Positions 1 to 61,776 of a stretch of DNA of 61,776 nt are shown piece by piece. The notes beneath the pieces were generated by a model that saw nothing but the letters and a program-made list of their open reading frames with translations, ran no database searches and had not been told where the DNA came from. Both the position numbers and the translations under genes were made by a program. Positions within the stretch are counted from its first letter, which is position 1; each line of letters opens with the position of its first letter. This DNA comes from Candidatus Venteria ishoeyi. GTDB lineage: Bacteria; Pseudomonadota; Gammaproteobacteria; Beggiatoales; Beggiatoaceae. Location: assembly GCF_030378065.1 (NCBI RefSeq), contig NZ_JAUCGJ010000026.1:1-61776 (forward strand), given 5' to 3'.

Positions 1-63
1 GATGATAAATTTATTTTTCTAGCGGCTGGATTATGGAACTTCAATCTGGAATGTAGAGGGTAA
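1..63 (+). CDS. Transposase, C-terminal fragment (IS5-like)
   Basis: Frame 1 is open from the window edge and ends at a TAA at 61-63, giving only the last 20 residues (DDKFIFLAAGLWNF...). The 'AGLWNF' tail resembles the end of DDE transposases of the IS5 superfamily, but so short a piece cannot be assigned alone. Support comes from context: 46 bases after the stop lies a terminal repeat that recurs at 61630 in front of a clear transposase start. The body of the gene is outside the window. Confidence 0.5.
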   Translation, partial: DDKFIFLAAGLWNFNLECRG

Positions 64-125
64 TTCATAGGGTAAACGGGCATGGGGCGGGAGTTTTTTT
101 AATTTAGGTTATTTGGCAACATCTC
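1..125 (+). mobile_element. Right end of an IS5-like insertion sequence
   Basis: The sequence TTATTTGGCAACATCTC at 109-125 is the exact reverse complement of GAGATGTTGCCAAATAA, which starts the element at 61630. I read them as the right and left terminal inverted repeats of the same IS family. The element is followed by TCA, and the copy at 61630 is preceded by TTA. Both fit the TNA target duplication typical of the IS1031-type branch of IS5. The two copies lie in the same orientation at the two edges of the window. Confidence 0.6.
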
Positions 126-290
126 TCATGAAAAATACCGAAAACCATCATTTATACTCATAGTACCACTTATCTTGTCAAGACATTTTTAATGCGATTG
201 CCCTGCAGGTCGGAGGCACTGATATTGACCTGTGTCATAAAATGTGTCAGCAATTCAGCAAAATTGTGGTTATTCAATGTTAACTTCTTC

Positions 291-2450
291 TTAATAGATG
301 AAATCTTCTGGTGCTGTCGGCGTGCCATGTGGGGCTTTTTTAATGCCAAAACGCGATAGGACATCATTGTGAATGGCGCAATCCAATGGTAATAAGTCGG
401 TAGTCTGCAGAAAACGTCCGGTGGTAGGCAGCAGACTGCTGCTGCCATAACTATCCGGCGTATCGATCAATACCTGACCATCAATACCCAGGCGCGAAGA
501 AGCGTTGATTTGGCTGTTCTGGGAAGATAAAAAATGATCTGCTGCAATGCTGATATTACCACCATTACCGACATCTGCCTGGGCTTTAATTTGTCCCTGG
601 TTCAAAGCAGCAACGCGTGGCTGCTGAATATTGATATTACCACCATCACCACTGCCGCCAAACACGCTGGTATTAATTTCGGATTTATGCAGATACAGTT
701 GTTGATTGATGTCAAGCTGGATATTACCGCCCGTTGCCTGGCTTGCGCTGGTACTGATGTTAGTACCGATTTCCAGGCTCAACTTATTGGCCTGCACATG
801 AATTCTTCCTGCATTACCCGCAGGCACGTCATCAAAAAAAGAATGGGAACTTGCTGATAAATAACTGGGGAAAGCTTGTGTGTCCTGACTTTTTCCCGTT
901 AATCGAATACTATCAGCCTGTAGCTGGATGTTGCCGCCATGACCTGCGCCAAAGGTTGAAGTATTGATGCCCGCACCCGCAGCTAATTCTATGTGGCGTG
1001 CACTGACATTAATATCCCCTCCAGTACCTGCTTCTATGGTATCTCCTAAGGACATGGATGATAAGCTTGCCTGCCCCATATATTGCTCGCTTTCCAGGTA
1101 AACGGTATCGCTTGCCTGTAATTGAATCGTTCCACCAGAACCGCTCCCCATAATACTGCTGCTGCTGATAAAGCCTCCATCCAATACCTTGATATTTTGA
1201 GCTTGAACATGAATATTACCCGCTTTGCCTGTTGCAAAATTAGCTGTTAAAAAAGAGGCACTATGAGATAAGCGCATCTCTTTTTCCAGTTCAATCTCAA
1301 TATCGCCGCCTTTACCTTCTCCAATCGTGGTACTGCTCAGACTGATACCCTTGGCAATAGCCAGGTTTTCAGCACTGATATGGATGGGTGCGCCGGATGC
1401 AGATAATGTAGAAGCGGTAATACTGCTTGAATCAAGCTGAATATCACCTGCCCAAATATCGATCATGCCTGCGGGACTAACGCCTCTGTTTTCTGCGAAA
1501 ATATGCCCATTTGACATCAATAATTTATCTGTCTGTAAGCGTATCTTACTACTGGGTGTTCCACTGACATTCAACCATGCCCGTTCCAGGGTGAAACTGC
1601 CAGACGGCTGGACATGAGATGGTGCATCATTGCCCAGAATAATTTCTCCTGTGCCTTGTTGGGTTATTAAATTTAATTCCCCACCAGAAACTGCCAGTAT
1701 GGGTACAGGTAGAAAGTCTACGACTTGTTGTACAGTTTTTGTTTCCAGCTCATAAATCTCTGCTTGATGGTAACCACCCTGAGTCAACACAATATCACCT
1801 GCAATTAATGACAAGGCTTTTCCTGAATTTACCGCAAGTTGTGGGATATAACCCCTCCGGTATTGCAAACTTTCTTCTTTACTCAAGCGTATCGACCCCA
1901 GATCGCCGCCACCCCTGATTTCAATTGGTGCTGAATTTGTTCCCAAAAAACCAAACTTGTCGGTAGGACTTATTGACAGGCTACTGTTTGTTTGTAAGTC
2001 AGTATAAAATCTTGCCCCATCCTCCATTTGTAAATAATTAGCCGTGCTGGCATGAAAACTCCCGGACATATCCAGACTGGCGTGTTCTCCAAAAAAAATA
2101 CCACTGGGATTTAATAAGTAGGTATTTGCGCCGGGAATGCTGTTTTTAATCATACCGTTAATATTTGATGGGCTGCCGCCGGTAACGCGGGAAATCACGT
2201 TTTCGACATGTGCCGCACCGGAAAAAACGGCGGTTTCACCCTGGGCAAGATTAAATGTCTGAAAAGAATGAAATAAATGATTACCAACAGTTTTCCCTAA
2301 ATCCTGAGTAATGGCATAAGCCTGGGTTTCGTTGGATAAGGACAGTTTGTGGGCTGCTCCAAGTGTACCATCGCTAACTATCTCAGCCAGCGCCACAGAA
2401 GTGGAAAGCCAGTACAGGGTGCAATAATTAAATAAAGTTGTAACTTTCAT
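291..2450 (-). CDS. Filamentous-haemagglutinin (TPS domain) exoprotein
   Basis: This 719-residue protein is probably the secreted partner (TpsA) of a two-partner secretion system. Residues 1-22 form a signal peptide ending in VALA. Residues about 24-150 carry the conserved TPS secretion domain, including the N-terminal 'GGSPSNINGMI' and 'LLNPSGIFFGE' signatures. The rest is a run of Gly/Asn-rich repeats such as 'GGNIQLQA' and 'GGDINVSA', as expected for a right-handed beta-helix that ends up on or outside the cell surface. It is short for the family and has a compact C-terminus with one Cys and no obvious toxin domain. No TpsB outer-membrane pore gene lies nearby, so the transporter must be elsewhere. 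Two palindromes upstream (2502-2561) may control it. The family is certain; the role (adhesion, filament sheath) is not. Confidence 0.88.
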   Translation of the reverse strand: MKVTTLFNYCTLYWLSTSVALAEIVSDGTLGAAHKLSLSNETQAYAITQDLGKTVGNHLFHSFQTFNLAQGETAVFSGAAHVENVISRVTGGSPSNINGMIKNSIPGANTYLLNPSGIFFGEHASLDMSGSFHASTANYLQMEDGARFYTDLQTNSSLSISPTDKFGFLGTNSAPIEIRGGGDLGSIRLSKEESLQYRRGYIPQLAVNSGKALSLIAGDIVLTQGGYHQAEIYELETKTVQQVVDFLPVPILAVSGGELNLITQQGTGEIILGNDAPSHVQPSGSFTLERAWLNVSGTPSSKIRLQTDKLLMSNGHIFAENRGVSPAGMIDIWAGDIQLDSSSITASTLSASGAPIHISAENLAIAKGISLSSTTIGEGKGGDIEIELEKEMRLSHSASFLTANFATGKAGNIHVQAQNIKVLDGGFISSSSIMGSGSGGTIQLQASDTVYLESEQYMGQASLSSMSLGDTIEAGTGGDINVSARHIELAAGAGINTSTFGAGHGGNIQLQADSIRLTGKSQDTQAFPSYLSASSHSFFDDVPAGNAGRIHVQANKLSLEIGTNISTSASQATGGNIQLDINQQLYLHKSEINTSVFGGSGDGGNINIQQPRVAALNQGQIKAQADVGNGGNISIAADHFLSSQNSQINASSRLGIDGQVLIDTPDSYGSSSLLPTTGRFLQTTDLLPLDCAIHNDVLSRFGIKKAPHGTPTAPEDFIY

Positions 2451-2501
2451 GTATCCATTTTAACGTAAACCCAATAGAAACGTCACCCTGTTGCATGAGG
2501 C

Positions 2502-2561
2502 GTTACTTTCATGTAACAAAGTTAGCTGAAAAAACCTTGCAGTTGTTACTTGATATGTAAC
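2502..2561. promoter_or_regulatory. Paired GTTAC-GTAAC palindromes, possible operator
   Basis: GTTACTTTCATGTAAC (2502-2517) and GTTACTTGATATGTAAC (2545-2561) share the same arms and differ only in the centre. They start 43 bases apart, about four helical turns, and lie 52-111 bases upstream of the TPS gene start on the minus strand. Two matched dyads on one face of the helix look like binding sites for a dimeric regulator. The regulator is unknown. Confidence 0.4.
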
Positions 2562-2680
2562 AGGCGGTTCGGGCTAAACTGACAGGCAAATATTTGTCAC
2601 TTGCCAGCATCGCTTGGCACCGACAATTTTATCAACCACCTGAACAGCGTCCGAGGTTTTTATCATGCCCACAACAATAA

Positions 2681-2791
2681 CTAGTACAGTAACTGGTAAA
2701 AACAAATAATAACTTCAGGACTGGCAGTCCTTAAAGGACTGCCAGTCCTACGCTCAAAGTTATTATGTAAACTTAGTGTTCGCTGTACTAG
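2681..2791. repeat. 111-base palindromic element (MITE-like)
   Basis: The ends are CTAGTACAG (2681-2689) and its exact complement CTGTACTAG (2783-2791). Inside are a second pair, AATAACTT/AAGTTATT (about 2707 and 2757), and a perfect 15-base pair, AGGACTGGCAGTCCT (2717-2731) against its complement at 2735-2749. Each inner arm is itself nearly palindromic. The nested design and lack of coding potential suggest a small non-autonomous transposable element or a structured RNA. I saw no second copy in the window. Confidence 0.55.
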
Positions 2792-2809
2792 GAAGCTGTC
2801 CGAGGATTA

Positions 2810-2845
2810 AAAAATACTGTCTCTTGTAAAGAGGCAGTATTTTTT
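2810..2845. terminator. Hairpin with A/T-rich flanks ahead of the RT remnant
   Basis: A 16-base stem (AAAAATACTGTCTCTT against AAGAGGCAGTATTTTT) with a three-base loop and one mismatch. With its A-run and T-run it could act as a bidirectional intrinsic terminator. It sits 50 bases before the reverse transcriptase start and could instead belong to an RNA associated with that gene. Confidence 0.5.
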
Positions 2846-2895
2846 ATCTGTTATAAGCAACAAAAACACCCTCCATTAAGACAGAAGGCAATATA

Positions 2896-3812
2896 ATGAA
2901 ATACTCATCACCTCAGATGTGGGGGAAAACCTCAAAAACAGGTTTTCAATCCACTGCAAGTCCTCATCTTCAAGCAGACTTAAAAACCTCTGCTCCACTG
3001 CTGACACAAACCCTCAGTGATAATAATTTAGATGTGGCACTAGCATGGTTATGCGACAGTGCGCAAGCGCAAGAACATAGCAATGTGCAGGATTACAGCC
3101 GCGACTGGGCTACCCACAAAGTACATTTGCAAGCACGTATACAAGCGGGTGAATTCCAATTCCAAACTGTGCATGAAGTTGAAATTCTGAGCAATGGCAA
3201 AAGTGAAATCCACGAATTGCGCTGTGCTGAAGACCGCTTATTGATTCGCGCCATTGCGCAAGTTTTACAACCTGTGTTTGCCGAACACATTGCACCTAAA
3301 TGTATACATTTAGCCGGTGGTACACAACAGGCAGTTGAAGCGTTCCACGCACAAATTAAAGCCAAGGCTTTAGAGATGAAATTGGATATCAAAAGCTATT
3401 ATGCCCACCTTGACCATTTTATTCTGCGCAGCCAGTTCAGCACCTTGTTAGTACAGGAAACCGAGCTACAGCGCCTGCTGTGGCAATTCATGCAACGCAC
3501 CGTAGAACGTGACGGTCATTATCGTAATATTAAGCAGGGGGTTCCCTTGGAAACTGCCTTATCCCCCCTGTTCGGTGCGCTCTATTTCAGCCCCTTACAC
3601 CACTTGTTTAGGAGTGAGGATGAAATAAATGCAGAAACTGGGCGCAGGATTTTTATTCATTTTCAAGGCGTGAAAACAGGCGCATAGCAAGCTATGTAAC
3701 TGTTTTCACAACGCAGAAAATGGAGGAAAAGACCAGCCAAGTTGCTGAAGTTATAAAATTCTCACTCCTTAATGATGATAACAGGCATTTTTATCACCGT
3801 TACGTGGATTGA
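2896..3812 (+). pseudogene. Reverse transcriptase (group II-like), interrupted and truncated
   Basis: The first 238 codons read as a retroelement-type reverse transcriptase. 'AEDRLLIRAI' (111-120) matches the entry region of the fold, 'DIKSYYAHLDH' (164-174) carries the motif-A Asp, and 'QGVPLETALSPLFGALY' (214-230) is the next conserved block. At 3611 a 158-base mobile element breaks the gene after 'LHHLF'. Removing the element and one TTA copy restores the frame as NDDNRHFYHRYVD, the expected F-Y-x-R-Y-x-D(D) catalytic block. A TGA at 3810 then replaces the second Asp and nothing of the thumb follows. The gene is therefore dead twice over: by insertion and by loss of its 3' part. The family is confident from the motifs; its exact class (intron, retron, other) is not resolved. 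Confidence 0.8.
3611..3768 (+). mobile_element. Small non-autonomous element, copy 1 (in RT gene)
   Basis: 158 bases with terminal repeats GGAGTGAG / CTCACTCC, flanked by direct TTA repeats (3608-3610 and 3769-3771) that behave as a target duplication. An internal hairpin (GAAAACAG...CTGTTTTC with CATAGC/GCTATG, about 3672-3707) adds structure. It encodes nothing. A second full copy lies at 10981-11150 and a fragment at 60302-60339. The TNA-type target matches the IS5-like elements at the window edges, which may supply the transposase. Confidence 0.8.
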
Positions 3813-3866
3813 TTCCTGTTTTTGTTCTATCATTAGGAATCTTTAGCAAAAAACATTATTTAGCTC

Positions 3867-5555
3867 ATGGATTACCAGATTCAAGGCGGAAATAAAGTCA
3901 CCCTGAAAGATCGGGATTTTATCGCGCAAGGCGGTGAAGCCAGTTTGTATGCCAAAGGCAATCAGGTATTTAAAATTTACACCGATCCCAAGGCAATGAT
4001 TCCACCCACCAAAATCCAGGAACTGGCTTGCCTGGATCGCAGCAATATTATTCGTCCCCAGGCGGTGTTATTGGATCAGCGGCAAAATCCGGTGGGTTTT
4101 AGCATGCAGCGCATCAAACAAAACGTGGCTCTGGCGCGTTTGTTTACCAATGATTATCAACGCAAGCAGGGATTGGATACCCAACATATCATCGCCTTGC
4201 TGGAGCAGATGCAGGAAACCATTGCTTTTATTCACAGCCAGCAGTGCCTGTTGGTGGATGGCAATGAAATGAATTATCTGGTGGACAGCAAATCCCATAA
4301 AAAAGTCTATTTTATTGATGTCGATTCCTGGCAAACACCCAGTTTTCCAGCAACCGCCATTTTACCCACCATACGTGATTATCACAGTTCACAGTTTTCG
4401 CCGTTGACTGACTGGTTTGCATTTGCGGTCATCAGTTGTCAGTTGTTTTTAGGTATACATCCGTATAAAGGTAGACATCCTGATTTTAAGAAACATGATT
4501 TAAGCGGGCGTATGCAGAACAATGTATCCATTTTTAATTCAGAGGTGTCTTTGCCTGCGGCGGTGCGTGATTTCAGCCTGATTCCCACACCCTGGCATGA
4601 CTGGCTACATGCCGTGCTGGAACAGGGACAGCGTAGCGCGCCACCCAGTGCGGGGGTTCCTGCTGCCTCCTCCATGCGCCCGGTTGTGCGTCCAAAAACC
4701 GTACACGGCAGTAATAACTTTATTATCACCCGTCTGGCTGAATATGACAGTCCCATTCGCGCAGTTTATGGGCGTAATGGGCAACGGGTGGTGGTTACTG
4801 CGGATAAATTGTATCTGGAAAATGCAGCCCATGCCTTGCCGCATCCCGCTGCACGTTTAATTGTTACCCCACAAAATCTGACACCTGTTTTTGCCTGGGT
4901 TGAGCAACAACAGCTTAAGCTGTTAAATGCCCATACCCAGGATATGCTGAATATCAGCTTGCAGGCTGCTCAGGTGCTGGTGGAAGATAATCAGTTATTT
5001 GTGATTTATCAGGAGCGGTGCACTGCCATACGTTTTCATGAGCTAGGCGGGAAGTGTCTGGCGGCTCCCGGTGCAAGCTGGCAGATTATGCCCCATGCCA
5101 CGCAGGTACTGGATGGTTTGTTATATCAGAATATTTTAGGGCAGCCGTGGCTGTTATTACCTTGGAAAAGTCAGTCCTGTGCCGTATTAGCCGTGCCGGA
5201 GTTGCGCGATTATCGTATTATGAGCGGACGTTACAGTCAGGGTATTGCCATGTTGACGGCTTATCGGCAAGGTCGTTATGATCGTTTCTGTTTTTGGTTT
5301 AATCCTGACCACAGCCAGTATCAACTGGAAAAAACTGAAAATATTGAGGCTGACAGCCATCATTTCATCTGTCTGCCCAGTGGCGTGGCTTTGCATTTAG
5401 TTGAGGATGGTGTTTTGTCCTTGTTCCACCGTGAACAAAGTCTCAGTAAACAAATTTTAGATCCCGTATTAACCACAAAAATGCAGCTTGCCAATAATGG
5501 CAGTATGGTATTGTTCTCTACAGAAAATGTACTTTATCAATTGAAAATGCAATGA
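3867..5555 (+). CDS. Protein kinase-like protein with C-terminal beta-rich domain
   Basis: This 562-residue cytosolic protein has a eukaryotic-like kinase fold in residues about 1-250. It shows a glycine-rich loop 'IAQGGEASLY' (19-28), the ATP-binding Lys in 'VFKIY' (K36), a catalytic-loop equivalent 'DGNEMNYLV' (D131, N136) and a metal-binding 'DVD' (151-153) instead of DFG. 'TDWFAFAV...GIHPYKG' follows. A Pro/Ala linker (about 250-275) leads to a 290-residue stretch with strand-like periodicity that could be a beta-propeller; that is a guess. There is no signal peptide. The stop overlaps the start of the NrtR-like gene by four bases (ATGA), so the two are probably translated together. Substrate and trigger are unknown. 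The HRD motif is degenerate, so activity is not guaranteed. Confidence 0.75.
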   Translation: MDYQIQGGNKVTLKDRDFIAQGGEASLYAKGNQVFKIYTDPKAMIPPTKIQELACLDRSNIIRPQAVLLDQRQNPVGFSMQRIKQNVALARLFTNDYQRKQGLDTQHIIALLEQMQETIAFIHSQQCLLVDGNEMNYLVDSKSHKKVYFIDVDSWQTPSFPATAILPTIRDYHSSQFSPLTDWFAFAVISCQLFLGIHPYKGRHPDFKKHDLSGRMQNNVSIFNSEVSLPAAVRDFSLIPTPWHDWLHAVLEQGQRSAPPSAGVPAASSMRPVVRPKTVHGSNNFIITRLAEYDSPIRAVYGRNGQRVVVTADKLYLENAAHALPHPAARLIVTPQNLTPVFAWVEQQQLKLLNAHTQDMLNISLQAAQVLVEDNQLFVIYQERCTAIRFHELGGKCLAAPGASWQIMPHATQVLDGLLYQNILGQPWLLLPWKSQSCAVLAVPELRDYRIMSGRYSQGIAMLTAYRQGRYDRFCFWFNPDHSQYQLEKTENIEADSHHFICLPSGVALHLVEDGVLSLFHREQSLSKQILDPVLTTKMQLANNGSMVLFSTENVLYQLKMQ

Positions 5556-6298
5556 CAGCAATCAAAGACAGCCGCCCAGCGGGGCTGGCGCATTATAAAA
5601 AACCCACGGTGATGGTGGATATTGTGATATTCACCATCGCAGATGATACTTTGAAAGTATTATTGATTAAACGCGGCATTCCTCCTTTTAAGGGACATTA
5701 TGCATTACCCGGTGGCGCAGTGCGGGTGGATACCGATATGAATCTGGAAGCCGCCGCGCAGCGGGAGCTGGAGGAGGAAACCGGAGTTGAGAATAATTAT
5801 CTGGAGCAGTTATATACCTATGGCGGCATAGATAGAGATCCGCGTGATTGGACGGTCAGTGTGGCTTATTTTGCCCTGGTCGCGAAACAGGATGTGCAAT
5901 TAAAAGCAGGGACCGATGCCGCAGAAGCTCATTGGCATAGCATTCAGGGTAACCGGGTGGAGTTGCCGCTGGCATTTGACCATGCCCCCATATTGCAAGA
6001 TGCCATAGAACGTTTGCGTGCCAAACTGGATTATACGGATATTGCAGTACATCTGTTGCCCGAAGAATTTACCTTAAGTGAATTTCAGCGCGTGTATGAA
6101 ATTATCATGCAGGAAAAGTTAAATAAAAGCTCATTTAGAAAACGCGTGAGTCGGGCTGAAATTGTGCAGCCTATTGCGGGAAAAATGCGCACAGGTTCCA
6201 ACCGCCCTGCACAGCTTTATCGTTTTACGGAAAATAAAACAGATCGTATGTTTTTTCCGCGCAGCATAGTCTGGGCGGAACGGGGGAAGCATGAATAA
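5552..6298 (+). CDS. nrtR: Nudix-related transcriptional regulator, NrtR family
   Basis: The 248-residue protein has an N-terminal Nudix domain (about 18-150) with a box ending 'RELEEETGV' (71-79). The upstream Glu of the classical box is replaced, as is common in NrtR proteins that bind rather than cleave ADP-ribose compounds. A winged-helix domain (about 160-245) would bind DNA. Known NrtR proteins repress NAD-synthesis or sugar genes and are released by ADP-ribose. Here no NAD gene is adjacent; the partner is the kinase-like gene, whose stop overlaps this start. The pair could sense ADP-ribose or NAD status, which is inference. A REP-like element begins just after the stop codon. Confidence 0.85.
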   Translation: MTAIKDSRPAGLAHYKKPTVMVDIVIFTIADDTLKVLLIKRGIPPFKGHYALPGGAVRVDTDMNLEAAAQRELEEETGVENNYLEQLYTYGGIDRDPRDWTVSVAYFALVAKQDVQLKAGTDAAEAHWHSIQGNRVELPLAFDHAPILQDAIERLRAKLDYTDIAVHLLPEEFTLSEFQRVYEIIMQEKLNKSSFRKRVSRAEIVQPIAGKMRTGSNRPAQLYRFTENKTDRMFFPRSIVWAERGKHE

Positions 6299-6300
6299 GC

Positions 6301-6370
6301 TGAATTCGACGTAAGCTTCTTTCAACGCTAAACGCATTAAAAACCGCTTCCGTCTCATGCTAAGTTATTG
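6301..6370 (+). repeat. REP-like 3'-end element, copy 1
   Basis: About 70 bases starting TGAATTCGACGTAAGC and containing CTCATGCT near the end. It lies two bases after the nrtR stop. Two relatives occur at 28489-28558 (same strand) and about 22036-22104 (opposite strand), each directly after a stop codon and in the sense direction of the gene. A 15-base direct repeat TGAATAAGCTGAATT brackets the region (6292-6306 and 6428-6442). Confidence 0.6.
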
Positions 6371-6454
6371 ATAGTACGCACTGGATTTTATGAGTTTTTG
6401 CTAAAAAACCTTATGTCAGGTTCAGCTTGAATAAGCTGAATTGAACTCAAATTA

Positions 6455-9400
6455 TTAATTCAGTTTTTCTTCAGACGTTAAAATTTGTGTGCACAGTATA
6501 TAAATAGGCTCATAATCATATACTTTTGTCAGTATTTCAAGGCGCTTTGCAATATCAGGATTTATTTCCCTGATTTGAGCAACAATATTATCGATTTGTT
6601 CTGCCTCCAGCGTTAATATTGCTTCATACAATAAATTTAACAGCGCCTTCGATAATTTTTTCAGGTCATCTACAGACAGTGCCGCAGTCTTTTGTGGAGG
6701 ATACGTTACTGCTTCTTGCGCATAGATATAACTCACCCCTAAATATTTATTCATCAATTCAAATACTTGAGGTATCAGGAAAGGTTTAGCGAGTATATCG
6801 TCACAACCCTCAAGCAGCACCTTGTTACGTTCTTTCTGAAAGACATTGGCTGTCAAGGCAACGATTTTAACCTGCTCACCACCAGACAAAGCACGAATTT
6901 TGGCTGTGGCAGCATAACCATCCATAACCGGCATTTGGATATCCAACCAGATAAAATGAGGTTGCCAAGTTTGGAATAATCTCACTGCATCCTCTCCGTT
7001 GACACCGGTTTTCACCTCAAACCCCACCTCAGTCAACACATTTTTGAGCAGGGTGCAACTATCCTGATCATCATCAACCACTAAAATCCGCCAGGCCTGC
7101 TGCCTGGGTTGTAAACCAAGCACTGACATAGCTTTATTTTTTTGGGTAATTTCCGCTGCTGTCTCCGGCACGTCCACGGCAATCAGGAAGCTGAAATACG
7201 TCCCTTCACCCAAGGTGCTTGTCACGCGCATCTCACCCCCAAGAAGCTCGACAAATTTACGGGAAATGGTCAAACCAAGGCCGGTGCCTTTCTGACCGGG
7301 CATATCCGGGGCAGCCTGTACAAAAGGTTTAAAAATATCATCCAACTTGCCTTTTGCAATCCCTTTGCCCGTGTCTTGCACCGCTACCTGTAAATACCAC
7401 TGCTCTGTTTCATATGCGGGTGGCAAAAGGCCTGCACGTAAATCAATGTTTCCCTGCGGGGTAAATTTAATGGCATTACCCAATAGATTGCTGATGATTT
7501 GGCGCAGCTTGCCGGGATCCGTTTTAATATGATGGCTCATATTGTCTTCTAACATCAGTTTAATGGAAATATTCTTAGACTGGGCACGGATACGGAACAT
7601 TTCCGTCATGTCTTGCAGCAATTGTTTGACATCAAATATTTCCAGATGTAACTCAATTTTGTTGGCTTCGATTTTGGATAGATCCAATACATCATTGATC
7701 ATCGCCAGCAGATGTTCACCGGCATGGTTGATGATGTCCAGACTTTCTTTTTGCTTGAGCGTCGTATCGGGCGCATTGACCATCAATTGGGAAAATCCCA
7801 AAATGGCATTAAGCGGGGTACGCAGTTCGTGTGACATGTTGGCAAGAAACAAACTCTTGGCACGATTGGCGCTTTCTGCGATTTCTTTCGCCTGCACCAG
7901 TGCGTGATTGGTGAGTTCCAGTTCTTCTGTGCGTTCTGCCACGCGCTGTTCAAGTTTTTCCTTGGCTTCTTGTAATGCCTGTTCGGCTTTAACCTGCTCG
8001 GTAATATCCTGGGCAATACCGCTGATAATAACCTCTTTACCCCTGCTTTCCCGCCCGATAGCACGATCATGCAGCCAGTGCCAGTCACCATGACGATCCT
8101 TAATCCGGTATTTGATTGCAAATGAATGACCCTTGATGGATTCTGCAATAGCTGCATCCACTTTGATGATATCTTCAGGATGGATAGCATCATGCCAAAT
8201 CATTGGATTATTCATAATCTCAGTTGGTGTATAACCTAAGCTTGTAGCCACACGTGGTGACCAGTAGAGCGATCCTTGAGTATTGGAAAACTGGTAGACC
8301 ATGTCACTCATATTTTCTACCAGTTCCCGAAAGCGTTTTTCACTCAGTCGCAAGGAGCGTTCTGCCTGGAGGCGCTCGGTAATATCCTGACCGATGGCTA
8401 AAAGTCCCACCACCTTGCCCCCTGTATCCTTGAGAGTCTGATCCCACCACTCAATTTCAACTTCCTTACCTTCCTTGGTCACTATGGGGTTGACATTGCC
8501 TTTGGTCTGAATTTCACCAATAGCATTAAGAAATATATTTCGTATTTGTTCCTGATCAGATTCAGGCAAAAAAGTCCTGAACCAGTCTTTGCCCTGGACT
8601 TCCTCCAGACAATAGCCGGAAATATTCTCCATATATGAATTAAAGCGTATGATCCGGCCTTTTGTATCAATCAATAAAACAATGGCTGGGGCTGTATTGA
8701 TTACACTTTCTGCAAAATTACGCTCGGCCCGTAAGGCTTCCTCCATCTCTTTGTGTATGCTGACATTCCTGAAACTAACCACTGCACCGATGATCTGTTG
8801 CTCATGCTTAATCTGTCTGGCATGAACCCAAACGGGAAAGCAGCTACCGTCAACACGGGTGAAAATCTGATCTTCCCGACTAACCCAATCATTATGCAAG
8901 GTTTGATGAACGGGACAGTCTTTTTTTAGCAAAGGCTGTCCATTGGCATCAAAATGGTGTATCAGCTTGTGCATGTCACGACCCAGCACCTCGGCGGTAT
9001 CACGATACCCCAACATTTCCAGGGCTGCCGGATTAATAAAAGTACAAAGCCCTTTTTCATCAATACCGTAAATACCTTCTCCCACGGTATTCAAAATCAG
9101 GCGCTGGCGTGCTTCCACTTCAGCAAGCTGGTGTTTGCTATCGCGTAGTGCTTGTTCTGCCTGCTTGCGTTCGCTAATATCATCAATAACACCATCCAGG
9201 TAACGAGTATTACTCTGCTCATTCAGAACACTCACACCTTTTTCATGCACCCAACGGATAGTTTGATCGGCATGGATGATTCGGTATTCAATCGTGAAAG
9301 GCCTTTGTTCCGCGACACTTTGCAAAACACGCTCTTCCACCATGCCAACATCATCAGGATGAATAACCGAGGCATAGGAGCGTACCTGGTTGGCAATGAA

Positions 9401-10738
9401 ATCAGCAGCCGGGTAGCCGGTCAAGGTTTCAATGCCTTCATTGATAAACGCCATAGTCCAGTTTTTATCACAAGCGCAGCGATAATTGACTCCTGCAATA
9501 TTTGATGCCAGTGTATGAAAATGCTGTTCGGCTTCTATACGTTCCTGGATATCACGGATACTGCTACGCAGGCCCTGATAAATCTTGTCCTGATCATAAA
9601 TTGGCTGAAATGACACAGCGACCCAGCGTTGTGAGCCATTTTTATGACACATGCGAAATGGAATATCATTGGCAGAAATATGTTCTTGCAATGCCCTGCA
9701 ATGCAGTTTGAACATACGCTCCCGATCTTCTTTGGCAATCACCTTGGAAAAACGATCCTGCAAGTGCATGTATTCCTCTGGCTTGTACCCGGTAAACCGC
9801 TCCACTGAGGGATTAACCCAGGCTACTTGCGCATCAGGCATGGTCCAGACTTCCATGTCATAACTGTAATTAGCAATTGCCCGAAAGTGGGCTTCGCTCA
9901 CCCGCAATTGTTCTGCATTGGATTTCTGTTCCTGAGCAGAAGTGACAATTTGTTGCAGTGGATAGCGGATGATAGACAGGTAAACCACCCAGAGTGAGAA
10001 AATTTTAAAAATATGTCCAACCAGATTGCTCAAGCCATAAACACTGATATAAAAGCTAAAGGCTAACTCGGAAATGGCGCTAAACAACAGTACCAACCCC
10101 AGCGCCATGAATATTTCAGTATCCAGTTTTTTGCGGTATACATAAAAATGCAGCCAGACAATAAACAGCAGCAGGATAATAAAGTACTCGGTGTAAATCT
10201 TAAATGGGGTCAGTCCCTGACCTTCAATATAGCAGTCAGGGAACCAGCCGTGGCTGATAGTCCATAATACAAACAGTGTTACTATGCCAAGGCCTAAAAA
10301 TAACCAGCTTCTGTTCACCGAGCGGCGGATGAAAAGGGGGGCGCTGAGCAAAAACAGGGCTTCGAGAAAACGGGCGCTAATCCATAGCTGGGTGGAAAGG
10401 TTGGCATCGGTATCGGTGGCAGGAAAAATGCCCATGCCCTTGTAGGTCACGGTATGGAGTAAGTCGATCCCGGCTAACCAAAAATAACCAATACTCAGGT
10501 ACATCAACAGGTGGTGCCTGGTGTATCCGTAGCAATGCCACATCACCGTCAGCATGGCCCAAGCCACCCCAATGGCAAAAAACTCTGCACTAACATGAAA
10601 TAACAGGTAGTTGTAGTGACTTATGAGTATCAGCAGTACCGCCATAAACAGTGGCGTGAGGGTGTTGCGCCAGGCAAATAATTTATCGGCAAGTAAATTC
10701 ATTTTTATCGGCATGTTTAGGTCCGCTCTAAATAACAC
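6455..10738 (-). CDS. Hybrid sensor histidine kinase, MASE3-PAS(5)-HisKA-HATPase-REC
   Basis: This 1427-residue inner-membrane sensor begins with a MASE3-like multi-helix region (about 20-265). Five PAS units follow, starting near 'HFRAIANYSYD', 'FHTLASNIAG', 'LILNTVGEGIYG', 'NFAESVINTAPA' and 'RFRELVENMSDM'. A coiled stretch leads to the phospho-acceptor box 'MSHELRTPLN', then the ATPase boxes 'NLLGNAIKF', 'DTGKGIA' and 'GTGLGL', and a receiver domain with 'VVDDDQD' and the acceptor Asp in 'WLDIQMPVMDG'. An 80-residue helical tail ends the protein and is also present in the paralogue at 60363, so it is probably a family trait. There is no output domain, so phosphate must pass to another protein. 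The ligand cannot be read from sequence. It is monocistronic. Confidence 0.93.
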   Translation of the reverse strand: MLFRADLNMPIKMNLLADKLFAWRNTLTPLFMAVLLILISHYNYLLFHVSAEFFAIGVAWAMLTVMWHCYGYTRHHLLMYLSIGYFWLAGIDLLHTVTYKGMGIFPATDTDANLSTQLWISARFLEALFLLSAPLFIRRSVNRSWLFLGLGIVTLFVLWTISHGWFPDCYIEGQGLTPFKIYTEYFIILLLFIVWLHFYVYRKKLDTEIFMALGLVLLFSAISELAFSFYISVYGLSNLVGHIFKIFSLWVVYLSIIRYPLQQIVTSAQEQKSNAEQLRVSEAHFRAIANYSYDMEVWTMPDAQVAWVNPSVERFTGYKPEEYMHLQDRFSKVIAKEDRERMFKLHCRALQEHISANDIPFRMCHKNGSQRWVAVSFQPIYDQDKIYQGLRSSIRDIQERIEAEQHFHTLASNIAGVNYRCACDKNWTMAFINEGIETLTGYPAADFIANQVRSYASVIHPDDVGMVEERVLQSVAEQRPFTIEYRIIHADQTIRWVHEKGVSVLNEQSNTRYLDGVIDDISERKQAEQALRDSKHQLAEVEARQRLILNTVGEGIYGIDEKGLCTFINPAALEMLGYRDTAEVLGRDMHKLIHHFDANGQPLLKKDCPVHQTLHNDWVSREDQIFTRVDGSCFPVWVHARQIKHEQQIIGAVVSFRNVSIHKEMEEALRAERNFAESVINTAPAIVLLIDTKGRIIRFNSYMENISGYCLEEVQGKDWFRTFLPESDQEQIRNIFLNAIGEIQTKGNVNPIVTKEGKEVEIEWWDQTLKDTGGKVVGLLAIGQDITERLQAERSLRLSEKRFRELVENMSDMVYQFSNTQGSLYWSPRVATSLGYTPTEIMNNPMIWHDAIHPEDIIKVDAAIAESIKGHSFAIKYRIKDRHGDWHWLHDRAIGRESRGKEVIISGIAQDITEQVKAEQALQEAKEKLEQRVAERTEELELTNHALVQAKEIAESANRAKSLFLANMSHELRTPLNAILGFSQLMVNAPDTTLKQKESLDIINHAGEHLLAMINDVLDLSKIEANKIELHLEIFDVKQLLQDMTEMFRIRAQSKNISIKLMLEDNMSHHIKTDPGKLRQIISNLLGNAIKFTPQGNIDLRAGLLPPAYETEQWYLQVAVQDTGKGIAKGKLDDIFKPFVQAAPDMPGQKGTGLGLTISRKFVELLGGEMRVTSTLGEGTYFSFLIAVDVPETAAEITQKNKAMSVLGLQPRQQAWRILVVDDDQDSCTLLKNVLTEVGFEVKTGVNGEDAVRLFQTWQPHFIWLDIQMPVMDGYAATAKIRALSGGEQVKIVALTANVFQKERNKVLLEGCDDILAKPFLIPQVFELMNKYLGVSYIYAQEAVTYPPQKTAALSVDDLKKLSKALLNLLYEAILTLEAEQIDNIVAQIREINPDIAKRLEILTKVYDYEPIYILCTQILTSEEKLN

Positions 10739-11639
10739 AGCACTAATAGTTTTTGATGATGTTGGCTGCGATAAATAACATTTTCTAGCCGTTCATTTTA
10801 CACTGTCATTAGTAAAGTTGATGGTTTTATAGACCAGCACACCCATGGGCATTGTTCTCCAGCAGCTTTTGGCATAATTTGCGAATCACATCAATTATGC
10901 TATTTATACTGTTGTTCTGGGTGGATATTTCGTGATAGTTATAGCCGGGAATAGATATGATGGGAATACCATCATCGTTAGGAGTGAGAATTTTATAACT
11001 TCAGCAACCTGGCTGGTCTTTTTCTCCATTTTCTGCGTTGTGCCTGTTTGGACTTAGGCAGTTACATAGCTTGCTATGCGCCTGTTTTCACGCCTTGAAA
11101 ATGAATAAAAATCCTGCGCCCAGTTTCTGTATTTATTTCATCCTCACTCCTTAGTATGCTTGATGGCACTGCTAATTTGCAAAAGTGGTCACAGCAACGG
11201 GTGATGAATGGTAGCAAACAACAGGGTCATCAGGGGTTTAATGAGGTTGTGGAGCAGTACTGATGTAGATGGTAATTGTGCCAAGTTTAACCCCGGAAGT
11301 ACTGATAATGCTTGCACAGTTCAATTTCAGTGGCAAGCAGGGTATCGTATTCGTTGGGTGCGTAGGCTTCGATAAGGATGGCAATATTCTTCTGTAAGCT
11401 TGCGATGCTCAAAGTAGAGTTTTGTTTCATCGCTACTATCATTTTAGGTATACAAAACAACAACAAGCATTGTCACGCTAACCATCCCCAGCAGGCGGTA
11501 AAGCGAGCTGTTACTATTGCCCTGCCATGACACGCTGCTGGCCTACTTCGCTGCTATTCCCAATACATTGCGCAGAATAATAGCAAGCTGGTTGTCAATA
11601 TTCTCGTTTGATATGTGTTTATATAAAAGTCTGATTAAT
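10739..11639. other. 0.9 kb spacer with gene remnants and a mobile element
   Basis: No intact gene is evident. On the minus strand a frame ending near 10838 reads '...NDDGIPIISIPGYNYHEI...' and '...VIRKLCQKLLENN...', which looks like the tail of a former protein. The small element at 10981-11150 interrupts it, and removing the element with one TTA joins 'SSAIKHT' to 'NDDGIP' in frame. Further upstream a 47-codon frame (11287-11430, minus) starts MKQNSTLSIASL and ends in a stop. I could not name either piece. The last 180 bases before rho hold nothing I recognise. Confidence 0.45.
10981..11150 (-). mobile_element. Small non-autonomous element, copy 2
   Basis: 170 bases, inverted relative to copy 1 at 3611. 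It has the same ends (GGAGTGAG/CTCACTCC) and the same flanking TTA repeats (10978-10980, 11151-11153). The sequence is nearly identical to copy 1 except for about 12 extra bases beside the internal hairpin. It splits a degenerate reading frame. Confidence 0.8.
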
Positions 11640-12920
11640 TCAGGTTCGCTTCAAGGTTCCTTTGATATTTTTCATTGCCACAAAAAATTCTTCATTGGTT
11701 TTAGTAATTTTCATGCGTTCCAGTAAAAATTCCATTGCGGCCAATTCGTCCATTTGCTGGAAAATCTTACGTAAAATCCACATGCTTTGCATTTCTTCCG
11801 GCGTTGTCAGTAATTCCTCACGACGTGTGCCGGAGCGATTAATATTCATTGCCGGATAAACGCGTTTTTCAGAGATTTTACGATCCAGATGAATTTCATT
11901 ATTGCCCGTGCCTTTGAACTCTTCATAAATCACATCATCCATACGTGATCCGGTTTCAACCAGCGCCGTGGCGATAATGGTTAAACTACCACCTTCTTCA
12001 ACATTTCTGGCAGCGCCAAAAAAGCGCTTGGGACGTTGCAGGGCATTGGCATCAACCCCACCGGTTAATACCTTGCCGGAAGAAGGCGCAACGGTATTAT
12101 AAGCGCGCGCCAGACGAGTGATAGAATCAAGCAGGATAACCACATCCTTTTTATGCTCAACCAGACGTTTGGCTTTTTCAATGACCATTTCCGCAACCTG
12201 AACATGCCGGGTTGCCGGTTCATCAAAGGTACTGGAAACCACTTCACCGCGTACTGAACGATCCATTTCCGTCACTTCTTCTGGGCGCTCATCAATTAAT
12301 AATACGATCAGATAGCATTCAGGATGATTATTGGCAATTGACTGGGCAATATTTTGCAGCATCATGGTCTTGCCGGATTTTGGTGGTGATACAATCAGAC
12401 CACGCTGTCCCTTTCCGATGGGCGCAACCAACTCAATAATTCTGGGGGTTAAATCTTCAGTGGAACCATTACCCAGTTCCAGGGTAAAGCGATCATTGGC
12501 AAACAGTGGGGTTAAATTTTCAAATAAAACTTTATTACGGGCATTTTCCGGCCCATCAAAATTAATTTCACTGACTTTTAATAGGGCAAAATAACGTTCA
12601 CCATCTTTAGGGGGACGAATTTTGCCGGCAATGGTGTCACCGGTGCGTAAATTAAAACGTCGAATTTGGCTGGGGGAAACATAAATATCATCGGGACCTG
12701 CAAGATAGGAGCTATCACTGGAGCGCAGAAAACCAAAACCATCCTGGAGGATTTCCAATACGCCGTCACCAAAAATATCTTCACCTTTTTTAGCGTGCGC
12801 TTTGAGCAGAGCAAAAATAATATCTTGTTTGCGGGAACGTGAAGTACCCTCAATTTTCATTTTCTGAGTAAGCTTATTGAGTTGAGTGGCACTTTGCTTT
12901 TTCAGTTCAGTTAAATTCAT
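11640..12920 (-). CDS. rho: Transcription termination factor Rho
   Basis: The 426-residue protein is close to the usual Rho length (about 419). It forms a hexameric RNA helicase that ends transcription at Rho-dependent sites. An N-terminal helical and cold-shock-like RNA-binding region (about 1-130, with 'DGFGFLRS') is followed by the ATPase core with Walker A 'PPKSGKT', '[11 protein letters not shown]' and '[11 protein letters not shown]'. The start is an ATG. The gene lies 251 bases downstream of trxA on the same strand, the standard gammaproteobacterial trxA-rho order. The long leader before rho fits the autoregulation known for this gene, but I identified no specific attenuator in it. Confidence 0.97.
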
Positions 12921-13171
12921 AGAAGTTCCTGCGTTATATACGCATTATTCAATCACTACGAAATGATTGCTAAATGTACATAAATCAATCAGTAGCGCAT
13001 GAAACAATATAAACTGATTGTTTGTGTATTGTTTTTATTGAATAAAGGAGATATGGCTTGAGAAATGATAGGATTAGGTCAAAGGACGAAGATATAAAGG
13101 ACAACACAGAGTAATGTCGCCCCATACGCTAGAATTTTTTAATAATAGGGATTTTAAATAAAAAAATCAAG

Positions 13172-13498
13172 TTAAAGATTACTATCAATAAAAGCGGTTA
13201 ATTCAGATTTTGAAACAGCACCCACTTTCGTGGCTTCCACTTCACCATTTTTGAATAAAATCAAGGTAGGAATCCCACGAATACCATACTTAGGTGGCGT
13301 TCCTGGACTATCATCAATATTAATTTTAGCAATTTTTAAACGTTCAGAATATTCTGGTGCAATATCATCTAATAAAGGTGCTATCGCTTTGCAAGGCCCA
13401 CACCATTCTGCCCAATAATCAACTAACACTGCCACTTTTGAATTCAGTACTTCAGTTTCAAACGTATCATCAGTCACTGATATGATATGCTCGTTCAA
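13172..13498 (-). CDS. trxA: Thioredoxin
   Basis: This 108-residue cytosolic disulfide reductase has the active site WCGPC (32-36) and the cis-proline segment 'RGIPTLILF'. Length and fold match TrxA. The best start is a TTG at 13496-13498, preceded by AGGGAG eight bases upstream; no in-frame ATG fits the family N-terminus. It would reduce ribonucleotide reductase, methionine sulfoxide reductase and other targets. Rho follows on the same strand. The sulfur globule gene lies upstream, separated by a hairpin. Confidence 0.96.
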
Positions 13499-13558
13499 AT
13501 GTTCAACTCCCTTTGGGATATATTTTGTATCGGATAAAACTATCGATAGATAAAAGCA

Positions 13559-13611
13559 ATGGAAGTCAGTGAATCAGTATTCAGGGAATCAGGATTCAAT
13601 GACTTCCATTA
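13559..13611 (-). terminator. Hairpin between sulfur globule gene and trxA
   Basis: AATGGAAGTCA (13559) pairs with TGACTTCCATT (to 13611) around an A/T-rich loop that has smaller repeats (TCAGTGAATCAG/GGAATCAGGATTCA). It sits just after the sulfur globule protein stop on the minus strand and is followed by a short T-rich stretch. It probably ends that very short transcript. Confidence 0.5.
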
Positions 13612-13657
13612 TTTGAAACGCAGTTAAACTGCATTCCATAAGCAAGCTAAAGCTTAC

Positions 13658-14020
13658 TTATTTAGCAACCGCTGGAGCAGCTGGTGCCATAGGTGCGCCG
13701 TAAGGATAACCGCCACCGTAAGGGTAACCGCCACCATAAGGATTGCCATAACCGCCATAAGGATGACCGCCATAACCACCATAAGGGTAGCCGCCATAAC
13801 CATAACCACGGTTATAACCACGACCATAACCGCTACCACGCGCGTTCATGTTCATGTTAAAGTCACCAGAACCGTCACCCCAACCGCTGTTGTCCCACAT
13901 GTTGCTCCAAGGGCCACCACCATAACCAGGACCGCCCCACCATGCTTGTGCAGCGCTCATAGGAAGTGCAACAGCGCCAGCAATTGCTACGGTTGCCAGG
14001 GTTTTAGCAAATTTATTCAT
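13658..14020 (-). CDS. Sulfur globule envelope protein (CV1-like)
   Basis: The 120-residue precursor has a clean signal peptide (1-26, cut after AQA). The mature protein is built of Gly, Tyr, Trp and Pro, with repeats such as 'GGYPYGG' and 'GYGRGY', a 'DFNMNMN' segment and an Ala/Pro tail. This is the pattern of the structural proteins that coat intracellular sulfur globules in purple sulfur bacteria and Beggiatoa/Thiothrix relatives, where the globule lies in the periplasmic space. A ribosome site GAAGGAG precedes the ATG. The gene stands alone with a hairpin behind it, as expected for a highly expressed single-gene transcript. Identification rests on composition and layout; glycine-rich cell-wall proteins could mimic it, but the Met/Asn segment argues for the sulfur globule family. 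Confidence 0.85.
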
Positions 14021-14263
14021 ACATTACGCTCCTTCAATCAAAATATAAGATATGACTCTATCTAAAAAGTAGGTCAGTAACGATAAAACCATCAAAGTGA
14101 ATTATTTTCTAAATTTTTTAAAATATATAGAACACACTGGTTCCCTATGTAATAGAAAAATACTCACCTTCCTATTTTTCGCTACAATGCCCGGTTCTAA
14201 GATAAATTCTGATCCCTTTCATCTGAAAAGGTGATTAAACTTTACCACGCTTCCCGGTTTGTT

Positions 14264-18115
<3,852 letters not shown>

Positions 18116-18219
18116 AGTCTGGGTGCTGCCTCATGATCCAACCCGGCACAAGAATCTGTTGATGCTTGTGCCATTGGCATAAAAAGAAAAATTTGAAAAA
18201 ATTTAAAATGCTTATTTAC

Positions 18220-19398
18220 TTATTTTGCATTGCTTTGCGGTGGATTGATCCAGCCGGAGCTTACGCCAGGTTGCGGACTGAGTTCAATCACTTCACCCGG
18301 CTTTAAGCCACTGAGTACTGTGACCTCGGAACCATAAGTATCCCCTAATCGTAATAAACGCAATTCACGTTTATTATCATTCAGTACATAGACACCGGGC
18401 AGGCTCCCGCGCCACACTAATGAAGCCGTGGGAATTACCGGTAAATATTTTGCCGGTGTGCTGATATCCTGAATTTCAACCTGAGCATATTGACCCGCAC
18501 CGGTTAAAGTGTTTTGAGGCAAGGTAAATTTAACTGTTACCGTGTGTCTGCGTGCGTCAGCAATGGGGAAAATCTGTGCAACACGAACCTGCACCCAGCC
18601 ACCAACATCCAATTTGGCAGGTAATACCATGCCGGTTTGCAAACCAGGCACCAGACGCGCTGGCACTTCAACCTGAATTTGTAATTCACTGGTATCAGCA
18701 TATTTTAGTAAGGGTTGACCGGGTTGTACCGTATCTCCAATTTCAACCATTTTATCTGTAATCACGCCATCAAAAGGGGCCAAGCCTCGTGCATTACGCA
18801 GTTTGGCATCAATTGCATCAATCGCTGAGCGCGCCCTGACCATGGCATTACGTCCCTGCTCAACTTGAACATTGCGACTATGTAAGGCGGCACCGCGTTC
18901 TGCCTCCATATCCCGGGTACCTGTTATATCTGACATGGGTTCTGCAAACATCTGGTCAAGCACAAAAGGCATCGCCATACCGCCTGGCGTTTTACCTGCA
19001 TCTGGCGATAAAATTTCTGTACGCTGACTCACCCAGGCATTACGCAGATTCGCTTCCGCATTAGCCCATTCAGCAACCGCAGAGCGTCTTTGTGCCATCA
19101 GCTCAATGGTATCAAGGCGAACCAGTACGGTGTCCTTTTTGAATGCATCACCCTCTTCACCCGCAATCATTTCAACGCGGCCTGGTAATTGTGCAGACAG
19201 GGTAATGTCCCGAGCCGGAATGACTGTGCCTCCCAGCGTAACCGCAGTGAGAATGGGGCGTGCTTGAACAACATAACTGCCTGCGCCAACAACAGGTTGC
19301 GCCTGCGTCATTCTGAAAGGTAAAACAATGGCCAGCGATAACAGCATGGCATAGAGTATAACCCTAAACTGGATGGAATATTTTCGAGTGATTTGCAT
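18220..19398 (-). CDS. RND efflux periplasmic adaptor (membrane fusion protein)
   Basis: The 392-residue protein links an RND pump to an outer-membrane channel. Residues 1-33 are an N-terminal membrane or signal segment ending in TQA. A biotinyl-lipoyl-like half ('GTVIPARDITLSAQLPGRVEMI') is followed by a long helical hairpin with an unusual Met/Pro-rich stretch (about 125-165), the second lipoyl half ('LAPFDGVITDKMVEIGDTVQPGQPLL') and a beta-barrel region. The gene lies just upstream of the pump on the same strand. No TolC gene is adjacent. It is clearly a HlyD/AcrA-family adaptor; the exported compound is not known. Confidence 0.9.
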   Translation of the reverse strand: MQITRKYSIQFRVILYAMLLSLAIVLPFRMTQAQPVVGAGSYVVQARPILTAVTLGGTVIPARDITLSAQLPGRVEMIAGEEGDAFKKDTVLVRLDTIELMAQRRSAVAEWANAEANLRNAWVSQRTEILSPDAGKTPGGMAMPFVLDQMFAEPMSDITGTRDMEAERGAALHSRNVQVEQGRNAMVRARSAIDAIDAKLRNARGLAPFDGVITDKMVEIGDTVQPGQPLLKYADTSELQIQVEVPARLVPGLQTGMVLPAKLDVGGWVQVRVAQIFPIADARRHTVTVKFTLPQNTLTGAGQYAQVEIQDISTPAKYLPVIPTASLVWRGSLPGVYVLNDNKRELRLLRLGDTYGSEVTVLSGLKPGEVIELSPQPGVSSGWINPPQSNAK

Positions 19399-19645
19399 AA
19401 TAGTCAGGCTTGGTTGTGATTACAGAGGTGCTCAAACAGTGTCGATTGTTTAAGCCGACAGGGTGAATTATTTTTAATCAAAAAAACAGTTGTCAGGAAT
19501 ATAGCTTAATCAACCTGAATTTACGATTTGTTCACACCCCTTAAGGACAAAGGTGTGTGAAAATTTTCAGGTACCCAAATCACTTATTTAAGTGCTGATA
19601 CTGGATTTGAGTATTGTAACCTGAAAAATTTTATCTCAGTCCGGG

Positions 19646-20056
19646 TTAGCCAACCCGTCCCATGACAGTAAAGCTCTTAACAAAAGGACTCGCCATACGT
19701 GGATCTTTAATCATTGCCATGTAATCGCCTATATTAAACTTGAGTTTACGAGAGGTATAAGCCATACCCAGTCCCATCATACCCAGTCCTTTTTTCAGCC
19801 ACTTATTCCAACTATCAGGACTTGCGCGCAAGTCCCAGTTCAATTCGGTAGAGCCATCATAGCTACCTGCTGAAATCGCTTTACCATTTTCAATCACCAT
19901 CATGCCCAGAGGTTGGTCATCACCATCCATGCCATAAGCGATCACGGTATTAAAATTAATTTGGGCCAGGGCATCACTTAATTCTGGTTCTTTGTTCCAT
20001 TCTTCCATGAAACCTTTCATCCATTCATCTGAAAATAAATCAGCCATTGAGTTCAT
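19646..20056 (-). CDS. SCP2 sterol-binding-domain protein
   Basis: A small soluble protein of 136 residues (possibly 133 from the internal Met), without signal peptide. Its sequence ('ELNWDLRASPDSW', 'GMAYTSRKLKFNIGDYMAMIKD') matches the SCP2-like lipid-carrier fold found as stand-alone proteins in many sulfur-oxidising and other proteobacteria. The family carries hydrophobic ligands, but the bacterial ligand is not established. A good GGAGGA ribosome site precedes the start. The gene is flanked by non-coding gaps on both sides and seems monocistronic. Downstream an imperfect dyad (AAAATTTTCAGGTA at 19559 with TAACCTGAAAAATTTT to 19633) could end the transcript. Confidence 0.75.
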   Translation of the reverse strand: MNSMADLFSDEWMKGFMEEWNKEPELSDALAQINFNTVIAYGMDGDDQPLGMMVIENGKAISAGSYDGSTELNWDLRASPDSWNKWLKKGLGMMGLGMAYTSRKLKFNIGDYMAMIKDPRMASPFVKSFTVMGRVG

Positions 20057-20332
20057 TCCTCCTGAGGATTAAGTTAACCTGAGTTCGATGCAAAGTTTCC
20101 AAGCTTAAAACACCCAAATCTACCGCTGACTATCAAGAGGCCAGCATGAAGTGTAGGTTATTTGCAATTACACGGTAAATTACAAAAAAACCACCCCAAA
20201 CTCAGGTCAGTAAAAAAGTCCAGACTCTGTTTATTATAGAGTTCACCAGACATCGATTTAAAAATAAGCCTAAGATTGTAACATGCATTGGAATATATTT
20301 TGCTCATTTTTAGCTCATATCCCGCTTATTTA

Positions 20333-21052
20333 TTAATCAGACGGCTTACCAAGCGCAGGCCAAGCCGCTTCAATCCAGTCTTCCACCAATGCATTAATTT
20401 CCTTGGCAGACTTTCCCTGCGGATCGATGGGTGTGCCAATTTTAAGCTTAATCGTGCCAGGGCGCTTAATAAAATTTTGTTGATTCCAGAAATACCCGGC
20501 ATTGTGTGCAACCGGCACAACCGGATAGTTTTTCGCCGCTTCTGCCAATAAAGCCCCACCCATACGATAAGGCTTAGTTTGCCCCGGTACAACCCGCGTC
20601 CCCTCTGGAAAAATTACCACCCAGTGACCCTCCTGCAAGCTTGCAATGCCCTGGGTCAGCAATTGTTGGCGTGCTTCCCGAGCTTTGCCGCGATTAATTG
20701 CAATTGGCCTTAACAAGGCCATGGCCCAGCCAAAAAAGGGAATCCAGAATAACTCTCGTTTCAAAACCCAGACCTGGCGAGGAAAAATCTGCTGCAAGGC
20801 AATTGTTTCCCAGGTTGACTGGTGTTTACATAATACAATCGCCGTATCTTTGGGGATATTTTCTATACCTTCAATCTGATAATCAAGGTGGCAAATGACT
20901 TTTAACCACCACAATATAAAACGTGACCAAAAATTTAAAATACGGTAACGCTGAGGAAAGGGTAACACCCAGATAAACAAACTGGCAAAACTGGCCATGA
21001 ATGTCGCCAGTGCAAGTCCCATATTAAATAAAGCAGAGCGTAAAATCAGCAT
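20333..21052 (-). CDS. plsC: 1-acyl-sn-glycerol-3-phosphate acyltransferase
   Basis: The 239-residue inner-membrane enzyme adds the second acyl chain to lysophosphatidic acid, giving phosphatidic acid for phospholipid synthesis. Residues 8-35 form a membrane segment. The acyltransferase motifs are 'KHQSTWE' (77-82, catalytic His and an acidic residue at the usual spacing) and 'FPEGTR' (near 150). It starts two bases after the gmhB stop, and gmhB-plsC is a common pair in gammaproteobacteria, usually behind glyS, which is absent here. Translational coupling with gmhB is likely. Confidence 0.93.
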   Translation of the reverse strand: MLILRSALFNMGLALATFMASFASLFIWVLPFPQRYRILNFWSRFILWWLKVICHLDYQIEGIENIPKDTAIVLCKHQSTWETIALQQIFPRQVWVLKRELFWIPFFGWAMALLRPIAINRGKAREARQQLLTQGIASLQEGHWVVIFPEGTRVVPGQTKPYRMGGALLAEAAKNYPVVPVAHNAGYFWNQQNFIKRPGTIKLKIGTPIDPQGKSAKEINALVEDWIEAAWPALGKPSD

Positions 21053-21054
21053 GT

Positions 21055-21609
21055 TTAATAGACCTCATCCATTTTCAGCAGATGAAGCACTGCCTGATTT
21101 AAATCGTCATAAACGGGGATATCGTCAAAGTCATAGTCGGCTAATAAGGATTCTGTATACACGCCCTTTCCGGTGCGCACTAGAATAGGTTGCGCACCCG
21201 CTGCGCGCGCTGCCTGCAAATCACGCAAGGAATCGCCGATGGCGGGAATACCCGTCAAATTAATACCCAAACGTCTGCCAATATCCTTAAACAGACCCGG
21301 CTTGGGTTTGCGGCATAAACAGGCATCCCGTGGCCCATGCGGGCAAAAGAAAATAGCATCAATACTACCGCCAAGCTCAGTCAGCGCATGACACATCTTG
21401 TCATGAATTGCGGTTAGGGTATCAATTGTAAACAAGCCCCTGGCCAATCCCGATTGATTAGTGGCTACTACAACGCGATAACCTGATTGTGTCAGTTGTG
21501 CAATGGCTTCAAGACTGCCAGGAATTGCCCGCCACTCGTCTGGTGACTTGATAAAGTCCTCAGAATCCTGATTAATCACACCATCTCTATCGAGAATTAC
21601 TAATTGCAT
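21055..21609 (-). CDS. gmhB: D-glycero-beta-D-manno-heptose-1,7-bisphosphate 7-phosphatase
   Basis: This 184-residue cytosolic HAD phosphatase makes ADP-heptose precursor for the lipopolysaccharide core. The catalytic motif 'LDRDGVIN' (residues 6-13) gives the nucleophile and acid/base Asp pair. 'TNQSG' is motif 2. The Cys/His cluster 'CPHGPRDACLCRKP' is the zinc site typical of GmhB, and 'IGDSLRDLQAA' is motif 4. It precedes plsC by two bases and the MazG-like gene lies 11 bases upstream on the same strand, so these three genes may share a transcript. Confidence 0.94.
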   Translation of the reverse strand: MQLVILDRDGVINQDSEDFIKSPDEWRAIPGSLEAIAQLTQSGYRVVVATNQSGLARGLFTIDTLTAIHDKMCHALTELGGSIDAIFFCPHGPRDACLCRKPKPGLFKDIGRRLGINLTGIPAIGDSLRDLQAARAAGAQPILVRTGKGVYTESLLADYDFDDIPVYDDLNQAVLHLLKMDEVY

Positions 21610-21620
21610 ATACCGTATCC

Positions 21621-21962
21621 TTAACTATTTCGAAACTCTGACACACGAATACGACCATCAATCATGCGACTCTCACGCGCCTGCAATTTATCCATTTTAT
21701 CCCAGAATGCCTGCTTTAAATCAAAGTCCTGCGCAATTGCTGTACCCATTAATAAAATCATTAAATCAGCCACTTCTTCAGCCAGCTCTGCAACAGGTTT
21801 GCCTTTGGTGACACATTCTGAAATTTCACCCAATTCTTCCGCCATCAACGCAATGCGGTAAGTCATTTCCTCACCACCGGTGTTTTTGAAATCATGTTTA
21901 TCATGAAAGGCCTGCACAACGGCCAACATAGTTTCATAAGAGTCTTTATTCGGTGATGACAT
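21621..21962 (-). CDS. MazG-like nucleotide pyrophosphohydrolase
   Basis: This is an all-alpha NTP pyrophosphatase of 113 residues from the ATG at 21960-21962. An upstream TTG frame adds 20 residues that do not look conserved. The family signature is visible as 'MAEELGEISECV' and 'ELAEEVADLMILLMG', which supply the four acidic magnesium ligands (EExxE and ExxD). Such proteins hydrolyse non-canonical or excess nucleoside triphosphates. Its place ahead of gmhB and plsC gives no further hint. The REP-like element copy 2 lies between it and thrC. Confidence 0.85.
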   Translation of the reverse strand: MSSPNKDSYETMLAVVQAFHDKHDFKNTGGEEMTYRIALMAEELGEISECVTKGKPVAELAEEVADLMILLMGTAIAQDFDLKQAFWDKMDKLQARESRMIDGRIRVSEFRNS

Positions 21963-22035
21963 GGTAACAACCTGTAAAAAATTGTGAGATTCAAGCTTAA
22001 AACTGTTAAATCCAGCACGCAATATTATTAATAAC

Positions 22036-22104
22036 CAGCATGAGATGAAAGTGATTTTCAGCCATGCAGTGGCTGAGAAGAAGCTTTCATCAAATTCAAT
22101 TTAA
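22036..22104 (-). repeat. REP-like 3'-end element, copy 2
   Basis: Read on the minus strand it starts TGAATTTGATGAAAGCTTC and ends TCTCATGCTGGTTAT. The first TGA is the thrC stop codon itself. The central dyad CAGCCA-TGGCTG replaces CAGTGC-GCACTG of copy 3, so the pairing is kept although the bases differ. Confidence 0.6.
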
Positions 22105-23235
22105 GTTATCGAGAATCGCATGTTTCACTGCATCCAGTGTTGGTTTGATATTAATCAGCGGTGCAGTGCTTTGAGCAATTGCAGTATCGGGGTCTTTTAA
22201 GCCATGCCCGGTCAGGGTGCAGACCACGCTACTGCCTTCAGGAATTTTACCTGATTTAATATCACGCATAGCACCTGCTAATGAGGTTGCAGACGCGGGT
22301 TCACAAAATACGCCTTCTTTTTCTGCCAGGAGTTTTTGTGCCGCCAGAATCAATTCATCACTGCATTCATCAAACCAGCCACCAGATTCTTTTTGTACCT
22401 GCCAGGCATAATCCCAGCTTTGTGGATGACCAATACGAATTGCAGTTGCCACAGTTTCTGGGTCATCCACCATTTTACCGCGCATGAATGGGGCAGAACC
22501 TGCTGCCTGATATCCCACCATTTTCGGACGATTACCAACTATTGCGCCACCCGCAAAACGACAATTGCCATCACAAAATTTGCAGGCTTTGGTGACTTCA
22601 CCGCCAGCACTACTGTATTCACAATAACCAATCCAGTGTGCGGTAATATTACCCGCATTACCTACGGGCAGGCAATGATAATCCGGTGCTCGTCCCAGCT
22701 CTTCAACGATTTCAAAGGCGGCTGTTTTCTGACCCTGCAAACGATAAGGATTAATCGAGTTAACAATAGTGACAGGTGCATGGTCGGCAACCTGTTTAAC
22801 CAATGCCATACCTTCATCAAAGTTGCCTTGAATCTGGATGACTACAGAGCCGTGCATCATCGCCTGTGCCAATTTACCTTGCGCGATCTTACCCTCAGGA
22901 ATGAGCACAAATGCAGTAATACCTGCACGCGCCGCATAAGCTGCTGCTGCTGCGCTGGTATTACCGGTTGAGGCACAAATAATGGCTTTGCTGCCTTCTT
23001 CCACCGCTTTAGTCACTGCCATGGTCATACCGCGATCTTTAAATGACCCGGTGGGGTTCAGACCTTCATATTTAACATAAATATCAACATCCTTACCAAT
23101 AATGTCTGGAATGTGATGCAGCCGAATCAGCGGGGTATTACCTTCACCCAGTGAAATAATGCGGGTATCATCATGTACTGGCAGGCGGTCGCGGTAGCGG
23201 TCAATCAGTCCAGTGTAACGGGAACGAAATGGCAT
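22096..23235 (-). CDS. thrC: Threonine synthase
   Basis: This 379-residue PLP enzyme converts O-phosphohomoserine to threonine, the last step of the pathway that begins with hom upstream. The PLP lysine is in 'GSFKDRG' (K66), the phosphate-binding loop is 'STGNTSAAAA' (89-98), and 'LTGHGLKD' closes the active site. Residues 205-225 include an insertion with 'CKFCDGNC' (Cys 205, 218, 221, 225), which could bind metal or form disulfides; I do not know it from the best-studied enzymes. The usual hom-thrC pair is split here by an ATPase cassette. The REP-like element begins at its stop. Confidence 0.95.
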   Translation of the reverse strand: MPFRSRYTGLIDRYRDRLPVHDDTRIISLGEGNTPLIRLHHIPDIIGKDVDIYVKYEGLNPTGSFKDRGMTMAVTKAVEEGSKAIICASTGNTSAAAAAYAARAGITAFVLIPEGKIAQGKLAQAMMHGSVVIQIQGNFDEGMALVKQVADHAPVTIVNSINPYRLQGQKTAAFEIVEELGRAPDYHCLPVGNAGNITAHWIGYCEYSSAGGEVTKACKFCDGNCRFAGGAIVGNRPKMVGYQAAGSAPFMRGKMVDDPETVATAIRIGHPQSWDYAWQVQKESGGWFDECSDELILAAQKLLAEKEGVFCEPASATSLAGAMRDIKSGKIPEGSSVVCTLTGHGLKDPDTAIAQSTAPLINIKPTLDAVKHAILDNLN

Positions 23236-23293
23236 AATAAGTCCTTATAACTTCTATAAAATAAGTGGATTCAATTTCTTAGGCTAATAAATT

Positions 23294-23772
23294 TTAGCTA
23301 TTTCTGGTGAGTGTAACACTCCAGGGCATACCCTCACTTTTCATGTTAAAAACCGATGGGTTTATATCAATAGAGCGCAATTTTTTCCTAAGTGCTTGTA
23401 AAATTTGTGAATGTCTGCCTGCAAGTTGCCTTTGTTCTTGTTTAGTTTCATCAGGTAGTTCTAAATGTAATGCAATGCTCAGAGATGCTGCATTTAATGC
23501 AGCCACTGAAAATGTTTTTTCTATATTGTTTTCTGCATTAAGCTTTGCAGGCAATAATGCGGCTAAAGTACAAATCACTTTTTTGGCCAGCTTATTAGGT
23601 AAATCACTGGGTACCTCAGGTGTTGGATACCCTTTACGCTTACGAAAATCTTTGATTTCAATAAGCCAAACTGTATTTTTTTATCACGATAAAAAGCCCA
23701 TTGATCATACTGAGTCACTTGCCAGTTTTCATCAAAAGTAAAACATAACTCATCTTCAATAATGTCTGGCAT
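23294..23772 (-). pseudogene. ATPase-partner protein with EIKD motif, frameshifted
   Basis: Two overlapping frames make one gene. The N-terminal frame starts at 23772 (MPDIIEDELCFTF...) and runs to 'WAFYRDKK'. A 7-A run at 23676-23682 then loses frame, and the continuation reads 'NTVWLIEIKDFRKRKG' and on to the stop at 23294. 'IEIKD' looks like the E-x-K half of a PD-(D/E)xK nuclease core. From memory, intact relatives have about 20 more residues (with the preceding Asp) between 'FYR' and 'WLIE', so an internal deletion is also likely. The start lies one base after the ATPase stop. A single-base sequencing error in the A run would explain the frameshift but not the missing Asp segment. Confidence 0.6.
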
Positions 23773-23773
23773 A

Positions 23774-24829
23774 TCAGTGTCCTGCAACCATGATTTGCAT
23801 AAAACGATCAGATTGTATTAACTCTTCATCCAGTGCAGCAATATCACCAACATCATCCAGGCTATTGCCTTGCTCAACAACCATGCCAACATCAGTGTTT
23901 TTATGAAAGCCAAAAAATTGTACTGCATCAGCATGATGATGAACTGATTGTGAAGTTAAAATCTCTAATTCACGCAATAAAAACAAACTATGAGTGGCAA
24001 TAAATACTTGTATACCATTTTCAGTCAGTGCCAAAATTGCCTTGGCAACAAATTTAATGAGTTGTGGATTCAAATTGCTTTCAGGCTCATCCCAGAATAA
24101 GGAAACACCTTCTTTCAAAGAATCATTCTGAATAAGGTAAATCAATGTAGCAATTTTACGATGCCCTTCAGCCACCATATGAATATCCATTAAATTATCC
24201 ATATCTGGTGTTTTCAGGTAAAATCTGTCACCTTCAAAAATGACTTTAGCATTATCAATAAGTACCTCTAAATCCTGAATAAGTGACTGCTCTTTTTTAT
24301 TAAGTTTTTTACGTAAGGGGCGATTTAAAGTTTTACACAAGTCATAATAGGTTTCATCAAATGCAAGATAAAACTCTTCATAGAGTGATGTAAATTTTGG
24401 GTAAATAGACAAAATCTCTTTAGCGGGCAGGAAAATTGGGGAAGAAGGTTTGTTAGGATAACTGGTGTTTGGTGTATCATCTTCAAATTGTAGAGAACTT
24501 TTAGTATTAAATTCAAAGTCTATATTCGGTTCAGTCAGAGCAATTTTTGTACTATTTTTTATATCATGTCTGCCTACTAAATTTTGCTTCCCTGTCTTAA
24601 AAACACCCTCAATTTTGCTGAGGTATTGGGTAATTGAATTACTGTTTTCCAATGCTGGAAAGCGACTTAAATATCTGGAAATATGTGCATACCAAATGGC
24701 ATACACAATTTTTAAGATATGCGTTTTGCCTGTACTATTTTCACCAACAAAGACATTTAGACCGGGAGAAAAATTAAACTCATTATCTTGAAATAATGTA
24801 AAATTTTCCAGCTTCAAAGAATTTATCAT
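23774..24829 (-). CDS. AAA/ABC-type ATPase (OLD-like), between hom and thrC
   Basis: The 351-residue protein belongs to the SMC/ABC-like 'AAA15/21' ATPases. Walker A is 'GENSTGKT' (29-36), a degenerate signature is 'VAEGHRKIATL' (219-229), Walker B is 'SLFWDEPESNL' (243-253), and 'IATHSLFLL' gives the H-loop (His 280). There is no TOPRIM domain, unlike full OLD nucleases. It sits 35 bases after hom and one base before the EIKD-motif gene. It is more A/T-rich than hom and thrC, so acquisition by transfer is likely. Such ATPase-nuclease pairs are often anti-phage or plasmid-conflict modules, which here is inference. The nuclease partner seems broken, so the system may be decaying. Confidence 0.8.
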   Translation of the reverse strand: MINSLKLENFTLFQDNEFNFSPGLNVFVGENSTGKTHILKIVYAIWYAHISRYLSRFPALENSNSITQYLSKIEGVFKTGKQNLVGRHDIKNSTKIALTEPNIDFEFNTKSSLQFEDDTPNTSYPNKPSSPIFLPAKEILSIYPKFTSLYEEFYLAFDETYYDLCKTLNRPLRKKLNKKEQSLIQDLEVLIDNAKVIFEGDRFYLKTPDMDNLMDIHMVAEGHRKIATLIYLIQNDSLKEGVSLFWDEPESNLNPQLIKFVAKAILALTENGIQVFIATHSLFLLRELEILTSQSVHHHADAVQFFGFHKNTDVGMVVEQGNSLDDVGDIAALDEELIQSDRFMQIMVAGH

Positions 24830-24864
24830 AAATATTTCCAGTACAAACCCGGTCTCTAAACAAT

Positions 24865-26184
24865 TTACTGGCTCAATGACTCCAAGCGAATACGCATAAT
24901 TTCCCCACGAATATCCGGCAGCGCTTCAATTCTCACAATCGCTTCATTTAAGAGTTTTTCCTGTACACGATGGGTTAGCAGCACGATATTAACCTGGGTT
25001 TCCCCGGTTCTGGGTTCTTTTTGAGAAACTGCTTCAATACTGATGCCGCTTTCACTGAGAATAGATGCGACATGGGCTAAGACACCGGGTAAATCATCGG
25101 CTTCCATGCGCAGATAATAAGCCGATTGAATGTCTTCAATGCCCAGAAAGCGCTGATTTTTAGTAATGGTATCGGGTTGAAAAGCGAGATGCGGTACCCG
25201 ATTTTCTGGATCAACGGTTAAGCTGCGCACTACGTCCACTAAATCAGCGACGACAGCAGAAGCGGTTGGCTCCGAGCCTGCGCCTGCACCATAATGCAGC
25301 GTTGGGCCTACCGCATCACCATACACCAGTACGGCATTCATTACGCCATCCACATTGGCCAGCAAGCGTCCTTCAGGCACCAGCGCCGGATGCACGCGCA
25401 TTTCCACGCCTTGCGCAGTGCGGCGCGCAAAACCCAGATGTTTGATGCGATAGCCAAATTGCTCGGCATACTCCACATCAATGGGTTCAATCCGGGTAAT
25501 GCCTTCGGTATAGGTGGCTTCAAAATTCAGTGGTACGCCAAAGGCAATGGCAGCCAGAATAGTCAGTTTATGCGCAGCATCTACGCCTTCAATATCAAAA
25601 GTGGGATCGGATTCGGCGTAACCCAGTTCCTGAGCTTCTATTAAAACATCATCAAAGGCACGGCCTTTTTCCCGCATTTCGGTCAGAATAAAATTCGTAG
25701 TACCATTGATAATACCCGCTAACCATTCAATTTCATTACCGCTTAAACCCTCGCGAATGGTTTTAATAATCGGTATGCCGCCCGCAACAGCGGCTTCAAA
25801 TGCAACGATGACACCCTGCTTTTGTGCCTCATCAAAAATTTCATTGCCATGCAGCGCAATCAAAGCTTTATTTGCAGTGACCACATGCTTGCCATTAGCA
25901 ATCGCTTTTAATACCAGATCACGCGCGCGGGTGGTGCCGCCAATCAGTTCCACCACCACATCAATTTCAGGATTATTAACCAGAGACATCGGTTGCTCAG
26001 TTAAGACAATATCTTCGGTATTACATAAACGCGACTTATTTAAATCACGCACACTGGCATGAGTTACCTGAATATCACGTCCGGCACGGCGGGAAATTTC
26101 CCGGGCATTGCGCTGCAATACATTGACCACGCCGCCGCCAACGGTACCAAGCCCTAATAAACCAATCTTAATGGGGTTAAGCAT
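24865..26184 (-). CDS. hom: Homoserine dehydrogenase
   Basis: The 439-residue cytosolic enzyme reduces aspartate semialdehyde to homoserine for threonine and methionine synthesis. The Rossmann motif is 'GLLGLGTVGGGVV' (8-20), the catalytic core has 'GTTNFILTEM' and 'AESDPTFDIEGVDAAHKL', and a C-terminal ACT domain (about 355-430, 'YYLRMEADDLPGVLAHVA') gives feedback control, typically by threonine. It is the stand-alone form without an aspartokinase domain. It follows alaC by 63 bases on the same strand and normally precedes thrC directly. Confidence 0.97.
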   Translation of the reverse strand: MLNPIKIGLLGLGTVGGGVVNVLQRNAREISRRAGRDIQVTHASVRDLNKSRLCNTEDIVLTEQPMSLVNNPEIDVVVELIGGTTRARDLVLKAIANGKHVVTANKALIALHGNEIFDEAQKQGVIVAFEAAVAGGIPIIKTIREGLSGNEIEWLAGIINGTTNFILTEMREKGRAFDDVLIEAQELGYAESDPTFDIEGVDAAHKLTILAAIAFGVPLNFEATYTEGITRIEPIDVEYAEQFGYRIKHLGFARRTAQGVEMRVHPALVPEGRLLANVDGVMNAVLVYGDAVGPTLHYGAGAGSEPTASAVVADLVDVVRSLTVDPENRVPHLAFQPDTITKNQRFLGIEDIQSAYYLRMEADDLPGVLAHVASILSESGISIEAVSQKEPRTGETQVNIVLLTHRVQEKLLNEAIVRIEALPDIRGEIMRIRLESLSQ

Positions 26185-26247
26185 GTTTTTTCTGTTCCTT
26201 AAATTCGATGTAAATCTTGTTTACGCTTTATATTATCTGAGACTTTC

Positions 26248-27438
26248 CTAGCTATTACGCAACATAGCTTTTACGCCACGCACCGCCTGCCGGATACGAT
26301 GTGGGTTTTCAATCAGGGAAATACGCACATACTCATCGCCATAATTACCAAAGCCAACACCGGGGGAAACGGCAACCTTGGCCTCTGCCAATAATTTTTT
26401 GGTAAATTCCAGGGAACCCATTTCACGAAATTGTTCTGGAATTTTTGCCCAGGCAAACATGGTTGCCTGTGGCGGTGTAATATCCCAACCTGCCGCATTT
26501 AAGCCTTCACATAAAACATCCCGGCGCTCTTTATACATGTCGCGAATCTGGCTGACGCAAGACTGATCATCCTCTAATGCCGTAACCGCTGCCACTTGTA
26601 TGGGGGTAAACATACCATAATCCAGATAAGACTTGATTTTGGCCAGGGCTTTAATCAAAGTTGGGTTTCCCGCCATAAACCCAACGCGCCAGCCAGGCAT
26701 ATTATAGCTTTTTGACAATGAAAAGGATTCTACTGCAATATCCTTAGCACCAGGCACCTGCAAAATAGAAGGCGCAACATAACCATCAAATACAATATCG
26801 GCATAAGCCAAATCATGCACAATCCAGACATTATATTCTTTGGCAATGGCAACGACTTTCTCAAAAAAGGCCAGATCCACGCATTGAGTTGTCGGGTTAG
26901 CGGGAAAATTCAGCACCAGCATTTTAGGGCGCGGCCAGGTGGTTTTCATGGCGCGCTCTAAATCTTCAAAAAAATCCATATCCGGCATCAAGGGCACATG
27001 ATGCACATCAGCACCGGCAATCACCACGCCATAAGGATGAATGGGGTAAGCGGGATTAGGTACTAAAACAATATCACCTGCGCCTAAGGTTGCCATCATC
27101 AAATGCGACAAACCTTCTTTAGAGCCAATCGTAACAATGGCCTCGTTATCGGGGTCAATCGATACATCATAACGTCTTTCATACCAGTTGCTGATGGCCT
27201 GGCGCAAACGCGGAATACCCTTGGACATGGAATAACGATGGGTATCTTTACGCTGCGCAGCTTCAACCAGTTTATCAACAATATGCGCGGGGGTCGGCTG
27301 ATCGGGATTACCCATGCCAAAATCGATAATATCCTCCCCCCGTGCTCGCGCCGCCATCGTTAAGTCTTTAACGATACTGAATACATAAGGAGGCAAACGC
27401 TCAATGCGGGAGAAATCTTCATTCATGGGAATAATCAC
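26248..27438 (-). CDS. alaC: Alanine transaminase (AlaC-type aminotransferase)
   Basis: This 396-residue class I PLP aminotransferase makes alanine from pyruvate and glutamate. The PLP lysine lies in '[17 protein letters not shown]', with '[10 protein letters not shown]' and '[15 protein letters not shown]' as flanking family motifs. The frame opens at a GTG (27438); an ATG four codons later (27426) is an equally good start. The alaC-hom-thrC order is common in gammaproteobacteria and links the gene to the aspartate-family block. The rpsU gene is divergent, with 253 bases between them that hold its promoter. Confidence 0.93.
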
Positions 27439-27551
27439 CGTCCAGGTTATATATAACTCTGCTTTGACAGAGTAATAGATGACTTCAGAAAAAACTGAAA
27501 ACTTTACATGGACAGGCGAATGGATACAAGTTATTTTATCAATAAAATCTA

Positions 27552-27580
27552 TTGGGCAAATTATGAAGCTCTGCTATAAT
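27552..27580 (+). promoter_or_regulatory. Sigma-70 promoter for rpsU
   Basis: TTGGGC (27552-27557) and a perfect TATAAT (27575-27580) are separated by 17 bases, about 110 bases upstream of the rpsU start. This is the likely main promoter of the rpsU-yqeY-dnaG-rpoD block. Confidence 0.6.
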
Positions 27581-27691
27581 GTTCCGATCTACCCTGCCAG
27601 AGTCTCTAGAAACAGCTGATTTTCTGAAGCAGGAAAAAATGCAGGGCACTATGTATTATCACGCATTCTATTATTAAGGAAATCTTTTTTT

Positions 27692-27907
27692 ATGCCAAAC
27701 GTTCGCGTCAAAGAAAACGAACCCTTTGAGGTTGCTATCCGCCGTTTCAAACGCTCTTGTGAAAAAGCCGGTATCCTGGCTGAAGTTCATCGCCGTGAGT
27801 TTTATGAAAAACCTACCGCCGTACGGAAACGCAAAGCAGCCGCCGCTGTCAAACGCCACATGAAAAAAGTTTCCCGGGAAAGTTCCCGTCGGACCCGACT
27901 GTACTAA
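27692..27907 (+). CDS. rpsU: Ribosomal protein S21
   Basis: A 71-residue, very basic protein of the small ribosomal subunit, needed for efficient initiation. The sequence '[27 protein letters not shown]' and the Arg/Lys-rich tail match S21 over the full length. The ribosome site AAGGAAA lies ahead of the ATG. It opens the macromolecular synthesis operon in its classical order with dnaG and rpoD, and yqeY is inserted as is usual outside the enterics. Hairpins behind it probably uncouple its high expression from the downstream genes. Confidence 0.98.
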
Positions 27908-27942
27908 TAATTTTTTATAAAAATTTATTAGTGGTCACTTGC

Positions 27943-27983
27943 GCCCCGTTCGCGTCCCTACTACTGGGTACATCGAATGGGGC
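27943..27983 (+). terminator. Attenuator-type hairpin between rpsU and yqeY
   Basis: GCCCCGTTCG (27943) pairs with CGAATGGGGC (to 27983) and is followed by GTTTTCATT. An A/T-rich dyad (CTAATAA...TTATTAG, 27904-27931) precedes it. A partial terminator here would give more rpsU than dnaG or rpoD transcript, as known for this operon in other bacteria. Confidence 0.6.
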
Positions 27984-28034
27984 GTTTTCATTATAATGGC
28001 TTATCGCTTTTAAGACGAAATACAGGAAAGAATA

Positions 28035-28481
28035 ATGACAACGCTGAAAGCACAAATTACTGATGATATGAAAACGGCGATGAAAGCCAAAGATAAACCC
28101 CGCTTATCCACGATTCGCCTATTACAGGCCGCAATCAAGCAACGCGAAGTTGATGAACGTATTGAGTTGGATGACACTCAAATTATCATCGTGCTGGATA
28201 AAATGGTCAAACAACGCAAAGATTCCATTGAGCAGTATGAAAAAGCGGGACGCCAGGAACTGGCAGATCAAGAACAGTTTGAAATTGACATCTTAAAAAC
28301 TTACCTGCCACAGCAACTCAGTGCAGCAGAAATCGAGCAGCTTATTGGCGACGCCATTGCGCAAACCGGTGCCAGCGGTATGCGCGATATGGGCAAGGTA
28401 ATGGGCTTATTAAAACCTCAGTTGCAAGGGCGCGCAGACATGGGCGCAGTCAGCGGTCTGATTAAACAAAAATTAAGTTAA
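28035..28481 (+). CDS. yqeY: GatB/YqeY-domain protein
   Basis: The 148-residue cytosolic protein has the YqeY fold: 'MTTLKAQITDDMKTAMKAKDKPRLSTIR' at the N-terminus, a helical middle, and the 'DMGKVMGLLKPQLQGRADMGAVSGLIKQKL' C-terminal region related to the tail domain of the GatB subunit. A role in tRNA-dependent processes is suspected, but the function is not established. It is regularly found between rpsU and dnaG. A GGAAAG ribosome site precedes the ATG. REP-like copy 3 starts within ten bases of its stop. Confidence 0.92.
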   Translation: MTTLKAQITDDMKTAMKAKDKPRLSTIRLLQAAIKQREVDERIELDDTQIIIVLDKMVKQRKDSIEQYEKAGRQELADQEQFEIDILKTYLPQQLSAAEIEQLIGDAIAQTGASGMRDMGKVMGLLKPQLQGRADMGAVSGLIKQKLS

Positions 28482-28488
28482 GCCCCCT

Positions 28489-28558
28489 GAGTTTGGCGTA
28501 GGCTAGATTCAGTGCTAAATGCACTGAAAACTGCTTCTACCTCATGCTTAATGCCTGT
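28489..28558 (+). repeat. REP-like 3'-end element, copy 3
   Basis: Starts TGAGTTTGGCGTAGGC, has a perfect dyad TCAGTGC-TAAAT-GCACTGA in the middle and ends CTCATGCTTAATG. It aligns over about 70 bases with copies 1 and 2 and, like them, follows a stop codon (yqeY) in the sense direction. Confidence 0.6.
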
Positions 28559-28565
28559 GTAAAAG

Positions 28566-28636
28566 TTTAAAGGAGTCCAAACCTTGACTTGGGCATATTT
28601 TTTAGACTGCCAAGTTGGGGCTTGGACGCCTTTAAA
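28566..28636 (+). repeat. 71-base imperfect palindrome upstream of dnaG
   Basis: TTTAAAGG...CCTTTAAA form the ends, and the arms (AGTCCAAACC...ACTTGG against CCAAGTTGGGGCTTGGAC) pair over most of 25 bases. A run of A residues follows and the dnaG ATG is 11 bases beyond. A hairpin of this size would occlude or pause entry into dnaG. It may be a terminator, an RNA-processing site or an inserted element. Confidence 0.5.
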
Positions 28637-28647
28637 AAAATATCTGA

Positions 28648-30399
28648 ATGTCTGGTTATATTCCCAAAAATTTTATTGAGTCTTTGATAGACCGCTGCGA
28701 TATTATCACAGTTGTAGACAGCTATGTCCCCTTGAAAAAGGCTGGCAAGGATTATCACGCCTGCTGCCCCTTCCATCAGGAAAAAACGCCTTCTTTTACC
28801 GTCAGTGCCGACAAGCAGTTTTATCATTGTTTTGGCTGCGGTGCGAACGGTAATATTGTCAGCTTCTTAATGGAATACGAGCATTGCGATTTTGTTGAAG
28901 CCATTGAAGAACTTGCTGCTTCACAAGGCTTGAGCGTGCCTTATGAAAAAGGTACGCACACGCAAGCCAGCGCTTCACAAAAAACTGAAGACCTGAAACC
29001 TTTATATCAATTATTAGAGCAGGCTAATCGTTTTTACCAAACCCAACTGCGCCAGCATCCACAAGCAGGTGAAGCGATTGATTATCTGAAAAAACGCGAA
29101 CTGAGTGGGCAGACCGCAGCCCGTTTTGAGCTGGGTTATGCGCCAGATGCCTGGAATGAGCTGTTGACACAGCTTGCAGGTAACAGTGAGCAACAAAAAC
29201 AGCTTCTGGATGCCGGTTTAATCGTGCAAAATGAGCAGCAACATTATTATGATCGTTTTCGCAACCGCATCATTTTTCCCATTCATGACCAACGTGGACG
29301 GGTCATTGCTTTTGGTGGGCGGGTATTAGATGATAGTAAACCTAAATATCTCAATTCTCCAGAAACCCCGGTTTTTCACAAAGGTAAAGAGCTTTACGGC
29401 CTGCATCATATCCGCAAACAGCGCAATAAACCGGAACAAATTATTCTGGTTGAAGGTTATATGGATGTGGTGGCCCTGGCGCAACATGATATACACAATG
29501 CTGTTGCAACCTTAGGCACGGCAACCAGCACAGAACATTTGCAGCGTTTATACCGGCTCACAGAACAGTTGGTATTTTGTTTTGACGGTGATGAAGCCGG
29601 ACGTAAGGCCGCCTGGAAAGCCTTGGAGATCCTGTTGCCATTGCTCAGTCAGGGGCGACAGGCAAATTTTATGTTTTTACCCAATGGCGAAGATCCCGAT
29701 TCACTGGTACGTCAGCAAGGCAAACAAGGGTTTTACCAACAAATTGAACAAGCATTGCCCTTATCTCAATATTTATTCTCACATTTGCAACAACAACTGG
29801 ATATCAGCACTCTGGATGGCAAGGCACGTTTACTGGAGTTAGCCAAACCTTTAATCCATAAAATGCCAGAAGGTGCTTATCAGGATTTATTATTACAACA
29901 TTTAGGTGAAATTACCGGAACGCGGCAGACAGCGCAATATCAGCGCACAGCTCCCGTTCAAAAAACAGCTTCAGCAAACAAACCCCATAAAACAACCCGA
30001 CCATCGCCAATACGTGTCGCCATTGCCTTATTACTACAATCCCCAGAATTTGCCACATCTCTGGAATCTATCGAAATTCTGCGTCAAATTGAACAACCGG
30101 GTTTACCTTTATTGGTGGAACTTATTGATTTTATCAATAACAACCCCAATATACGCACGGGCACGCTGGTGGAGCACTGGCGTTATTCTGAACATGAAAA
30201 AAGTATTCAAAAGCTGGCGAACTGGGATATAGGTATCCCACAAACGGGTATGCAGGCAGAATTACAGGGTGCAATTTCCCGTCTGATTCAACAAACGAAA
30301 GAGCGACAACTGGAAACTTTATTACAAAAATCCCAGTTACAAAAACTGTCGCAGCATGAAAAACAAAGCCTTAATCGTTTATTAAGCGAGCTTCGATAA
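28648..30399 (+). CDS. dnaG: DNA primase
   Basis: This 583-residue enzyme lays the RNA primers for replication. The N-terminal zinc finger is 'CPFHQEKTPSFTVSADKQFYHCFGCG' (about residues 40-65). The catalytic RNA polymerase/TOPRIM core carries 'VEGYMDVVAL' and 'FCFDGDEAGRKAAWKA'. The C-terminal part (about 430-583) is the helicase-binding region and is poorly conserved, as usual. Length is normal. The start is the ATG at 28648, directly behind a long palindrome. It lies between yqeY and rpoD. Confidence 0.97.
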   Translation: MSGYIPKNFIESLIDRCDIITVVDSYVPLKKAGKDYHACCPFHQEKTPSFTVSADKQFYHCFGCGANGNIVSFLMEYEHCDFVEAIEELAASQGLSVPYEKGTHTQASASQKTEDLKPLYQLLEQANRFYQTQLRQHPQAGEAIDYLKKRELSGQTAARFELGYAPDAWNELLTQLAGNSEQQKQLLDAGLIVQNEQQHYYDRFRNRIIFPIHDQRGRVIAFGGRVLDDSKPKYLNSPETPVFHKGKELYGLHHIRKQRNKPEQIILVEGYMDVVALAQHDIHNAVATLGTATSTEHLQRLYRLTEQLVFCFDGDEAGRKAAWKALEILLPLLSQGRQANFMFLPNGEDPDSLVRQQGKQGFYQQIEQALPLSQYLFSHLQQQLDISTLDGKARLLELAKPLIHKMPEGAYQDLLLQHLGEITGTRQTAQYQRTAPVQKTASANKPHKTTRPSPIRVAIALLLQSPEFATSLESIEILRQIEQPGLPLLVELIDFINNNPNIRTGTLVEHWRYSEHEKSIQKLANWDIGIPQTGMQAELQGAISRLIQQTKERQLETLLQKSQLQKLSQHEKQSLNRLLSELR

Positions 30400-30532
30400 C
30401 AAATTATCAAATAATGTCGCAAATTTTTCATGATTTTTCAGCACGGGCAAAAATCATGGTCTACACTAATAGGCGGCTACATACACAGTAAAATAGAAAA
30501 ACTGTTTATTTTTCATAGGTGTTTGAGGGAAA

Positions 30533-32377
30533 ATGAATCAAGAACAACAGAAATCACAAATTAAGCTTTTGATTACAAAAGGGAAAGAGCAGGGATACCT
30601 GACCTACCACGAGGTTAATGACCACCTTCCAGAAGATATAGTCGACTCTGATCAGGTTGAAAACATTATTAACATGATCAATGCAATGGGGATTGCTGTA
30701 CATGAAACAGCGCCCGATGCCGACACCTTATTAATGGCTGATACGGTTGCCACGGATGAAGAAGCAGCAGAAGAAGCTGCGGCAGCATTGGCTAACGTTG
30801 ATAGTGAGTTTGGCCGAACCACCGATCCGGTGCGCATGTATATGCGGGAAATGGGCACGGTTGATTTACTCACCCGTAAAGGTGAAATCAAAATTGCCAA
30901 GCGTATTGAGGAAGGCTTAAAACAGGCCTTATCTGCGTTGGCAACCCACCCGGATATTATCAGCGTATTTCTTGATCTCTACGACAGAACTTTGACATCA
31001 GAGCTGAAATTAACCGATTTGATTAATGGCTTTGTTTCTCCGGAAGATGAAGAAGACAGTGACGAAATTCCTGTACCCAAGGTGGCTGTGGTAAAAGAAG
31101 AGGAAAGTACAGGCAATACTGATGAAACAGCCAATACAGACTTAAAAGACGACGAGCAGGAAAATGAAGGCCTGGATCTGAAAGAAATCGAGCTGCGCTT
31201 TGGCAATTTACGTGAAGCGCAAAAAAAAGCCATGGATGCCAAAGAAGAACATGGCACAAAATCAGAAGCTTATCAGAACTTACGTCAACAAGCCGCTGAT
31301 TGTTTCCTGGAATTTAAGCTGGTACCTAAGGTCGTTGAAACCCTGACTGCCAAGCTGCGCATGGCTGTTAATGAAGTGCGCGCTCAGGAAACCCGCATCC
31401 GCGATTACTGCGTGCGTTATGGTCGCATGGGTAAACGCGAATTTCTGGACTCGTTTAAAAATAACAGTACCAATCCTGAATGGGTGCCTACATTGCTGAG
31501 CAGCGACAAACCCTATGTGGAATCGCTGAAAAAATATGAAAAGCAACTGTTAGCTGCTCAGGCGCGTCTGATTGAACTGGAAAATGGCTGCCGTCTGGGG
31601 CTGGAAGAAATCAAAGAAATCAATCGCCGCATGACCATTGGCGAAGCCAAAGCCCGGCGCGCGAAAAAGGAAATGATTGAGGCTAATTTACGCCTGGTGA
31701 TTTCCATTGCCAAAAAATACACCAATCGTGGCTTACAATTTCTGGATCTGATTCAGGAAGGTAATATTGGCTTAATGAAAGCGGTGGATAAATTTGAATA
31801 CCGCCGGGGTTATAAATTTTCCACCTATGCCACCTGGTGGATACGTCAGGCAATCACTCGCTCAATTGCCGACCAGGCGCGTACCATCCGTATTCCGGTA
31901 CACATGATTGAAACCATTAATAAACTCAATCGCGTATCCAGACAGATACTTCAGGAGAAAGGCCGCGAAGCCACCCCTGAAGAACTGGCTGAAAAAATGG
32001 AAATGCCGGAAGAAAAAGTACGCAAGGTGTTAAAAATTGCCAAAGAACCCATTTCCATGGAAACCCCCATTGGTGATGATGAAGACTCCCACTTGGGTGA
32101 TTTCATTGAAGACATTACCATTCAATCCCCTGTGGAGGCGGCGACTTTTGAGGGTCTGCGGCGCGCCACCCAGGAAATGTTGCATGGCTTAACCGAACGT
32201 GAAGCCAAGGTATTGCGTATGCGTTTTGGGATTGACATGAGCACCGATCACACGCTGGAAGAAGTTGGCAAACAATTTGATGTGACCCGCGAGCGGATTC
32301 GTCAGATAGAAGCGAAAGCGTTGCGCAAATTACGCCATCCCAGTCGCTCTGAGCAATCCCGCAGCTTCCTCGATTAA
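30533..32377 (+). CDS. rpoD: RNA polymerase sigma-70 factor RpoD
   Basis: This 614-residue primary sigma factor directs RNA polymerase to housekeeping promoters. Region 1.1 is at the N-terminus ('[23 protein letters not shown]'), region 1.2 at '[22 protein letters not shown]', then an acidic non-conserved insert (about 165-225). Region 2 follows ('[53 protein letters not shown]'), then 3 and region 4 with the helix-turn-helix '[31 protein letters not shown]'. All segments are intact. It ends the operon, and a hairpin at 32398 follows. Confidence 0.98.
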
Positions 32378-32397
32378 GCAATGGGCAGATATTTCCT

Positions 32398-32423
32398 CGT
32401 TCCCAAGCGTCAGCCTGGGAACG
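32398..32423 (+). terminator. Hairpin after rpoD
   Basis: CGTTCCCA (32398-32405) pairs with TGGGAACG (32416-32423) around AGCGTCAGCC. There is no T-run, so as a terminator it is weak. A related AAGCGCCAGCTT dyad follows at about 32433-32446. The sequence type recurs as a dispersed repeat in other bacteria, so it may be a repeat unit. Confidence 0.45.
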
Positions 32424-32484
32424 TCTGCCATCCAAGCGCCAGCTTGTAAAGCCCGTATTCCCAAGATAAATATCGAATTTAACT

Positions 32485-34443
32485 ATGTCTCACCTGTACG
32501 CCACCCTGCCCGAAGCCTTAACCAGTGCCGCTAACACCCCCTACGGCATTCGTTACATCCAAAGTCAGCAACAGGAAAGCTACCTGAGCTATCACGACTT
32601 AAAACAACGCGCACTCGGTATTCTGGGTACTTTGCAAGCAAAAGGCATTAAACCCGGTAACGAGCTAATCATCCTGCTTCAAGATAATGAGCCCTTTATT
32701 GATGCTTTCTGGGCGGGCTTATTGGGCGGTATTCCTTTAGTTTCAGTGGCAACAGGTAACAGCGATGAACATCGCCGCAAAGTGTTTCATATTTTTGAGC
32801 AATTGGAACAACCTTTTTTATACACTTCCCGGAAAATTTTTGAACGTTTGGCGGTATTTGCACAAAATCAGGGGTTAGCGCAACAATGGGAACATATTAA
32901 AAATCATTGCTTCTTAATTGAAGAACTCCACGAACTCAGCCCTGGCACGCCGCACTCAGTACAAACCGATGATATTGCTTTTATTCAATATTCCTCAGGC
33001 TCTACCGGACAACCTAAAGGTGTGACATTAACCCACGCCAACCTGCTGCATAATATTCACGCCATTATTAATACTGCGGCTATCAAACCTGAAGACCACA
33101 TGATGAGCTGGATGCCACTGACCCATGACATGGGGATTATCGGTTTTCACTTAACGCCGTTAGTTTGCAGTTGCCAGCAATATTTGATACCGACTGAACT
33201 CTTTGTGCGGCGGCCCATGTTATGGCTGCTCAAAGCCAGTGAGCACGGCGGCACCTTGTTATCCTCACCTAATTTTGGCTACAAACACACGCTGCAACGT
33301 TACAAACCAGAGCAAAGCCAGGCGCTTGATCTTTCCAGTGTACGGCTGATTTTTAATGGCGCGGAGCCTATTTCAGTAGAATTATGCAAAGCATTTATGC
33401 AGGCATTCAGCCAACACGGGCTGTCTGCCAACAGCATGTTTCCCGTTTATGGTTTAGCTGAAGCCAGCTTGGCGGTGAGCTTTTCCCAACCTGGAAAACC
33501 CTTAAAAAGCCTGTCATTGGAGCGAAATGCTTTGAATTTAGGGTACGCTATTCAAATCAAAGCGGCTCAAGAAAACAATACAACCCAGTTTGTTAATGTG
33601 GGTAAAAATATCCAATATTGTGAACTACGGATTGCTGATGAAAATCATCAAGCCTCGCCTGCCGCAACGATTGGTCATATTGAAATTCGTGGCCCTAATG
33701 TCACTCAGGGATATTACCGCAACCCAGAGGCAAGCCAGTCCTGCATCAACCAAGACGGCTGGTTGGATACCGGGGATTTGGGTTTTATACATGAGGGGGA
33801 TTTATATGTCACGGGTCGCGAAAAAGATCTGATTATTATCAATGGTCAGAATTATTACCCGCAAGACATTGAAAACCTGGCAGAAGCCTGTGACGGCATA
33901 GAACTGGGAAAAATTGCCGCCTGCGGTATATTCAGCAAAGAAGCTGCCACGGATGTTTTAATTCTTTTTGTGGCATTTAAAGGCAGTAATGAAGATTTCT
34001 GGTCTTTGATTCAACCCATTGCTCAAGTGATTGGCTCACAAACCGGGCTGGAAGTAGCCCATATACTGCCCGTGCGTAAACTGCCAAAAACCACCAGTGG
34101 TAAAGTGCAGCGTTATCAGTTGACTAAACAATACTTAAATGGCGAATTTGATACGATAATAAGCACTTTACACGACACAAAAAAGCAAACGATCCAAACG
34201 ATTCAACAGGGTAATCATCTGGAACAGGAAATACTGGAAATTTGTGCTGCTGTAATGAGTGATAAAAGTTTTTCTGCAACTGACAATCTATTTGATATCG
34301 GCAGCAGTTCATTAACGCTGGCACAGATTTTTGAACAACTGGATGAGCGTTATCCCGATCAACTTGATATTGCCGATCTTTTCGATCATCCCAGCGTCAG
34401 TGAGCTGGCGCAATATATCAAGCATAAGCTGAATTCAGATTGA
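32485..34443 (+). CDS. AMP-forming acyl/amino-acid ligase with carrier domain
   Basis: The 652-residue two-domain protein activates a carboxylic acid as its adenylate and loads it on its own carrier domain. The adenylation domain (1-560) has 'YSSGSTGQPKG' (169-179), 'YGLAEASLAV', 'DTGDLG' and the catalytic Lys in 'KTTSGKVQR'. The overall sequence, with 'WMPLTHDMGIIGFHL', resembles fatty acyl-AMP ligases that feed lipopeptide or polyketide synthesis. Residues about 570-652 are a peptidyl/acyl-carrier domain whose phosphopantetheine serine lies in 'DIGSSSL' (about S609). Such loading modules normally head a larger synthase, but none is adjacent; the next gene is convergent. It may act in trans or in making an unusual lipid. 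Confidence 0.88.
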   Translation: MSHLYATLPEALTSAANTPYGIRYIQSQQQESYLSYHDLKQRALGILGTLQAKGIKPGNELIILLQDNEPFIDAFWAGLLGGIPLVSVATGNSDEHRRKVFHIFEQLEQPFLYTSRKIFERLAVFAQNQGLAQQWEHIKNHCFLIEELHELSPGTPHSVQTDDIAFIQYSSGSTGQPKGVTLTHANLLHNIHAIINTAAIKPEDHMMSWMPLTHDMGIIGFHLTPLVCSCQQYLIPTELFVRRPMLWLLKASEHGGTLLSSPNFGYKHTLQRYKPEQSQALDLSSVRLIFNGAEPISVELCKAFMQAFSQHGLSANSMFPVYGLAEASLAVSFSQPGKPLKSLSLERNALNLGYAIQIKAAQENNTTQFVNVGKNIQYCELRIADENHQASPAATIGHIEIRGPNVTQGYYRNPEASQSCINQDGWLDTGDLGFIHEGDLYVTGREKDLIIINGQNYYPQDIENLAEACDGIELGKIAACGIFSKEAATDVLILFVAFKGSNEDFWSLIQPIAQVIGSQTGLEVAHILPVRKLPKTTSGKVQRYQLTKQYLNGEFDTIISTLHDTKKQTIQTIQQGNHLEQEILEICAAVMSDKSFSATDNLFDIGSSSLTLAQIFEQLDERYPDQLDIADLFDHPSVSELAQYIKHKLNSD

Positions 34444-34453
34444 ATTAAGAAAG

Positions 34454-34481
34454 ATTAAACCTGCTTGAAAAGAGGTTTAAT
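34454..34481 (+). terminator. Hairpin after the ligase-carrier gene
   Basis: ATTAAACC and GGTTTAAT form a perfect 8-base stem with a 12-base loop, 10 bases after the stop codon. It probably terminates the ligase transcript before the convergent cysteine synthase-like gene. Confidence 0.5.
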
Positions 34482-34564
34482 GACTTTAAGCTCAAGGATT
34501 ACTAATCCAGTAAGTAGATAGTTAAATACTTCTAAAGGATTCAGAATCCACAGAAATTATTGCT

Positions 34565-34588
34565 GCATCATTTCTACAGAAATGATGC
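34565..34588 (-). terminator. Hairpin after the cysteine synthase-like gene
   Basis: GCATCATTTC-TACA-GAAATGATGC is a perfect 10-base stem with a four-base loop, located 10 bases beyond the stop codon of the minus-strand gene. This geometry fits a transcription terminator, although the T-run is weak. Confidence 0.55.
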
Positions 34589-34597
34589 GCTATTATA

Positions 34598-35509
34598 TTA
34601 CTCGCACCCTCTTATTTTTCCTGTATCTATGATAGGAAAAATCTCAGAAAAGTAATAATCTCCACCATCAGGAGCAACTATCACGCCTTTTAGTCCACTT
34701 TTACCTTCTAAATATTTTTTAGTTGCTGAAAGAATCGCGCCTGATGATATTCCGTTAAAATACCCTTCAGAGAGATAATCATTAACCCCATTAGTGACAT
34801 CATCATTAAATGTAACATTAATCACTTCATCAATTAAGTGTTTATAATCTTGATAAAACTTACCAACATTGCGTACCGTGTTATAGTTTTTAATGCCTTC
34901 CACTCTATCAAGCGGATTGACTGCAATAATTTTTATAGAAGGATAGCGTTCTTTTAGATATTTCCCAGTGCCAAGGAGCGTTCCTGTCGTACCAAGCCCT
35001 GCAATAAAAAAGTCTATTTCTCCAATTTGCTCAATAATATAGGGGGCAGTCAGATTATAATGAGCATCCATATTATCCTCATTATTAAACTGATCGGGAA
35101 CAAAATACTTATCAGGATCCTTTTTTACCATATTATCTCGCAGATCAATACAGTCATCTGTAACGCCATCAACTTCAATGAGATCAGCGCCATATGATCG
35201 CATCAGCTTCTTTTTACAACTTCCTGTTTCTACTGGAACAATAAGGCTAACGGGAAACCCAAAAATTTTACCCATGTAAGAAAGAGCAATGGCTGTGTTG
35301 CCGCTTGATGCTTCAAGTATCTTTTTTCCGTTAGATAAATCCCCTCTTTCGAGCGCCTTCTTTAGCATCCAATAAACCGGCTTTACTTTTATACTTCCAC
35401 ACAAATTAAATTTTTCAAGTATGGTATAAACTGTATTTTCTTGAATTTGGCGAATTTGTGCGATTGGAACAGTTTTTAAAAGTTGTTCAATTGATAAGGT
35501 ATGATTCAT
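34598..35509 (-). CDS. PLP-dependent cysteine synthase-family protein
   Basis: This 303-residue fold-type II PLP enzyme is of the cysteine synthase/cystathionine beta-synthase group. The PLP lysine is in 'CGSIKVKPVYWML' (K41), the substrate loop is 'EASSGNTAIAL', and the phosphate-binding turn is 'GLGTTGTLLGTG'. CysK/CysM usually read 'GSVKDR' at the lysine; here 'GSIKVKP' suggests a divergent subfamily, so O-acetylserine may not be the substrate. Codon and base use are clearly more A/T-rich than in the neighbours, which points to transfer. Divergent from the rhomboid gene, with a 142-base promoter region between. It could make cysteine, a diamino acid or a specialised metabolite precursor. 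Confidence 0.8.
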   Translation of the reverse strand: MNHTLSIEQLLKTVPIAQIRQIQENTVYTILEKFNLCGSIKVKPVYWMLKKALERGDLSNGKKILEASSGNTAIALSYMGKIFGFPVSLIVPVETGSCKKKLMRSYGADLIEVDGVTDDCIDLRDNMVKKDPDKYFVPDQFNNEDNMDAHYNLTAPYIIEQIGEIDFFIAGLGTTGTLLGTGKYLKERYPSIKIIAVNPLDRVEGIKNYNTVRNVGKFYQDYKHLIDEVINVTFNDDVTNGVNDYLSEGYFNGISSGAILSATKKYLEGKSGLKGVIVAPDGGDYYFSEIFPIIDTGKIRGCE

Positions 35510-35651
35510 AGCGATACTTAGAGTTAGGGATTTGTTAAATCCAATGAGGATATAATCTGACTAGATGGCATTATACCTTATCTAAATCAGTAAGAGAAAC
35601 GTGCAAGACAAGATCAGCATTCTGCATACCTACTTTAAGTGAGAGCCCAGT

Positions 35652-36308
35652 ATGAAACAGTGTGTAATGATAGTGCTCGGTGTCATTCTCGTATTATGGC
35701 TGATTAAAATCAGTGAAATAATTCTTGGCCTTGATCTGGCTGTATATGGCATTTATCCACGAGATATGGATAAGCTGACAGGTGTGATAACGGCCCCGTT
35801 GATTCATGGCTCATTTGAGCATCTGTTTGCCAATACGCTACCATTGTTTATCATGGGTAGTGCGCTGATTTATAACTATCCAAAGGCGGTCAAATACGTT
35901 ATTCCCATTATTTATCTTGGCTCAGGCGTTGGTGTATGGCTGTTTGCGCGTGAGTCATATCATATTGGTGCAAGTGGTGTCGCACACGGTATGATGTTCT
36001 TTATTTTTATTGCAGGGATTTTGCGCAATGATAAGCCATCTGCCGCGCTCGCGCTCATTATCTTTTTTCTTTATGGCGGTATGCTTGTGAGCATATTCCC
36101 TACCCAGGCGCATATTTCTTTTGAGTCACACTTTTTTGGTGCGGTGGCAGGTACAATCTGTGCCTTTTTATTTCGTGATATGGATCCTAAAAAGGCAGAA
36201 AAGAAATATAGCTGGGAGCTTGAAGAAGAAGATTTATTAGAATTTCCGGATGATGATAATGAAGAAAAGAGTAAATTAGTACATGATACAAAGTATTCAG
36301 CCTACTGA
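35652..36308 (+). CDS. Rhomboid-family intramembrane serine protease
   Basis: The 218-residue integral membrane protein has about six hydrophobic segments. The catalytic serine is in 'HIGASGVAHG' (S108) and the histidine in 'SHFFGAVAGT' (H160), with 'HGSFEHLFANTLPLF' as the upstream oxyanion-region motif. Rhomboids cut membrane proteins within the bilayer. The C-terminus is an acidic cytosolic tail ('ELEEEDLLEFPDDDNEEK'). The start is an ATG with GAGAG upstream. The gene ends ten bases from the convergent diguanylate cyclase gene. Substrates are unknown. Confidence 0.9.
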   Translation: MKQCVMIVLGVILVLWLIKISEIILGLDLAVYGIYPRDMDKLTGVITAPLIHGSFEHLFANTLPLFIMGSALIYNYPKAVKYVIPIIYLGSGVGVWLFARESYHIGASGVAHGMMFFIFIAGILRNDKPSAALALIIFFLYGGMLVSIFPTQAHISFESHFFGAVAGTICAFLFRDMDPKKAEKKYSWELEEEDLLEFPDDDNEEKSKLVHDTKYSAY

Positions 36309-36318
36309 AGTTTTGTTC

Positions 36319-38130
36319 CTAATTGACATCCATTTCCACACGATTACGTCCCCGCCTTTTAGCGCGATATAACGCTTTATCAGCACGTTCAAGCAGTGCA
36401 TCCAGTCCAGCTTTGTTATTTTTTGCTTGTGTGAGTCCGATACTGACGGTGAAGTAAATTTTTTCTCCATTGGCTTCAAAGCTACTGGAAGCAACCGCTT
36501 GCCGAATCCGCTCTGCGGCATGTTGTGCAGATATGCTGGCGGTATCAGGCAGCAAAACAGCAAACTCCTCACCACCGATGCGACCGAGGATATCAGGCTC
36601 ACGCAATGTTGAGCGGACAGTCTTTACAAAATACTTCAGTGCCTCATCGCCGGTCGCATGTCCATAATTATCATTTAAGTGCTTGAAGTGATCAATATCA
36701 AGCATGAGCAGGGAAAAAATGCTGTTGCTACGAGCGCTGCGTTTAATCTCATGCTTGGCCAGTTCACTGAAATGGCGACGATTATAGGTGCCGGTTAAGG
36801 GATCGGTAGTCGCCAGTGCTGTCAGCGAGTGTTCAAGTTTTTTTTGAACACTGATATCCTGAATAATCCAGATACTGCCTTCATGGACATGTTCGGGATC
36901 GATGGCCTGACCAATCATCCGGCACCAGTAGCTGCCATTTGTGCCTCTACGCAGGAGAATATCGGTCTCATAACGCTCACCTTTTGTCAGTAATGTTAAG
37001 TAGGCCTCTCCCACGCACTCATAATCTTCATTATTCAAAAAAAAGATCCGGGTACTTTTTCCAAGGAGTGTTGCCTCTGGCATACCACATTGATAAGCCA
37101 GCATCGGATTGACCCAGTGCACTTTACGGTGAACGAAATGTGCAATACCAATTTGTGCATTTTGCAGAATCAAGGATTGGGTTTTCATTGCTGCGTGCAA
37201 CTGCTTGGTGCGCGTGTCTATTTTTCTGTGCAGCACCAGATTCCAGGTCAGGATTGCGATGATTAGCGTAGTGGTTAAAACCAGCAGCAGCACGATGATC
37301 TGCTCTTTGCTTAATTTCCATTCTGGTGCCTTAAGGCTGATCCAGCGCCGAAAAATTTCCTGCTTTTTATGCTCAGGGATAGCATCCAAAGACTTCTGAA
37401 GAATAGCCGCCAATTCAGGCCAGTCAGAGCGTACTGCAAAACGCAATTGCCATTCAAAGCCCGATTCTCCAGCGACTCGTAAGTTGGTTAAGCCATTTTT
37501 TTCAATATAATAAATGGCTGATGCATTAGTCACCACTATGGCATCCGCAGAGCCAAAAGAAACCATACGCAAACCGGTTTCAATATCAGGCACGGGAATC
37601 AGCTTGAGAAAAGGGTAATTTTCCTGAATATAGGCCTGTGTGGCATAATTTTGAATAACGACAACCCGCTTGCCTTTAAGATCGGGCATGTTTAATAAGT
37701 CTGTAATTTCTTTGCGTACAATAATGACGGCAGGGAGGTGAATATAGGGCTTGGTGAAGCGCATATATTGCTCGCGTGCTTTGGTTTTAGCGGCTGCCCC
37801 CCACATATCCACCTTCCGCAGTTTAGCCTGAGCAATAACTTCCGCCCAATTTTGTAGCTGAATAATCTCAAAGTGAATACCTATCTTTTCATCAATATAT
37901 TTGATGAAATCGGCGGTGATGCCACGGTAGATATTATTTTTATCAAAAAACTCTACCGGAGGATAATTAGGTGCTGGGGCAAAATGAATATGGGGGTGTG
38001 CTTTAAGCCAAGCTAATTCTTCTTTGCTAAAATGAGCTGAAGTTGGTGTTATCGCCATTACTGAGCCAGCTTCCAGGCAAAGCAGTAATACCAATATGAA
38101 AAAAAAGAATTTTTGGATGATTATAAACAA
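36319..38130 (-). CDS. Diguanylate cyclase with periplasmic solute-binding sensor
   Basis: The 603-residue inner-membrane enzyme makes the second messenger c-di-GMP. A signal peptide (about 1-26) is followed by an SBP_bac_3-type periplasmic domain (about 30-260, 'FAPAPNYPPVEFFDKNNIYRGITADF') that probably binds an amino acid or similar solute. A membrane helix ('IIVLLLVLTTTLIIAILTW', about 279-297) leads to a PAS unit (about 315-430) and a GGDEF domain (435-600) with the active-site variant GGEEF and 'DIDHFKHLNDNYGH'. The link between solute and c-di-GMP is inferred from domain order. It lies three bases after the Sel1 gene and probably shares the leuS transcript. Confidence 0.92.
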   Translation of the reverse strand: MFIIIQKFFFFILVLLLCLEAGSVMAITPTSAHFSKEELAWLKAHPHIHFAPAPNYPPVEFFDKNNIYRGITADFIKYIDEKIGIHFEIIQLQNWAEVIAQAKLRKVDMWGAAAKTKAREQYMRFTKPYIHLPAVIIVRKEITDLLNMPDLKGKRVVVIQNYATQAYIQENYPFLKLIPVPDIETGLRMVSFGSADAIVVTNASAIYYIEKNGLTNLRVAGESGFEWQLRFAVRSDWPELAAILQKSLDAIPEHKKQEIFRRWISLKAPEWKLSKEQIIVLLLVLTTTLIIAILTWNLVLHRKIDTRTKQLHAAMKTQSLILQNAQIGIAHFVHRKVHWVNPMLAYQCGMPEATLLGKSTRIFFLNNEDYECVGEAYLTLLTKGERYETDILLRRGTNGSYWCRMIGQAIDPEHVHEGSIWIIQDISVQKKLEHSLTALATTDPLTGTYNRRHFSELAKHEIKRSARSNSIFSLLMLDIDHFKHLNDNYGHATGDEALKYFVKTVRSTLREPDILGRIGGEEFAVLLPDTASISAQHAAERIRQAVASSSFEANGEKIYFTVSIGLTQAKNNKAGLDALLERADKALYRAKRRGRNRVEMDVN

Positions 38131-38133
38131 TTT

Positions 38134-38754
38134 TTAACGCATCATTGCCTGCTTCCAGCGGCTGATTTGTTCTGCTCCAGCCTGCTGCATCAGTTGAGCA
38201 AGTAGTGCTTCCCCATTTTCGCTGCCATGTGCGGCAGCCAGTGATAACCATTGAAAAGCCAGTGCTTGGTCTTGGGGGATTTCAGTACCTTCTGCCAGCA
38301 ATTTGCCTAATATAAACTGGGCGGGGGCAAAATGCTGATTGGCGGATAACTGATACCAGTACAGCATTTTTTCCAGGTTTTTGCTAACACCGTATAAACC
38401 GCGTTGATACATGCTGCCAGCGAGATATTGATCTTTTGCCAGCCCCTGCTTTGCAGCTTTGAGATACCATTTCCCAGCCTGTTCATCGTTTTGCTTAAGG
38501 CCCAGACCATTTGCGCATAGCCAGCCCATACGCGACTGTGCTTCAGCGTGCTGCTGCTTGGCGGCTTTTTGAAACCATTTTGCAGCCTGCGCATAATCCA
38601 GTGGTAACTGCTCGTTTTTTCTGGAATAGAGTAAAGCCAGACGATATTGTGCTTCAGGGTGGCCTTGCTGTGCGGCTTGTTTTAAGGTGGCTATGACTGC
38701 TTGATATTTTTTGCCACCTAAATTATCCAGGCTAATCTTGTCTTCGCTTGTCAT
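38134..38754 (-). CDS. Sel1-repeat protein
   Basis: The 206-residue protein is made of about four Sel1-like (TPR-related) repeats of 36 residues: 'GHPEAQYRLALLYSRKNEQLPLDYAQAAKWFQKAA', then 'QHAEAQSRMGWLCANGLGLKQNDEQAGKWYLKAA' and two more. Repeats of this type form a solenoid for protein binding. No signal peptide is visible, so it is likely cytosolic. It lies five bases after leuS and three before the diguanylate cyclase, so it may be an adaptor for c-di-GMP signalling, which is inference. Confidence 0.88.
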   Translation of the reverse strand: MTSEDKISLDNLGGKKYQAVIATLKQAAQQGHPEAQYRLALLYSRKNEQLPLDYAQAAKWFQKAAKQQHAEAQSRMGWLCANGLGLKQNDEQAGKWYLKAAKQGLAKDQYLAGSMYQRGLYGVSKNLEKMLYWYQLSANQHFAPAQFILGKLLAEGTEIPQDQALAFQWLSLAAAHGSENGEALLAQLMQQAGAEQISRWKQAMMR

Positions 38755-38759
38755 GTTTA

Positions 38760-41198
<2,439 letters not shown>

Positions 41199-41243
41199 TT
41201 AAGTGGAAGTTAATGAGAAATAAGGGCATTGTATAACGTGTTG

Positions 41244-41939
41244 CTACACAGTTTCTGAACTCAGTTTTAGCATAGAAAGAAAGCTAAGGAATTCCCCCAT
41301 ACTTTTAAGGCTGTTTTTTTCTGATAGAACTCTAGACTTAAGTTCATTGAGATAATAAATTTCTGTAACTTCTTTTGGATTTGATTTGCTATATCTTATA
41401 TTCTTTTCAGCAAGCATTGTTTTTAAATATTGATAGTGGTAATCAGCAATTGAACCATTATATTCAGATGGTTTAGACATTTTCTCCGGATCTGATTGTG
41501 AGATATTGTAATATTTTGTAAATATCCTGGCATTTTCAGAAGATTCAGGGTTTCTTGTATATATGCGACGATTTCCAAGGAACCAGGTTTCCATACATAC
41601 AACTTGTGGGATAACTATAAATTTGCAATCTTTAAATGTTAAGTTGTTATTTTCTACAAACTGATTAACTTCTTCAATCTTTTTTTCAGCATGATGATCG
41701 TCTGTATCAATGATTATAACAAAATAATTGTATTTTCCAGACTCTTGAATATCACTAACTGAGTCAACTAAATGATTATCAAGGATGCTTGGAAAACCAC
41801 CACCACTAATTAAATAATAGTTATTATTGACCGCATCGGATGGAGATGACACTCTTTTAAGGGTTGGTGCCAGGTGTGAAAGCCATTTTGGATAGACTTT
41901 CCGCTCTGTTTTTCCTTCCACTAGAAAATATATATTCAT
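41244..41939 (-). CDS. TOPRIM-like protein, partner of the upstream ATPase
   Basis: The 231-residue protein begins 'MNIYFLVEGKTERKVY', with the TOPRIM-type glutamate in VEGKTE (E8), and has the acidic pair in 'VIIIDTDDHH' (D78, D80/D81). 'VVCMETWFLGN' (114-122) is a further motif seen in RloB/DUF4276-like TOPRIM proteins. These proteins are metal-dependent nucleases or related enzymes in two-gene ATPase systems such as AbiL and PARIS. The start overlaps the ATPase stop by four bases (ATGA), so the two are a coupled pair. Base composition is strongly A/T-rich compared with leuS and the M23 gene. No membership in a named system can be claimed; a role in phage defence is inference. Confidence 0.7.
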   Translation of the reverse strand: MNIYFLVEGKTERKVYPKWLSHLAPTLKRVSSPSDAVNNNYYLISGGGFPSILDNHLVDSVSDIQESGKYNYFVIIIDTDDHHAEKKIEEVNQFVENNNLTFKDCKFIVIPQVVCMETWFLGNRRIYTRNPESSENARIFTKYYNISQSDPEKMSKPSEYNGSIADYHYQYLKTMLAEKNIRYSKSNPKEVTEIYYLNELKSRVLSEKNSLKSMGEFLSFLSMLKLSSETV

Positions 41940-43090
41940 GAGTCTACACCCTCAGAATAAATATCTAAATTAATCAACTGTGTGAATGCCTTATGCTTTG
42001 ACTTTTCAAAGTTAAAATCACTGCTATCATGCGATATAACTAAGCCAGCTTTTCTTGAAATAACCTTCCAATAAGAAGGGCTTATATTATTTATAATATA
42101 TGGGTGATGACTTGTTATAATAAACTGAAGGTCTCTTTCAGCAGTCACGATGCTATTGGTAAGTTCATCAATACAGTTTATTCCCAAGCTATTTTCAAAT
42201 TCATCAATTAGTATTAAGCTAGAGTTAGAACATAAGTATAGTTCGGCTATATGTATTAGTGCTCGGTACATTCCAGATGATAGTTTTGTTTCATCAACCC
42301 AGTTCTTAATACCCTTTTCCTTAATTTGAATAAATGGCATATCTCTCATAAATAACGGGATTCGAGTTCCAGAATTAGTCAATGGCTCCACTTTAACTTC
42401 TGTAACATAAGGGAATATATCAATAAAAGCATTGGCAATATTACTAAAAGCATCCTTCTGATTTTTATAGGATAAATATAATTTTGATTCAATTTCTTCA
42501 TTGGAATTACGAATAGACTCTATTGACTTATATTTCTCTAATTTTTCATCTATTTTATCATCAAAAGAAAATCGCCTTAACGAGGATGTACTTCCAGTAT
42601 TGTCATTAAATATTACGTTATCAAACTCTATATATATTTCCTTGATCTCTTCCTCTTCCCTTAAAAGTGAAACAATACTTTCATTCTGAGATAGTTTTAC
42701 AGTTTTTGTACCATTAAAAAGAATGCCATCTATAGTCCTGTCTATAATTAATGTATTATTTAAAAAAATTTTCTCAACTTCGATGTTAGGTTTTTCTTTA
42801 TCCTCATCCTCATCATCTGAATAAAAAATACTTCCAGCAGAAAAACCTTTATTTTCAAACTCACCTTCCCATTTATATCTATTACCATAAGTGCTTGTAA
42901 ACTCTACAAACCACTTAACACCATTAAGTGCTGCGCCTCGAGCTATTTTTTTTAAATCAAGTATTGACTTTAATATCCGGGTTTTACCTACACCAGAAGC
43001 ACCAACAAGCAATGTTAATTGATCGAAAGAAATAGGATTAAGCTCCCAGCTTGTTGTTTTATTTGTATAAGCAAGTTTTTTTATACGCAT
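41936..43090 (-). CDS. AAA/ABC-type ATPase of a two-gene cassette
   Basis: The 384-residue SMC/ABC-like ATPase has Walker A 'GASGVGKT' (30-37), a signature 'LSSGM' (270-274), Walker B 'LILIDEFENSL' (292-302) and an H-loop 'TSHHPYIIN' (326-334). The 230-residue insert between them is charged and A/T-rich in code, without a recognised domain. It is the first gene of a cassette with the overlapping TOPRIM-like gene. The design (ATPase first, then a small TOPRIM protein) is that of OLD/AbiL/PARIS-type systems, in which the ATPase senses the threat and releases the effector. It lies between leuS and a housekeeping peptidase, as an island of different composition. Confidence 0.78.
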   Translation of the reverse strand: MRIKKLAYTNKTTSWELNPISFDQLTLLVGASGVGKTRILKSILDLKKIARGAALNGVKWFVEFTSTYGNRYKWEGEFENKGFSAGSIFYSDDEDEDKEKPNIEVEKIFLNNTLIIDRTIDGILFNGTKTVKLSQNESIVSLLREEEEIKEIYIEFDNVIFNDNTGSTSSLRRFSFDDKIDEKLEKYKSIESIRNSNEEIESKLYLSYKNQKDAFSNIANAFIDIFPYVTEVKVEPLTNSGTRIPLFMRDMPFIQIKEKGIKNWVDETKLSSGMYRALIHIAELYLCSNSSLILIDEFENSLGINCIDELTNSIVTAERDLQFIITSHHPYIINNISPSYWKVISRKAGLVISHDSSDFNFEKSKHKAFTQLINLDIYSEGVDS

Positions 43091-43156
43091 ATCCTATCTC
43101 AAAATAGTTGATATATTAGAGCATTTAACTTGGTGCATAACATGATAATATAACAA

Positions 43157-43191
43157 AAAAAGGCGGAATACGCTGTGTTATTCCACCTTTT
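43157..43191 (-). terminator. Intrinsic terminator after the M23 peptidase gene
   Basis: AAAAGGCGGAATA (43157 onward) pairs with TATTCCACCTTTT (to 43191). Read on the minus strand the stem is followed by a run of seven T residues, the full signature of an intrinsic terminator for the peptidase gene ending at 43251. Confidence 0.8.
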
Positions 43192-43199
43192 CATTTGCT

Positions 43200-43228
43200 G
43201 TAGAGACATAGCACTGCTACGTCTCTAC
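43200..43228. repeat. GTAGAGAC palindrome
   Basis: GTAGAGACATAGCA and TGCTACGTCTCTAC form a 14-base stem with one mismatch and almost no loop. GTAGAGACRTWGCA palindromes are known as abundant dispersed repeats in some filamentous bacteria. Only one copy is in this window. Confidence 0.5.
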
Positions 43229-43250
43229 GTCGTTATGATAAATTCAGGGC

Positions 43251-45092
43251 TTATTTTTTCATCGCAACCTGTACATTGCTACTTTTAAGCTGTGCTAACA
43301 GCGTATTAGCATGTTTTTTGAAATCAGCCAGTTGTGTTGCTTTAATCGCGCCTGACTGCGGAAATTTTGTACTGTAAGCATTTTTGGCAGCACCATCAAC
43401 ATGTAACTCATAATGCAAATGGGAACTGCTTGCCAAACCGCTATGACCCACATAACCAATAATTTGCCCCTGCTTGACCCGTTGTCCGGCTTTTAGACCT
43501 TTGCCATAACGCGACATATGGGCATACAGTGTGCTGTATTTATTACCATGCTCAAGTACGATGGTACGACCATAACCACCTTTCCAGCTTTTTGACTCAA
43601 CCTTGCCATCGGCAACGGCGTAAATCGGTGTACCACTTTTTGCGCCATAATCCGTGCCTTTGTGAGGACGGATGATTTTTAAGATAGGATGGCGACGCTT
43701 TAGATTAAAATGTGAAGTGATGCGTGGATTTTTAACAGGGTGGCGATGAAATGCCGGTTTTAGGCTGATGCCTTGGGGTGAATAATACGCGCTATGTCCG
43801 CGTGCATCGGTATAACGCACGGCAGTCCAGGCTTTCCCTTGATGATAGATTTCAGCAGCCAGAATATTGCCATCTTTTACTGCTTGCCCGTTGCTTTGGT
43901 ATTGTTCATAAACAACCTTAAAGCGATCACCGGATTTCAGTGCGTGTTCAATATCCAATGTCCAGCCAAAAATATTGACCAGCTTTTGATGCAGAGGGTC
44001 AGGCAGCCCTGCTTTTTTAGTGCTTTTGTTAAAACTGGATTTTTTTAGCGTACCTTGAACCTGCTTGATTTTTTTCTTTAAGGTTAGCGGATCGCCTTGT
44101 CCACGTAAAAGAGCCGTAAACGGCCCCTTCTTACCTTCAGAAATAATATGCAGCTCACGTTTCGATTTGAATAAAGTCAGACACATGGCCTGAATATGAC
44201 CGTCTTTATCTGCCTGTACGCGAAGTTCCTGTCCCGGTTGCAAAGCACGTAATAAACGTTTGGCTTTACCCAGTTTCAGAATATTAATCAAATCACCCTG
44301 ATTCAAGTTATTGCGTTTGAATAATGTTGAGACATTATCACCGGATTTAACCGTCATGAGACGCCATTTGGCTTTGCTTGTCGTTGTGGTGCTTACACTA
44401 GGCGACTTAGTTTCAGCACTGGTTTTAATGGTCTTTTGCGGTTTATTACTTGTCTCGTTTGCGGTATGGGTAATGCTGTTTTGGGTACTTGGCGTTTTTG
44501 CAATTTTTTTATCCTGGCTAATCTCAAAAAAATTGCCCACGCTTAACTCAGAAGCATGACTTTCCCCATCAGGATAATTTTCAATATTACCCCAACCGGC
44601 AATATCCGGCCTTAAAACTGAAATTGCCTGACTGGATAAATAATCAGATTCAATACCGGGCGCTGTGATCTTTAAACTAGTCGTGTGTATTTCCGTATCA
44701 AAGTTTAATTGCGCCATCCAGGTTTGTGGGATTTCAGGTGGATGGTTAACGGGAGCGTAGGCAATGGAATAATCCAGTGGCAGGGAAGCGGTTAAACCTA
44801 AAGCGACAAAGCTGGCATGAACCAGTTTGCGCCGATAAGGGGGTATGCTGGAAAGTTGTCCTATTTTCCAGCGCATATCAGGCGCGCAATTGCGACGCAT
44901 CACTGCTTGTTTTTTTTCACCGCTACCAAACCAACGAAACATACCGGAAAGTAAGCGCCGGGTTTTGGATGTTTGCAGCCTGTATTGTACAGAAGACCGT
45001 GGCATCACAGCTTTCATGTTTTTAACAGGTTTGTATTGATAGCGTTTGATTGAATGTTGACTCATAATGCGCGTAGCCTTGCTTTCAGTCAT
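43251..45092 (-). CDS. M23 peptidoglycan endopeptidase (MepM-like) with LysM/OapA domain
   Basis: The 613-residue protein has an alternative start at 45065 (MSQHSIK). A membrane anchor lies near residues 88-110 ('LVHASFVALGLTASLPLDYSIAYA'). A LysM/OapA-like module ('WRLMTVKSGDNVSTLFKRNNLN', about 245-330) binds peptidoglycan. The C-terminal LytM domain (about 470-570) has the zinc ligands in 'PHKGTDYGA' and 'SSHLHYELH'. It would cut peptide cross-links to allow wall growth, in the periplasm. The region between is like the E. coli MepM second domain. The N-terminal 85 residues are basic and unusually long for the family. A clear terminator follows. Confidence 0.92.
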   Translation of the reverse strand: MTESKATRIMSQHSIKRYQYKPVKNMKAVMPRSSVQYRLQTSKTRRLLSGMFRWFGSGEKKQAVMRRNCAPDMRWKIGQLSSIPPYRRKLVHASFVALGLTASLPLDYSIAYAPVNHPPEIPQTWMAQLNFDTEIHTTSLKITAPGIESDYLSSQAISVLRPDIAGWGNIENYPDGESHASELSVGNFFEISQDKKIAKTPSTQNSITHTANETSNKPQKTIKTSAETKSPSVSTTTTSKAKWRLMTVKSGDNVSTLFKRNNLNQGDLINILKLGKAKRLLRALQPGQELRVQADKDGHIQAMCLTLFKSKRELHIISEGKKGPFTALLRGQGDPLTLKKKIKQVQGTLKKSSFNKSTKKAGLPDPLHQKLVNIFGWTLDIEHALKSGDRFKVVYEQYQSNGQAVKDGNILAAEIYHQGKAWTAVRYTDARGHSAYYSPQGISLKPAFHRHPVKNPRITSHFNLKRRHPILKIIRPHKGTDYGAKSGTPIYAVADGKVESKSWKGGYGRTIVLEHGNKYSTLYAHMSRYGKGLKAGQRVKQGQIIGYVGHSGLASSSHLHYELHVDGAAKNAYSTKFPQSGAIKATQLADFKKHANTLLAQLKSSNVQVAMKK

Positions 45093-45310
45093 TTCAATAC
45101 AGTCATCAGACGCCGTGACTGCACCGATTGTTACATTACGTTACAAATTAAAGTTATTATAGTGTAATTGATTTTTGCTGCTTTTACGAATCAAATACCA
45201 TGAATTTTGGCGTTTGAGTACTTTAATTAAGTTGAAAAAAGCAAAGCATACAATTACTTAAGTAATAAACCTTAAGCTATTTTTAAAATCTATCTTACCA
45301 GAAGCTAGTT

Positions 45311-47737
<2,427 letters not shown>

Positions 47738-47885
47738 TCAGTTTGACATTAAGCGGACTATTATATACCCAGGAGCCTGTCAAGGACAGATAATCTCTAT
47801 GTATTGAATAAAAAGAGGTTTTAATCGCTAAGGCAGACTGTAACAGGACATGCTAATATTTTTTAATCACATCAGGAAGCAACGA

Positions 47886-47911
47886 ATAACACCCCGCCGC
47901 AGGGGTGTTAT
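47886..47911. terminator. Perfect hairpin between gyrB and the EAD gene
   Basis: ATAACACCCC-GCCGCA-GGGGTGTTAT is a perfect 10-base stem with a six-base loop. It lies in the divergent gap, 51 bases before the start of the EAD gene. Such a stem could be an operator or a terminator from a lost upstream gene. Confidence 0.5.
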
Positions 47912-47961
47912 CCGTAAACTATTTAGAACTTATATTACTGAATCTAATCAAGGTGAAAATC

Positions 47962-48360
47962 ATGACAGAAATGTCCCGCTCACAACTACTTGACGTGCTC
48001 AACAAGCAACTCCCTGCACAGTTTGAAGAATTACTCTTTCACTTCGCCATGCCGCCCGGACTGGTACGCCGTAATGCCACCCAAACCGAACAAGCCATCG
48101 ACCTGATACGTTATGCCGAAAGTGGTAACCGGCTGGGGGAATTATCGGCTATGCTGCAATCATCTGCATCAAGCACTGTACCGGCAAATTCCAGCAGGGC
48201 AACATTCAATCAGGCTGGACAGCAGGTGGGGCAGCAATTTAATGTCGCGGGTGATGTACATATTCAGGGGGATGTGGTTGGGGGAGATAAGGTGGTGCAG
48301 AATGTGACGGGTAATGACAATGTATTTCACTGCAAACCAATCCACACTGTAAAATCATAA
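47962..48360 (+). CDS. Orphan effector-associated domain (EAD) protein
   Basis: The ATG at 47962 has a good ribosome site (AAGGTGAAAATC) and gives 132 residues; an earlier in-frame ATG at 47905 has none. Residues about 5-65 ('LLDVLNKQLPAQFEELLFHF...IDLIRYAESGNRLGEL') match the death-like helical EAD1 adaptors that join sensors to effectors in bacterial conflict systems by like-with-like contact. Residues 80-125 have the 'NQAGQQVGQQFNVAGDVHIQGDVVGGDKV' pattern often found behind such adaptors. No protease, NTPase or CHAT effector follows: mreB is next. It may be a free adaptor for an effector elsewhere, or a truncated remnant. Confidence 0.7.
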   Translation: MTEMSRSQLLDVLNKQLPAQFEELLFHFAMPPGLVRRNATQTEQAIDLIRYAESGNRLGELSAMLQSSASSTVPANSSRATFNQAGQQVGQQFNVAGDVHIQGDVVGGDKVVQNVTGNDNVFHCKPIHTVKS

Positions 48361-48438
48361 TATAGCCTGGACAGCATTAAAAATTAAGCCCAAATTAATT
48401 TTTAGACTTGCTCAAAATAGCTGGCATTGGTAGAGTAA

Positions 48439-49536
<1,098 letters not shown>

Positions 49537-49700
49537 TTGACTAAGCCATACCAAGTCGGTGAGCATAATTATTCTGACAAAAATTTGTGCAGGATAATTA
49601 CCTACTTAGTATTGGGAGAGGGTTTATCTTCCGGGATTAATTTGGATAATTTGTTATCAAACCGCTGTTTATTAAAGGGGCCTCCCCATTTATTCGACTG

Positions 49701-50558
49701 ATGTTACTGGGTTTTATATCCATTGTGCTGATGACGGTCGATCATCAGTTTAACTATCTGGATAATCTGCGCAGTATGCTGTCTTTGGGTTTGTCACCGT
49801 TGCAACATCTAGTGAATCTCCCCATCCGTTCCGCGCGTGATGTCACAGAAAATTTATCCATGCGCCGCACCTTATTAATGGAAAACCAGCAACTACGTGA
49901 TGAAAATCTGGTTTTAAAAGTGCGTTTGCAACGCTTTGAAGATTTGCAGCAAGAAAACCAGCGTTTACGTTTATTACTTGATTCTGTAGGTGAAACTGAA
50001 AATCAGGTAACAATTGCTCAAGTGATGTCGGTTGATCTCGATCCCTTTTCCCGCAAAATGCGTTTAAATAAAGGCAGCCAGCATCATATCAAAGCCGGTA
50101 TTCCGGTGTTTGATACCCAGGGAGTGATGGGGCAGGTGGTGCAGGCTGATTTATTTTCCAGCGTGGTGATTTTGATTACCGATCCAGAACACGCAATTCC
50201 CGTACAGATGGTACGCACCGGCCTGCACACCATTGCCGTTGGCACGGGTAGCAGCACCTTATCCTTACGTTATCTGCCTAATACCGCAGATATTCGCCCC
50301 GGCGATCAATTAATTACTTCCGGCATGGGCGGGCGTTTTCCCGATGGTTATCCTGTCGGCGTGGTAACGGATGTGCAGCGTAATGTCGGCGAGCCGTATA
50401 CCGAAGCAAAAGCGCGTCCGGCGGCACTGCTGGATCGGAATCGTGATGTATTATTAATCTGGCCTGAACATGCTACTGCCGCACCTGATGCAGTTGGCGC
50501 ACTTGGCACAAGTCATAAAAATACAGATAGCAGCACTCCAGAGGAAGCATCGCCATGA
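49701..50558 (+). CDS. mreC: Rod-shape-determining protein MreC
   Basis: The 285-residue inner-membrane protein organises the elongasome in the periplasm. A membrane helix (2-14) is followed by a coiled coil (about 55-90, 'LLMENQQLRDENLVLKVRLQRFEDLQQENQRLRLLL') and the paired beta-domain core ('GVMGQVVQADLFSSVVILITDPEHAIPVQM'). The ATG at 49701 may not be the true start: in-frame codons upstream (49659-49700) read KPLFIKGASPFIRL, the conserved MreC N-terminus, but no ATG, GTG or TTG lies between the stop at 49647 and 49701. The stop overlaps mreD by four bases. Confidence 0.95.
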   Translation: MLLGFISIVLMTVDHQFNYLDNLRSMLSLGLSPLQHLVNLPIRSARDVTENLSMRRTLLMENQQLRDENLVLKVRLQRFEDLQQENQRLRLLLDSVGETENQVTIAQVMSVDLDPFSRKMRLNKGSQHHIKAGIPVFDTQGVMGQVVQADLFSSVVILITDPEHAIPVQMVRTGLHTIAVGTGSSTLSLRYLPNTADIRPGDQLITSGMGGRFPDGYPVGVVTDVQRNVGEPYTEAKARPAALLDRNRDVLLIWPEHATAAPDAVGALGTSHKNTDSSTPEEASP

Positions 50559-51043
50559 GCCTGGAGAGACATCAGGGCGGTTGGGTGATCGTGTTCAGTT
50601 TTATTCTGGCGTTGCTGTTAGCGATTATTCCCCTGCCTGATTGGATTATCCTGTGGCGGCCCGAATGGGTGGCAATGACGGTAATCTATTGGTGTATTGC
50701 GCTGCCAGAGCGCGCTGGCGTATTTACTGGCTGGCTTGCTGGTATCGCGATGGATATTCTGTATAGTACCTTATTAGGGCATTATGCACTGAGTTATGCG
50801 CTACTGGCTTATATCAGTCTTAAAATTCATCGTCGCCTGCGGGTTTTTCCGCTGCCACAACAGGTTTTTATTATTTTTCTACTGATTGCATTTATCCAGT
50901 TACCGGGCTTATGGGTGCGTGGCATCCAAGGCCACCCAAGCACATTGTTTGAGTTGCTTTATCCAGCAGTGACCAGCATGTTGTTATGGCCCTGGGCATT
51001 TATTTCTTTGCGCATGTTACGCCAGCATTTTCATGTGCGATAA
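50555..51043 (+). CDS. mreD: Rod-shape-determining protein MreD
   Basis: The 162-residue protein has about five hydrophobic segments ('VFSFILALLLAIIPL', 'GVFTGWLAGIAMDILYSTLLGHYALSYALLAYI', 'VFIIFLLIAFIQL', 'LWPWAFISL'), the pattern of MreD, which joins MreC and PBP2 at the inner membrane. 'WVAMTVIYWCIALPERAGVFTGWLAGIAMDI' is the best-conserved piece. The start overlaps the mreC stop as ATGA. mrdA begins 22 bases after it. Confidence 0.94.
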   Translation: MSLERHQGGWVIVFSFILALLLAIIPLPDWIILWRPEWVAMTVIYWCIALPERAGVFTGWLAGIAMDILYSTLLGHYALSYALLAYISLKIHRRLRVFPLPQQVFIIFLLIAFIQLPGLWVRGIQGHPSTLFELLYPAVTSMLLWPWAFISLRMLRQHFHVR

Positions 51044-51065
51044 AACCGTATGATATCCAATCCTG

Positions 51066-52964
51066 ATGTCTGAGCAGTCTCCCCTCAAATCTCAAAAATC
51101 TCACTATTCCAGCAGTATGCTGCTGAAAAATGCGATAGCTGAAAGCCGTTTATTCAATGACCGCGTGCTCATCGCCTGGGGGCTTGTGATCTGTATGATC
51201 GTGTTGATACTGATTGGGCGTATGTTTCACCTGCAAGTGCTCAGTTATGATCATTTCACCACCTTATCTGAAAGAAACCGCCTGAAAATTTTACCGATTC
51301 CACCCACCCGGGGTCTGATTTATGACCGCAATGGTATTGTGCTGGCAAAAAACCTGCCCTCTTATACGCTGGAAATTATCCCGGAAAAAGTCACCGATCT
51401 GGATGCTTTGCTGCTGGAACTGCAACAACAAATCAGTATTAGCGAATCAGACTTAAAACGCTTCCATCGCTCACGTAAACGCACCCGCCGTTTTAAGCGC
51501 ATCCCGCTACGTTTTCGCCTGACCCAACGCGAGGTTGCGCGTTTATCAGTGCGTATCCATGAATTTCCCGGCGTGGAAATCAATGCCACCTTAAGCCGTT
51601 ATTATCCACTGGGGGAAATTGGTGGTCATGCTTTGGGTTATGTCGGTCGCATTAATGAGCAGGAACTAAAACGGCTGGATGTTTCCGACTACAGTGCCAC
51701 GCAATACATCGGAAAAACTGGCATTGAGCGTTATTATGAAGATGAATTGCATGGCACGGTAGGTTTCCAGCAGGTTGAAACCAATGTCAGAGGCCGTATT
51801 CTGCGGGTGATGGAACGCCAAAACCCGGTTCCCGGCAAAAATCTTTACCTGAACATGGATATTAATCTGCAACGTTTTGCAGAACGTTTGCTTGCTGGTG
51901 AGCGCGGCGCGCTGGTTGCTATTGAACCTGCCACCGGTGGTGTTTTGGCGCTGGTCAGCACGCCGGGTTATGACCCGAACTTATTTGTTAATGGACTGGA
52001 CCATAAAACCTATCAGCAACTGCGCTTGTCACTGGACAGACCCCTGTTCAACCGCGCCATACGCGGACAATACCCTCCGGGTTCCACGATTAAACCCATC
52101 GTTGGTCTGGCCGGGCTGGAATACGGCGTACGTCAGGCAGGCACACGCACCTGGTGTCCGGGCTGGTATAAACTGCCCAAGCAAAGCCATAAATACCGGG
52201 ACTGGAAACGCAGTGGACACGGACATGTCAGCTTTCACCAATCTGTGGAACAATCCTGCGATGTCTATTTTTATGATTTAGCCCATGATCTAGGCATTAA
52301 CCGCCTATCGACTTTTCTGCAACAATTTGGCTTAGGCCACCCTACTGAAATTGATATCAGCGGAGAACTCGGTGGTTTGATACCAACCCGGGAATGGAAA
52401 GAGCGTCGTTATGGCACGGCCTGGTATCCAGGGGAAACCCTAATTGCCGGTATTGGACAGGGTTTTGTGCTGGCAACGCCGGTACAACTTGCCGTTTCTA
52501 CCGCAACGCTGGCGATGCGCGGCAAGGCGCGTCAACCGCGCCTGGTGTTTATGACCGAAGATGCCGAGCAAAAACAAATGCAGCCCACTACCACCAAAAC
52601 CTTAAAAGAAATTCAATTGAAAAATCCCGAATACTGGGACGATGCGATTGGCGGCATGGAAGCGGTGGTGCATGGCATCCGTGGCACAGCGCGCCGTCAG
52701 GGTAAGGATTTAAGTTATCACATGGCAGGAAAAACTGGCACTGCGCAAGTGGTTAAAATTGCGCAGGATGCCCGTTATGATGCCGATAAACTGGATAAAA
52801 AATATCACGATCACGCATTATTTGTCGCCTTTGCACCGATTGAAAAGCCGGAAATTGCGATTGCCGTGCTGGTGGAAAATGGTGGCAGCGGCAGTCGCAC
52901 TGCCGCACCGATTGCGCGGCAGGTGATTGATTATTATCTGGAAGAAGTGAGCCGGAATTATTAA
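51066..52964 (+). CDS. mrdA: Penicillin-binding protein 2
   Basis: The 632-residue inner-membrane transpeptidase cross-links new side-wall peptidoglycan. A single helix (about 34-55) anchors it; the dimerisation region ('RGLIYDRNGIVLAKN') precedes the catalytic domain. The three active-site motifs are 'GSTIKP' (SxxK), 'SCD' in 'VEQSCDVYFYD' and 'KTGTAQ'. It ends the mreBCD block. The usual next gene, rodA/mrdB, is absent; a terminator and a convergent pump gene come instead, so the SEDS partner must be elsewhere. Confidence 0.97.
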   Translation: MSEQSPLKSQKSHYSSSMLLKNAIAESRLFNDRVLIAWGLVICMIVLILIGRMFHLQVLSYDHFTTLSERNRLKILPIPPTRGLIYDRNGIVLAKNLPSYTLEIIPEKVTDLDALLLELQQQISISESDLKRFHRSRKRTRRFKRIPLRFRLTQREVARLSVRIHEFPGVEINATLSRYYPLGEIGGHALGYVGRINEQELKRLDVSDYSATQYIGKTGIERYYEDELHGTVGFQQVETNVRGRILRVMERQNPVPGKNLYLNMDINLQRFAERLLAGERGALVAIEPATGGVLALVSTPGYDPNLFVNGLDHKTYQQLRLSLDRPLFNRAIRGQYPPGSTIKPIVGLAGLEYGVRQAGTRTWCPGWYKLPKQSHKYRDWKRSGHGHVSFHQSVEQSCDVYFYDLAHDLGINRLSTFLQQFGLGHPTEIDISGELGGLIPTREWKERRYGTAWYPGETLIAGIGQGFVLATPVQLAVSTATLAMRGKARQPRLVFMTEDAEQKQMQPTTTKTLKEIQLKNPEYWDDAIGGMEAVVHGIRGTARRQGKDLSYHMAGKTGTAQVVKIAQDARYDADKLDKKYHDHALFVAFAPIEKPEIAIAVLVENGGSGSRTAAPIARQVIDYYLEEVSRNY

Positions 52965-52992
52965 CCTGGATATTTATGAAATATCCAGGTTA
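52962..52992. terminator. Bidirectional terminator between mrdA and RND pump
   Basis: TAACCTGGATATTT-ATG-AAATATCCAGGTTA is a perfect 14-base stem with a three-base loop placed between two convergent genes. The mrdA stop codon overlaps its left edge. Confidence 0.75.
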
Positions 52993-53016
52993 AATCCGGG
53001 TTATATGCTGTTCAAG

Positions 53017-56000
53017 TTAGTGTGATGTATTTTCAGGTTTCGGATAGAGCATCACAAAAAATGCCGGTATCAACAAAATAGAAAACAAGGTCACAGCAAA
53101 CAGTCCGAATGCCAGACTGGTGACGATAGGGATGAGCAACATGGCCTGAGTACTGGTTTCCAGCAACATCGGCAACAAGCCTGCAATGGTTGTCAGTGAG
53201 GTTAAAATGATGGCACGGAAACGATCTTGTGCTGCCAGTTGTGCTGCTTGCAGTATACTCATGCCTGCTGCAAGCCGTTCTTTAATAAACGCCACCAGCA
53301 GGATATTGTCGTTAACCACGATGCCTGCCAAGGTTGCAAACCCTACCAGGCTTGGCATACTCAGGTTAATACCTAAAACCAGATGACCCCAGATCACACC
53401 GACAAACCCCATGGGAATCGCCAGCATCACGGCAATTGGCTGAATATAACTGCGAAATTGCAAAGACAAAATGACAAACACGCCAAATAGACCAACCAGC
53501 AGATTAATGATTAAAGAACCACCAGTTTTTTGGGTTTCGCTGCCCTGACCCCGGAAAAAGATTTTAACATCTGGATAACGCGCTTTCAGATCCGGCAAAA
53601 ACTGCTTTTTGGTCTTACTCATCAGTTCCCGCGCATTGGCGACATGAGGATCGATGGTTCCCCGCATGGTGATGGTGCGTTGCCCGTTGACCCGATGAAT
53701 GCGCGAATAATCCCGCGTTTGTTCCAATTCCGCAACGCTTGATAAGGGAATAAGATCACCGTGTTTGCTGCGCACATAAAGAAATTGTATATCATTGAAT
53801 TCATCGCGATCAGCCGCTGCAAGCCTGACTGCCACTTTAATGGATTCCTGCCCGATCTGGATTTCCAGTCCCGTGCTGCCGTTTAGTGCAGCGCGTAGCT
53901 CAGCAGCAATCGTGTTGGCGCTGATGCCCAGAGTGCTGGCACCTTCTTTGAGCTTAACCCGGATTTCCGGTTTGCCGGGACGCAGGTCATCGGACACTTC
54001 CAATACCCCCTGAAAACTGCTGAACCAGGCTTGTAATTCCAACGAAGCTTGTTTAACCCGCTGTAAATTTTTGCCTTGCAGTTGCAGATCAATAGCTTTA
54101 CCGGCAATGCCGCGTTCCTTGTCGGTAAATTTCAGGCTTAAGGCATCGGGTATATCGCCTGTCAATGTCCGCCAGCGTTTAAGCATTTCCACTACCGAGC
54201 CAACCCGTTGCTCGGCGCGAAGCAAGTCGGCGCTAACCGTGGCAATATGCGTACCGCTTTCATAAGCATCAATATTTTTGTTGTAATGCACGGTAACGTT
54301 ACGCACCAGCGACCTTTGTTGTTGCTGGCGAGGAGAAAATTCTTCATCCAGTTGTTTCAGTCCGCTCAGTACCTGCGCAACGGCCTGCTCAGTATGCTGC
54401 AACGGCGCACTTTGTGGTAATAAAATTCGTGCTTCAATGACATCACTTTCCAGGTCGGGAAAAGCATTGAATTTCAGCATTCCTCCCGGTAGCGCGGCAA
54501 GCGATGCGATCAGAATGAACAGTAGCACCCCCAGCGTAATCGGCGCATGGTGTGTGGCAAGTTTTACCAGTGGCATAAACAAGCTGTCGCGTACACTGTC
54601 AAACTGCTTATCAAACCAGCAGTGAAAACCTGAGCGCCTATTGTTTTCCATATGTGATAATGAATGATATAAATGCGCAGGTAGAATTAAAAAGGCTTCA
54701 ATCAGGCTCACTGCCAGCGTAATCACCAGAATAATGGGCATATATTTGAGTACTGCGCCCATTTTTCCCGTCATGAATGCCAGTGGGGTAAGTATCATAA
54801 TTGTGGTGAGAAATGACGAAAAAACACCGGGAAGTACTTGCTTCACGCCGTCAATCGTGGCTTCCAGCGCGGCTTTGCCCTTGCGTATCTGTGCTGCGAT
54901 ATTTTCCGCAATCACAATGGCGTCATCCATCAAAATGCCAATCGCCACCAGCAGTGCAATCATAGTGATCATATTGATGGAATAACCCAGGAAGCTCATC
55001 ACATATACGGCCCCAAGAAAGGCAATCGGCAGCCCCATTGCCACCCAGAATGCATAACGCAGGCTGAAAAATGCCCACATGGTCAACATCACTAACACCA
55101 GTCCCATGCCGCCATTGCTGACAATCAGGCGCAGGCGTTCACGGATATTGGAGGTGACATCCTGACTAATGTCCAGGCGTACACCGTGTGGGGCACGGCT
55201 ACGCTCGCGTTGCAGGTTTTGTTGCACGGCATCCATGATCCGCAAGGCATCCTGGGATTCAGTTTTAATGATTTCCAACACTGCGGCACGTTGCTGGTTA
55301 AAAATAATTTTTTCTTCAGCACGCTCAAATTGTTGCTTTATCTGCGCAATATCACCTAAGCGTACCTCGCCACCTGTCTTATCGGCAAGCATGATTAAGT
55401 CGGCAAACTCCTGCGCTGCGCGGCGTTCATCGGTATAACGTACAATTAAATTTGCACCCTTGGTTTCCAATGTTCCTGAGGGCAAATTCAGGCTTTGTGC
55501 CCGAATCGCGTTGCTAATATCAGCAAGGCTCAAACCATAACGATGCAGTTTTTCCTTACTGACCTGAACTGCGATTTCCTGCGCGGAAAAACCTTTGAGA
55601 TTGACTTGCGCGATACGTGGGTCGCGTTTAATGCGCTCTTTCACGCCATCGGCATAGATTTTCAAATCCGCTGCACTCATGTTGCCGGTAATAGCAATTC
55701 TGGCAACCACTGCGGTACGCTCCAAAATGACAATGGAGGGTGTTTCAAGCTCGCTGGGGAAACTGGAAATCGCTTCCACGGCAGATTTTACATCGTTGTA
55801 AAACTCGGATAAATTCGCATCTTCGCGCATTTCAGCCGTGACAATAGCGATATTTTCTCTGGCATCACAGCGCATTTCAATCAAATCCGTTAATGCCTCC
55901 AACGCCTCTTCTAGCAGACGGCATACACCATTTTCCACATCCACAGGTGTTGCGCCGGGATAAACCACGCGCACTTCAACCATGGTGGCAGGAATAACGG

Positions 56001-56106
56001 GAAAGGTATCACGTTGCAGCTTGGGTAAGCCCAGCAAGCCCAGAATAATAAACACCAGCATCAACAGGTTCGCCGCCGTCGGGTGTGCAGTAAAATAACG
56101 AATCAC
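53017..56106 (-). CDS. RND efflux transporter permease
   Basis: The 1029-residue inner-membrane proton antiporter has normal AcrB-family length, with TM1 at about 10-28, a large periplasmic part, the helix cluster with 'AIGILMDDAIVIAENI' (acidic pair) and the second cluster ending near 1018. It resembles the HAE-type pumps that act with a HlyD-like adaptor. It starts at a GTG that overlaps the adaptor stop by four bases (GTGA), so the two are coupled. It differs strongly from the pump at 14264 and lacks its C-terminal extension. The substrate is unknown. Confidence 0.93.
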   Translation of the reverse strand: MIRYFTAHPTAANLLMLVFIILGLLGLPKLQRDTFPVIPATMVEVRVVYPGATPVDVENGVCRLLEEALEALTDLIEMRCDARENIAIVTAEMREDANLSEFYNDVKSAVEAISSFPSELETPSIVILERTAVVARIAITGNMSAADLKIYADGVKERIKRDPRIAQVNLKGFSAQEIAVQVSKEKLHRYGLSLADISNAIRAQSLNLPSGTLETKGANLIVRYTDERRAAQEFADLIMLADKTGGEVRLGDIAQIKQQFERAEEKIIFNQQRAAVLEIIKTESQDALRIMDAVQQNLQRERSRAPHGVRLDISQDVTSNIRERLRLIVSNGGMGLVLVMLTMWAFFSLRYAFWVAMGLPIAFLGAVYVMSFLGYSINMITMIALLVAIGILMDDAIVIAENIAAQIRKGKAALEATIDGVKQVLPGVFSSFLTTIMILTPLAFMTGKMGAVLKYMPIILVITLAVSLIEAFLILPAHLYHSLSHMENNRRSGFHCWFDKQFDSVRDSLFMPLVKLATHHAPITLGVLLFILIASLAALPGGMLKFNAFPDLESDVIEARILLPQSAPLQHTEQAVAQVLSGLKQLDEEFSPRQQQQRSLVRNVTVHYNKNIDAYESGTHIATVSADLLRAEQRVGSVVEMLKRWRTLTGDIPDALSLKFTDKERGIAGKAIDLQLQGKNLQRVKQASLELQAWFSSFQGVLEVSDDLRPGKPEIRVKLKEGASTLGISANTIAAELRAALNGSTGLEIQIGQESIKVAVRLAAADRDEFNDIQFLYVRSKHGDLIPLSSVAELEQTRDYSRIHRVNGQRTITMRGTIDPHVANARELMSKTKKQFLPDLKARYPDVKIFFRGQGSETQKTGGSLIINLLVGLFGVFVILSLQFRSYIQPIAVMLAIPMGFVGVIWGHLVLGINLSMPSLVGFATLAGIVVNDNILLVAFIKERLAAGMSILQAAQLAAQDRFRAIILTSLTTIAGLLPMLLETSTQAMLLIPIVTSLAFGLFAVTLFSILLIPAFFVMLYPKPENTSH

Positions 56107-57434
56107 GGGTTTTTCTCCCGGCTTTCAGTCATTGCCATTGATTTTGGCGCAACAGTTTGCATCAGTGCCTTTTTAGTTTTTTTATCCACTATCGGAGCCA
56201 GTAACATACCATCCAGGGCAGGAATCAGATCGGATACCACAATGGACTCGCCAGCAGTCAAACCTTTTGCTATCGCCACAAACCCTTTTTGCTGATATAA
56301 CACCTGAACCTTGCGTTTTTCCAGACGATTACTGTCATTGATCACATAAACCTCGCCTTCATGCAGCGCGGTTGCGGGAATCACCAGTTGCTCTTGCTGC
56401 CCTACGCCTTGTAATTCAAGTTCAACAAACATATTGCGAATCAGTGGTGGGCGCTTACCAGAACGCGCGTCAGCATAAGGTTTCTCCACTGTGGCAACAA
56501 TACCCAGTGTTTGGGTATTGGTTTGAATGGAACCTGAAACCCGCTCGATTTTTGCAGGCCAGATAATACGATGATTGGGGGTATTAAGTTTAATCAGCGC
56601 CTGTAAACCCACAACACCCGGCACCCAGCTATCCGTCATCGGCCTGCCCTGTATTTGTTGCCGCACCAGGGGGCGCAGCTTGCCAACCGGAAACTGCGCA
56701 ATCACTTCAGCTTTGTTTATGCCATCGGCAGTGATTAATTTCTGTCCACGATTGACGTATTCCATTGGATTAATCAATACCTGGGTCACACGTAAATCCA
56801 GCGGCGCAGTAATGCTACAGCGTTCGATATTCAATTTTGCCTGTTGCCGCTGCACCTTTAATACTTCACGCTCAGCAATATTGATTAACAAGCTGCTTTC
56901 CAGGTTTTGCAACGCATTTTTGGCATTCAGCACTGCCCGCTCCGCGCTGTCTTTTGCTGATTTTGATATTGCCCCTTTCTTTACTAAAGCACGTTGCCGT
57001 GCATATTCATTCTGCAATAAATTCAACTCACGTTTTGTTGTTTTTAAGGATAACTGCGTGGTTTCATATTTGACTTTGGACGCTTTGATTTGTGCGTCAA
57101 TCTGCGCCAGTACCAGACGGTATTCGGAATCATCAATACGCAATAATTCATCACCCGCTGTAACAAAAATGCCGTCTTTAAGGTCTTTTGCAAGCCAATG
57201 AACTCTTCCGGCAACTTCTGCCACGGCCTCCCAGCTTTGCGCTGCCTGTACTGTGCCAAAACCACTGGCCTTAAGTTGCACTGGCATCATTGATACTTTA
57301 ATAAACCGTGCCTTGGTCGCAAATTCACTGCGCTGTACTTGCTGTGGCGGCTGTTTCATTTTCATGGCAATAAATACCACAACAAAACCAAGCATAAGAA
57401 ACAGCAACGGCCAGCGTATTTTTTTCAAAAACAT
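56103..57434 (-). CDS. RND efflux periplasmic adaptor
   Basis: The frame is open further upstream, but the ATG at 57432-57434 is preferred: AGGAGA lies 11 bases before it and the protein then begins 'MFLKKIRWPLLFLMLGFVVVFIAMKM', a basic-hydrophobic membrane anchor. The 443-residue product has the split lipoyl domain ('VAEVAGRVHWLAKDLKDGIFVTAGDEL' and 'ITAPLDLRVTQVLINPMEYVNRGQKLI') around a long coiled coil (about 105-180) and a beta-barrel portion. It bridges the pump encoded next to an outer-membrane channel not present here. Confidence 0.9.
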   Translation of the reverse strand: MFLKKIRWPLLFLMLGFVVVFIAMKMKQPPQQVQRSEFATKARFIKVSMMPVQLKASGFGTVQAAQSWEAVAEVAGRVHWLAKDLKDGIFVTAGDELLRIDDSEYRLVLAQIDAQIKASKVKYETTQLSLKTTKRELNLLQNEYARQRALVKKGAISKSAKDSAERAVLNAKNALQNLESSLLINIAEREVLKVQRQQAKLNIERCSITAPLDLRVTQVLINPMEYVNRGQKLITADGINKAEVIAQFPVGKLRPLVRQQIQGRPMTDSWVPGVVGLQALIKLNTPNHRIIWPAKIERVSGSIQTNTQTLGIVATVEKPYADARSGKRPPLIRNMFVELELQGVGQQEQLVIPATALHEGEVYVINDSNRLEKRKVQVLYQQKGFVAIAKGLTAGESIVVSDLIPALDGMLLAPIVDKKTKKALMQTVAPKSMAMTESREKNP

Positions 57435-58116
57435 GGGACTGGAATTCTCCTGTAAAATAATTGTGTTCTTAAAGCCTACCTTAGGTTGCTGATTACCATT
57501 GGAACTAACAAGGATATTTGTATGTACTTTTTTGAATATTTCTTCTAATTGCAAATCAGGGCGCGTAATCAGCTTTAATAGTTCTTGGGGGCATCCCCAA
57601 AATATGATACACCACAAAGCTACTAATCATGCAGTCCTCAGAGAATTTTATGATATTTCTCTTGTGCATAAACTGCCCGAAATACCTGTCGAGCAAGGCC
57701 TGTTAAGTTGCTCATAAAAATTTTCCAACGTCCACTGAGTAACTGTGAGCGCAAGAACAAAAAGTATTCAGCCATTTCCTTGTCTGCGCTAAAAGATTTG
57801 GAAAGGTTACGATGTTTTTAGCAAATTGTCAGCCTCAAACCCGTTTTCCCTCGCTATGGTCTCTGTTCTTGGGCAGGCTCCTGATTTATACTGTTACATA
57901 AATTGTTCTGATGTACAGTATTTACACTGGGGGTCTGAGCAGTTACTACCCACTCCATAAAGAATTCCGGCTATTAATGACCAAAGCTTTACAGTTTTAC
58001 CCTACGGAAGAACAGGTTTTTGATTTGGAAAATATTCGGCAATGAGCTGAAAAAGAACAAGAAAATCAGATATTGGCTGAATTTTCCATTCATTTTCATT
58101 TGACAGGAATAAGTGT
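57435..58116. other. 0.7 kb spacer before the TonB receptor gene
   Basis: A small hairpin (TTGGGG-CCCCAA, about 57584-57600) is the only clear structure. Short open stretches read like pieces of old genes: 57605-57717 plus (MIHHKATNHAVLREFY...), a frame ending near 57810 ('KNKKYSAISLSALKDLERL'), and 57911-58045 plus (MYSIYTGGLSSYYPLH...PTEEQVFDLENIRQ). None has a ribosome site I trust and I cannot name them. No cobalamin or other riboswitch was recognised. Confidence 0.4.
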
Positions 58117-60189
58117 ATGAAATACCTGGTTAACTATTTAGCCTTGTTTACCCTGTTTCACATCCCTTTTGTGTACAGCAAAGATAAACAAATAAACAAC
58201 TTATTGGGCATGAGCCTGGAAGAGTTGATGAATGTGGAGACAAGCATTTCCACTAATAGCAAGCAGAAGCTGTCAACGGCACCGGCAGCAGTCACCTTGA
58301 TTACTGCTGAGGATATAAAAGCCACGGGGGCAACGAATCTGGCGGATATATTAAAAGCGGTACCGGGCATTTATGTGCGCTACAACCATTTTGGTTTAAG
58401 ACCGCTGATAGGGTTTCGTGGAAGTAATAGTAAACAAACCCTGGTGATGATCAATGGCTCCTCCGTAGGCGACCTGATGTGGCGGCTGGGTATTTTCTGG
58501 AAAGGCCTGCCGGTGAATATGATCGAGCGGGTGGAGATTATTCGTGGCCCTGGTTCAGCCTTGTTCGGTACCGATGCCTCTGCCGGGGTGATTAATGTGA
58601 TCACCAAGACCGCAGGCATAATTAGTAGGGCTGAAGTGGGACTGCGTAGTGGAAGTTTTAACACTCAGACGGCCTGGATGGAATACGGAGGACAGTGGAA
58701 TGGCTTTGATGTAGCCATGACAGCAGGCTTGTTCCGTACTGATGGACACGATCCGCTGATCGCGTCAGATGCCCAGAGCCGCCGAGATCGTACTTCCGGC
58801 AGTCATGCCTCACTGGCTCCAGGTGTGGCTCAATTCGGCTGGAAAAATAATGATCTGCATTTATCGCTGACCAGGAAGCACTGGCGATTACAGGCGGATT
58901 ATATGCAACATGATGACCTGGAAATCGGCTTGACCGGGGCGGGGGCGTTGGATCCGGTGACCAAAGGCAAAGACAGTTACCTTGAGCTTGGGCTTTTTTA
59001 TGAGAACGAACAGTTTGATAAGAACTGGGGACTGGAGACCGAGATACGCTATCGTCGCGTTGCTTATAGCTCAGGTGATGGCTTTCAGGAGTGGCCCCCT
59101 GGTTTTAGCGATAGCAAAGGGACTTATCCAGATGGGGTGCTGAATCACATGGAATCAGCGGAGCACCGCTTAAACACCGAAGTAAGCGGCCTTTATCATG
59201 GCATCAAAAATCACGCTATACGGCTTGGCGGGGGATATAGTTGGCATGATCTCTATTATGTCAAACATTTGGTGAACTTTGGCAATGATGCCAATGGCAC
59301 GCCACTGCCAGCAGGGGGATCGCTGGTGGATATTTCCAATTCTGCTTATGCTTTTGCGCCAGAAAAAACCCGTAGCATCTATTATCTGTTTTTACAGGAT
59401 GTGTGGCGTATTTCCGATGACTGGGAATTGACTGCCGGGCTGCGTTATGATTACTATTCAGATTTTGGTAATGCATTAAACCCACGCTTTGCGCTGGTCT
59501 GGCAGACCAATAACAAGCTGACTACAAAGTTGATGTATGGTCAGGCATTTCGGGCACCGGGTTTTCAGGAATTGTTTGCCGAGACCTCCTTTACTCTGCC
59601 TAATTCCGAGCTGGATCCGGAGCACTCAGAGACCTGGGAATTATCTCTTGCTTACGCGCTCAACAAAAACATTCATCTTGGCATGAATCTATACCACTTC
59701 AAACAGAGTGATTTTATCAGTGCGCATTCCATCCCAGGCTTATCCAAGAGAAAATATCAAAACTCTGGGGAGCATATCATTCACGGGGTGGAACTTGAAG
59801 CCTGGTGGCAACCACTGGAAAATTTGAGGCTCACAGTCAACTACAACTACCGTGATCCTGATGAGAGTCCATTTCGAGCTATTGGAACGCCGAAGCAGTT
59901 AGCCTATTTCCGTACGGACTGGCGTTTCCTCCCCCACTGGAACTGGAATATGCAGTCTAACTGGATAGGCACGCGCAACCGCCGAGCCAATGATCAAAGG
60001 GCAGATCTGGATGCCTATTGGAATACAGATACAACGCTGCGCTATCATGGCATCAATAAATGGGAATTCAGTGTTTCTGCGCGCAATCTGTTTAATGTGG
60101 ATGGACGGGAATATACCGGTGCTTCTATTCCTGATGATTTGCCTTTGCCGGGGCGTAGTTTTCACGCCGAAATGCGTTACAGGTTTTAG
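58117..60189 (+). CDS. TonB-dependent outer-membrane receptor
   Basis: The 690-residue protein imports a scarce ligand such as a siderophore, haem or cobalamin using TonB energy. A signal peptide covers residues 1-22. The plug domain (about 45-160) has 'AAVTLITAEDIKATGATNLADILKAVPGI', 'QTLVMINGSSVGD' and 'RVEIIRGPGSALFGTDASAGVINVITK'. A 22-strand barrel ends in 'GRSFHAEMRYRF', with the terminal Phe needed for assembly. A TonB box is not obvious. A ribosome site CAGGAA precedes the ATG. No TonB, ABC transporter or synthesis gene is adjacent to name the ligand. Confidence 0.93.
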   Translation: MKYLVNYLALFTLFHIPFVYSKDKQINNLLGMSLEELMNVETSISTNSKQKLSTAPAAVTLITAEDIKATGATNLADILKAVPGIYVRYNHFGLRPLIGFRGSNSKQTLVMINGSSVGDLMWRLGIFWKGLPVNMIERVEIIRGPGSALFGTDASAGVINVITKTAGIISRAEVGLRSGSFNTQTAWMEYGGQWNGFDVAMTAGLFRTDGHDPLIASDAQSRRDRTSGSHASLAPGVAQFGWKNNDLHLSLTRKHWRLQADYMQHDDLEIGLTGAGALDPVTKGKDSYLELGLFYENEQFDKNWGLETEIRYRRVAYSSGDGFQEWPPGFSDSKGTYPDGVLNHMESAEHRLNTEVSGLYHGIKNHAIRLGGGYSWHDLYYVKHLVNFGNDANGTPLPAGGSLVDISNSAYAFAPEKTRSIYYLFLQDVWRISDDWELTAGLRYDYYSDFGNALNPRFALVWQTNNKLTTKLMYGQAFRAPGFQELFAETSFTLPNSELDPEHSETWELSLAYALNKNIHLGMNLYHFKQSDFISAHSIPGLSKRKYQNSGEHIIHGVELEAWWQPLENLRLTVNYNYRDPDESPFRAIGTPKQLAYFRTDWRFLPHWNWNMQSNWIGTRNRRANDQRADLDAYWNTDTTLRYHGINKWEFSVSARNLFNVDGREYTGASIPDDLPLPGRSFHAEMRYRF

Positions 60190-60301
60190 GAGGCTGTCCG
60201 GGATTTGTGTTGGTACTGAACTATCACAAAATTTTGCCCACTGAACACTGCCGGAAAGTGATGATGATTATTCTACCCGTTAGAATATCATCAACTTGTA
60301 A

Positions 60302-60339
60302 GGAGTGAGGATGAAATAAATGCAGAAACTGGGCGCAGG
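60302..60339 (+). mobile_element. Small non-autonomous element, copy 3 (fragment)
   Basis: The first 38 bases (GGAGTGAGGATGAAATAAAT onward to GGGCGCAGG) match copy 1 at 3611 exactly, then homology stops. TAA precedes it, again fitting a TNA target. The rest of the element and its right end are lost. Confidence 0.75.
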
Positions 60340-60362
60340 CATTTCGGCATCCCTGTTATGCT

Positions 60363-61629
60363 TTATTTTCCAGGATCTGAAATTTGCTCACACAGATTAA
60401 AAATAGTGTCATACTGATATTCTTTGGTTAATGCTTCTATACGCGCTGCGATCTCAGGATGCTCTTTTTTGATTTGAACCAGAATATGGTTAATCTGTTC
60501 TGCATCCAGTATTAATAAGGCTTCATACAATGTGCTTAGCTGCTCCTTTGGTAAGGTTTTCAGATCCTCAACAGACAGGTTTGCAGTCTGTTGAGGAGAG
60601 CATTCTGGCTTTTCTTGAGCATAGATATAAACCACCCCCAGGTATTTGTGCATCAGTTCAAATATCTGAGGTATCAAAAAGGGCTTACCAAGCACATCAT
60701 TACAGCCTGCGGCCAGGATTTTATGGTGTTCTTCCTGAAACACATTGGCAGTCAAGGCAACGATTTTAACTTGCTCGCCAGCGGGTAAAATACGAATTTT
60801 TGTTGCCGCCATATAACCATCCATAACCGGCATCTGGATGTCCAGCCAAATAAAATGGGGTTGCCAGGTCTGGAATATTGCTACAGCCTCTTCTCCATTG
60901 ACCCCGGTTCGTACCTCAAAACCTGCCTGGCTTAACACATTTTTGAGTAATACACGGCTGTCCAAATCATCTTCAACCACCAGAATCCGCCACTGTTGCT
61001 GACCAGCTTGCAGTCCCTGTACTTGCACGGGTTCAGATTTTTTAACTGTTTCCGGCTGGATCTCTGGCACATCCACCGCAATACAAAAACTGAAGCGACT
61101 GCCTTCACCGAGAATACTTTTCACGCGCATCTTACCGCCCAGCAGTTCGACAAATTTACGAGAAATAGCCAGCCCCAGACCCGTGCCTTTCTGACCGGGC
61201 ATATCCAATGCCGCCTGTACAAAAGGTTTAAAAATATCATCCAGGTAGTCTTGCGCAATCCCCTTACCCGTATCCTGCACCGCTATCTGTAAATGCCAGC
61301 GTTCTGTTTTACGCCTGGGCGCTAACAGCTTGGCGTGTAAACAAATTTCTCCCTGCTGGGTAAATTTAATCGCATTGCCCAGCAGATTGCTGATAATCTG
61401 GCGCAGCTTGCCGGAATCTGTCTTAATATGGTGCAGCATATTGTCTTTCAGCAGTAGCTTAAAAGAAAGATGCTTGGCCTGGGCGCGGATACGGAACATT
61501 TCCGTTATGTCTTGCAGTAATTGCACGACATTAAAAATGTCCAGATGCAACTCAATTTTTCCGGCTTCAATTTTGGATAAATCCAGTACATCATTAATCA
61601 TTGCCAGCAGATGCTCTCCGGCATGATTA
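60363..61629 (-). pseudogene. Hybrid histidine kinase, C-terminal part, cut by an IS
   Basis: From 'NHAGEHLLAMINDVLDLSKIEA' to the end this is closely similar to the kinase at 6455-10738: ATPase boxes 'NLLGNAIKF', 'DTGKGIA' and 'GTGLGL', a receiver with 'VVEDDLD' and 'WLDIQMPVMDG', and the same helical tail. Everything before, including the 'SHELRTP' phospho-acceptor box and any sensor, is missing. An IS5-like element begins at 61630. The apparent start at 61736 lies inside the IS. The remnant has no histidine to phosphorylate and no evident promoter. Whether the N-terminal part survives beyond the IS cannot be seen here. Confidence 0.85.
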
Positions 61630-61776
61630 GAGATGTTGCCAAATAAGACAAAAACATACAAACTTGTAATTTGAGTCATCCACAGAGCCAAAAAAATGTT
61701 GAATCTTGACAGAATACAGAAAAACGAACGCCTCATGAGAGCTATGTTTGGCTTAAGTATTAAACAATTTAATGAA
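61630..61776 (+). mobile_element. Left end of an IS5-like insertion sequence
   Basis: The inverted repeat GAGATGTTGCCAAATAA opens the element, next to the target TTA (61627-61629). The complementary end is seen at 109-125. A transposase gene starts 66 bases inside. The element has entered the hybrid kinase gene and continues past the window edge. Confidence 0.7.
61696..61776 (+). CDS. Transposase, N-terminal fragment (IS5-like)
   Basis: The first 27 codons of a transposase read MLNLDRIQKNERLMRAMFGL and continue into 'SIKQFNE'. The 'R-x-M-x-G-L-S-x-x-x-F' pattern is the N-terminal helix-turn-helix start seen in IS5-superfamily DDE transposases. The gene runs off the window. With the C-terminal tail at 1-63 it shows the two edges of the window carry elements of the same family and orientation. 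Confidence 0.65.
   Translation, partial: MLNLDRIQKNERLMRAMFGLSIKQFNE

Follow-up and report, generated by a model that had tools for sequence, protein, structure and literature searches.

What kind of gene lies broken at positions 2896 to 3812 of this DNA, what broke it, and what do its relatives do? The DNA analysed, here called the window, is a stretch of 61,776 nucleotides from Candidatus Venteria ishoeyi. It is almost certain that the locus carries a dead reverse transcriptase (RT) of the UG4 class with a MITE inside it. Taken alone a broken RT gene is ordinary decay. We propose that UG4 is tied to the exchange of surface-protein domains, by a mechanism that we infer below, and we put the probability of the overall explanation (i.e. 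a dead UG4 remnant of a family tied to surface-domain exchange) at about 0.8. The pattern gives the UG4 class a testable job. The features of the locus are the following.

291 to 2450, minus strand: 719-aa protein with a TPS (two-partner) secretion domain, divergent (PF05860, 5.9e-33)
2896 to 3610, plus strand: N-terminal part of a UG4-class RT pseudogene (PADLOC RT_UG4; 57% identity to L036)
3608 to 3610, no strand: target-site duplication TTA, left copy, read from the sequence
3611 to 3768, plus strand: MITE-like palindromic element of 158 bp, with ends GGAGTGAG...CTCACTCC
3685 to 3687, plus strand: TAG stop of the RT frame, within the element
3769 to 3771, no strand: target-site duplication TTA, right copy, read from the sequence
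3772 to 3812, plus strand: RT frame resumed 3′ of the element, NDDNRHFYHRYVD and then TGA; gapless match to L036 STDAKHFYRRYMD
3867 to 5555, plus strand: kinase-like gene, downstream (Pkinase match below the Pfam cut-off)

The inserted element is a near-palindrome, with arms that are 76% complementary. It folds as one long hairpin with a calculated energy of -67.6 kcal/mol (z = -10.5), and none of 200 shuffled sequences was equally stable. The exact site TTAGGAGTGAG, comprising an element end plus TTA, occurs 140 times in the 4.4-Mb genome, compared with once for a reversed control pattern; since each TTA-flanked copy can match the pattern once, there are about 140 copies. A search of the organism's own genome, in which the best 40 of 342 first-look candidates were scored, listed 63 matches. 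Forty of these are 98–100% identical, while the remaining 23 (69–89%) are mostly opposite-strand readings of the same copies, or pieces. Thirty copies including that of the window were fetched, and a matching 3-bp TNA duplication is found in 27 of the 29 with both flanks readable, the exceptions being L007 and L013. With its short length, terminal inverted repeats, target duplication and high copy number, the element has the properties of a MITE. The earlier note had proposed that a small transposon with an exact TTA target duplication splits the gene, and both the sequence and the TNA-flanked copies bear this out. With three further genomic copies the one at this locus shares 100% identity across all 164 bases of the comparison, which suggests a recent arrival.

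The TNA duplications recall those of the IS5/IS1031 group. The genome has eight matches to the transposase model DDE_Tnp_1 and none to DDE_Tnp_1_2; no pair of exact element ends was seen to flank the transposase in the eight DDE_Tnp_1 loci, one of which (L144) is near a contig end. At L141 a single exact element-type end follows TTA at 1350–1360, near a broken DDE transposase, where a second exact end was not found. Another copy of the MITE, of 170 bp, is present in the window at 10981–11150 in the opposite orientation. It is flanked by TTA and lies just outside a large sensor kinase-like gene (6455–10738).

The identity of the broken gene emerges when the insert is removed. Doing this in a script joins ...HHLF to the 13 residues NDDNRHFYHRYVD, followed by a stop. 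The nearest relative, L036, which is 57% identical to the window RT, has ...VLF-STDAKHFYRRYMDDW at the same position. The joined flanks align with STDAKHFYRRYMD of L036 without a gap over the junction, giving a BLOSUM sum of 46 where the maximum of 4638 control windows was 17. L036 is the same gene as L059 of Candidatus Halobeggiatoa sp. HSG11 (100% identity over the RT), and its genome belongs to the family of the window organism. The match is residue for residue across the empty site, confirming the view that the broken gene encoded an RT. All 238 codons 5′ of the insertion are free of stops, and the motif A Asp is retained in MKLDIKSYYA. As it stands the frame (2896–3687) enters the element and terminates at its TAG. 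The residues encoded by the element were considered as a natural end of the RT; this was rejected because the inserted stretch is a genome-wide repeat. The corresponding check suggested earlier, on the C-terminal stretches of 80 related loci inspected by eye, revealed none that end in this way.

To which type the RT belongs (intron, retron or other) had been left as a question, and profile and tree together answer UG4. The best PADLOC model for the window RT is RT_UG4 (E = 6.4e-36, 122 bits), the next model scoring 60 bits, and in the five relatives scanned RT_UG4 again comes first with a wide lead. The model is matched at ≤1e-10 by all 81 alignment rows, including three outgroup RTs that we call DGR-like (resembling those of diversity-generating retroelements) from their motifs; because these match too, the match alone is not proof of membership. 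In a tree of 46 rows, 42 including the window are split from four outgroup rows with support of 98/96, and the window RT groups with L059, L060 and L063 with support of 100/99. UG4-related RTs in the tree come also from Cyanobacteriota, Planctomycetota and Bacteroidota; the accessible text of a published account has UG4 in Proteobacteria only (PMC4244168). No retron model is among the NCBIfam matches of the window RT, and no intron RNA was matched in Rfam at gathering score in positions 1–12000 of the window.

What, then, do the intact relatives look like? According to the accessible text of one paper, 66% of UG4 cases in complete genomes co-occur with fimbrial domains (PMC8934634), and neither there nor in that of PMC4244168 is a function assigned to the class. 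In the closest relatives of the window RT (L059, L060 and L063) the RT frame runs on into a domain that is predicted to be exported. Judged by eye, the frame of these three and of two Parabeggiatoa RTs leads to a signal-like hydrophobic segment, 3′ of which come an exported-looking part, a C-terminal hydrophobic segment and a basic tail. Other UG4 RTs overlap the genes of PEP-CTERM proteins or inverse autotransporters tail to tail, or precede fimbrial genes. By a length rule (at least 240 residues counted from motif C) the RT is fused in nine of 77 loci, including those of Klebsiella and Cedecea. In L094, L092 and L093 from these two genera one long frame runs from the UG4 RT into an apparent secreted adhesin, with a signal-like segment in mid-frame; Pfam recognizes the RT part only.

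The neighbours of the RT were analysed statistically in 77 of 80 loci, the three DGR-like loci being dropped. Convergent downstream neighbours within 400 bp are predicted to be exported in 22 of 35 cases, compared with 86 of 427 other genes (odds ratio 6.7, p = 2e-7, for loci that are not phylogenetically independent); the other 13 convergent neighbours are not predicted to be exported. Neither co-directional neighbours (6/22, p = 0.28) nor upstream neighbours (14/48, p = 0.10) are significantly enriched for exported genes. The export predictor is home-made and was tightened from a background of 115/494 to 86/427, and these statistics come from the tightened version. Ten convergent partners were chosen by hand as exported-looking; PEP-CTERM models match nine of them, most below curated cut-offs, and six have scores above the cut-off that the PEP-CTERM domain model sets.

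A relative of the Klebsiella RT is present in 47 of 72,556 plasmid records, 35 of the 47 being typed as conjugative. Six plasmid loci were opened, of which five have fimbrial genes and one a tail-to-tail inverse autotransporter. Two loci on E. coli chromosomes were also opened and showed no fimbrial operon; in one of them an autotransporter gene lies at a distance of some 1.5 kb, and in the other a pyocin-domain gene and hhe are nearby. The Klebsiella fusion gave no match in E. coli genomes, and the Serratia and Tenebrionibacter queries each gave matches in four of 5426, too few for comparison at the level of strains.

For the close pairs that we compared, homology mostly breaks off at the 3′ end of the RT or near it, and the adjoining surface domain differs. 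Such breaks recur in Beggiatoa relatives, Alteromonadales, Desulfobacterales and Enterobacterales. In the HSG genomes the RT DNA of L059, L060 and L063 is 86–87% identical, and beyond the RT nothing matches. L102 and L106 (Serratia and Rahnella) have 5.9 kb in common, to within 4–16 nt of the RT end. The pair L092/L093 also has 5.9 kb in common up to the RT end, followed by divergence and by renewed agreement near the end of the gene, and the match between L067 and L069 stops 90–99 nt before the RT end. Five Alteromonadales loci (L086, L095, L097, L103 and L134) have a DNA match that ends about 10–66 nt past the RT stop; for L121 and L126, whose frames end early, it ends 139–214 nt past it. 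Of these loci L095, from Colwellia sp. MB3u-41, has a UG4–PEP-CTERM pair that looks intact. In a plasmid pair from E. coli and E. marmotae (L248/L249) the usher is 95% identical, the chaperone 94% and the RT 97%, the next gene is 26% identical, and further downstream nothing aligns.

Partner bodies and tails were compared in 28 of the 80 loci, picked by hand. In six Alteromonadales loci the bodies are 22–33% identical, mostly over short alignments, and the tails 70–87%; tails are conserved in this way in one Alteromonadales subset only. Against the pattern of breaks, L061 and L062 keep 63% identity in the exported part. In L076, L078 and L080 the last 80 or so residues of the RT differ, and the partner tails are not well conserved. 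These three RTs are 88–90% identical in DNA, and their C-terminal region looks as if it were a swappable module.

RT 3′ ends are also found without the RT core. Matches to the PEP-CTERM tails number 53, in seven of eight genomes, and 30 were fetched and inspected. Eight have a long, partly broken RT alongside, and seven (six distinct, L162 and L168 being 100% duplicates) have a C-terminal RT piece only; no RT sequence was detected alongside the other 15. Four distinct stand-alone pieces start within about 12 nt of each other at a common 5′ boundary, some 190 nt short of the RT end, and the sequence past this boundary is unrelated; L164 and L175 have other boundaries. Nine of 30 fetched loci with matches to the RT C-terminus were inspected and judged by eye. 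Five (L216, L221, L223, L227 and L228) encode predicted exported proteins that start with the last part of the RT, the core being absent; the other four are fragments or, in L234, an RT of group II type. In the core-less pieces L216, L221, L226 and L232 the matches begin at residues 10–15 counted from the Tyr of motif C.

A Salmonella plasmid has two inverse autotransporters that are identical for about 1450 residues and differ in the last 450 or so. Both are followed by RT 3′ DNA that is 96% identical over 535 bp, in a comparison covering two of the three RT places on this plasmid. One RT is complete, and only residues 172–372 of the other match. An IS110 transposase gene lies about 100 bp from the end of the shortened RT, whose truncation may thus be the work of an insertion sequence, and stand-alone RT ends could in general be remnants of deletion. 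In L247 (Salmonella plasmid, 24 kb) the two halves, each made of autotransporter and RT, face each other as inverted copies, with a gene for a tyrosine-type DNA invertase at each outer end and a RelE/ParE–RelB/DinJ pair between the halves. Group II introns (Rfam RF01999, RF00029) come after the YMDD-coding motif in three UG4 RT genes of one genome, L112, L117 and L136 (Paraglaciecola sp. MB-3u-78). In L098 (Symploca) a GTGTGCG start comes after the FMDDW codons, where Rfam gave no match.

For the family as a whole, then, the RT, or its 3′ end alone, would travel with a surface gene, and the domain beside the RT would be replaced between relatives. The activity of the RT, making cDNA of its own 3′ region and of the neighbouring surface gene, might drive this exchange, a suggestion from sequence comparison that we make tentatively and to which we give rather poor odds; adhesins evolve fast without an RT, and we have weighed this against it. 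We would give a little less credence again to the fuller version, that UG4 RTs might be the engine of surface variation in several phyla, copying the RNA of the RT 3′ end plus surface gene into a cDNA that swaps the outer domain and leaves RT 3′ scars on genes that have no RT. The outer domains meant are fimbrial adhesins, inverse autotransporters, PEP-CTERM proteins and fused exported domains. In the open-licence literature that we searched, as far as its text was accessible, no description of this pattern of RT and surface protein was found; the reverse transcriptase of PMC3419637 is a laboratory reagent.

The RT could be a passenger, in which case fast-evolving adhesins and PEP-CTERM proteins would be exchanged by ordinary recombination with UG4 merely alongside. 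The chances of this are somewhat below even. The pilin of the RT operon in L248/L249 has likewise diverged (50% identity), many UG4 loci have no predicted exported neighbour, and the proportion of conjugative plasmids among the RT carriers indicates high mobility. Against a passenger, breaks at or near the RT 3′ end recur in four groups, and core-less RT 3′ ends are placed on surface genes in several genera.

These core-less ends could be read in another way, with UG4 as a mobile retroelement: it would insert its own 3′ end at the 3′ ends of surface genes and so supply a new sorting tail. The variability of partners would then reflect new insertion sites rather than diversification of one gene. 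The Alteromonadales set in which unrelated partner bodies accompany a similar RT and partner end agrees with this, as do the stand-alone pieces with their common 5′ boundary at four distinct loci. However, fimbrial operons keep kilobases of upstream synteny while the gene after the RT changes, and the boundaries of L164 and L175 fall elsewhere; overall we think that such an element is unlikely.

A role in defence against phage, with the surface protein as receptor or sensor partner, is more doubtful still. PADLOC includes RT_UG4 among its models of defence RTs (label DRT), the membrane-anchored fusions could be sensors, and the anti-phage gene hhe lies about 2 kb downstream at one E. coli chromosomal locus; but it is the surface part that varies while the RT is conserved, and five of the six plasmid loci opened are fimbrial operons. 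We favour the exchange of surface domains, with the passenger and mobile-element readings close by.

We return to the window, where the copy of the RT is dead for more than one reason. The TGA at 3810–3812 falls inside catalytic motif C, which therefore reads YVD and then stop; an intact motif (YxDD) is absent, and seven codons separate this stop from the next one in frame. The truncation at the motif is thus a lesion besides the element, as was noted earlier. That the second Asp had been replaced by a stop stands insofar as there is a stop at that position; the change of an Asp codon and the deletion of that codon, exposing a mutated Trp codon, both fit. The C-terminal RT region and the exported domain of the closest relatives are absent at the locus. 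The 96-residue piece of L036 from motif C onward gave no match in the window genome at E up to 10, a search made with no positive control and so weak evidence; the other RT matches in this genome are four in number and remote (22–30% identity). Twenty-three alignment columns are conserved in 90% or more of 41 other RTs. Six of them are changed in the window RT, compared with zero to four in each of the 41. Its end branch in the tree is long (0.53); those of its three sisters are 0.035–0.07, on a common branch of 0.16.

Two claims made previously are not supported by this evidence. Excision would not restore the catalytic motif, since even the rejoined frame stops after YVD and lacks the second Asp; nor did the small transposon kill the gene alone, given the missing C-terminal region and the changed conserved positions. 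It is accordingly very improbable that the RT was functional until the insertion and could be repaired by excision, for although the insertion is clean, the frame rejoins exactly and the 238 codons before it lack stops, the YVD-stop, the undetected C-terminal region and the six altered positions all count against this.

The ancestor of the window RT most likely resembled the intact L059, L060 and L063 in having an RT followed by a signal-like segment and by an exported domain anchored in the membrane at its C-terminus; that its exported domain was fused is, in our judgement, quite probable. From the second catalytic Asp onward nothing of the gene is left, so that the 3′ half of the RT and probably an exported domain are gone; substitutions have accumulated at conserved positions, and the 158-bp non-autonomous transposon inserted as well, most likely later. 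To judge from the identity of its copies, the insertion appears to have come late, in a gene with several other lesions that are most likely older. The break of the window RT lies in the zone of motif C, as do the Paraglaciecola introns and the starts of the matches of L216, L221, L226 and L232; this zone may be a hot spot.

No surface gene stands at the RT 3′ end in the window, the 3′ part being lost and the next gene kinase-like; a gene for a secreted TPS-domain protein lies upstream and is divergent. Between that gene and the RT remnant are two short hairpins, at 2717–2749 and 2808–2846, with 16-bp perfect and 18-bp near-perfect arms. Among 39 other genomes that were searched, four have an orthologue of the kinase-like neighbour, and the stretches fetched from these four relatives showed no RT next to it. 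The search for an empty site in relatives, which had been recommended, thus yielded no element-free orthologous locus among the 39 genomes searched by way of this neighbour. Either the RT entered the window's lineage at this place or it was lost in the other lineages.

The MITEs of Candidatus Thiomargarita nelsonii, a related sulfur bacterium, are, in the accessible text of their description, like the window element in being small, palindromic, present in very many copies and found also inside genes (PMC4853749). The hupL MITE of that organism has 10-bp direct repeats and 19-bp inverted repeats according to the same text, whereas the window element has a 3-bp TNA target duplication and different ends (PMC4853749). 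The window RT resembles the group II intron model TIGR04416 at 47 bits, compared with a cut-off of 300, and the GsI-IIC RT is the best solved relative of L036. In comparison with UG4 as published, the window copy is dead and is without the C-terminal part, while the relatives analysed here have an in-frame predicted exported domain, or PEP-CTERM or inverse-autotransporter partners. The known fimbrial link of UG4 is thereby extended to PEP-CTERM, autotransporter and fused membrane-anchored proteins.

In DGRs an RT is tied to a variable protein that is often exposed at the surface. The combination of an RT with a variable surface protein prompted the idea that these loci are DGRs; the tree, in which the DGR-like rows form a separate branch, and the differences, which are of whole domains, speak against it. 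In UG4 loci whole domains differ, rather than single sites as in DGRs. If RT activity does drive the exchange, UG4 would join DGRs as a second way in which retroelements vary the cell surface, and one that works with whole domains instead of point changes.
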